DNA of 34,408 nt, from the NCBI GenBank assembly GCA_020720045.1, contig DYPH01000061.1, positions 1 to 34,408 of the forward strand. Reading direction: 5' to 3'. Both the position numbers and the translations under genes were made by a program. How positions within the stretch are numbered: the stretch's first letter is position 1; the number at the start of each line of letters is the position of its first letter. Below are positions 1 to 34,408 of this stretch, in pieces. The notes under the pieces were generated by a model. It saw nothing but the letters and a program-made list of their open reading frames with translations. It was not told the origin of the DNA and did no database searches. The DNA comes from Sorangium cellulosum (GTDB taxonomy: Bacteria > Myxococcota_A > Polyangia > Polyangiales > Polyangiaceae).

Positions 1-81
1 TTTCGCGAGGACGTGTCGCACTCCGAAAAGGAGATTCCGAGCAGCTACCTAGGGAGATTTCTGGTGCGCCCGCCCTTCTAG
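1..81 (+). CDS. 3' end of an unidentified protein-coding gene (partial)
   Basis: Reading frame 1 is open from the first base and ends at a TAG stop at 79-81, giving the last 26 residues of a protein that begins outside the window. The tail is mixed and charged, with no transmembrane segment or recognisable motif, and it ends in RPPF. It lies 41 bases upstream of the next gene on the same strand, so it could belong to the same transcript. This stretch is too short for a functional call, and it is possible that the frame is open here only by chance. Confidence 0.4.
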   Translation, partial: FREDVSHSEKEIPSSYLGRFLVRPPF

Positions 82-122
82 ACGCGAGCACACGCCCATT
101 TGCCGTGATAGCTTAGCGGCCC

Positions 123-791
123 ATGACGCCGGTCCGCCCCTTCGCCGTTGCGCTGTGCCTCGCCCTTGCCACGACTGCCGTGGGAACTACGCTGGCGACG
201 TCCGCCGAAGCTTCGGTTTCTGTCGCCGTCCCCTACGACATGCTCTTCGAGGCCGCGGAGACGATCGTCGTAGCGCACCCCGTCGAAACCCGTTCTCAGT
301 GGGAAGACGGCCGAATTGCGACCTACACGAAGCTGCACGTAGATGAGGGGGTCGCAGGTTCGGAAGCGACCGGTTCAGACGTATGGGTGAAGACGATGGG
401 CGGCACCGTCGGCGACATCGGTCAGTACGTCGACGGTGAGCCGGAGTTTGCCGTCGGTTCGTCGAATCTCCTGTTTTTAAAGCGTCTTTCCTCCGGCCCC
501 TTCGTCGTCGTGACGCGTGCGCAAGGCCAGTTCTTGCTTGAAGTCGATGCGGCGACCCGGAAGACGATGACGAAGCCGAGTCCGTCGGTGGGCGCGCTGG
601 TTCATCCGTCGCAGGCGCCGAAGGCGCTCCCCTCTTTCCTCGCGAAGTTGCAGGCAAAATCACCAATGGTTACCGATCCGCATGTTCTCTTTGCGTCGGT
701 CCGGCTTGCCAAGGATGCCCTTCCGGGGCGGTCGTTGGATGCTCTTCGTGTTGAACTGCAGAGTGCCTTCAAAGCAGCCCATACGAAGTGA
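123..791 (+). CDS. Secreted hypothetical protein, partner gene of the downstream matrixin-like protease
   Basis: This is a 222-residue protein with a typical Sec signal peptide: a short basic start, then a hydrophobic Ala/Leu/Val stretch over about residues 8-30 ending in small residues (ATSAEA). The mature part is a predicted mixed alpha/beta globular domain, rich in Val and Ala, with no cysteine and no motif I recognise. Its TGA stop overlaps the GTG start of the metalloprotease gene (GTGA at 788-791), so the two are probably translationally coupled. That suggests an exported partner, substrate or inhibitor of the protease, but this is inference from position only. The ATG at 123 was chosen because it gives the complete signal peptide. 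No convincing Shine-Dalgarno sequence is visible before it. Confidence 0.75.
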   Translation: MTPVRPFAVALCLALATTAVGTTLATSAEASVSVAVPYDMLFEAAETIVVAHPVETRSQWEDGRIATYTKLHVDEGVAGSEATGSDVWVKTMGGTVGDIGQYVDGEPEFAVGSSNLLFLKRLSSGPFVVVTRAQGQFLLEVDAATRKTMTKPSPSVGALVHPSQAPKALPSFLAKLQAKSPMVTDPHVLFASVRLAKDALPGRSLDALRVELQSAFKAAHTK

Positions 792-1837
792 GAGTCGCGG
801 TGAATCGCGTTCATTTGCGTGCACTTGTGGCGTTGCTGGGTCTCGGAATTGTCACAGGCGCCGGTCAGGCGAGTGCCTATTGCCGCACCCTCGCACTGAC
901 GAAGGGGAAGCCTGTCGACAGCGACACAAACGGCTGTCGCGTCGGGAATTTCGCCCCATCGTTCTGGCTCAATCGCTGTGTGGGATACAGCATCGCCGTC
1001 GCAAACGGCTCGGCGAGTTCGAAGGTATCCCTCGACGATGCGCGCGAAGTCGTCGCCCGTTCTTTCGCGACATGGTCGGCTGCCCTTTGCCCGTTCTCCG
1101 TGAATGGTCTCACGAAACCTTCCATTGAGCTTCGTGATCTTGGCCCGGTCGATTGCGGAAAGATTGAGTTCAATCCGACCGGCACCAACCAGAACGTCAT
1201 TGCGTTTCGGGATGCCGAGTGGACCCACAAGTCTGACGTCTCTGACGGCCAGGGGGCGGCTACGACCGACACGAGCGATACCGTACTCGGGGTTACGATT
1301 CTAACGTTCCGCCCATCGACCGGCGAAATCCTCGATGCAGACATGGAGATCAATCTGACTCTCCCGATCAAGGTCACGCCGAAGGACAAGTCTGAGTACG
1401 ATATGCAGAGCGTGATTACCCATGAGGGGGGGCACTTCATTGGTATCGCCCATTCCAGCGATACTCCCGCTGTCATGAGTAAATTTTACGGAAAGGATGC
1501 ATCCTTCTCCGATCTCGCTCTTGGAAAACGCGCATTGACCCTGGACGACCGTGCCGTCGTCTGCAGCATTTATCGGCCCGACGGAATGCGCTCCATTGCG
1601 CAGGAAGCGGATGGTTTCCAGCCGAAGGTTGCGTCGGCCGGGCCCTGCGATCCTCGCCCGTACAAGCTCAAGTTTTCGCGAGAATGCTACGACGCGAGCT
1701 GCACCTTCGGCAGGAACGCCTCTTCGCCGGGCGGCCTCATTGCGCTTTCGGCCTTCGCCGGGCTCGCACTCCTTCGGCGTCGCCGCATGGTGACGAAACG
1801 CGACCTTTCGCCGGCGCGGAACACTCAAGCATCGTGA
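788..1837 (+). CDS. Matrixin-like zinc metalloprotease with C-terminal surface-sorting tail
   Basis: This is a 349-residue exported protein starting at GTG 788. Residues 7-30 form a signal peptide ending in ASA. The catalytic signature of metzincins is complete: HEGGHFIGIAH at about 212-222 supplies three zinc-binding His and the general-base Glu213. It is followed by a Met-turn (PAVMS, Met230), as in matrixins (family M10). Several Cys (32, 50, 64, 101, 123, 259 and others) suggest disulfides in the exported form. The C-terminus has Pro-Gly-Gly, a hydrophobic helix (about 315-328) and an RRRR cluster, resembling the MYXO-CTERM/GlyGly-CTERM sorting tails of myxobacteria, so surface anchoring or processing is likely. 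The gene overlaps its neighbours on both sides by GTGA. The substrate is unknown. Confidence 0.88.
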   Translation: MRVAVNRVHLRALVALLGLGIVTGAGQASAYCRTLALTKGKPVDSDTNGCRVGNFAPSFWLNRCVGYSIAVANGSASSKVSLDDAREVVARSFATWSAALCPFSVNGLTKPSIELRDLGPVDCGKIEFNPTGTNQNVIAFRDAEWTHKSDVSDGQGAATTDTSDTVLGVTILTFRPSTGEILDADMEINLTLPIKVTPKDKSEYDMQSVITHEGGHFIGIAHSSDTPAVMSKFYGKDASFSDLALGKRALTLDDRAVVCSIYRPDGMRSIAQEADGFQPKVASAGPCDPRPYKLKFSRECYDASCTFGRNASSPGGLIALSAFAGLALLRRRRMVTKRDLSPARNTQAS

Positions 1838-2991
1838 AAGAGCACCCTGTTCTTCTGGAAGGGGACGCCCCGGTACACGCGCTTGTGTCCGAACTCGTCC
1901 GGAGCGATGAGCCGATTGCCGTCGATCTCGAGGCTGACGGAATGTGGGCATTTCGCTCGTCAATCCGCGTCGTTCAGCTTGCGACACGCACCGCTACTTT
2001 TGTCGTCGATCCGACGACGATGAGCGACCTGACGGCCCTCGCGCCCCTCTTTTCCGCGCACGCACCGGTCACCATATTTCACGATGTCTCGTCGGATGCG
2101 CGTCTCCTTTGGGAGAGTCCGCTCGGCGCCGCCGGCCGCATTTTTGATACACAAGTTGCCGCGCGATTTCTTGGCTTCACACGCCTCGGCTTGGCCGCGA
2201 TCGCGGAAGCATTGCTCGGAGTTCACCTCGACAAAGGGCTCCAGACGCACGATTGGCGAAAGCGACCGTTAACCGCAGACCATCTCAAATACCTCGCCGG
2301 AGACGTCGTTCATCTCCACGAGATTTATGACCTGCTCTCAGCGCGCGTTGTCGAGGCCGATCTCACCGATGCCGTGCTCGAAGAAACTCGCTACGTCGTC
2401 TCCCAAGCGCTTGCATCTGTTCAAGATTTCCGAGCCACCCCCGCTTGGGCGCGGGTGAAGGGGATCGGAGGTCTTTCTGAAGCTCAGCTTGCCCGCGTCC
2501 GCAGCTTCGCGAATGTTCGTGCGAGAATTGCTGCGATTCATGACGTCCCAGAGACCCGATTGATTGCGAACGACGCACTCCTCTGGATGTCCCGACACCC
2601 ACAAGCGGTTCTCGAGGACCCAAAGGCGATTCGGGCCAAGTGTTCCGCAGAAGAGCGCGAATGGATCCTGGAGGCGGCACGCGAAGCGTTGAAACAGCAG
2701 ACCCTCCCCGAAGAGGAACGCTCATTCATCCCGCGCCATGAGCGGGACGCGGAGGACCGCGTTCGCCAGCGCTTGGAGTCGGCGTTGACCGGCTTTCGTG
2801 CCGCCGAAGCGGCCGCCTCCCAGCGGGACTTGCAGGCGGTTCTTCCTGGCCATTGCGTGCGGGATTTGGCCCGGCTGCGACCACAGAATACTGAGGAACT
2901 TCAAAATGTTCCAGGCTTTGGTCATTTTCGAGTTGAGCGCTACGGGACCGCCCTTCTCGCCCTTCTCGCCCTTCTCGCCGTCGAATCGTGA
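1834..2991 (+). CDS. rnd: Ribonuclease D (DEDDy 3'-5' exoribonuclease with HRDC domains)
   Basis: The gene encodes 385 residues from GTG 1834, the usual length for RNase D, which trims 3' ends of tRNA precursors and other structured RNAs in the cytoplasm. The DEDDy exonuclease core is complete: Asp31 and Glu33 (VDLEAD), Asp88 in the HDVSSDARLL motif, and Tyr153 with Asp157 in YLAGDV. The WRKRPL segment before the last motif is typical of the family. One HRDC-like helical domain follows (about 203-285) and a second, weaker one lies near 325-380. The open frame extends upstream to 1684, but that part would overlap the protease gene. The GTG at 1834 overlaps the protease stop by four bases and gives the right N-terminus. 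The C-terminus is an odd Ala-Leu-Leu repeat. Confidence 0.92.
   Translation: MKEHPVLLEGDAPVHALVSELVRSDEPIAVDLEADGMWAFRSSIRVVQLATRTATFVVDPTTMSDLTALAPLFSAHAPVTIFHDVSSDARLLWESPLGAAGRIFDTQVAARFLGFTRLGLAAIAEALLGVHLDKGLQTHDWRKRPLTADHLKYLAGDVVHLHEIYDLLSARVVEADLTDAVLEETRYVVSQALASVQDFRATPAWARVKGIGGLSEAQLARVRSFANVRARIAAIHDVPETRLIANDALLWMSRHPQAVLEDPKAIRAKCSAEEREWILEAAREALKQQTLPEEERSFIPRHERDAEDRVRQRLESALTGFRAAEAAASQRDLQAVLPGHCVRDLARLRPQNTEELQNVPGFGHFRVERYGTALLALLALLAVES
2951..2977 (+). repeat. 9-bp tandem repeat (3 copies) at the 3' end of rnd
   Basis: Three perfect copies of cccttctcg lie head to tail and encode the Ala-Leu-Leu repeats just before the rnd stop codon. Copy number could vary by slippage without changing the frame. 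Confidence 0.9.
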
Positions 2992-4079
2992 GCCTTCTCG
3001 TCGTGTGCGGCGAGACCTCCGGCGACCGAATGGCGGCCGGTGTCCTGGCGGAGTTTGGCGCCGGCGCTTTCGGAGTTGGGGGCGCAGCGGCGGCGGCGGC
3101 CGGACTGGAGACGCTTTCCCCGTTTGACGACGGAGTTGCCATGGGGATCGGCGACGTCTTCGCGAAGCTTCCCGCGCTCTTTCGACGGTACCAGCGCATC
3201 TTGCGTGCAGTAAAGGAGCGGCGCCCGAAAACTGCATTGCTGATCGACTATTCAAGCTTCAATCGTCGTTTGTTAGCTCCGCTCGCCGAGGCGGGGGTCC
3301 GAACGATTTGGTACGGCGCACCGCAAGTCTGGGCATGGCGCCCGCGACGGGCAACACGGTTTCGTTCCGTGGCGATGATGGCCACGTTATTCCCCTTTGA
3401 GCCCCCCTTTTGGACGCGCTTTGGGGTGTCGACATGTTGGGTCGGGCATCCGGCACTTGAAGCCCCCACCCTTCCGCGCGCGATGTTGGAGGCGGCGCTC
3501 TTGCTTTCCGCCCACCGCCGACGGCTCCTTATCGCCCCAGGTTCGCGCCCCGGCGAACTCAACCGCCATACTCCTGTTTTTCTTGATGCTGCTGGCGAGT
3601 TACTGAAGCGCGGAGCCTTCGATGACGGGGTCCTTCTCCTCCCGGAGAACCTGCCGCCGCCGCTCCGGAACTTCTGGGAGAGCGCCGCAGTCGCGCGGGG
3701 CTTTCTCGTTCGTCAATCGCCGCTCCCACTCACCACCGTCGCCGGTGCCTTCGACGGCGCCCTCGTGGCTACGGGGACTGCGACGCTGGAGATCGCGCTC
3801 GCTGGCGTCCCGATGGTTGCCGCTCACTGCTCGGATTTCCTGACCGCGTTCCTTGCAAGACGTTTTCTTCAAATCCCCTATTTAGCACTTCCAAATATTC
3901 TTCTCGGTCGCGTTTGTATCGAAGAACTTCTGCAAGATCAGATGACCAGTTCTCGTCTTCTCGATGCCTTTTCGCGGACCTCGCGGACAGCAGCCATGAC
4001 GATCGCCGACGAGCTTCGAGCGCTCCTCGCTCCGGAAGCGACGCCGTCTGCGACCGTAGCTGCCTTGTGTACCGCGTGA
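2988..4079 (+). CDS. lpxB: Lipid-A-disaccharide synthase
   Basis: LpxB (GT19) joins UDP-2,3-diacylglucosamine and 2,3-diacylglucosamine-1-phosphate to form the lipid A disaccharide at the inner face of the inner membrane. The 363-residue product has the family landmarks in order: GETSGDRMA near the N-terminus (8-16), LIDYSSFN (85-92), YGAPQVWAWR (109-118), FPFE (135-138), WVGHP (151-155), the APGSRPGE loop (about 183-190) and a TGTATLEIALAGVPMV segment (about 262-277) that binds the UDP-sugar. It starts at GTG 2988, overlapping the rnd stop by GTGA, and its own stop overlaps the next gene in the same way. Other lpx genes are not in the window. The following membrane glycosyltransferase could act on the envelope, but nothing ties it to lipid A specifically. 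Confidence 0.94.
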   Translation: MSLLVVCGETSGDRMAAGVLAEFGAGAFGVGGAAAAAAGLETLSPFDDGVAMGIGDVFAKLPALFRRYQRILRAVKERRPKTALLIDYSSFNRRLLAPLAEAGVRTIWYGAPQVWAWRPRRATRFRSVAMMATLFPFEPPFWTRFGVSTCWVGHPALEAPTLPRAMLEAALLLSAHRRRLLIAPGSRPGELNRHTPVFLDAAGELLKRGAFDDGVLLLPENLPPPLRNFWESAAVARGFLVRQSPLPLTTVAGAFDGALVATGTATLEIALAGVPMVAAHCSDFLTAFLARRFLQIPYLALPNILLGRVCIEELLQDQMTSSRLLDAFSRTSRTAAMTIADELRALLAPEATPSATVAALCTA

Positions 4080-5611
4080 AGTCCTTCGACCTTCATCGCT
4101 GGTTTGCAACGTCCGACGCCGTCGCGACGGCACGCCCCTTGGCGCTCCTCACCGTCGCGCTCCTCCCACTTCGGCTTTGGGCGCGCGCCGCCATCGGCTA
4201 CGGCGACAGCGAAGCGTTGTACGCAACCTGGGGCGCGCATCCCCAATTCTTCTACCGGGATCATCCCGGATTACTTGGTATTTTCTCGCGAGGGCTCGCG
4301 GAGGGTGCGGGCGGAATTCCGACTCCGACCGCCATTCACGGATTCTCGCTCGCTGTGCTTTGCGGTTTCCCGTTCCTATTTTTCGCCGTCTGTCGCCTCT
4401 TCCAGCACGACGAATCCTACGGCCAACGGCGCGCCCTCGTCGCCGCCATCGCCATCGCCGTCACCCCCGAGCTCGCCATCGGCCTTTTCGGCTTCACGCC
4501 AGACGTCCTCCTCGCCCCCCTCTGGCTCGCAGCGCTTGGAGCGGCTGGCTTTGCGCTTCGACGAAATCCTGGAGAAAGTCGGGCAGATGGCGCAGCCGCA
4601 CTGGCCGTGGCGTGCGCCGTCGTCGCGACTGCAGCAAAGGCAACCGGCGGCCTGCTGCTGGTGGCGCTGCTTGCCGGTTTCGTCGCTTCACCACGCTGGC
4701 GGCGGAGCCCGTGGCCGTGGCTTGGGCTCGTCGCCGTCGGAACGCCACTTCTGATCGTCGCCTCCGGCGCGCGCGCTGAGTTGCGGGCGATGCTGGAGCA
4801 CCGCTTCATCACCACGCAAGCAAACGCCGGATTTTCCCTGCGAAATGTAGGCGCCGTGCTTGGCGGTCAACTGGCCTACCTCACTCCAGGGCCCTTGACG
4901 CTCGTCGTGCTCGCGGCGGCGCGCCTCGTGAAGCGCGTTCGTGGCGAACACACCGACGAGCCGACGCGCGATCAACGGCGCTTGCTGCTCCTGACGATGC
5001 TCGTCCCGCTCGCCGGGCTACTGCCGTTTTCGCTATGGAGTCGCGTCGCCGAGCCCCACTGGCTCGCCCCTGCTTTGCTCGCGCCGGCGATCTTCGCGGG
5101 TACCGAAGCGGGAGGCAAAGACCTCGTTCGCCCGTCACGTGTGCTAGCCGCGCTCGGCTCGGCAGCGGCACTGACCGTCGTCGTTCATCTTTGGGTGCTC
5201 GTCCCGTCGGCGGCCAGACTGCGCCCGGATACCGCAGAGGCGCGCCTAGATATCGCGAATGAACTCTATGGCTGGGACAAGGCGGTGGCCGACATTCCTG
5301 CGATTGAAAATGCCGCATACGTCGGCCCCCACTGGACCGTGTGCGCGCAACTTGCTGCACGCCTCGCTGGCAACGATGTCGGGTGCCTTGGCCCCAGCGC
5401 CGACGACTTCGATCGTTGGAACCCCAAAGAAACATGGACGAAAAAACCGATCGTGGTGTTCGTCACCGACGATCGGTTCCCCGTCGAGCTTTCGCGAAAG
5501 TTTCCTCAGCGAAGCGTCCGAGAGAGCCACCGCGTAAACGTCTTTCGCGGCGGCCGACTCATCCGTACATTCACGATCACGACGCTGGAGCGGAGCGCTC
5601 AGCAGGGGTAA
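4076..5611 (+). CDS. GT39/ArnT-like membrane glycosyltransferase
   Basis: This is a 511-residue multi-spanning membrane protein from GTG 4076, which overlaps the lpxB stop. The first periplasmic loop carries the GYGDSEALYATW motif with Asp44 and Glu46, matching the acidic pair of GT-C enzymes that take sugars from polyprenyl-phosphate donors (GT39/GT83, ArnT-like). A DHPGL motif follows. About ten hydrophobic segments run to roughly residue 385, then a soluble periplasmic C-terminal domain with several Cys/Trp (WTVCAQLAARL and after). The family transfers sugars to proteins or lipids. Position after lpxB suggests lipid A or LPS modification, but acceptor and sugar are unknown. An upstream extension of the frame to 3914 lies inside lpxB and was rejected. 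The stop is one base from the stop of convergent bioB. Confidence 0.85.
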   Translation: MKSFDLHRWFATSDAVATARPLALLTVALLPLRLWARAAIGYGDSEALYATWGAHPQFFYRDHPGLLGIFSRGLAEGAGGIPTPTAIHGFSLAVLCGFPFLFFAVCRLFQHDESYGQRRALVAAIAIAVTPELAIGLFGFTPDVLLAPLWLAALGAAGFALRRNPGESRADGAAALAVACAVVATAAKATGGLLLVALLAGFVASPRWRRSPWPWLGLVAVGTPLLIVASGARAELRAMLEHRFITTQANAGFSLRNVGAVLGGQLAYLTPGPLTLVVLAAARLVKRVRGEHTDEPTRDQRRLLLLTMLVPLAGLLPFSLWSRVAEPHWLAPALLAPAIFAGTEAGGKDLVRPSRVLAALGSAAALTVVVHLWVLVPSAARLRPDTAEARLDIANELYGWDKAVADIPAIENAAYVGPHWTVCAQLAARLAGNDVGCLGPSADDFDRWNPKETWTKKPIVVFVTDDRFPVELSRKFPQRSVRESHRVNVFRGGRLIRTFTITTLERSAQQG

Positions 5612-5612
5612 C

Positions 5613-6644
5613 TCAAGCGTGCGCGTGGGGCTCGGCTTTCGGTGCACCGCATGATCCGCCAAGGGGAGCCCCTTCGAAGGGGGCCGGCTTCAAACCGGCG
5701 TCGCGAAGGAGGGCGAGGTCGTCGTCGGCATCCGGGTTCGGAGTCGTGAGAAGCTTCTCTCCGAAGAAGATCGAATTCGCCCCGGCCATCAAACAGAGCA
5801 TTTGCGCCTCTCGCGTCATGCCTTCCCGACCGGCCGACAATCGAACTTTCGACTTCGGCATCAGGATGCGAGCGACGGCGATTGCGCGGACAAGCTCGAA
5901 CGGGTCGACCTTCGGGAGGTGCTCGAGGGGCGTACCGGCTACGGCGACGAGGGCGTTCACGGGAACGCTCTCCGGCTGCGGATCGAGGTTCGCAAGTGTG
6001 GCGAGGAGGTCGCAGCGGTCGTCGATGCTCTCCCCCATTCCGATGATCCCGCCGCAACACACCGTGATTCCAGCCTTGCGGACGTTCTTCAGGGTCGTCA
6101 GACGGTCTTCATAGACGCGCGTCGAAATGATCGATTTGTAGTGGGACTTGCCGGTGTCCAAATTGTGATTGTACGCGTCCAGCCCGGCTTCTTTGAGCTT
6201 CTGCGCCTGCCCCTCGGAAAGCATCCCGAGGGTGACGCACGCCTCCATCTCAAGCGCCTTCACCCCGCGGACCATGTCGAGGACACGGTCAAACGCCGGG
6301 CCATCCTTCACTTCGCGCCAGGCGGCCCCCATGCAGAAGCGCGTCGAGCCGATTTCCTTGGCGCGGCGAGCACTTGCGAGAACCTGATCGACGTCAAGCA
6401 TCCGCTCCGCGTCGACGCCGGTGTCGTGTTTGGACGACTGGGGGCAATAGGCACAGTCTTCCGGACACCCTCCGGTTTTCACGCTAAGGAGCGTGCAGAG
6501 CTGAACCTCATTTTCTGCATGAAATTGCAGGTGAACGGCGCGAGCCTTGTCGACGAGGGGGAGGAGCGGGAGGTCGTGCAGCGCACGCACTTCTTCGCGG
6601 GTCCAGTCGTTCCGAATCGTCGCTTCGCGGTTCGCGGTCGTCAT
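5613..6644 (-). CDS. bioB: Biotin synthase (radical SAM)
   Basis: BioB inserts sulfur into dethiobiotin in the last step of biotin synthesis. The 343-residue product (typical 310-350) has the radical-SAM cluster motif CPEDCAYC (Cys60, Cys64, Cys67). It also has the later cysteines that hold the [2Fe-2S] cluster (EACVTLG and the VCCGGI segment) and the conserved Arg in KVRLSAGRE. The ATG at 6644 gives [14 protein letters not shown] and has GGAG about a dozen bases upstream. An alternative start at 6680 adds 12 unconserved residues. No bioA, bioD or bioF is nearby, so this is an isolated biotin gene. It ends one base from the stop of the convergent glycosyltransferase gene. I saw no BirA-type operator or riboswitch in the 50 bases upstream. 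Confidence 0.95.
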
Positions 6645-6694
6645 GGCGCGCGACCCTACTCCAGGGGTCGCCCCTTGCAAGATCGGAGCGCCGC

Positions 6695-8206
6695 TTATTC
6701 GCCGCGGAGCAGACGCGCAAGGCGGGCACGGCCGATTTGAAGGCGCTTCGCCGCTTCGCTTTGGTTGCCCTTCGAGGCGGCCAACGTCGCAACGGCATAG
6801 CGGCGGGCTGCCTCATCGAGCGGAAGATCCCGCTCGAGGACGACCTCCTCGCCGCGAACCTCACCGGAATTGCGCGGCTTCACCGGAACTTGCGTGCGCT
6901 CCACACGCAATGAATGGCGGGCCGGCGGAAACGAGGGGACATCGAGAATACCATCGTCGGAAAGGACGACCGCGCTCTCCATCCAGTGCTCCAACTCACG
7001 AACATTCCCTGGGAAATCATGGGCGAGCAGGTGAGAACGTGCCGCTTCAGTCAGCACCGGCGGCGGGCGGTCGTAGCGACTCGCGTACAGGGCGGCGAAG
7101 TGCTCGGCGAGGAGCAAACGCTCGTCGCCGCCGCGAGCCGCGAGGCTCGGCAACACAATTTCGACCACACGAATCCGGTAATAGAGGTCGGCGCGAAATC
7201 GCCCGGTAGCGACGTGGGCTTCGAGATCCTGATGGGTCGCACAGACGATGCGAACATCCGCCTCTTGCGTCGTTCGCCCGCCGACGCGCTCAAAGACTCG
7301 CTCCTGCAGGAACCGAAGCAGCTTCCCTTGGGATTCCAGGGGAAGATCCCCAATTTCATCAAGAAAGAGTGTTCCGCCCCGCGCCAGTTCCACCTTGCCA
7401 GGCACGCGCCGATCGGCCCCCGTGAAGGCGCCACGCTCGTGGCCGAAGAGCTCGCTTTCCACGAGTTCCTTCGGAAGAGTCGTGCAGTCGACCACCACAA
7501 ATGGTCCGGTTTGTCGTTTGGAATTCGCATGGATCGCGCGCGCAAAGAGCCCCTTTCCGGTGCCGGTCGCGCCCCGCAGAAGGACCGTCGCGTCGCTCTT
7601 CGCCGCCCGATCGACGCGCAGATACACATCTGCGAGCGGCGCGCTGGTGCCGACAATACGATTGAAGGGGCCCCGCAAGACGAGCCCCGCAGCCCCGCTA
7701 TCGGCGCGCAACGTGGTAAGTGCAAGCGCCCGCCCCAGTTGCGTGCATAACGCACACAGATAACGCAAATCGTCGTCGTCAAAAGATCCGGAGGCTGGAT
7801 TGAGAATTTGAACGACGCCGCGAATCGGTCCGTCATCCCGCTCGCGAATCGGTGCGGCAAGAATCGCCTTCGTGAGATAGCCCGTTGCTCGGTCTACTGA
7901 TGCATCAAAGCGCTCATCCGACCGGGGATCGTTGATCCGAACTGGTGTCCCCTCCCGGGCGACAAAGCCGGCAATCCCACGGCCCACCGGGAGTCGTAGT
8001 GGGGGGCCGCTCGGGAGCGAACCAATGCGGGAAATGAGCGCCCCTGCCGCCGAATCAATTAGCCAAATCGTCGCCCGGTCGGCACCGAGCGCTTCGGCGA
8101 GCCGCTCGCCGGCAGCGCCAAGAAGGACGTCGAGTTCGACCTCGCGGGTCACCAGAGACGCGAGGTCGACGAGGAGAGAGAGCCGTTCAGACACCGCATC
8201 GACCAT
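6695..8206 (-). CDS. Sigma-54-dependent transcriptional activator with GAF sensor and Fis-type HTH
   Basis: This is a 503-residue enhancer-binding protein. Domains in order: a GAF domain (about 5-165), then the AAA+ sigma-54 activator domain (about 180-415). The latter holds Walker A GATGTGKG (212-219), the sigma-54 contact loop GAFTGA (259-264) and Walker B GTLFLDE (278-284). A short Fis-type helix-turn-helix closes the protein (about 465-503, [20 protein letters not shown]). The Walker A deviates from the usual GETGTGKE at the two Glu positions but keeps the essential Lys. There is no phosphoreceiver domain, so the signal is probably a small ligand or partner binding the GAF domain. The gene starts six bases after the MBL hydrolase stop, so the two are co-transcribed. 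Its target promoters are not evident in the window. Confidence 0.92.
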
Positions 8207-8212
8207 AGTCGT

Positions 8213-9067
8213 TTACGCCGCCACACGGTCGACGAGCGGCGCCGCAAGGTCGAGAACTTCCCCTTCGCGGAGGGCAAACGTCGCCGGGAAGAGTTCGCGG
8301 GCTCGCGCCTCAATCTCTCGAACTCCGTCATCATTTCGACGCGGGTCGTGGTGAAAGAGGCCAAGCGCGCCGACGCCCGCCGCCTGCGCCAAGCGCGCCC
8401 CCGCTTCGTAGGTCGAGTGGCCCCAGCCTGTGCGGGCCGGCCCCTTTTGCCCCGCGTATTCCTCGGGGAGATACTGTGCATCATACACCAAAAGGTCTGC
8501 GCCGCGTGCAAGGCGGAGGAGTTCCGGGTCGACGCAGTCGTAGTGCTCGGTGTCAGTCGCGTAGACGAGCGACCGACCGCCGTGCTCGATTCGATAAGCA
8601 AAACAAGGATCTGGGTGATTCGTCGGGGCGCTCTTCACGGTAAAGCCCCCTTGGACGAACCCTTCGCGGAGCCGAAGTTCGCGGGTCGTCAGTTGCGACG
8701 GGAGGCTGTCGAACGGAACCGGGAAAAACGGGGGCGCCATCTGCTGGCGAAGCGAATCGCGGAGCCCCAGCACGCCCGGCCTTGGCCCAATGCAAGCGAT
8801 GCGCGACGCCGCCATATAGAGGGGGCCAAAAAAGGGAAGCCCCTGGAGATGATCCCAATGATAATGGGAAAAGAGAAGGGTAAAATCGGCCACCTTGCCT
8901 TCCGCGAGGATTCGATCACCGACGTTTCTTAGTCCAGACCCTGCGTCGAGAACCAAGCGAGTTCCGTCAGCAACCACTTCGAGACAGGGAGTGTTTCCTC
9001 CAAAGTAGGCGGTCTCAAGACCGGGGGATGCGATGCTTCCGCGAACGCCATGGATATGAATCTTCAT
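8213..9067 (-). CDS. MBL-fold metal-dependent hydrolase
   Basis: This is a 284-residue metallo-beta-lactamase-fold protein. The binuclear metal motif SHYHWDH (His68, His70, Asp72, His73) is complete. Further candidate ligands are His151 (PTNHPD), Asp172 (ATDTEHYD) and the late His in GHSTYEAG and LFHHDP. The start VRGSIASPG...FGGNTPCLEV is typical of a subfamily often adjacent to sensor or regulator genes and resembling PhnP/ElaC-type phosphodiesterases; no substrate can be named. ATG 9067 is preceded by GAGAGG at good spacing. The frame stays open to 9205, which would add 46 low-complexity Gly/Leu residues, and I consider that less likely. The close link to the GAF sigma-54 activator suggests the pair work together, perhaps on a cyclic nucleotide or similar signal; that is inference. 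Confidence 0.85.
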   Translation of the reverse strand: MKIHIHGVRGSIASPGLETAYFGGNTPCLEVVADGTRLVLDAGSGLRNVGDRILAEGKVADFTLLFSHYHWDHLQGLPFFGPLYMAASRIACIGPRPGVLGLRDSLRQQMAPPFFPVPFDSLPSQLTTRELRLREGFVQGGFTVKSAPTNHPDPCFAYRIEHGGRSLVYATDTEHYDCVDPELLRLARGADLLVYDAQYLPEEYAGQKGPARTGWGHSTYEAGARLAQAAGVGALGLFHHDPRRNDDGVREIEARARELFPATFALREGEVLDLAAPLVDRVAA

Positions 9068-9302
9068 AGGACCTCTCGACGGGTGGGGGCCGAGCAGCAG
9101 CTCGTCAAGCCGGGGGCCGCGCACCAGTGGGGCGCCGCCGATGCCGCCCTCACCAGAAAGCGTGCCAGCGCATAGCTCGCCCAAAAGACGAGTTACTTCC
9201 GTCATGTTTCCGGCGAGTGGTCCGCGCCGATTCGGGGCGTTGGTCGATCCTCGCGCAGGCTGCTCGAAGATCGATCAGGTGTCTCAAGCGCAAGGGAAGC
9301 CG
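9068..9302 (-). other. Intergenic region upstream of the MBL hydrolase gene
   Basis: These 235 bases separate the stop of the phosphoesterase gene from the hydrolase start. The hydrolase frame is open back to 9205. I see no clear terminator hairpin with a T run, no tRNA and no strong promoter hexamers. A promoter for the hydrolase-activator-bioB group probably lies here. Confidence 0.35.
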
Positions 9303-10919
9303 TCAGGGGCCGTCGAGTGTCTTGCCAGCCGCGGCGCGCGTCTTCGCATAGCGGAGCACAACATCGATCTGTTCACCTACGAACGTCGTCGCCGGAAGCG
9401 GGGGGGGCGCATTGAAGAAGACGTCGGGATGCTCGCGAAGGCGCTTGGAAATCCCGATCGAATAGTTCACGTCCTTTACGAGCGGCGACGGAAGGAACAT
9501 TCGAAGATTCCCTCCACGAACACGACTTTTCAATTCGAGAAGTTGGGCTCCGGTGAACGTGCCCTTCCACAGCGATGTGAATCCACTCGTCCCCGCCGGT
9601 TCTCGCTGAATGTAGAAGGTTTCAAACAACGACTGGGGAGTCGCTGGCCCTTTGGCGATCGGTCCAAAGAACGTGTCGCCGCCCATGAGGACGCCGTCTA
9701 CCCGCTCTTCGCTTCGGAAGGCATCGCGAACGAGACCGGGGAGATCCATCAACGAAATCGTCTTCCCAACGGAAACGATCGTTTCGTTCAGTTTCGGCGC
9801 GTACTTCGCCTCGATGGCGGCCACCCCTTTCTCGACCTCATCGTCGACGGGAGTCTGTTCCGTCAGCCGTACAAGCTTGTAGTTTTCGAAGGAGACGCTC
9901 TTCGGACCGACAACCACCATGCCGCGCCCAAATGCGCGTGTCCAATGGCCCGCTTCAACGAGATATCCCATCCGTCCGTCGGCGCGCCAAACGGGATTCG
10001 GATTCTCGAGGAATTCTTCCGTATGGGAGGAGATAAAAACGTCAATCCCAGGGACACGCTGGGCGAGCTGGGAATCGGGGAAGAGCCCGAGATGATCCAG
10101 CGCGATGATAACGTCGACTTCAGGACGGAGCTTCTCAACGAGCCCTTTCGCAATGGTCGCGTATCGATCATCATGAACGAATACGGTGTCGTAAGGCCCT
10201 TTGGTTTGCTCATCCCGCGCGTCGAAACCGGCGGTAACGAGACCGAGAACCGCCACCTTCACGCAGCCGACACGGAAGCGGACGTAGGGTAGAAACGGAT
10301 TCGCCGAAGCCGCTTTACCTTCGTTCGGCACGTATTGAATATTTGCCGCCAGCACGGGAAAGCGGGATTGAGAAACGTCCCGCAGCACCTGTTCTCGGCC
10401 CCAGGCAAAGTCGTGATTTCCAATCACGCGAGCATCGAGCGGAAGAAGTTGAAGGGCCTCGCGTGTCGACTCTCCGCCGGAAAGTGTCTCGGCAAGAGAC
10501 CCCTTTTCGTAGGCATCACCGGCGTCAAGAACGAGGACGTTGGGGGTCGTTGCGCGCTCGGCGGCTAGAGCACCAGCCAATCTTGCAAAACGACTCTTGC
10601 CACCAAGTCTCTCGCTGTAGCGAGCCTGAAGGTCGTTTGTGTGGAGCAAAAGGAAGCGCAAATCCGGCGCGCCGTCCTTCCCCACAAGACACCGACCAAT
10701 AACCCGTTCGGCGAAGGGATCGGGCGCCAGCTGCGGTGCCGCGCCGACACCGGGACTGCCCACCGACGCCGCGGGGAGTCTCGCAGCGTCGGGCGAAACG
10801 CCCGGAAGCGCTGGATGATCTCGAACGACCGGAGGTGAAAGGTTTGTGGAGCCGCCTGGCGCGCCGCAGGCCACGAGCGCGACGAGTGCGAGCGCGGCTC
10901 GCCAACACAGACGCCTCAA
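9303..10919 (-). CDS. UshA/5'-nucleotidase-like metallophosphoesterase lipoprotein
   Basis: This is a 538-residue lipoprotein. The start is TTG, overlapping the pilT-like stop (TTGA, 10916-10919). The signal peptide ends in lipobox LVAC (Cys18). An Ala/Pro linker leads to a calcineurin-type phosphoesterase domain (about 85-330) with LLHTND (Asp96), LDAGD (Asp135), IGNHDF (Asn168, His169), ALDHLG (His276) and SSHT (His299). A C-terminal 5'-nucleotidase-type domain follows (about 345-530). Family members hydrolyse nucleotides or nucleotide sugars outside the cytoplasm. The one odd point is the first metal motif: the His that normally follows Asp96 two residues later (TNDxH) is Gln98 here. Most other ligands are present, so it may have altered metal binding or specificity rather than being dead. 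The substrate is not predictable. Confidence 0.88.
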   Translation of the reverse strand: MRRLCWRAALALVALVACGAPGGSTNLSPPVVRDHPALPGVSPDAARLPAASVGSPGVGAAPQLAPDPFAERVIGRCLVGKDGAPDLRFLLLHTNDLQARYSERLGGKSRFARLAGALAAERATTPNVLVLDAGDAYEKGSLAETLSGGESTREALQLLPLDARVIGNHDFAWGREQVLRDVSQSRFPVLAANIQYVPNEGKAASANPFLPYVRFRVGCVKVAVLGLVTAGFDARDEQTKGPYDTVFVHDDRYATIAKGLVEKLRPEVDVIIALDHLGLFPDSQLAQRVPGIDVFISSHTEEFLENPNPVWRADGRMGYLVEAGHWTRAFGRGMVVVGPKSVSFENYKLVRLTEQTPVDDEVEKGVAAIEAKYAPKLNETIVSVGKTISLMDLPGLVRDAFRSEERVDGVLMGGDTFFGPIAKGPATPQSLFETFYIQREPAGTSGFTSLWKGTFTGAQLLELKSRVRGGNLRMFLPSPLVKDVNYSIGISKRLREHPDVFFNAPPPLPATTFVGEQIDVVLRYAKTRAAAGKTLDGP

Positions 10920-11989
10920 AACGCGGCCAACTGGGAAGCGAGTGTGGGGTCGACGAGGTTCTTCTGCACGAGGTCTTCAAAGGCCATTTTGAACGATTGC
11001 ATGCCGTAAGGGACACGCCCTTTCTCCATCACTTCCTTCAGCGGCGGATTCGCTTCGGGTCGCTGAATGGATGCGCGTGCCGTACCGGTAGCTACAAGAA
11101 CTTCCGCTGCAAGTACAACGCCTTGTCCGTCTGCGCGCGGAACGAGCCGCTGCGCGACGATCCCCTGCAAGACATCGCCGAGGCGCTGACGCATCTCCTC
11201 AACCGCGTTTCCCGCCGCCCGCGGCGCCAGCGCCAGGACTCGCCCGATGGTTCGAGAGACGTCAGGTGTGTGGAGGGTGGCAAACACCAAATGCCCCGTT
11301 TCTGCCGCCTTAAGTGCGATATCCATTGTGATTTCATCGCGAATTTCGCCAACGAGGATCACGTCGGGGTCTTGACGAAGGGACGCACGCAAAGCATCTG
11401 CGAAGGAGTCGGTGTCGAGGCCGACCTCCCGCTGACTCACACTCGATTGGTCGTCGGTGTGTAGAAACTCGATCGGGTCTTCAATCGTGACAATGTGGAG
11501 CGCCTGGGTTCGATTCAGATGACCGATCATTGCAGCCAAGGAGGTGCTCTTCCCATTTCCCGCCGCGCCGACCACGAGGACGAGGCCACGCTCTCTCTCG
11601 GCGAGAAACCGGCAGGCCGGCGGAAGCCCGAGTTCCTCCATCGTGGGAATCGTCAATGGAATCACGCGGAGAACGACAGCGAGCGCATCACGTTGCCGAT
11701 AGACATTTACCCGAAATCGCCCAATTTCTGGGATCGCGTACGCGGCATCGTGCTCCTTCAGCGTGCCAAGCGCCGCGCGAACGTCCGGGCTCTGCACAAC
11801 GTGCGTCGCCACGGCAAGCATGTCGTCGGCAGTGAGCGGGTCGGTGCGGAAGAAGATGAGCTCGCCGCGCACCCGGGCCGCCGGCGGCATCCCTTGCTTG
11901 AAATGAATGTCGCTTGCGCGGGCGGCAAGCGCTTTCCCCAAGAACTGCTGAAAATAGGGCTCGCTTGCGTAAATCGAAGGTTCGGTCAC
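10916..11989 (-). CDS. pilT: PilT/PilU-like type IV pilus retraction ATPase
   Basis: This is a 357-residue cytoplasmic hexameric secretion-type ATPase of the PilT family, which powers pilus retraction and twitching. After an N-terminal PAS-like domain (ASDIHFKQGMPP, 25-36) come Walker A GAAGNGKST (141-149), the Asp box IEDPIEF (169-175), Walker B DVILVGEIRD (209-218) and the His box ETGHLVFATLHT (230-241). The C-terminal segment does not show the classic AIRNLIREGK motif of retraction PilT: in its place is a Pro-rich stretch, then KEVMEKGRVPYGMQSF. It is therefore a divergent paralogue closer to PilU-like accessory ATPases. No other pilus gene is nearby. It follows a lipoprotein gene by nine bases and overlaps the phosphoesterase gene. 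Confidence 0.88.
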   Translation of the reverse strand: MTEPSIYASEPYFQQFLGKALAARASDIHFKQGMPPAARVRGELIFFRTDPLTADDMLAVATHVVQSPDVRAALGTLKEHDAAYAIPEIGRFRVNVYRQRDALAVVLRVIPLTIPTMEELGLPPACRFLAERERGLVLVVGAAGNGKSTSLAAMIGHLNRTQALHIVTIEDPIEFLHTDDQSSVSQREVGLDTDSFADALRASLRQDPDVILVGEIRDEITMDIALKAAETGHLVFATLHTPDVSRTIGRVLALAPRAAGNAVEEMRQRLGDVLQGIVAQRLVPRADGQGVVLAAEVLVATGTARASIQRPEANPPLKEVMEKGRVPYGMQSFKMAFEDLVQKNLVDPTLASQLAAF

Positions 11990-11998
11990 GACGACACC

Positions 11999-12589
11999 CT
12001 ACTTGGCGTCTTCGCGGTTGATAAGGTCCGGTTTTGCGATCCACCCCCAGGCTACGAGGCGACGAAGGGCCGACACCGCGCGGCTCCGTTCCTCCTTTGA
12101 GCCCCCGCCGTCGCCGACCCACGTTGCGAGCGAATCTGCCGCCGCGAAAAGTTGGTCTGGCGCTTCAACGTCGAGCGCCAAACGCGGTCGCGAAGTCAAC
12201 CGCAGGAGCCCATCAAGGGCCGCCTCGCGGGCGTCCCCCGAAATGACCGCCTCGGCGAGGATCGGGAAGGCTTCCCAACCCTCGGTGTAGCCAAGTGCCT
12301 GAAATACAATCGTATGTTCCTTCGAGCCGGCCCGAGCAGCCAGCCCGGCGGGGCCGAGGTAGTCGGCGAGGCGCGCGAAGTCTGCGTCGTCTCCGTCGGC
12401 GACCACCGCGGCCCAGAGTGCATCCCCGCGCGGATCGGCCTCGGGGGCCGGCGGCAACAAGCCCTCGACGGGAACCGCCGCATCGGGTGCATTCTGCACC
12501 GGTCCCTTCGTGCCGCACGCGGCGCCGCCGCAAGCGACCGTCGCCGCCGCGAGGCACGCAACGAGCATGGAGTGCAACGGGATCTTCAT
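11999..12589 (-). CDS. Lipoprotein of unknown function with HEAT-like helices
   Basis: This is a 196-residue product from ATG 12589. The hydrophobic signal stretch is followed by Cys20 (TVAC) and a Gly/Ala/Cys-rich segment, so it is probably a lipoprotein; the lipobox is not perfect. The mature part is mostly alpha-helical, with repeated short units (DADFARLADYLGP, YTEGWEAFPILAEAVISG, REAALDGLLRLTSRP, SRAVSALRRLVAWGW) that look like degenerate HEAT/ARM repeats. No named family is recognised. It is the first gene of the minus-strand run leading to the PilT-like ATPase and phosphoesterase. It diverges from the cyclase gene across a 136-base region holding an inverted repeat. The frame extends upstream to 12739, but only the 12589 start gives a signal peptide at the N-terminus. 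Confidence 0.7.
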   Translation of the reverse strand: MKIPLHSMLVACLAAATVACGGAACGTKGPVQNAPDAAVPVEGLLPPAPEADPRGDALWAAVVADGDDADFARLADYLGPAGLAARAGSKEHTIVFQALGYTEGWEAFPILAEAVISGDAREAALDGLLRLTSRPRLALDVEAPDQLFAAADSLATWVGDGGGSKEERSRAVSALRRLVAWGWIAKPDLINREDAK

Positions 12590-12670
12590 CGACGAACCGC
12601 TCTCGTAGTCGGAAATTTTGGGAAAATCGAGCGCCGATTCTACCCGTTCGCCGCGCCCCGACGCGCTGGC

Positions 12671-12689
12671 GAACAAAGGCCATTTGTTC
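12671..12689. promoter_or_regulatory. Operator-like 19-bp inverted repeat in the lipoprotein/cyclase divergent region
   Basis: The sequence GAACAAAGGCCATTTGTTC has perfect 7-base arms (12671-12677 and 12683-12689) around a 5-base centre. It is AT-richer than its surroundings and ends 36 bases before the cyclase ATG. That size and symmetry fit a dimeric helix-turn-helix repressor or activator site; it could also form an mRNA hairpin. Which regulator binds it is unknown. Confidence 0.5.
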
Positions 12690-12725
12690 CTTCCGACGGC
12701 GCCCGTGCGAAGTATGTTCCGCGCC

Positions 12726-14330
12726 ATGACCGATCTCATCGCCGCCTCGCAGAACCTGGAGCCACTCCGACGCCTTGTGGACGAGGAAATCGAGCGCGCG
12801 ATGGTGAATCACGGGGCCTTGTCCGACACGCTTCGCCAGGTCCTCTCCGCAACCGCCGCCCATGCAGGTGCAGAGTGCATGTATGTACGCACCTACGGCG
12901 AAGATCTCGCTCTCTCCGATTTTCTGGCGGGTGGCCGCGCCCCGCTTGCCCACAACGCCGAGGCGATCGCGGCGATCCTCGCAGCGACGGAGTCGACCGA
13001 GTCGGCGCCGACGGCGCTTTCGCGGAACCATCAAACGCTCATTGTGCGCCCGATTGACGTAGCCGGGCAGTGGTTTGGCGCAACTGGCCTGATCTTCGAG
13101 CGTGCGCTGGGCGAGGAAGAATGTGCTGCTGCCCAAACAATTCTCGAGGCGGTTATCGAGGTTCTCGATAACCATCTCTATTCGATTTGGGCGGCTCGCG
13201 AGCGGCACACGGTCATGCTGCGCCTCGGCGACGCGCTCCGCCACCGTGTCCTCCGCGATGGTATCGGTGATGCGGTCCGCGTCCTCGCAGCAGCTGTGCC
13301 GATCGAGCGATTGCTTATCGTCTATGTCGCCGAGGAAAACGCGACACGTACACTTCAAGTTAAGCTTTTTGAGGGGAACAAACTCGTCCTAGACACCCTC
13401 GGAAGCAGCGACGGTTCGCACGGTCCGATGCGCCAGATGGCCATCGACTTCCTGGAAGGGAAGTCCCGAGAAATACTCGGAAACCTAGGACTTTCCACCG
13501 ACCAGGAAGAGGTCCTTATTAACGGCGTTACCAACAGCGTCGTGGTTGGTAAAATCGCCTTCGCTTCCAAGCATGGTGCATTGAACATGCACAATCGTGA
13601 GCTGATTGCGGGATTTGCCGGGTTCATCCGGCAGCGCATCGTCGATTTCAACAAGGAATGGCGAAACCTCGCCTCCAGCTTCCGTGAAGAGACGGTTGCG
13701 CGCCTCCTCCAGAGCGCCGACTACGAAAAGACCTACCTCGCCCCACGCGAAGAGACCGTAGGGATCCTGTACGTCGATATTTCCGGGTTCACCCGTCTCT
13801 CCGAACAGGTCCTGAAGGAACCATCGGCGGTCGCTCATTTCGTCGAAGCGTGGAGCGAGGATGCCGTGAACCTCGTTTGGGAGCACGGAGGCGTCTTCGA
13901 CAAAATGGTCGGCGACTGCATCATTGCCCTCTTTGGTCCACCGTTTTATGAGGAGAGTCCCGGTGAACGGCTCGCCGCCGCACTCCGCTGTGCGATCGAC
14001 ATTCGCGCGATGACCAACGCGTTCCCACGGCGCGTCCGCTTCTCGCATCTCGCCGCCGAGGGGGTTGCCGTTTCGACGGGGGTACACCTCGCACCGCTCT
14101 TCGTCGGCACCTTCGGAAGAGACCGGAATTTCACCGGTTTCTCCTCGGGGATGAACAATACTGCCCGCCTCCAGGGGTGCGCAGCGCGGGATGAGATCCT
14201 CGTGATGGACGACGCGATTGCAGCGTTGCCGCAGCGCCATGGCTTCGCGTTCGGGGAGCGGAGGACCGCCCAGGTCAAAAACGTGAAGGAGCCGCTGGCG
14301 TTTCGCCCTGTGGTCGTCCCGAATCGCTAG
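12726..14330 (+). CDS. Class III adenylate cyclase with GAF-like sensor regions
   Basis: This is a 534-residue soluble protein. Two GAF-like sensor regions (about 28-150 and 168-308) are joined by helices to a C-terminal class III cyclase domain (about 343-534). The catalytic set looks complete: metal-binding Asp351 (LYVDISGFT) and Asp397 (KMVGDC), base-recognising Lys393 with Thr470 (NFTGF), and transition-state Asn477 and Arg481 (MNNTARL). The Lys/Thr pair favours ATP over GTP, so cAMP is the likely product. The usual TVIGDAVN core is changed to TGFSSGMNN. There are no transmembrane segments, so the input is probably a cytosolic ligand. ATG 12726 is chosen; ATG 12714, four codons upstream, is an alternative. 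It diverges from the lipoprotein gene and converges on the next gene with two bases between stops. Confidence 0.88.
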   Translation: MTDLIAASQNLEPLRRLVDEEIERAMVNHGALSDTLRQVLSATAAHAGAECMYVRTYGEDLALSDFLAGGRAPLAHNAEAIAAILAATESTESAPTALSRNHQTLIVRPIDVAGQWFGATGLIFERALGEEECAAAQTILEAVIEVLDNHLYSIWAARERHTVMLRLGDALRHRVLRDGIGDAVRVLAAAVPIERLLIVYVAEENATRTLQVKLFEGNKLVLDTLGSSDGSHGPMRQMAIDFLEGKSREILGNLGLSTDQEEVLINGVTNSVVVGKIAFASKHGALNMHNRELIAGFAGFIRQRIVDFNKEWRNLASSFREETVARLLQSADYEKTYLAPREETVGILYVDISGFTRLSEQVLKEPSAVAHFVEAWSEDAVNLVWEHGGVFDKMVGDCIIALFGPPFYEESPGERLAAALRCAIDIRAMTNAFPRRVRFSHLAAEGVAVSTGVHLAPLFVGTFGRDRNFTGFSSGMNNTARLQGCAARDEILVMDDAIAALPQRHGFAFGERRTAQVKNVKEPLAFRPVVVPNR

Positions 14331-14338
14331 AATTAGCG
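14325..14338. other. Small inverted repeat spanning two convergent stop codons
   Basis: CGCTA-GAAT-TAGCG forms a 5-bp stem with a 4-base loop. It contains the TAG stop of the cyclase gene (14328-14330) and the TAA stop of the convergent gene (14333-14335). There is no T run, so it is a weak terminator candidate at best. Confidence 0.35.
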
Positions 14339-15502
14339 GGTTCCGGCGGCGACGTCGGTGCACCCATCGAAGAGCGCGATGCCGGGGCCGACGCGGCGAC
14401 CTGTGCAGGTTGCACACAGTGCGTCGCCATCAAGCACTCCGTTGGGAGCCCCGGAAAGATCGAGGGTTGCCGCGCCCGGGCCGCCTGTCGTTCGCAACGT
14501 GATCTTCCCGCGGGTGACCTCCGAGGCGGTCCCGCAAATCCTCACCTTTTCGCCGTCATAGATGGGGCTTCCATGGGCGTAGCTATCGAGGATGGCGGCC
14601 GGCGTCGTGCGGGGGGCTTTCGCGGCGGCGGGCGCGACGACGACGGGCGGGGGCGGCGGCGGGGGCGGCGGGGGCGGCGGTGGGGGCGGCGGCGCTTTGG
14701 AGGCGAAACCGACGACTGCGCCGACAGCACCCAGAAGGACCAAGCTCGCGACGACGGCGACAATGGCGATCACCGCACCGGTGCCAGTGCCGCCGCCGCT
14801 TCGCGGAGCTGGAAGCGCGCGAGGAAGCTGCCCACTTCCGGCCTGCCCATATCCTTGCTGCGGGTAGCCTCCTGGCCCATATCTTTGCTGCGGGTAGCCC
14901 GCCTGCCCGTAACCAACGGCCTGAGCCGGCGGGGCCGCGCCCGGGTGCGCGTGGGCAACTAGTCCGTATCGTTGAAGAAGTTCCGGGGCGGGCGCATAGA
15001 ACACCGGCTTCGGTGGACCAGGCGCGTCGGTCACCGGCCGTGGATCGCCAAGCATGTTTCTGTAGACGCCAAGACGGGCGAGCAGGCGCCCGCGTTCGAA
15101 GGTCCCCGGCGGCTGGCTCGCCCGGAAGGCGCGGCCGGGTTCGGAGAAGAAAGCCCCATCGTCGGCACCGAGCCGCAGCGCCTCTTCCATGCATGCTGCA
15201 GCCAATTCGAGGTCTTGCGCGGTTCCGTCGGCTTTCTTCGCATAGCGGTCCGAGAGTTCGAGCCACTGTCCTGCGTCAAGCAGCTTGGAAGGTTTGAGCG
15301 TACGCCCGCGATCTACGAGACTCGCTTCAACAGGCTCAAACAGGAGTTCCTGGGTTTCGCCATTCGGGCCGGCATAGGTCACCGCGACGACCATCGCCTC
15401 CCTACGCATCACAAGCGCCCGCGAATGCGAAGAAATACCCTGGAATTCAAGGTAGTAGAGAATCTCTTCCAGCGTTTGTGACGGGAGGATCGCGGAATTC
15501 AT
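14333..15502 (-). CDS. Single-pass membrane protein with polyproline run and C-terminal OB-like domain
   Basis: This is a 389-residue protein of unknown function. Residues 1-155 form a predicted cytoplasmic alpha/beta and helical region (the AACMEEALRLGADDGAFF segment is TPR-like). Residues 160-235 are a Pro/Gly/Tyr/Gln-rich low-complexity linker with repeated YPQQ-YG units. One transmembrane helix follows at about 243-266. Then come 16 consecutive prolines (271-286) and a C-terminal domain (about 303-384), with RICGTASEVTRGKITLR and three Cys (363, 366, 381), that resembles the OB-fold tRNA_anti-like family. Arg residues before the helix suggest the N-terminus is inside and the OB-like domain in the periplasm. 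Sixteen prolines should stall ribosomes and demand EF-P. No partner is apparent in the neighbouring genes. Confidence 0.75.
   Translation of the reverse strand: MNSAILPSQTLEEILYYLEFQGISSHSRALVMRREAMVVAVTYAGPNGETQELLFEPVEASLVDRGRTLKPSKLLDAGQWLELSDRYAKKADGTAQDLELAAACMEEALRLGADDGAFFSEPGRAFRASQPPGTFERGRLLARLGVYRNMLGDPRPVTDAPGPPKPVFYAPAPELLQRYGLVAHAHPGAAPPAQAVGYGQAGYPQQRYGPGGYPQQGYGQAGSGQLPRALPAPRSGGGTGTGAVIAIVAVVASLVLLGAVGAVVGFASKAPPPPPPPPPPPPPPPPVVVAPAAAKAPRTTPAAILDSYAHGSPIYDGEKVRICGTASEVTRGKITLRTTGGPGAATLDLSGAPNGVLDGDALCATCTGRRVGPGIALFDGCTDVAAGTR
14645..14692 (-). repeat. Polyproline-encoding GC tract (16 Pro codons)
   Basis: Forty-eight bases encode 16 prolines, using CCG, CCC and one CCA in an approximate CCGCCGCCC pattern. 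The plus strand is a long G-rich run that could form a G-quadruplex. Slippage would change the proline number in frame. Confidence 0.9.
14841..14912 (-). repeat. 30-bp imperfect tandem repeat (2.3 copies) in the Tyr/Gln/Pro linker
   Basis: Units at 14841-14870 and 14871-14900 differ at few positions, and a partial third copy begins at 14901. They encode the repeated Gly-Tyr-Pro-Gln-Gln-x-Tyr-Gly linker of the membrane protein. Confidence 0.85.
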
Positions 15503-15578
15503 GCCGCACGCCTAGTCGCAACCCGGGGCGCAGGGCAACCGCGACGGTTTAGAAGTAGGGATTGAGTTGGAGAGAAAG

Positions 15579-15660
15579 TGGTCCCTACGGGACTCGAACC
15601 CGTACGCCTTTGGGGCAAAGGATTTTAAATCCTCGGCGTCTGCCATTCCGCCAAGGGACC
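15579..15660 (-). tRNA. tRNA-Leu (anticodon TAA)
   Basis: The minus strand folds as a class II tRNA. The acceptor stem is GGTCCCT with AGGGACC plus discriminator A. The anticodon stem is GAGGA/TCCTT around loop TTTAAAA (anticodon TAA). A long variable arm has a GCC/GGC stem, and the T arm is ACGGG-TTCGAGT-CCCGT. CCA is not encoded, so the CCA-adding enzyme must finish it. It lies 70 bases downstream of the aminopeptidase gene on the same strand, in a stretch without a clear promoter of its own. Confidence 0.95.
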
Positions 15661-15730
15661 ATAGCTCCTCACCGCCAAGCGGGCCGCTGCGAGCGGGCCG
15701 AACGTGCGGGGGGATCTGCCGAGCCTCCTA

Positions 15731-18514
15731 TCATTTCGGCGCGGCGGCGTCTTTCGCGAACGCGCTAGCGAGCGGCCCGGCGAGGCGCAGGCGGAACGTT
15801 TCGCAGCGGACGTCTTGCTCAAGCGTCTCCTCAAGGTTGCGCTTTGCGCCGATAACCCCCTGAAGATTCTTGGTAAAGAAGGCTTCTGCTTCGACGCGCT
15901 CCTTCGCGTCGCAGATCCCCGTCGCGGCGAGCGTGAGACGGGAAGCCTGCGTCCCCGGAAGCTTCTTCCGTACGAGCGGCCAGTTCCCATAAATCCATGC
16001 ACGCGCAACTGCACGGGTGGCGCGACGCCCAAACGCGGGGCGAAGGATGTAGGTTACATCTTGCAGGCGAACGGCGTCGGAGAACGCCCACGCAAGGCTT
16101 TTTCCAAGGAGCTTCGGGTCATCGAAGGAGCCGAGGGCGCGCAACAGCGTCGTGCGGAGGACGGCGTCGGTCGCCTTCTCGGCCTGGCCACGAAGCGCGT
16201 CCCACCGCCGCTCATCGCCGCCAAAGGCGGAAATTTCGAGGGCCGCTTGGAGGGTGTCTGGCGCGAATGGCGTCGTCGGGTTCGCGAGCCAAGCATCGGC
16301 AATTCTACCGGCTTCTGCGCGAATTTCCGCGTCGCGTGCGGTATCTGCGAGGAAGAGGGCAAGCGCTCGGCGCACGAGGACGGCGTTGTCTGTGTCGTTT
16401 GGCTGAGTGACAAACCCGAGTTTGGCAAATGCCGGCCGAAGACGCCGCGTTGCATCCTTTGCAAGATGCACGCGATCGGCATCGGGCAGCACGTCGTCCG
16501 CTTGGCGGAGCACGGCGAGGAGCTCGTCCATGTCATGACGAGCCGGCGATTTTTCAGGTGCCGTCCCCGCCAGCGCGGCCCGCTCAGCGACGCCACGAAT
16601 GAGCGCCACAAACGGTGCGGCGAGCGCGGCGCTTTCGGCTGGCGACGCACCCGAGGATCGCCGAAGCGAAGCCCAGGAGTTCGCAAGCAAATCGGCCGGA
16701 ACCGCCGCCGGGTCCTTGAGGGCGACGAGGGGGTCGAAGGGCTTTTTTCCCGTCATTTCCCAACGAAAGTAGCCGCGGCCGCCGTGCCGGTAGGGCGGGG
16801 CTCCGCCGCTCCCGTCGCAGGGATCGCTGCTAGAAGCCATCACGCAACGGCCCCCGGCGCCGTCACAGACGGGAACGAGCCATCCTGTTGCATTTGCCTG
16901 CAACTTTTCGTTCACCACCGACCATGCGGTGACGGATAGCGTTGCTTGTTTCTCGCATCGGGAACCGGAAGGCCCGGCGTCGGAATATCGTACGAGCGGA
17001 ATGCCGGGCGCATCGAGGTACGGCGCTGCGACCGCTGCGACCGGCTTCTTCGAGACTTCGGCGAGCGCGCCAAACAGGTCGGCGGCGGTGGCGTTCCCGA
17101 ATGCGTGTAGTTTTACGTGTTTGCGGAGGCCATCCCGGAGCACATCGGGGCCGAGCCAGCCGCCAAGAAGGGCGATGACGCTTGCGCCCTTGTCGTAGGT
17201 CAAGGGGTCGAAGGCCTCCTGGGCTTCGGCAACCGTGCGGACCGGCTGACGGACGGCGCGCGCCGACGCAAGGACGTCGAGATCCATCGCGCGCTGGGCA
17301 TCGAGGAGGCGCTCTTCGCGCACTCCGCCGGCAGGGTCGATGCGATCCAGGACTTCCCCCTCCAGAAAGCTCGCGAAGCCTTCATTCAGCCAAAGGTCGT
17401 CCCACCAAGCCATTGTCACAAGGTCGCCAAACCATTGGTGACCGAGTTCGTGGGCGACAACGGCTTCCATCGAACGAACTTGGCGTCGCGGAGACCGCTC
17501 CCGATCGACAAGGAGCAGTTCTTCGCGAAACGTCACAAGACCCGGATTTTCCATCGCACCCGCCGCAAAATCGGGGACGGCAACGAGATCGAGCTTCTCA
17601 AAGGGATAGGGGTAATCAAAGTAATTACCGAGCGCATCGAGAGACTTCTTCGCAGCGACTTGAGCCGCTTTTCCAAACTGGGCTTTCCCGAGCGGTGCGA
17701 TCACGCGAACGGGCACTGGGCTAGGATTCGCGTCTTCGAGGACGGAGAACCTGCCGGCGGCGAGGGCAACCAGGTAGCTCGGAATAGGCTTTGTATCCTT
17801 GAATACAAACCGTTCAAACCCACCGTCCGCAGGTTCTCGACGGAGAAGTGGAGCATTTGAAAAGGCTTGCTGCCCCTTCGGAACGTCAATGGAGATGCGG
17901 AACGGGACTTTGAAACCCGGTTCATCAAAACACGGAAACGCCCGTCGCGCGTCCATCGGTTCAAACTGGCTGTAGACGGCGCCATCGGCGACGTAAAAGC
18001 CATCAAGATCATCCGAATAGGTCGAATGCCAACGAAGTTCGAGGCTCCCCTTCCCCGCCGGAAGTTGGATGCCAGGCGGCGCCGCGAGGACCAGCTCTTC
18101 CCCGCGCGCGGTCGTCGCCAGCGGAAAAGAGGTGCCGTTGAACGTGACGACGGCGCGGTCGATGACCACGTCGCGGGCGTGCATCACGAGGGCGCCCTGC
18201 GGCGCCGCCAGCGTGACCGCTATCGTTTCCGCGCCGGAAAATTCCTTGCTCGCGGGGTCGAGCCGGAAACGAAGGTCGTAGGAAGTCGGCACCGCCGTAG
18301 GCGGGAGCCGACCATCGGCCCGCGGGGCAGGAGGAAGATTCGGGGGCGCAGTTGCGCTCGCAACAGTTTGTACTTCCGTAGGTTTTTTGGGGGCCGGTGC
18401 GGCCGGCGCACACCCCAGCGGACCTACGGCGAGCACGGAGGCGGCTGCCCACGCGGTAGCGTCGACGAAATGGGTCACCGCGCGCGAGCCTGGGGGCGAA
18501 AGACGCAATCGCAT
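15731..18514 (-). CDS. M1-family zinc aminopeptidase, probable lipoprotein
   Basis: This is a 927-residue gluzincin of the M1 (aminopeptidase N/ERAP) family, which removes N-terminal residues from peptides. The exopeptidase motif GAMEN (319-323) and zinc site HELGH-x18-E (His355, Glu356, His359, Glu378 in NEGF) are intact. A beta-rich N-terminal domain precedes the catalytic domain, and an ERAP1-like helical C-terminal domain occupies about 650-927. ATG 18514 gives a signal-like stretch ending in VGPLGC (Cys35), so the enzyme is probably a periplasmic or membrane-anchored lipoprotein, unlike cytoplasmic PepN. The frame is open further upstream, but that part looks like random GC-rich coding. 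It is divergent from the M16 peptidase pair across 155 bases, suggesting joint roles in peptide turnover. Confidence 0.92.
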   Translation of the reverse strand: MRLRLSPPGSRAVTHFVDATAWAAASVLAVGPLGCAPAAPAPKKPTEVQTVASATAPPNLPPAPRADGRLPPTAVPTSYDLRFRLDPASKEFSGAETIAVTLAAPQGALVMHARDVVIDRAVVTFNGTSFPLATTARGEELVLAAPPGIQLPAGKGSLELRWHSTYSDDLDGFYVADGAVYSQFEPMDARRAFPCFDEPGFKVPFRISIDVPKGQQAFSNAPLLRREPADGGFERFVFKDTKPIPSYLVALAAGRFSVLEDANPSPVPVRVIAPLGKAQFGKAAQVAAKKSLDALGNYFDYPYPFEKLDLVAVPDFAAGAMENPGLVTFREELLLVDRERSPRRQVRSMEAVVAHELGHQWFGDLVTMAWWDDLWLNEGFASFLEGEVLDRIDPAGGVREERLLDAQRAMDLDVLASARAVRQPVRTVAEAQEAFDPLTYDKGASVIALLGGWLGPDVLRDGLRKHVKLHAFGNATAADLFGALAEVSKKPVAAVAAPYLDAPGIPLVRYSDAGPSGSRCEKQATLSVTAWSVVNEKLQANATGWLVPVCDGAGGRCVMASSSDPCDGSGGAPPYRHGGRGYFRWEMTGKKPFDPLVALKDPAAVPADLLANSWASLRRSSGASPAESAALAAPFVALIRGVAERAALAGTAPEKSPARHDMDELLAVLRQADDVLPDADRVHLAKDATRRLRPAFAKLGFVTQPNDTDNAVLVRRALALFLADTARDAEIRAEAGRIADAWLANPTTPFAPDTLQAALEISAFGGDERRWDALRGQAEKATDAVLRTTLLRALGSFDDPKLLGKSLAWAFSDAVRLQDVTYILRPAFGRRATRAVARAWIYGNWPLVRKKLPGTQASRLTLAATGICDAKERVEAEAFFTKNLQGVIGAKRNLEETLEQDVRCETFRLRLAGPLASAFAKDAAAPK

Positions 18515-18669
18515 GGACGGCGAGGAACGACCCGACCGGCGGCGAAAAGTCAATCGGAAACCGGTTTTGTCGGGCGTCGCACGTCGGCCGCCTCCGCCCG
18601 CCGAAACGACGGATCGGAGGACGCGTTCGATGGCAAGACCGGCGGGAATGCGGGTACCTTCCGCCGCCG
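18515..18669. promoter_or_regulatory. Divergent promoter region between M1 and M16 peptidase genes
   Basis: These 155 bases must hold the start signals for both directions. They include a 10-bp palindrome AAACCGGTTT (18558-18567). I cannot assign convincing -35/-10 hexamers, so only the location is supported. Confidence 0.35.
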
Positions 18670-20115
18670 ATGCAACGAAACTTCTCCGGCTTCTCGAGGC
18701 GACTTCCTCCGCTTGCGCTGCTCCCGCTCGCACTTTTTCTCGGTGCGGGCAAGCCGGCGACCCCGACTGCGGCTCCGATTGCGGCTCCGACGGTCGTGTC
18801 GAACGCGAGCGGACTCCTTCCGAAGGTCACGCGAAAGACCCTCGCGAATGGCCTTGAGGTTCTCGTGGAGGAGGACCACCGGATCCCGATCGTGGCCGTA
18901 AACCTTTATTATCACGTTGGTTCTAAGGACGAGGCAAAGGACAAGAACGGGTTTGCTCACCTCTTCGAACACGTAATGTTTCAAGGCTCGAAACACGTTC
19001 CCGAAGACACGTTTTTCGCGACCCTGGAGAAGGCCGGCGCCACCGGCATCAACGGCACAACCAACGATGACCGCACGAACTATTTCGAGACGGTCCCCGC
19101 GAATCGACTCGCGCTTGCGCTCTGGCTGGAGAGCGACCGCATGGCGTTTCTGCTGGATCATGCCGGTGCGGAGACGTTCGCGTCCCAACGGGACGTCGTG
19201 AAGAACGAGCGCCGGCAAAACTACGAAGCGGCCCCGTATGGGCGGGTCGCCGAGTTTGCACGGGCGGCGCTCTGGCCGGAATCCCACCCCTACCACCGGC
19301 TCACGATCGGCACCCCGGAGGACCTCGACCGCGCCTCCATCGCCGACGTGCAAGGCTTTTTTCGCACCTGGTATGTGCCCAATAATGCTTCCATTTCTAT
19401 CGTTGGTGACACGACACCCGCGGAAGCATTTGCGCTCGTCGAAAAGTACTTCGGCCCGATTCCGAGCGGTAAGCTCCCGACGCGCGCCGCCCCTCCCCTG
19501 CCGGTTGCGGGTCGAAGCCGCCAACTGACCATCGAAGCCGATGTGACGTCGGCTCGCGTGCAGTTTGCATGGGTTTCGCCGGCGATGTTCGCCCCCGGCG
19601 ACGCGGAACTCGACCTCGCCGCCTCCGTTCTTGCCGCCGGAGCCTCAACACGCCTCGAAAAGGCGCTCGTCTACGACCAGAAGCTCGCGAACAGCGTGTC
19701 GGTGCACCAGGCGTCGCGCCAATACGGCTCCGACTTCTGGATTTCTGTCGACCTGCGGAAGCCGGATGCGCTCCCCGCGGTGACCGCCGCCGTCACTGCT
19801 GCCATCGACGAACTCGCCAGTCACGGCCCGTCCGCCGACGAGCTTGCGCGCGCAAAGACGCGCTACCGCACCATGTACCTCGCGAGCCTGGAACAGGCCT
19901 CCGCGCGGGCCAATCAACGAAACATGTACCTTCAATTCCTGGGTGATCCCGACGCCTTCGAGAAGGACCTCGCCCGTTACGAACAGGCAACCGTAGACGG
20001 CGTTAAGGATGCAGTAGCCACATGGCTCCCAAAGAAAGGGCGACTGGTCGTAAGCGTTGTTCCGACCACGGGTGCCGGGATCGCGGGCAAGCTTGTGAAG
20101 GCGGAGGACCTGTGA
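18670..20115 (+). CDS. M16-family zinc metallopeptidase (catalytic subunit), exported
   Basis: This is a 481-residue pitrilysin/processing-peptidase-like protein. The N-terminal hydrophobic stretch (12-27) is a signal peptide or anchor. The inverted zinc motif HLFEH (His97, Glu100, His101) is present, with the third ligand Glu180 in VVKNERRQNYE at the usual distance. Other M16 marks are GFAHLFEHVMFQGS, GINGTTNDDRTNYFETVP and the SHPYHRLTIG segment. Bacterial M16B/C enzymes of this size act as heterodimers with a zinc-free partner, and that partner is encoded directly downstream with a GTGA overlap. It probably degrades peptides in the periplasm. An Ala-Pro repeat near 31-41 comes from a 12-base duplication in the DNA. 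Confidence 0.92.
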   Translation: MQRNFSGFSRRLPPLALLPLALFLGAGKPATPTAAPIAAPTVVSNASGLLPKVTRKTLANGLEVLVEEDHRIPIVAVNLYYHVGSKDEAKDKNGFAHLFEHVMFQGSKHVPEDTFFATLEKAGATGINGTTNDDRTNYFETVPANRLALALWLESDRMAFLLDHAGAETFASQRDVVKNERRQNYEAAPYGRVAEFARAALWPESHPYHRLTIGTPEDLDRASIADVQGFFRTWYVPNNASISIVGDTTPAEAFALVEKYFGPIPSGKLPTRAAPPLPVAGRSRQLTIEADVTSARVQFAWVSPAMFAPGDAELDLAASVLAAGASTRLEKALVYDQKLANSVSVHQASRQYGSDFWISVDLRKPDALPAVTAAVTAAIDELASHGPSADELARAKTRYRTMYLASLEQASARANQRNMYLQFLGDPDAFEKDLARYEQATVDGVKDAVATWLPKKGRLVVSVVPTTGAGIAGKLVKAEDL

Positions 20116-21641
20116 AATACCGTTTTCTTTCGGCAACCTGCTTCGTAGCGCTCGCTGCTTGCAACCATGAAGCGCCGCCCGTACACGTGCCGCCGCCGAC
20201 GGCGGTCCCTTCCGTCGCGAAAGTCCCGGAGGCGATCGCGACGACGATGGATGCCCCCTTTCGCGCGAAGGCCCCAGAGGCCGGTCCCGAACCGACTTTT
20301 GCCCCACCGACCGTCGTCGAAGCCCATTTGAAAAATGGGCTCCCCGTCTACCTAATTTCGCGGCCGGGACTACCACTCGTGAGCCTTCAGCTCGTCGCAC
20401 GAGGCGGAGCGGCGCTCCCTGGACTCTCGCCAGGGATCGCGACGTTCGCGACGGGTCTCCTGTCGGAGGGGACAAAAAAACGCAGCGCAGCGGAGCTTGC
20501 AGATTACACTGATTCGCGCGGGCTGTCTTTTTACGCGACGGCCGACTTTGACGCGGCGTCCATCGGCGTCAAGGGCACCTCCGACACGCTCCCCGAAGCG
20601 GTCGGTCTTCTTGCCGAATTGGCGCTTGAGCCCGGCTTCCGCAAGGAGGACGTCGAACGCGAACGGGCACGCCGCGTTCACGCGCTCGACGTAGAGACGA
20701 CGCGGCTGAACACGATGGGGAACGCGCCGCTCGCGAACGCCCTCTTTGGCGCCAGCCACCCGTACGGAGTTCCGCTCATCGGCACCAAGACGGCTGCCGC
20801 CGCCTGGAAGACCGAAGAGGTCGCCAAGGCACACAGCACGCTGTTTGCGCCGGGCCGCTCCGCGCTTTTTATTGCAGGAAATTTCGACACCTCCGTACTA
20901 CTCCCCCTCCTTGAAAAGGCTTTCGCACGCTACGCGCCTCCGGGCAAGAAAGTGCAGACTGCACCGGCTATTCCCGCGAGCAGCGGGACAGCTCCGCGCC
21001 TCGTGTTCATCGACAAACCGGGTGCCCCACAAGCGCAGCTCGCGGTGGCCAAGCGAGGTACGCGTTTCCTCGACGCCGACTACTTCGCGCTCGCCGTCGG
21101 AAATGAGCTCTTTGGCGGGGCATTCTCGAGCCGCATCAACCTCAATCTTCGGGAAAAGAATGCGTTCACTTACGGGGCGCGCTCGTCGGTCGGTTTCCGC
21201 CACGGCGATGGCCCTTTTGTGATCAGCACCGGCGTCTTCGTCGACAAGACGGCGCCGGCGATTCGTGAGATTTTTCAAGAACTTCAGCGACTCTCCGACC
21301 AGCCTCCGAACGAGGAAGAGCTCGCCCTCGCGAAGGGGCACCTGCGCCTCACGTTGCCCGCGCGCTTCGAGACGAACGACCAAGTTGCGAGCAGTTTTGC
21401 GCAGCTGTTCATTCAAGAGTTCCCGCTCACGTTCTACGCGACGCGAAACGCAAAGATCGACGCCGTCACCCCTGCAGCAATCCAAGCGGCAGCGAAGAAA
21501 CTTCTCGATCCGAAGCTATTCACGGTCGTGATTGTCGGCGATGGCACGAAGATCCTTCCAACACTGCCATCGTTGAACCTCGGTGCGCCCCTCGTCGTCG
21601 ACGGAACCGGAGCGCCGGTCGCCGCCGCGAGCACCAAGTAA
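20112..21641 (+). CDS. M16-family inactive (non-zinc) partner subunit, lipoprotein
   Basis: This is a 509-residue M16-like protein from GTG 20112, overlapping the previous stop. The signal peptide ends in lipobox LAAC (Cys17). Its fold is that of M16 peptidases, seen in SLQLVARGG, KEDVERERAR, SHPYGVPLIGT, and the second-domain marks GGAFSSRINLNLREKNAFTYGARS and FVDKTAPAIREIF. Where the active subunit has HLFEH it reads GIATFATGLLSEGT, with neither the His pair nor the Glu, so it cannot bind catalytic zinc. Such zinc-free M16 subunits pair with an active one, and their Arg/Tyr residues in the second half contribute to substrate binding; RE-NAFTYG here fits. It is therefore the obligate partner of the preceding gene product, anchored by its lipid. 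Confidence 0.9.
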   Translation: MKYRFLSATCFVALAACNHEAPPVHVPPPTAVPSVAKVPEAIATTMDAPFRAKAPEAGPEPTFAPPTVVEAHLKNGLPVYLISRPGLPLVSLQLVARGGAALPGLSPGIATFATGLLSEGTKKRSAAELADYTDSRGLSFYATADFDAASIGVKGTSDTLPEAVGLLAELALEPGFRKEDVERERARRVHALDVETTRLNTMGNAPLANALFGASHPYGVPLIGTKTAAAAWKTEEVAKAHSTLFAPGRSALFIAGNFDTSVLLPLLEKAFARYAPPGKKVQTAPAIPASSGTAPRLVFIDKPGAPQAQLAVAKRGTRFLDADYFALAVGNELFGGAFSSRINLNLREKNAFTYGARSSVGFRHGDGPFVISTGVFVDKTAPAIREIFQELQRLSDQPPNEEELALAKGHLRLTLPARFETNDQVASSFAQLFIQEFPLTFYATRNAKIDAVTPAAIQAAAKKLLDPKLFTVVIVGDGTKILPTLPSLNLGAPLVVDGTGAPVAAASTK

Positions 21642-21696
21642 CCGTCGACGCCCCTTCCCTCCCCGCGCCGCGGCGGGGTACGACAGAGCACCGCCT

Positions 21697-22869
21697 ATGC
21701 AGGTCCAAAACTATCCGCTCCACGCACGCCTTCAGCAGATGGCGAAGGTCCTCGAAGCCCGATTTTTGGGAAAAGACGAGGTAATTCGCCTTCTTCTGGT
21801 GGCAACTGTCGCCGGTGAGCACGCCGTCCTCATCGGACCGCCGGGCACCGCGAAGAGCGCGCTCATCCGGTATTTCGCGCGCCTTCTGAATGCGAATTAC
21901 TTCGAATACCTCCTAACGCGCTTTACGGAGCCGAACGAAATCTTCGGCCCGGTCGACATCGCTGCTTTCCGCGAAGGTCGCTACGTCCGTCGGACCGAGG
22001 GGATGCTCCCTTCTTCGGAAATCGTTTTTCTCGACGAGGTATTCAAAAGCAATTCAGCGATCCTCAACTCGTTGCTCACGCTTTTGAATGAGCGGAAGTA
22101 CTCGAGCGGTGGCGTCTCTCTTAAGTGCCCACTTCTCTCCTGCTTTGGCGCAAGCAACGAAGTCCCCGGCGACGAAAATCTCACGGCCATTTTTGACCGT
22201 TTCCTGCTCCGAATCCGTTCCGACAATCTGGACGCCTACCACTTCCAGGACCTCCTCCAGCGGGGCATCGAGAACGAAATTCAAGGGCTCGCGGAAGCAC
22301 CGATTCAGCCCCTCGCAACCGCGCGGGAACTCGCGGAGTTGCACCGTAGTTTCGGACAACGGATGCAGTTTCCGGACGAGTTTCTCTCCGCCTACAAGGG
22401 GCTCGTTTTCCAAATTCGCGCCGAGGGCGTCAGCCTTAGCGATCGTCGCGTCGTCAAGATCCTGAAACTCTTTGCGGCAAGTGCCTGGCTCGACGGTCGG
22501 AGCACCCCCGATGCGAGCGACTTCTTTGTTCTGAAACACATTTGGAACAATGAAGATCAGGCGGCGATTCTCGAGGCGCTCGTCACGCCGGTGCTCGAAG
22601 CGCACTACCGCGACAATCCGCGTGCGCGGCGTGTGGGGGCGGCCGGTGTTGGCATCGAAGCAATGGCCGCCGAGATCGATCGCGTACGCCAGGTGCTTAC
22701 CGGCGGCGCGGGCCTCTCCGACGTCCAACTGTTTAGTCAATTGAAGACGCTCGGAGAAATCAAGGCTGCGCTCGTAGGATCGGCCGACCCGCGGGGGCCC
22801 GAACTCATTCAGCGCGTCGATCAACTCCTCGATGCGGCGTTCCGTAGCGGCCGTTTTGCCCAACTGTGA
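21697..22869 (+). CDS. MoxR/RavA-type AAA+ ATPase
   Basis: This is a 390-residue cytoplasmic AAA+ ATPase of the MoxR class, a chaperone-like family that remodels or activates target proteins. Walker A is GPPGTAKS (47-54), Walker B IVFLDEVF (109-116), sensor 1 GASNEVP (Asn154) and the arginine finger FDRFLLR (Arg168). A helical lid domain runs to about 320, with a coiled C-terminal tail. The early FTEPNEIFGPVD motif is typical of the RavA/MoxR branch. MoxR genes normally sit beside a von Willebrand factor A protein such as ViaA. None is present here; instead the stop overlaps tsaB. ATG 21697 is preferred over an upstream start at 21583 that would lie inside the M16 gene. Confidence 0.9.
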   Translation: MQVQNYPLHARLQQMAKVLEARFLGKDEVIRLLLVATVAGEHAVLIGPPGTAKSALIRYFARLLNANYFEYLLTRFTEPNEIFGPVDIAAFREGRYVRRTEGMLPSSEIVFLDEVFKSNSAILNSLLTLLNERKYSSGGVSLKCPLLSCFGASNEVPGDENLTAIFDRFLLRIRSDNLDAYHFQDLLQRGIENEIQGLAEAPIQPLATARELAELHRSFGQRMQFPDEFLSAYKGLVFQIRAEGVSLSDRRVVKILKLFAASAWLDGRSTPDASDFFVLKHIWNNEDQAAILEALVTPVLEAHYRDNPRARRVGAAGVGIEAMAAEIDRVRQVLTGGAGLSDVQLFSQLKTLGEIKAALVGSADPRGPELIQRVDQLLDAAFRSGRFAQL

Positions 22870-23534
22870 GCCAGAAATCCACGTATTTTCTGGGGATTGA
22901 GACGTCAGGTCCCGTCGGAACTGTCGCTCTCATCCGCGCGGATGGGGGGACGCTCACATTGCTCGGGCGTCGGGAAAGTGCCGTCCGAAATGCACATGGG
23001 GAGGCGCTTCTGCCTCTCGTCGATGCGGTTCTCCAAGAAGCGGGTATTCCGCTGCGCTCGCTCTCCGCCATCGGAGTGGGGGTCGGCCCAGGCTCATTTA
23101 CGGGCATCCGGGTGGCGCTCGGCACCGCCATCGGTCTGCGCCTCGCGACCGGAGTACCGCTCGTCGCCGTCAACGCCTTCGACGCCCTTGAGGAGGCGGC
23201 CGGTGCCCCTTCGAGCGGCGTCGTCATCACCGTCCTCGATGCGCTACGCGGCGAAGTCTTCGTGCGGATTCGGAATGGAAATCAGACACTTACGGAACCA
23301 TCAACGGTCACAGCGGCTGCCGTCGACGTCCTATTTGAAGGCTGCTGCGTCGCCGCGATTCTCGGCCCACCGAGTGCATCGCTGACGACCCAGACGTCGC
23401 TGCGAGCGGCCGACGAACCAGATGCGGTCGCGGTCGCGCGTCTTGCCGCGCGACGTCCACCAACCGATGAGCCCGAACCACTTTACGTCCGGCCGCCCGA
23501 TATTTCGGTCGCTAAACCGAAGAAACAAAATTGA
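22866..23534 (+). CDS. tsaB: tRNA threonylcarbamoyladenosine biosynthesis protein TsaB
   Basis: TsaB is the inactive ASKHA paralogue of TsaD. It forms the TsaB-TsaD-TsaE complex that makes t6A37 on ANN-decoding tRNAs. The 222-residue product (E. coli about 230) shows LGIETSG at the N-terminus, NAHGEALLPLVD (43-54) and the diagnostic GVGPGSFTGIRVALGTAIGL stretch (72-91), followed by VPLVAVNAFDAL. The C-terminal half is shortened and less conserved, as is common. It starts at GTG 22866 overlapping the MoxR stop by four bases, so its expression is tied to that ATPase. It is followed immediately by a strong hairpin terminator. tsaD and tsaE are not in the window. Confidence 0.93.
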   Translation: MSQKSTYFLGIETSGPVGTVALIRADGGTLTLLGRRESAVRNAHGEALLPLVDAVLQEAGIPLRSLSAIGVGVGPGSFTGIRVALGTAIGLRLATGVPLVAVNAFDALEEAAGAPSSGVVITVLDALRGEVFVRIRNGNQTLTEPSTVTAAAVDVLFEGCCVAAILGPPSASLTTQTSLRAADEPDAVAVARLAARRPPTDEPEPLYVRPPDISVAKPKKQN

Positions 23535-23572
23535 AAACGGGGTTACCAGCAAGGTAACCCTGTTTGATTTTT
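23535..23572. terminator. Rho-independent terminator after tsaB, probably bidirectional
   Basis: A 13-bp stem (23535-23547 with 23553-23565; core GGGTTACC/GGTAACCC, one G-T pair) closes a 5-base loop AGCAA and is followed by TTTTT at 23568-23572. On the minus strand it precedes the T-rich complement of 23525-23537, so it can also stop transcripts of the convergent PA14 gene. Confidence 0.88.
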
Positions 23573-23584
23573 CGTAGCTTGTGC

Positions 23585-24316
23585 TCAGAGCTTCGGGCCC
23601 AACGGCGACTCCGCAACGCCGTTCGGCTTCACGAAAAGCTGGAGAGCGACCGAGTTGCCAGCCCCATTGAAGTAGGCAACCTTCAAAAGGTGTGTCGCCT
23701 TGACGAGGTGGACCTTCTGCTCGACGCGCTGGGCGCCGTGAATGCCGTCGTTGTCGAGGATCAGCGTATCGTCGATCCAGACCTTCGCGCCATCGTCGGC
23801 GACAAGGGCCAGCGTGTAGTCCCCCTCGGTGCTGACATCGACGGGGCCTTCGTACTGGATACCGAAGAGTTCGTTCCGGTTCGCGTCGACGCCGGCGAAT
23901 CCCTCGGTGTACGCACGAGCACCGACGTCGAGCTTGTTGGTATAGAGGAGCGCTGACGGCTGCAAGGTACTGAAATCAGGAAGTTTTGTCGTCCCTGCCG
24001 AGAGCCAGTAGAGCTGGCCGAGCCAGGCGGCCTCGGTCGCCGTACCCGACCCGAAGGGCGTGTTCGCTGTGATCACTCCCGAACCGCTCGACGTCGCGGT
24101 CGTCCCGGTGCCGGTGCCGGTACCCGGCCGAATCGCCGCCGGGCGGCGAACGGTGAAGGTGCGCGGGCGAGGCGTAACCGGTGCGGCCGCAGCGACCGGA
24201 GACGTCGGCTGGTTTGCGCCGGTCGCCGGTGGCGGCGATGCGGCGCCCCCCATCTGGAAAGACGCATTGCAGCCGGCGAGGAGGAGGGCGAGAGCGATAG
24301 AGACCGACTTCTTCAT
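23585..24316 (-). CDS. PA14-domain lipoprotein
   Basis: This is a 243-residue lipoprotein. The signal peptide ends in lipobox LAGC (Cys16), and a good ribosome site (GAGGAAACC) precedes the ATG. Residues 20-85 are a Pro/Ala/Thr/Gly-rich linker with a short Gly-Thr repeat. The C-terminal domain (about 95-235) matches PA14, a beta-barrel that binds carbohydrates: EGDYTLALVADDGAKVWIDDTLILDND carries the core Asp-Asp-Gly and the calcium-site-like acidic residues. There is no catalytic domain attached, so it is probably a surface-exposed sugar-binding or adhesion module. It lies 249 bases downstream of another lipoprotein gene on the same strand, with hairpins between, and so is likely separately transcribed. 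Confidence 0.85.
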   Translation of the reverse strand: MKKSVSIALALLLAGCNASFQMGGAASPPPATGANQPTSPVAAAAPVTPRPRTFTVRRPAAIRPGTGTGTGTTATSSGSGVITANTPFGSGTATEAAWLGQLYWLSAGTTKLPDFSTLQPSALLYTNKLDVGARAYTEGFAGVDANRNELFGIQYEGPVDVSTEGDYTLALVADDGAKVWIDDTLILDNDGIHGAQRVEQKVHLVKATHLLKVAYFNGAGNSVALQLFVKPNGVAESPLGPKL

Positions 24317-24475
24317 GGTTTCCTCAGGGGTGGGAGTGGCCGCCGATGGCGCCCGCGAGCGGCAATGCTCGAAGAACGGAGAGGCACGACGGGCCCGATT
24401 CTCTGGGGCCGTTGGACGGGCGACCCCGCATTCGCTTCACGGACAGAGCGAGTTTTTGATGCATTCTTTGACATC

Positions 24476-24503
24476 TTGAACGGGCAAACCGCCTGCCCTT
24501 CAA
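24476..24503. other. Hairpin with one bulge between two minus-strand lipoprotein genes
   Basis: TTGAA-C-GGGCA pairs with TGCCC-TTCAA around a 7-base loop, giving a 10-bp stem with a bulged C. There is no T run, so it is either a factor-assisted terminator or a regulatory site upstream of the PA14 gene. Confidence 0.4.
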
Positions 24504-24522
24504 TGGTTGATGCTTCGCCCCC

Positions 24523-24545
24523 TCATTTTCGAAGGAAGAAAATGA
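24523..24545 (-). terminator. AT-rich hairpin after the duplicated lipoprotein gene
   Basis: TCATTTTC and GAAAATGA form a perfect 8-bp stem around a 7-base loop, 20 bases downstream of the stop at 24566 on the minus strand. It is AT-rich and lacks a T tail, so its activity as a terminator is doubtful. Confidence 0.35.
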
Positions 24546-24565
24546 AGAACTGGGGGGCTCAGACC

Positions 24566-25249
24566 TCAACCGCCGAAACTCTCAATTTTCCAACTGCCAC
24601 GTTCGCGGACGAGTTGGATCGTCCCGCTCCCGTAGTCAAGCGTGGCGCGATCGCCGGTCTCTTGAACGGGAACGGTGGGAAGGGCCAAGCGGAGGGCGGC
24701 TGCAAGCGCTTCGACCTCGGGCTTCTCCGCCCCTTCCCAAGCCGCTTTGATCTTCTCGACATCGATGCCGTCACGGCGCGCGTCAGGAATGAAACGGAGG
24801 AGGACATCCCAGCGCTTGCGATCGAGGGCCAAGAGGAACGCACGGAGGGCACGCTTCGGCGTGTCCTGGGCGTATAGGTCAATGGCTGCGAGGTCGATCT
24901 TCCACGCGCCGCGCTCAAGCACCAGCGGCAGTTCACGACCATCGGAAGTAGTAATTTTCGCGCTTACGACGGGATCTCCCGTCGGGCGCCCGAGCGACCG
25001 GCCGAGCTCGCGAACCTCAGTAGGCGAGTCCTTCACCATCCGGCGAAAGGCTTCCAAGGAGGTCGTCCGGCGAGCCTCGTCGGACAGCAAACGGTACGCA
25101 TCGTCGGAACGACCGTCCTCCAGCGCATTCGCATATTCGCGAAGGATTCGGTCGGGCTGCTCGGCACCGGCGCCGCCGCACGCGGCCAGGACGAGGGCGG
25201 CGAGCAACGACGTGATCGGTCGACCCGGGCGAGAAGAGCGAAGATTCAC
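24566..25249 (-). CDS. Lipoprotein with two tandem NTF2-like (DUF4878-type) units
   Basis: This is a 227-residue lipoprotein from GTG 25249. Its signal peptide ends in lipobox LAAC (Cys24). The mature part is an internal duplication. Unit 1 (about 33-120) begins ILREYANALEDGRSDDAYRLLSDEARR and ends LVLERGAWKIDL. Unit 2 (about 131-227) begins ALRAFLLALDRKRWDVLLRFIPDARR and ends LVRERGSWKIES. This helix-then-beta pattern is that of small NTF2-like lipoprotein domains, which usually bind ligands or proteins rather than catalyse. It diverges from lon across 130 bases. An inverted repeat lies nine bases before its start codon. The frame continues upstream to 25621, but only the GTG gives a proper signal peptide. 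Confidence 0.8.
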   Translation of the reverse strand: MNLRSSRPGRPITSLLAALVLAACGGAGAEQPDRILREYANALEDGRSDDAYRLLSDEARRTTSLEAFRRMVKDSPTEVRELGRSLGRPTGDPVVSAKITTSDGRELPLVLERGAWKIDLAAIDLYAQDTPKRALRAFLLALDRKRWDVLLRFIPDARRDGIDVEKIKAAWEGAEKPEVEALAAALRLALPTVPVQETGDRATLDYGSGTIQLVRERGSWKIESFGG

Positions 25250-25257
25250 GATGGGAC

Positions 25258-25280
25258 GCGGTATCACGGGGGCATACCGC
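25258..25280. promoter_or_regulatory. 23-bp inverted repeat in the lipoprotein/lon divergent region
   Basis: Perfect 7-base arms GCGGTAT and ATACCGC flank a 9-base spacer (25265-25273). It lies 8 bases before the lipoprotein start and about 100 bases before lon. It could be an operator shared by the two divergent genes or a hairpin in the lipoprotein leader that hides its ribosome site. Confidence 0.5.
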
Positions 25281-25322
25281 ACGGCGACCGGATTTGCGTG
25301 ATCCCCTTCAACGCCGGGCGGG

Positions 25323-25337
25323 GCCGGGCGTCCCGGC
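25323..25337 (+). promoter_or_regulatory. GC hairpin in the lon leader
   Basis: GCCGGG-CGT-CCCGGC forms a perfect 6-bp stem with a three-base loop, 42 bases before the lon GTG. In such GC-rich DNA this could be chance; it might be a leader structure. Confidence 0.3.
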
Positions 25338-25379
25338 GAACGCACCCACCGCTCGGAAATATCTGGTACATCTGGCGCG

Positions 25380-27749
25380 GTGAACGCTCCGAAAACCACC
25401 GAGACGCTTCCGCTCCTTCCGCTCCGAAATAGCTGCCTTTTCCCGGCAAGCGTCACTCCGGTGAACGTCGGGAGGCCGCGCAGTGTGCGCCTTGTCGAGG
25501 AACTCGTCGCTGACGAGCGTCCCCACATTGCAGTGATTACACAGAAAAATCCCGAGCAGGATGAGCCGGGAATCGGTGATCTCCACTCAATCGGCACCAT
25601 CGCACGCGTCGTGAAGGTCATTCGGATGAGCGCAACGAGCTACTCGTTGGTGCTCCACGGAGTCGCCCGTATTCGCCTCGTAACGGGCTTCGAGCGCGAG
25701 GGGAGAAACGGCGGGCGTGGCTATCTCGCCGGGGAATTCGAGCGTCTCACGGAAAATCTCGAACGCGACGGCCTCCTCGACGAACGGGCGAACGCTTTGC
25801 GCGCGCTCGTGAAGGAACTCCTTGAGCAACTCCCGACGCTGCCGAAAGAAACGGCGCAAGTTCCAGAAAATGTGCGGGATCCTGGAAGTCTAGCCGATTT
25901 GATCGCGTCGAACTTTCCGACCGAGATCCTCCCGGTCGCCGAAAAGCAGGCGATCCTCGAAAGCCTCGACCCGAGAGCTCGCATTGAAGCGATCATCGCC
26001 GTTGCAACGAAGCAGCTGGACATGCAGCGCGTGCGCCGGGAAGTATCCACGATGGTGGCCGCGGAGGGGAAAAACCAGCGAGAGCTCGTTCTTCGCCAGC
26101 AAATGCGAACGATTCGCGAGGAACTTGGCGAGAGCGGCGAAGACGACGAAGTCGAGCTCTTGCGCGAGCGCATTCACCTCGCTGGGCTGCCGGAAGACGC
26201 CTTGAAGATTGCGAAGAAGCAGCTTGGCCGCATGGCCGGCATGTCGTCGCAATCGGCGGAGTACAACGTGACGCGCAGCTACGTCGAATGGCTCGCCGAC
26301 CTCCCCTGGACGAAGACGACCCCCGATACCCTCGACGTGGAAAAGTGTCGCCGCTTCCTTGAGGAAGATCACTTCGGACTGGAAAAGGTCAAACGCAGAA
26401 TCCTCGAATACGTCGCCGTCCGGAAGCTCCGCGGCGACAAGAAGGGGCCGATTCTCTGCTTCGCCGGCCCCCCCGGCGTCGGCAAGACTTCCCTCGGACG
26501 GTCCATTGCACGAGCCATGGGTCGGCGCTACCACCGGATTTCTCTTGGCGGCGTCCGCGACGAAGCCGAAATCCGCGGTCACCGGCGCACGTACGTTGGC
26601 GCGCTTCCCGGTCGGATTATTCAGGCGATGAAGAAGGTCGGGACGAAGAATCCGGTCATCGTCCTCGATGAAATCGACAAGATGGGGGCCGACAACCACG
26701 GCGACCCGGCTGCCGCGCTCCTCGAGGTTCTCGATCCCGCGCAGAACGACACGTTCTCGGACCACTACATCGACACGCCGTTCGATCTCTCCCAGGTCGT
26801 TTTTCTGGCGACGGCAAACAGTCTCGAGACGATCGCGGGCCCGTTGCTTGATCGTCTTGAGATCATCGAAGTGCCGGGCTACACGCGACGCGACAAACGC
26901 AATATCGTTCGTGAGTTCCTCGCCCCGAAACAAATTTCGAGCCATGGCCTTACGCCGGACAATCTCGAGTTCGCCGAGAGCGGCATCGAGGTACTCGTCG
27001 ATAGTTACACCCGTGAAGCCGGCGTCCGAACCCTAGAGCGCGAGGTCGGAAGCGTTTGTCGCCATGTGGCGATGAAGCACGCGAGCGGCGATTTGACGAA
27101 GGTTATCGCGGATCGAGAGGCAGTCATCGAAATGCTCGGGCCGCCGAAATACCACGCCGACCTCGCCGAACGCTCGTCGGCGGCGGGCGTTGTTACCGGG
27201 CTCGCGTGGACCCCCGGTGGTGGAGATATCCTATTTATCGAAGCCAGCAAGATGCCCGGCAAGGGCCTCGTGCGGGTAACTGGAAACTTGAAAAACGTGA
27301 TGCAAGAGTCGGCGGCGGCGGCCGTCAGCTTTGTCCGGAGCCACGCCGAAGAACTCGGACTGAAACCCGAAGAAATGCAGAAGCTCGATCTGCATCTTCA
27401 CGTCCCCAAGGGGGGGACGCCGAAGGACGGCCCGTCGGCAGGCGTCACGATGTTTACTGCGCTCTCTTCGCTCTTGCTCGATGCAAAAGTGAAGAAGAAC
27501 GTGGCCATGACGGGGGAGATCACACTCCGTGGCGCGGTTCTTCCGGTCGGCGGAATCAAGGAGAAGCTCCTTGCGGCGCACCGGGCGGGCATCACCGAGG
27601 TCCTTCTTCCAAAACGGAACGAGCGCGATCTCGAAGACGTTCCTGCCGATGTCCGCAGCAATTTGACGATTCACCTCGTGTCGCGGGTCGAAGAGATTCT
27701 CCCTCTGGTCCTCGAACCGCCGACGGAGCCTGCGCCGGTTGAGCTCTGA
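25380..27749 (+). CDS. lon: ATP-dependent Lon protease
   Basis: This is a 789-residue Lon, the cytoplasmic hexameric protease that degrades misfolded and regulatory proteins. The N-terminal substrate-binding domain starts with LPLLPLRNSCLFP (about 10-220). The AAA+ module follows, with Walker A GPPGVGKT (363-370) and Walker B VIVLDEIDK (426-434). The C-terminal protease domain carries the Ser686 (KDGPSAG)/Lys729 (GGIKEKL) dyad. Length and motifs match LonA. It starts at GTG 25380 without an obvious Shine-Dalgarno sequence. A GC hairpin lies upstream, and I found no clear heat-shock promoter. The next gene, a membrane metallopeptidase-like protein, begins within a few bases of the lon stop, so the two are co-transcribed. 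Confidence 0.97.
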   Translation: MNAPKTTETLPLLPLRNSCLFPASVTPVNVGRPRSVRLVEELVADERPHIAVITQKNPEQDEPGIGDLHSIGTIARVVKVIRMSATSYSLVLHGVARIRLVTGFEREGRNGGRGYLAGEFERLTENLERDGLLDERANALRALVKELLEQLPTLPKETAQVPENVRDPGSLADLIASNFPTEILPVAEKQAILESLDPRARIEAIIAVATKQLDMQRVRREVSTMVAAEGKNQRELVLRQQMRTIREELGESGEDDEVELLRERIHLAGLPEDALKIAKKQLGRMAGMSSQSAEYNVTRSYVEWLADLPWTKTTPDTLDVEKCRRFLEEDHFGLEKVKRRILEYVAVRKLRGDKKGPILCFAGPPGVGKTSLGRSIARAMGRRYHRISLGGVRDEAEIRGHRRTYVGALPGRIIQAMKKVGTKNPVIVLDEIDKMGADNHGDPAAALLEVLDPAQNDTFSDHYIDTPFDLSQVVFLATANSLETIAGPLLDRLEIIEVPGYTRRDKRNIVREFLAPKQISSHGLTPDNLEFAESGIEVLVDSYTREAGVRTLEREVGSVCRHVAMKHASGDLTKVIADREAVIEMLGPPKYHADLAERSSAAGVVTGLAWTPGGGDILFIEASKMPGKGLVRVTGNLKNVMQESAAAAVSFVRSHAEELGLKPEEMQKLDLHLHVPKGGTPKDGPSAGVTMFTALSSLLLDAKVKKNVAMTGEITLRGAVLPVGGIKEKLLAAHRAGITEVLLPKRNERDLEDVPADVRSNLTIHLVSRVEEILPLVLEPPTEPAPVEL

Positions 27750-27753
27750 GCGT

Positions 27754-30030
27754 GTGAGCGCTGGAAAATCACGGCGTTTCGGAACAGGGCCGGTCGTCGT
27801 CGCCGCCATCGCGACGGCAACCGGCTTTCTTCCGCTGTTTGGGGCCCCCGGTTACGAGCAGGCGCTCCTGGCGGGCCTGTGGGTACCGGGCTTCGCCGCC
27901 GTTGCCCTTGCCCGGCAGCGCGTTCCGTGGAGCCTCCAGCGCTTCGGCGACGCCCTCGCGCGCGGCGTCGCGTATGCGCTCGCCCCGCTCTTTGCCGCCT
28001 ACGTCCACGTGCTGCGTGGCGAAGGTTGCGGGCCCCTCGAAGGAACCGTGTATTATGCATGGACAGACGGCTTCGGAATCGTACTCGGGGCGCTTTGGGG
28101 CGCGCTCGTTGGTGCGCGCGCATCACGAAAACAATCATCTTTACAGGCCACTACGCTCGTTGCGATCGCTGGTCCGCTGACGACGGCGCTTCTCTCCCTC
28201 GGGCGCTTCTTCACTTCCCCCATGATCTTCGCCTTCGACCCATTCGTCGGCTTTTTCAGCGGGACGCTCTATGACACCGTCGTCGATCCCGGCATTGCAC
28301 TTTACACCTATCGTCTCGGTTCCGTTTTGACGGTTGCCGCGGTCGGCTCCGGCACACTCCGCCGGCACTCACGCGGAAGCGCTCGATATTTTTGGACTTT
28401 TGGCGCCCTTTTGGCCGCGTGCGCGTCGGCCTTCGTCACCGCGAATGGCCCTCGGTTTGGCCATTGGCACACGAAGGCGAGCATCGAAGCGGCCCTCGGG
28501 GATTCCATCGACGGTCGGCGATGCCGCGTCGTCTATCCGTCGGGCACGCCACGCGCCGATGCCGAACTCCTTCTCGCCGACTGCGAAGCCGAACTCGAAT
28601 CGGCGGAGTCGTGGCTCGAATTGCCGCACGATTCAAAGAGGTTAACGGCATTTTTCTTCCGAGACGCCGCCCAGAAGCGTGCGCTCATGGGGGCCGAACA
28701 CACCTACGTTGCGAAACCGTGGCGCGATGAAGTTTACTTGCAACTTGCAAGCTTCCCTCACCCGGTCCTTGGCCATGAAATCGCACACGTTGTTGCCGGT
28801 CGTGCGGCACGCGGCCCGTTCCGTATCGCTGGAGCAGTCGGCGGCCTGTGGCCGAATCCAGGGCTCATCGAAGGCGTTGCAAGCGCCGTCTCCCCAGACG
28901 ACGACGAGCTCACCGATCCCCAATGGGCACGGGCTCTTCTCGAAGAGAACCGCCTGCCGCCGATCGGAGAGATCCTTTCTTTTCGTTTCTTTTCAGCGAG
29001 TTCCGCGAAGAGCTACACAGTCGCGGGAGCGTTCGTCACGTGGGTCAAGAGTCGCTTCGGCGCGAAAACGGTGACGGCCTGGTACGGCGGAACGGAACTC
29101 CCAAGGTTGACAGGCCTGGATTGGGGAGCGCTTGACACTGCGTTTCGCGCGTGGGTCCAGGATCAACCGTTTCCGCCGGCGGCACGAAGCTATGCTCGCG
29201 GAAAATTTGAACGTCCCGGTCTCTTCGGGCGGAGGTGCCCGCACGCCGTTGACACGCTCCGCGGCGAGGGGGACCGACTCCGCGGCGCCGGGGACGGGAA
29301 AGGTGCAATCTGCAAATATGATGCGGCGCTTGCGCTGGACGGCAACGACTGGAACACGAGGCTTGCGCGCGCAGCGACCGTGGCCGAGGGCTACCGCGGA
29401 CCATCCGCGCCAGCGCCACTTGCCCCGTTGGAAGCGCTTCTGAGCGCCGAAACGCCCGCCCCCATCCGCGACCGGGCCGAGGACGCGCTGGCGGAAGCGT
29501 CTTGGTTCGCGGGCGACCTTCCGAGCGCAGCGGCGCACTGGAACGCGCTCGCTGCGCGCACACTCGACGAAGACGCCGGTCGAAACTTTGAGGTGAAGGC
29601 ACTGGCGTCGTCAGGCTTTTCCGAGCCGCAGGAGAGATCACTCGCGCCTGCGATCGGTGCGTTGATTCTGGGCGACGAGCGCCACCGGGGGCCAAACGCA
29701 CTGTTGGCTGGCGTACGCCTCGGGGCGCTTACGGGCCCAGCAGAGCCACTTGCGCACTACCTGCTTGGAAAAAACCTCATGAATCAGAAGGACTGGCGCG
29801 CGGCGGAGCGTGAGCTTTTTCACCCCTCCACCGGTCCTGGAACGCTGGCGACCCCGCGCCTTGGCCGCGAGATGCTTCGCCAGCGGGCGATCGTTTCTTG
29901 CATCCTGCACACACAGGATCGGCTTGAGGAGACCCGACGCTACGTGCTCGCCGCAGACTCGCCGTTTGGCGGCTCGTCCGGGGGGAGGCGCGAATCCCTC
30001 TTGCGCTTCATCGCGCGGTGCGCCCCGTAA
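27754..30030 (+). CDS. Membrane protein with gluzincin-like HExxH domain and repeat-rich C-terminus
   Basis: This is a 758-residue protein I cannot name. Residues 10-230 hold about seven hydrophobic segments. A soluble domain follows (about 255-480) with GHEIAHVVAG (His341, Glu342, His345) and GLIEGVAS with Glu373, i.e. HExxH-x27-E. It then has YTVAGAFVTWVKSRFG-x-YGG, which matches Peptidase_MA-like gluzincins. Residues about 500-758 are helical repeats rich in Ala/Leu (DAALALDGNDWNTRLARAATVAEGY, AEDALAEASWFAGDLPSAAAHW), resembling TPR units. The likely picture is a membrane-anchored zinc peptidase with a protein-binding tail on the periplasmic side. The GTG at 27754 lies four bases after the lon stop; TTG 27739, overlapping lon, is an alternative start. 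Co-transcription with lon suggests a role in protein quality control, by inference. Confidence 0.75.
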   Translation: MSAGKSRRFGTGPVVVAAIATATGFLPLFGAPGYEQALLAGLWVPGFAAVALARQRVPWSLQRFGDALARGVAYALAPLFAAYVHVLRGEGCGPLEGTVYYAWTDGFGIVLGALWGALVGARASRKQSSLQATTLVAIAGPLTTALLSLGRFFTSPMIFAFDPFVGFFSGTLYDTVVDPGIALYTYRLGSVLTVAAVGSGTLRRHSRGSARYFWTFGALLAACASAFVTANGPRFGHWHTKASIEAALGDSIDGRRCRVVYPSGTPRADAELLLADCEAELESAESWLELPHDSKRLTAFFFRDAAQKRALMGAEHTYVAKPWRDEVYLQLASFPHPVLGHEIAHVVAGRAARGPFRIAGAVGGLWPNPGLIEGVASAVSPDDDELTDPQWARALLEENRLPPIGEILSFRFFSASSAKSYTVAGAFVTWVKSRFGAKTVTAWYGGTELPRLTGLDWGALDTAFRAWVQDQPFPPAARSYARGKFERPGLFGRRCPHAVDTLRGEGDRLRGAGDGKGAICKYDAALALDGNDWNTRLARAATVAEGYRGPSAPAPLAPLEALLSAETPAPIRDRAEDALAEASWFAGDLPSAAAHWNALAARTLDEDAGRNFEVKALASSGFSEPQERSLAPAIGALILGDERHRGPNALLAGVRLGALTGPAEPLAHYLLGKNLMNQKDWRAAERELFHPSTGPGTLATPRLGREMLRQRAIVSCILHTQDRLEETRRYVLAADSPFGGSSGGRRESLLRFIARCAP

Positions 30031-30131
30031 AGAAGGGAAAGGTGCACTTACGCCAGGAACATCGGAGCACCATTGTGAGTCGTGTCGGAGCGAGGACACT
30101 CGCTACGACCCCCCTCTTGAAAGGATCGATC

Positions 30132-30497
30132 ATGAAGCGAATTCTCTCCGCCGTTGTCGCCGTCGTCGCCCTCTCTTTCGCCGCTGTCGCCTCCGCAGAC
30201 CCGGCCCATGAGGGTGCAAAGGGTCACAAGGAACACGGGAAAGCGTTTCCGATGAAAGCCGAAACGTTCCAAGCGCGAGAAGCCGCCCACGAAGCAAAGT
30301 GGAAGGGGCGCTTCGAGACGAAGATTCAGAAGCTGCCTGCCGACAAGGCGAAGATCGTTCGCGAACGTATGCAAGTTCGACTTGAAAAGGTTCACGCGAA
30401 GGTGGCTGAAGTTACGAAGGACGGGACCGTTACGAAGGAGGAGGCCGCCGAGGTTCGCAAGGCATCACATGGTGGAAAGCATAACAAAAAGCGCTAA
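30132..30497 (+). CDS. Small basic His/Lys-rich exported protein
   Basis: This is a 121-residue protein with a clear signal peptide (1-22, cleavage after ASA) and the best ribosome site in the area (GAAAGGA seven bases before the ATG). The mature 99 residues are almost all charged and helical, with many Lys, Glu and His (HEGAKGHKEHGK at the N-terminus, HGGKHNKKR at the C-terminus) and no Cys. A KDGTVTKEEAAEV stretch (about 95-107) resembles one EF-hand loop but lacks a full calcium set. Size, charge and helicity recall Spy/CpxP-like periplasmic chaperones, but I see none of their LTxxQ motifs, so this is only a guess. Metal binding through His is another possibility. It is followed by a strong terminator. 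Confidence 0.8.
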   Translation: MKRILSAVVAVVALSFAAVASADPAHEGAKGHKEHGKAFPMKAETFQAREAAHEAKWKGRFETKIQKLPADKAKIVRERMQVRLEKVHAKVAEVTKDGTVTKEEAAEVRKASHGGKHNKKR

Positions 30498-30515
30498 ACC
30501 TCGCTAATAATCTCC

Positions 30516-30557
30516 AAGCGCCACTCCGAATGCAATCGGGGTGGCGCTTCCTTTTTT
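30516..30557 (+). terminator. Rho-independent terminator after the small exported protein gene
   Basis: A 13-bp stem (30516-30528 with 30537-30549; AAGCGCCAC/GTGGCGCTT core, one T-G pair) closes an 8-base loop and is followed by TTTTTT at 30552-30557. It ends the lon-side transcript just before the convergent lipoprotein stop. Confidence 0.9.
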
Positions 30558-30558
30558 G

Positions 30559-31428
30559 TTACTGGAGGCCGACGTATGTCACTCGCGAAATCTTGCCGCC
30601 GTCAAAGCAAACATCATAGGCGTGCGCGCCAACGGCAATTTTTCCAAGCATCCGATAACATGTCGTTTTACCCGCCTCCTGTGCGGAAGTGACAACGACG
30701 CTTTCGAAGGAGAACTTTCCAAGGCGGTCGTCGACCACCCCCGTCTTCGCAAACGCACGAAATGCTAGCGCATTTTTCCTCTCATCGCCCAGCGCATCGA
30801 CGAAGGCCTTCACCTCGGCGGGAAGTTGTACGGGCGGACCGGCGTCGGGAAGCACCGCCGACACAGCGCTAGCTGCTGGGCGTGATCCGGGAGTTGCCAT
30901 CGGCGCCTTTACACTTTGACAAATTTTTTCGAGCCACGATTGAATGGCGACAAGATTCCCGAGCGGCGTCTCAAACTCATCGTCACTTGCTGTGCAGTGA
31001 ATCGAGCGACCATCGACTGCAGGAATCCAAGTATCGACGTTCAGAATCGACTTCTTGTCATTTGTTGTGACGATAACAAAGCGACCGGCCTCCGTCTCGC
31101 GCTTCGTAACCTTGAGATCGCCGAGAAGGTTCGCGGCGCGCTCGGCATCGGCGAGCGTGGCCGGCGCGACGTCTGCAAGGACTGTAAACGTCACCCGAAC
31201 TCCGCCCAAGAGCGCACCAGGGCGGGCGAACGTGGTCGAGTGATCGAGTTTGATGAGGGGATCGGGCTCGAGCCCCTCCGGCACGCCAGCTTCGAAGGTG
31301 ACGCTCCCGACGGTGCGCGGCGCGACCGCAAGCGGCTTCGTCGTCCAGTCGTCGGCGGGCAGCTTCTTGCTGCAGGCAGCCAATGAAATGCTCGTGAGGA
31401 GAAGGATGCGTGCGAGGTTGTTCGTCAC
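30559..31428 (-). CDS. Lipoprotein of unknown function
   Basis: This is a 289-residue lipoprotein from GTG 31428, with lipobox LAAC (Cys19) after a short hydrophobic helix. ATG 31439 would add four residues (MPDGRG...) and is possible. The mature protein has two parts: an alpha/beta domain (about 40-190; VGSVTFEAGVPEGL, VRVTFTVLADVAPAT, RFVIVTTNDKKSIL), and, after an Ala/Pro linker (about 192-216), a smaller C-terminal domain with two Cys (TTCYRML and YDVCFDGG) that could form a disulfide. I recognise no family. It is a single-gene unit: its stop lies two bases beyond the terminator of the convergent gene, and upstream is the tRNA-Phe region reading the other way. Confidence 0.75.
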   Translation of the reverse strand: MTNNLARILLLTSISLAACSKKLPADDWTTKPLAVAPRTVGSVTFEAGVPEGLEPDPLIKLDHSTTFARPGALLGGVRVTFTVLADVAPATLADAERAANLLGDLKVTKRETEAGRFVIVTTNDKKSILNVDTWIPAVDGRSIHCTASDDEFETPLGNLVAIQSWLEKICQSVKAPMATPGSRPAASAVSAVLPDAGPPVQLPAEVKAFVDALGDERKNALAFRAFAKTGVVDDRLGKFSFESVVVTSAQEAGKTTCYRMLGKIAVGAHAYDVCFDGGKISRVTYVGLQ

Positions 31429-31574
31429 GCCCCGACCATCGGGCATCGGCCGCGTCCAAACAAGCTCGCGGTCGGCGAAAGGGCGCGAGCCCCGGTCGAA
31501 CGGCTCTCGGGGCGACTCCGGTGGCGGCCCGACGCCAGAGAAGGACAGATCGATCGGCAGCATGCTTTTTTTGG

Positions 31575-31580
31575 TTGACG
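31575..31580 (+). promoter_or_regulatory. Candidate -35 element upstream of tRNA-Phe
   Basis: TTGACG lies 59 bases before the tRNA 5' end, just after a run of seven T. At 17-base spacing the -10 position reads GAAGTT, a poor match, so the promoter is only tentative. Confidence 0.3.
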
Positions 31581-31638
31581 CCCGACACGAAATCAACGAA
31601 GTTCCGCGTCGTCGCACGGGGCAACCCGAGTGATGGTT

Positions 31639-31711
31639 GCCCAGGTAGCTCAGTCGGTAGAGCAGGGGATTGAAAATCCCCGTGTCGGCGGTTCGATTCC
31701 GTCCCTGGGCA
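31639..31711 (+). tRNA. tRNA-Phe (anticodon GAA)
   Basis: The 73-base cloverleaf is regular. The acceptor stem is GCCCAGG/CCTGGGC with discriminator A. The D arm is GCTC-AGTCGGTA-GAGC. The anticodon stem is GGGGA/TCCCC around TTGAAAA (anticodon GAA). The T arm is GGCGG-TTCGATT-CCGTC. CCA is not encoded. The gene stands alone and is followed by its own hairpin terminator. Confidence 0.97.
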
Positions 31712-31729
31712 CTCCCACAAGAGTGCAGA

Positions 31730-31755
31730 AAAGGCCCGCTTTCCAGTGGGCCTTT
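31730..31755 (+). terminator. Terminator downstream of tRNA-Phe
   Basis: AAAGGCCCGC pairs with GTGGGCCTTT in a 10-bp stem (one G-T pair) with a 6-base loop TTTCCA. Only a short T run follows. It lies 18 bases after the tRNA and 45 bases before the convergent mutS-like stop; the A/T-flanked stem could serve both strands. Confidence 0.75.
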
Positions 31756-31800
31756 CGTCGTTTGTGGTGATTGCGTCGACTCGCCAGCGGGAACGCCGAG

Positions 31801-33447
31801 CTAACTCGCCCGAGTTCCTTGCGCCAACAAGGCTCGGAGCGCTTCTTCGGTGACGCCCAGGCGCTCAGCGGTTCGGTGGGCGAGCGACGTCTCGGCGACC
31901 CCGTCCAGGAACGCGTAAGTGGGCCGCTCCGCCGCATCGAGCTCGACGCGGAGAAAGAGGAGTGCCGGATGGGCAGCCGTCCCCGCCGCCGCCTCTTCCG
32001 CGAGCCGTTTTGCGAAGGCCAAGAAGTGGGTGGTCACAAAAGTCTCGGGTCGAAACTCCCCAAGCAGCTTCACGACAAGGCGGAAAATCGACTCCCCTTC
32101 CTCGGGGTTCGTTCCTGAACAGAGCTCGTCGAGCACGACGAGCGGCCGACGCTCCTTTCGTGCGTCTCTAGCCTCGCCCAGTGCCTCGAAGAGCTTACGA
32201 ATTCGGAGCAACTCGGTGCCCAACCGCCCTTCGCGCTGGTCGGGATCGGCGTGGTCGATCAACGACACGAAGAGGCCCGCAGCACGAGGGAGCTGAGCAC
32301 GCGTCGCCGGAACAAAGAAGCCCCCCTCCGCGAGGAGCTGCGTCAACGCAACCGCCTGCAAGAGCCTTGTTTTTCCGCCAGAATTCGGGCCAGTGACCAC
32401 GACGAGCGCCCCTTCCGTGCCGAGAACGAGGTCACAAGGAGTGGGCTTGCGCCCCTGGGGGCCATCCAGCAAGAGCGGATTAAAGAGCGCCTCGATCTCT
32501 CGTGGCCCGCCATCGGTCAACGTCGGCAAGGACGTTGCAAGGCCGGCTTTGGCCGCACGGTCGCGAAACGCAAGCGCTCCGAGGATCACTTCGAGGTCCC
32601 CTACGAACGGAAACAGCGGTGGTAAGGCGTCGGCAACGCCCTCGAATACCGTATCCATCAAGTGGGCAAAAAGTTCGTGTTCGCCGAATTTACGCCCGCG
32701 TAGGAATAGAGAGGTCTGTTCGATCCACTTTCCAAGCTGGGACCGATCAAAGGGATTTTCCGCATCGATCTTTTCGTGCAAGATCTTGAAGTCGCGAATT
32801 TTTCCCTCGAACCCGATCCGCAAGCGCACGTCAATTTCCGCTACGTTCGACTCATAGGCGAGAAGAGAGACTAGGCGCTGAAACCCCTCACTGTTCGAGA
32901 GATTTCGAGACCAATCGCCAATGCACGAAACGCCGCTTGAGGCATCCACTTGAACGCCCACTTGTACCAAATTCCGCAGCGAAGTAAGGACATTGAGCCG
33001 ACGCTCAAAGGGATCGGTCTTGACGATGCCCGTCTTCGAGAGATTGGTGCGAAGGTCGAGCACCCCGAGGTAGAATTCTTCGACGCGGGCCCGGAGTTCC
33101 GCGTTTTCGGAAAGCTCGCGGAGGATCGCTTGGCGAAACGGGACGATGCGCTCGTCGCTCGGTGGAGCGGCGACAACCCGGTAGAGGTACGCAAACCGTG
33201 GTGTCACGCGGACGCCGGCAATCCGCGGCGAAAAGGCACGCTCAAGGAAGACGCTCAGAAAGAGATCTCGCTCGTAGTCTGCAGGACGCCACTCGGTCGG
33301 CGGCGCAAAGCGCTCATCGACAAGCACTTCGAAGGCTTCGCCGACGTCGCCAGTGGCGAACGCGAATACGAGCTGGTCCCGCAGGCGGCGCTCGTTCGGC
33401 TCCGAGGGGGTGGGCGTAAGTAGCGAAAGGGCAATCGGTGCTGGCAT
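31801..33447 (-). CDS. Short MutS-family ATPase (MutS-related, lacking mismatch-binding domain)
   Basis: This is a 548-residue protein whose C-terminal third is a MutS-type ABC ATPase: Walker A GPNSGGKT (353-360), signature/Walker B LVVLDELCSGTNPEEGES (436-453) and the switch His in VTTHF (474). Ahead of it lies a helical region (about 100-320) corresponding to the MutS core/clamp, and a unique N-terminus. It lacks the mismatch-recognition domain of MutS and the Smr nuclease domain of MutS2. At 548 residues it is far shorter than MutS (about 850) and belongs with the poorly studied MutS-related small branches. A role on branched DNA or RNA is possible but unproven. ATG 33447 follows an upstream exported-protein gene by 32 bases. 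The frame extends to 33579, but that would overlap the neighbour. Confidence 0.85.
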   Translation of the reverse strand: MPAPIALSLLTPTPSEPNERRLRDQLVFAFATGDVGEAFEVLVDERFAPPTEWRPADYERDLFLSVFLERAFSPRIAGVRVTPRFAYLYRVVAAPPSDERIVPFRQAILRELSENAELRARVEEFYLGVLDLRTNLSKTGIVKTDPFERRLNVLTSLRNLVQVGVQVDASSGVSCIGDWSRNLSNSEGFQRLVSLLAYESNVAEIDVRLRIGFEGKIRDFKILHEKIDAENPFDRSQLGKWIEQTSLFLRGRKFGEHELFAHLMDTVFEGVADALPPLFPFVGDLEVILGALAFRDRAAKAGLATSLPTLTDGGPREIEALFNPLLLDGPQGRKPTPCDLVLGTEGALVVVTGPNSGGKTRLLQAVALTQLLAEGGFFVPATRAQLPRAAGLFVSLIDHADPDQREGRLGTELLRIRKLFEALGEARDARKERRPLVVLDELCSGTNPEEGESIFRLVVKLLGEFRPETFVTTHFLAFAKRLAEEAAAGTAAHPALLFLRVELDAAERPTYAFLDGVAETSLAHRTAERLGVTEEALRALLAQGTRAS

Positions 33448-33479
33448 GGCGTTCCCGGCGCGCGCCGGCGACGTACCGG

Positions 33480-33962
33480 CTAGTCGATCTCGCCTTCGAC
33501 CGGGGAGGCTTCCTCTGGTTCCCCACGGCGCCAACAAACTGGTCCGGTAAAGCCGTGGTCGGTCGAAACGGTCCCGCAAAGCTCGTCAGGGCCCATCCGT
33601 CGAAGGGAATAGTCGATGAGATAGGGGTCTTCGCTGGTCGGATTGTTTACCTTATGGACGCGGAATTCCGCACCGGATAAATATCCGTCGTCGAAGACGT
33701 ACGTCTCGCGTGTGAGGCACTGAATGGCGACCCGCTCTCGGTCGACAGAACGCAATGTGTAGCGTTCGTTGTATCCGAGACCGTCCCAATGTTCTGTCCA
33801 GATCCCATCGAGATCGGTCACATTGGAGCCGCCGCGAGGCCCCGCGGCTATGGGGGGAGTCGCGACCGAGACAACGACGGCAGCCGCCGGCTGCATCGGG
33901 ACGGCCACCGGCGCACAGCTAAACGCGAAAATAACGGTATATGCGACGCGGAGCGGGGTCAT
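33480..33962 (-). CDS. Small exported, probably lipid-anchored, protein
   Basis: This is a 160-residue protein from ATG 33962. The N-terminal hydrophobic segment ends at AFSC (Cys16), an imperfect lipobox, followed by an Ala/Pro/Val-rich linker to about residue 45. The remaining domain starts DLDGIWTEHW and continues as alternating beta strands (NERYTLRSVD, RVAIQCLTRETYVF, AEFRVHKVN, YLIDYSLRRM), suggesting a small beta-barrel or lipocalin-like fold with Cys residues that could pair. No family is recognised. It sits between an outer-membrane barrel gene (20 bases upstream) and the MutS-like gene (32 bases downstream) on one strand, so the three probably form one transcript. A link of function among them is not evident. 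Confidence 0.7.
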   Translation of the reverse strand: MTPLRVAYTVIFAFSCAPVAVPMQPAAAVVVSVATPPIAAGPRGGSNVTDLDGIWTEHWDGLGYNERYTLRSVDRERVAIQCLTRETYVFDDGYLSGAEFRVHKVNNPTSEDPYLIDYSLRRMGPDELCGTVSTDHGFTGPVCWRRGEPEEASPVEGEID

Positions 33963-33982
33963 CCTTGCGAGCTTACGCTCCG

Positions 33983-34408
33983 TCAGAAGGCGTATCCAAC
34001 GATGGCGGACAAAGTCGTATGCGACGTCTTCTTTCCGTCGCTCGCCGCTTCCGTGGAATCAATCTGCAAACGCGCGCCTGCGCTCACGCTGGAGATATTC
34101 GCGAACGCTTCGAGGCGATGTTCGCGGATGTACTTCGACGAGACCGTCGTGCCAGGCACGTGAACGTACTGTGCGCTGACGTCGAGGTTCTTCCCCAATA
34201 CGATGCTTCCACGCGCGCCTACATAAAAGTAGGCGTAACTCCCGTAGACACGGCCGCCATCGAGGGAGAGGCCCATCCCAGGCAGGAACGTCACATGTCC
34301 GCCCTTCCAGTGCAAGAACGCGTAGGTGGGGCCGCCATCGGTACGAAGAATGAGTGAGGCTCGTCCCATACGTGGATAGCGCGCTATCCTGAATCGAGCC
34401 GGAGGAAA
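33983..34408 (-). CDS. C-terminal part of an outer-membrane beta-barrel protein (cut by the window edge)
   Basis: The frame is open from the stop at 33983 to the window end, giving 141 residues without a stop. An ATG at 34369 exists but has no ribosome site, so the true start is probably outside. The sequence alternates polar and hydrophobic residues in strand-length blocks (ASLILRTDGG, YAFLHWKGGHVTFLPGMGLSL, YGSYAYFYVGARGSIVLGKNLDVSAQYVHV, VSAGARLQID, TLSAIVGYAF). It ends in aromatic Phe, the usual signal for BAM-mediated insertion. This supports an outer-membrane beta-barrel; function unknown. It heads the transcript that continues into the small exported protein and the MutS-like gene. Confidence 0.65.
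   Translation of the reverse strand, partial: FPPARFRIARYPRMGRASLILRTDGGPTYAFLHWKGGHVTFLPGMGLSLDGGRVYGSYAYFYVGARGSIVLGKNLDVSAQYVHVPGTTVSSKYIREHRLEAFANISSVSAGARLQIDSTEAASDGKKTSHTTLSAIVGYAF
34374..34389. other. Perfect 16-bp palindrome
   Basis: GGATAGCGCGCTATCC reads the same on both strands. If the barrel gene starts at ATG 34369 it would sit just before the start codon as an operator; if the gene begins beyond the window it is inside the coding sequence and may be chance. Confidence 0.45.

Follow-up and report, generated by a model that had tools for sequence, protein, structure and literature searches.

An unnamed family of membrane-anchored gluzincin-TPR proteins in Myxococcota, predicted to face the periplasm and linked to lon within one order

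The window analysed here is a stretch of 34,408 nucleotides from Sorangium cellulosum (assembly GCA_020720045.1, contig DYPH01000061.1), in which the gene under study directly follows a full and true lon gene (Table 1). Its frame is open throughout from 27739 to 30030 on the forward strand and offers two candidate starts. TTG at 27739 would give a protein of 763 residues and overlap lon, while GTG at 27754 yields the 758-residue version used for residue numbering throughout; the latter lies 4 nt past the lon stop, in line with the original prediction of a start within four bases of it. Both genes are probably co-transcribed. A scan of region 27400-30300 for sigma-70-type promoters gave no match, and such a scan tells little in Myxococcota. 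Directly after the peptidase gene, positions 30132-30497 (+) encode a lysine-rich protein of 121 residues with a signal-like N-terminus and no family match. Elsewhere the window holds genes for an M1 aminopeptidase (15731-18733, -; PF01433, E 7e-68), which shares the window with two other peptidase genes, a bpMoxR-type AAA protein of the MoxR-vWA-beta-propeller ternary class (21583-22869, +; PF20030, E 2.6e-76) and a 592-residue protein with MutS domain V (31801-33579, -), whose nearest models, MutS2 and KamC, match far under their cut-offs.

Table 1. Coordinates of the peptidase gene, its upstream neighbour and the features of the encoded protein within the window.
Feature	Position	Strand	Evidence
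lon, upstream neighbour	25380..27749	+	TIGR00763, E 1.7e-264; 4-nt gap
Membrane gluzincin-TPR gene	27754..30030	+	Open frame; GTG start, 758 aa
Seven-helix membrane domain, residues 12-230, predicted N-in, C-out	27787..28443	+	AF2 pLDDT about 92; positive-inside charges in 71 homologues; ABC-2/type V permease-like fold, best match NosY
C92, proposed disulphide partner of C495 (29236-29238)	28027..28029	+	Both invariant, 71/71
Conserved, predicted periplasmic loop between helices 5 and 6, residues 156-176	28219..28281	+	Consensus PxVFAFDPFxGYFxGxLYD; G166, G170 and Y173 invariant; beta hairpin in model
Gluzincin peptidase domain, residues 240-476	28471..29181	+	VIA-align Z 17.2 to M9, about 12 to M1; Peptidase_MA_2 98.8%
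HEIAH motif with H341, E342 and H345 (residues 341-345)	28774..28788	+	Invariant, 71/71
E373, predicted third zinc ligand, x27 after HEIAH	28870..28872	+	Invariant, 71/71; aligns with EG of Peptidase_MA_2
Y421, candidate transition-state tyrosine	29014..29016	+	Invariant, 71/71; role inferred from spacing to Grimontia collagenase tyrosines (PMC9304777)
TPR solenoid, residues 495-756	29236..30021	+	Profile matches from profile position 500; TPR_19; paired helices in model

Layout, conservation, fold class, topology signals and gene neighbourhoods were computed. Based on an alignment of 71 full-length homologues, AlphaFold2 delivered a model with a pLDDT of 92.6 and a pTM of 0.93. In this model, the peptidase domain comes after seven helices (residues 12-23, 34-53, 61-90, 94-126, 130-154, 181-205 and 209-230). 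At the other end of the protein, the family profile matches many solved TPR proteins, and TPR_19 was found in 40 of 50 homologues. Although identity to the window protein drops to ~20% among the 71 homologues, 14 residues are unchanged in all of them: C92, G166, G170, Y173, R187, H341, E342, H345, E373, G374, A376, Y421, G425 and C495. The motif is not due to chance, given such invariance, which means constraint and says nothing on the identity of a substrate. The arrangement originally read from the sequence, with about seven N-terminal membrane segments, an HExxH-x27-E Peptidase_MA-like domain and a helical TPR-like C-terminus, was thus recovered, the second of these elements through the invariant HEIAH and E373 together with a gluzincin fold match. 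The same conservation and fold counter the possibility that homologues or model lack the zinc-site residues.

The peptidase domain has the fold of the gluzincin clan MA(E) along with the conserved HExxH...E. Its best match in the VIA-align comparison was the M9 collagenase of Vibrio harveyi (3.3 A over 227 residues), followed by M1 aminopeptidases. A comparison by hhalign with Peptidase_MA_2 proteins of the same genomes (probability 98.8%, E 7e-17, over about 175 columns) placed HExxH on HExxH and EG on EG. The window protein itself stayed below the Pfam gathering cut-off for Peptidase_MA_2 (PF13485), while 14 of 70 homologue peptidase domains matched this model at E up to 1, the best at 3.6e-6. 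Other sequence searches of this domain gave less: its profile found neither a gluzincin nor a collagenase among PDB sequences, and the best match there, citrate synthase at E 0.017, was rejected as chance. The M1 profile aligned solely over the 8-column HExxH core. No Pfam search of the homologues returned Peptidase_M9 (PF01752); a PF01752 search of 39 related genomes was likewise without match, yet is uninformative alone because its controls were silent too. M48 was absent from the homologues' Pfam matches, as was HPx4R from the invariant columns. Of the profiles that the original prediction had proposed, TPR and, by profile-profile comparison, Peptidase_MA_2 gave matches and M48 gave none. 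Judged by sequence, the domain is a divergent relative of Peptidase_MA_2. It shares with this clan MA(E) family the HExxH, the downstream E-G and a Y-x3-G pattern, but differs in its seven-helix anchor and in an HExxH-to-E spacing of 27 residues, against 15-17 in most cases. The M9 collagenases (Grimontia/Vibrio, clostridial ColG) are closest in structure and have H, H and E ligands with comparable spacing, namely His492, His496 and Glu520 in the Grimontia enzyme, with catalytic tyrosines further on, and His523/His527/Glu555 in a second set (PMC9304777). In contrast to them, the window protein is membrane-anchored, lacks the activator domain and has no sequence match to PDB collagenases. Zinc binding and catalysis are predicted for it.

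Two types of evidence point to the side of the membrane on which this domain lies. First, lysine and arginine alternate along the membrane domain: averaged per protein over the 71 homologues, the N-terminus carries 1.83 and loops 2-3, 4-5 and 6-7 carry 2.35, 3.31 and 2.31, while loops 1-2, 3-4 and 5-6 carry 0.11, 1.14 and 0.23. According to the positive-inside rule, the N-terminus would be inside and everything past helix 7 outside. Second, cysteines come in pairs. C92, located in a loop predicted to be periplasmic, never varies, and neither does C495. In counts that are inflated by related sequences, 51 homologues have both C257 and C277, 18 have neither and 2 are discordant, while for C716 and C756 these numbers are 36, 32 and 3. 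Without disulphides this pairing would be difficult to account for; they would join C92 to C495, C257 to C277 and C716 to C756. Since invariant or co-varying cysteine pairs are expected of disulphides in the periplasm, they too argue for a periplasmic peptidase side. Thus the peptidase domain and the TPRs are predicted to be periplasmic, across the membrane from Lon.

The protein belongs to a real gene family that spans much of the Myxococcota. The nearest-relatives search found a homologue in each of its 39 genomes, the window's own counted, and 114 of the 187 genomes sampled across the phylum carry one, normally as a single copy (~60% of the sampled Myxococcota), a count from which the weak matches to shorter proteins in three genomes of one family should stay out. 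The membrane-domain profile alone finds 109 of these 187. A scan of all species, which reaches just close relatives, returned myxobacterial loci only. With the window protein alone as query, Pfam, NCBIfam, PADLOC and PDB sequences yielded no informative match, and our literature search found no paper on the peptidase-TPR protein or its lon linkage. The family is undescribed and has no name in Pfam or NCBIfam; the view that no characterised protein has such a layout was borne out in the libraries searched.

Outside the window's order, the peptidase gene adjoins a gene for a small NTF2/SnoaL-like protein with a lipoprotein signal. Counted as matched genomic places from profile searches with both proteins, this adjacency was found in 29 genomes from 7 families, where the two genes either share a strand or converge. 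Across the 187 genomes, 105 have both genes, 7 the peptidase only, 1 the lipoprotein only and 74 neither, although this co-occurrence follows clades and may reflect few evolutionary events. As clades are not independent, a Fisher value would overstate the case. Within Polyangiales, the NTF2-like gene is located away from the peptidase gene, with a lipobox in most cases; in the window's own genome it lies at C182:36312-36770. Its neighbours in this order vary, among them response regulator-TPR, patatin and sigma-54 activator genes, and suggest no pathway. The lipoprotein family, seen at ten of the loci inspected, has a conserved IPNT-DVEDT...NR start and an SG(L/M/I) end and is apparently undescribed as well. 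A Bradymonadaceae-like neighbourhood with DUF192, HEAT repeats and a second peptidase-TPR gene was considered as general context and rejected, being local to that group. The second TPR protein of this neighbourhood (L082:9927-12788) has 953 residues and a Peptidase_MA_2 domain (E 1.6e-6).

Taken together, we give about even chances to the reading that the protein is an inner-membrane zinc endopeptidase which works in the periplasm on envelope substrates guided by its TPRs, similar to BepA, with the lipoprotein as partner or client. The seven helices would anchor the protein with its N-terminus inside, and the last of them would bring the gluzincin domain and the TPR solenoid to the periplasm. 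There, H341, H345 and E373 would bind zinc and E342 would activate water, while Y421 probably steadies the transition state. The cleft may be shaped or gated by the TPR solenoid together with the conserved loop of the membrane domain on the periplasmic side, both of which may also draw in envelope proteins in the fashion of BepA. E. coli BepA is a periplasmic M48 zinc peptidase followed by TPRs, which bind envelope clients and bring outer-membrane proteins to the protease (PMC7950410). Its M48 ligands (E201, H246 plug) and HPx4R are not the pattern of the window protein, however, and it lacks the seven-helix anchor. As neither BAM nor Lpt genes adjoin the peptidase gene at the tested loci, the likeness to BepA is one of layout and compartment only. 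The NTF2/SnoaL-like lipoprotein would be the likeliest partner or client, and a likelier partner than cytosolic Lon; this partnership, like the quality-control role, is what we infer from the data above.

One might also envision a specific processing or signalling protease that cuts a single envelope client, for example the NTF2-like lipoprotein, an anti-sigma factor or a secreted precursor, without clearing damaged proteins. A single copy per genome, the strong constraint on the cleft, the conserved partner-like lipoprotein and TPRs suited to specific recruitment would all fit such an enzyme. However, no regulator or precursor gene is conserved alongside the peptidase gene across lineages, and the lipoprotein neighbourhoods of Polyangiales are mixed, so that we consider this scenario doubtful.

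The linkage to lon, from which the original prediction had derived a membrane-side quality-control partner of Lon, is real in the window's order. In an even draw from the phylum, 28 of 31 genomes of this order have lon immediately followed by the gene, both on one strand; two more, in which the pair is split over contig ends, raise the count to 30 of 31, and a single genome is unlinked. Seven or eight further exceptions come from the nearest-relatives sample. The gap between both genes is usually under about 110 bp, and the linkage persisted within the order as protein identity fell to 30-45%; named records with it include Labilithrix, Polyangiaceae and Sandaracinaceae. Outside the order, lon was found at 0 of 28 fetched loci, 23 of which had more than 2 kb upstream. 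On the family tree, linked genes fall in a single clade, within which the linkage was lost about six times; this suggests that it has one origin and is of use without being indispensable. At one locus (L093), the gene that flanks lon elsewhere in the order still adjoins the peptidase gene, lon being gone between them. Lon itself is a cytosolic protease. Its persistence next to the peptidase gene in one order, with the same lon copy on the same strand and mostly at short distance despite divergence, could indicate that both act in one degradation pathway, with the peptidase for instance passing membrane proteins across the membrane for Lon to finish. Yet the catalytic side is predicted to be periplasmic and the linkage is confined to one order and was lost repeatedly there, with L093 as an example. 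A direct quality-control partnership with Lon is thus not supported, and a joint pathway appears improbable. The position after lon would rather reflect shared transcription than a shared complex.

The fold of the membrane domain is a lead of its own. Modelled alone, it reached a pLDDT of 91.8, and its ten best structural matches were all ABC-2/type V permease domains within a range of Z 8-11: NosY (Z 11.2, 3.6 A over 184 residues, a value that can be chance, as can any Z < 13 for helical bundles), ABCG1 (Z 9.8), ABCG16 (Z 9.5) and ABCG25 (Z 9.1). As modelled, it would share with these exporters the order and packing of six helices, while the additional helix, the fused peptidase, the missing linked ATPase and the absence of sequence-profile similarity set it apart. 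Foldseek returned nothing under E 0.3, a Pfam scan of 70 membrane domains of the homologues gave no recurring model, profile comparison with ABC2_membrane_2 reached 0.4%, and no linked ABC ATPase was present among the neighbours scanned. We therefore treat the membrane base, as modelled, as similar to ABC-2 permease domains in fold only. It is distinctly improbable that an exporter-type membrane domain lost its ATPase and was fused to a periplasmic zinc peptidase and TPRs, with the NTF2-like lipoprotein as a dedicated partner, binding envelope substrates or passing them to the protease. Very unlikely is a machine derived from an ABC-2 exporter, in which the permease-related domain still moves a substrate that the fused peptidase trims on exit: its matches are uniform and, as in those permeases, six helices bring the chain back inside, with the seventh added, but the Z scores below 13 and the Foldseek, profile and ATPase results speak against it.

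For the preferred reading of a periplasmic, TPR-guided zinc endopeptidase, there is now a defined compartment, a set of active-site residues, proposed disulphides and a candidate partner, each of which can be tested directly. Function should not be read from the lon linkage by itself. A single-copy protein that is found order-wide and in ~60% of the sampled Myxococcota, whose active site is invariant and which still lacks a name, probably plays an important part in the envelope physiology of these bacteria.
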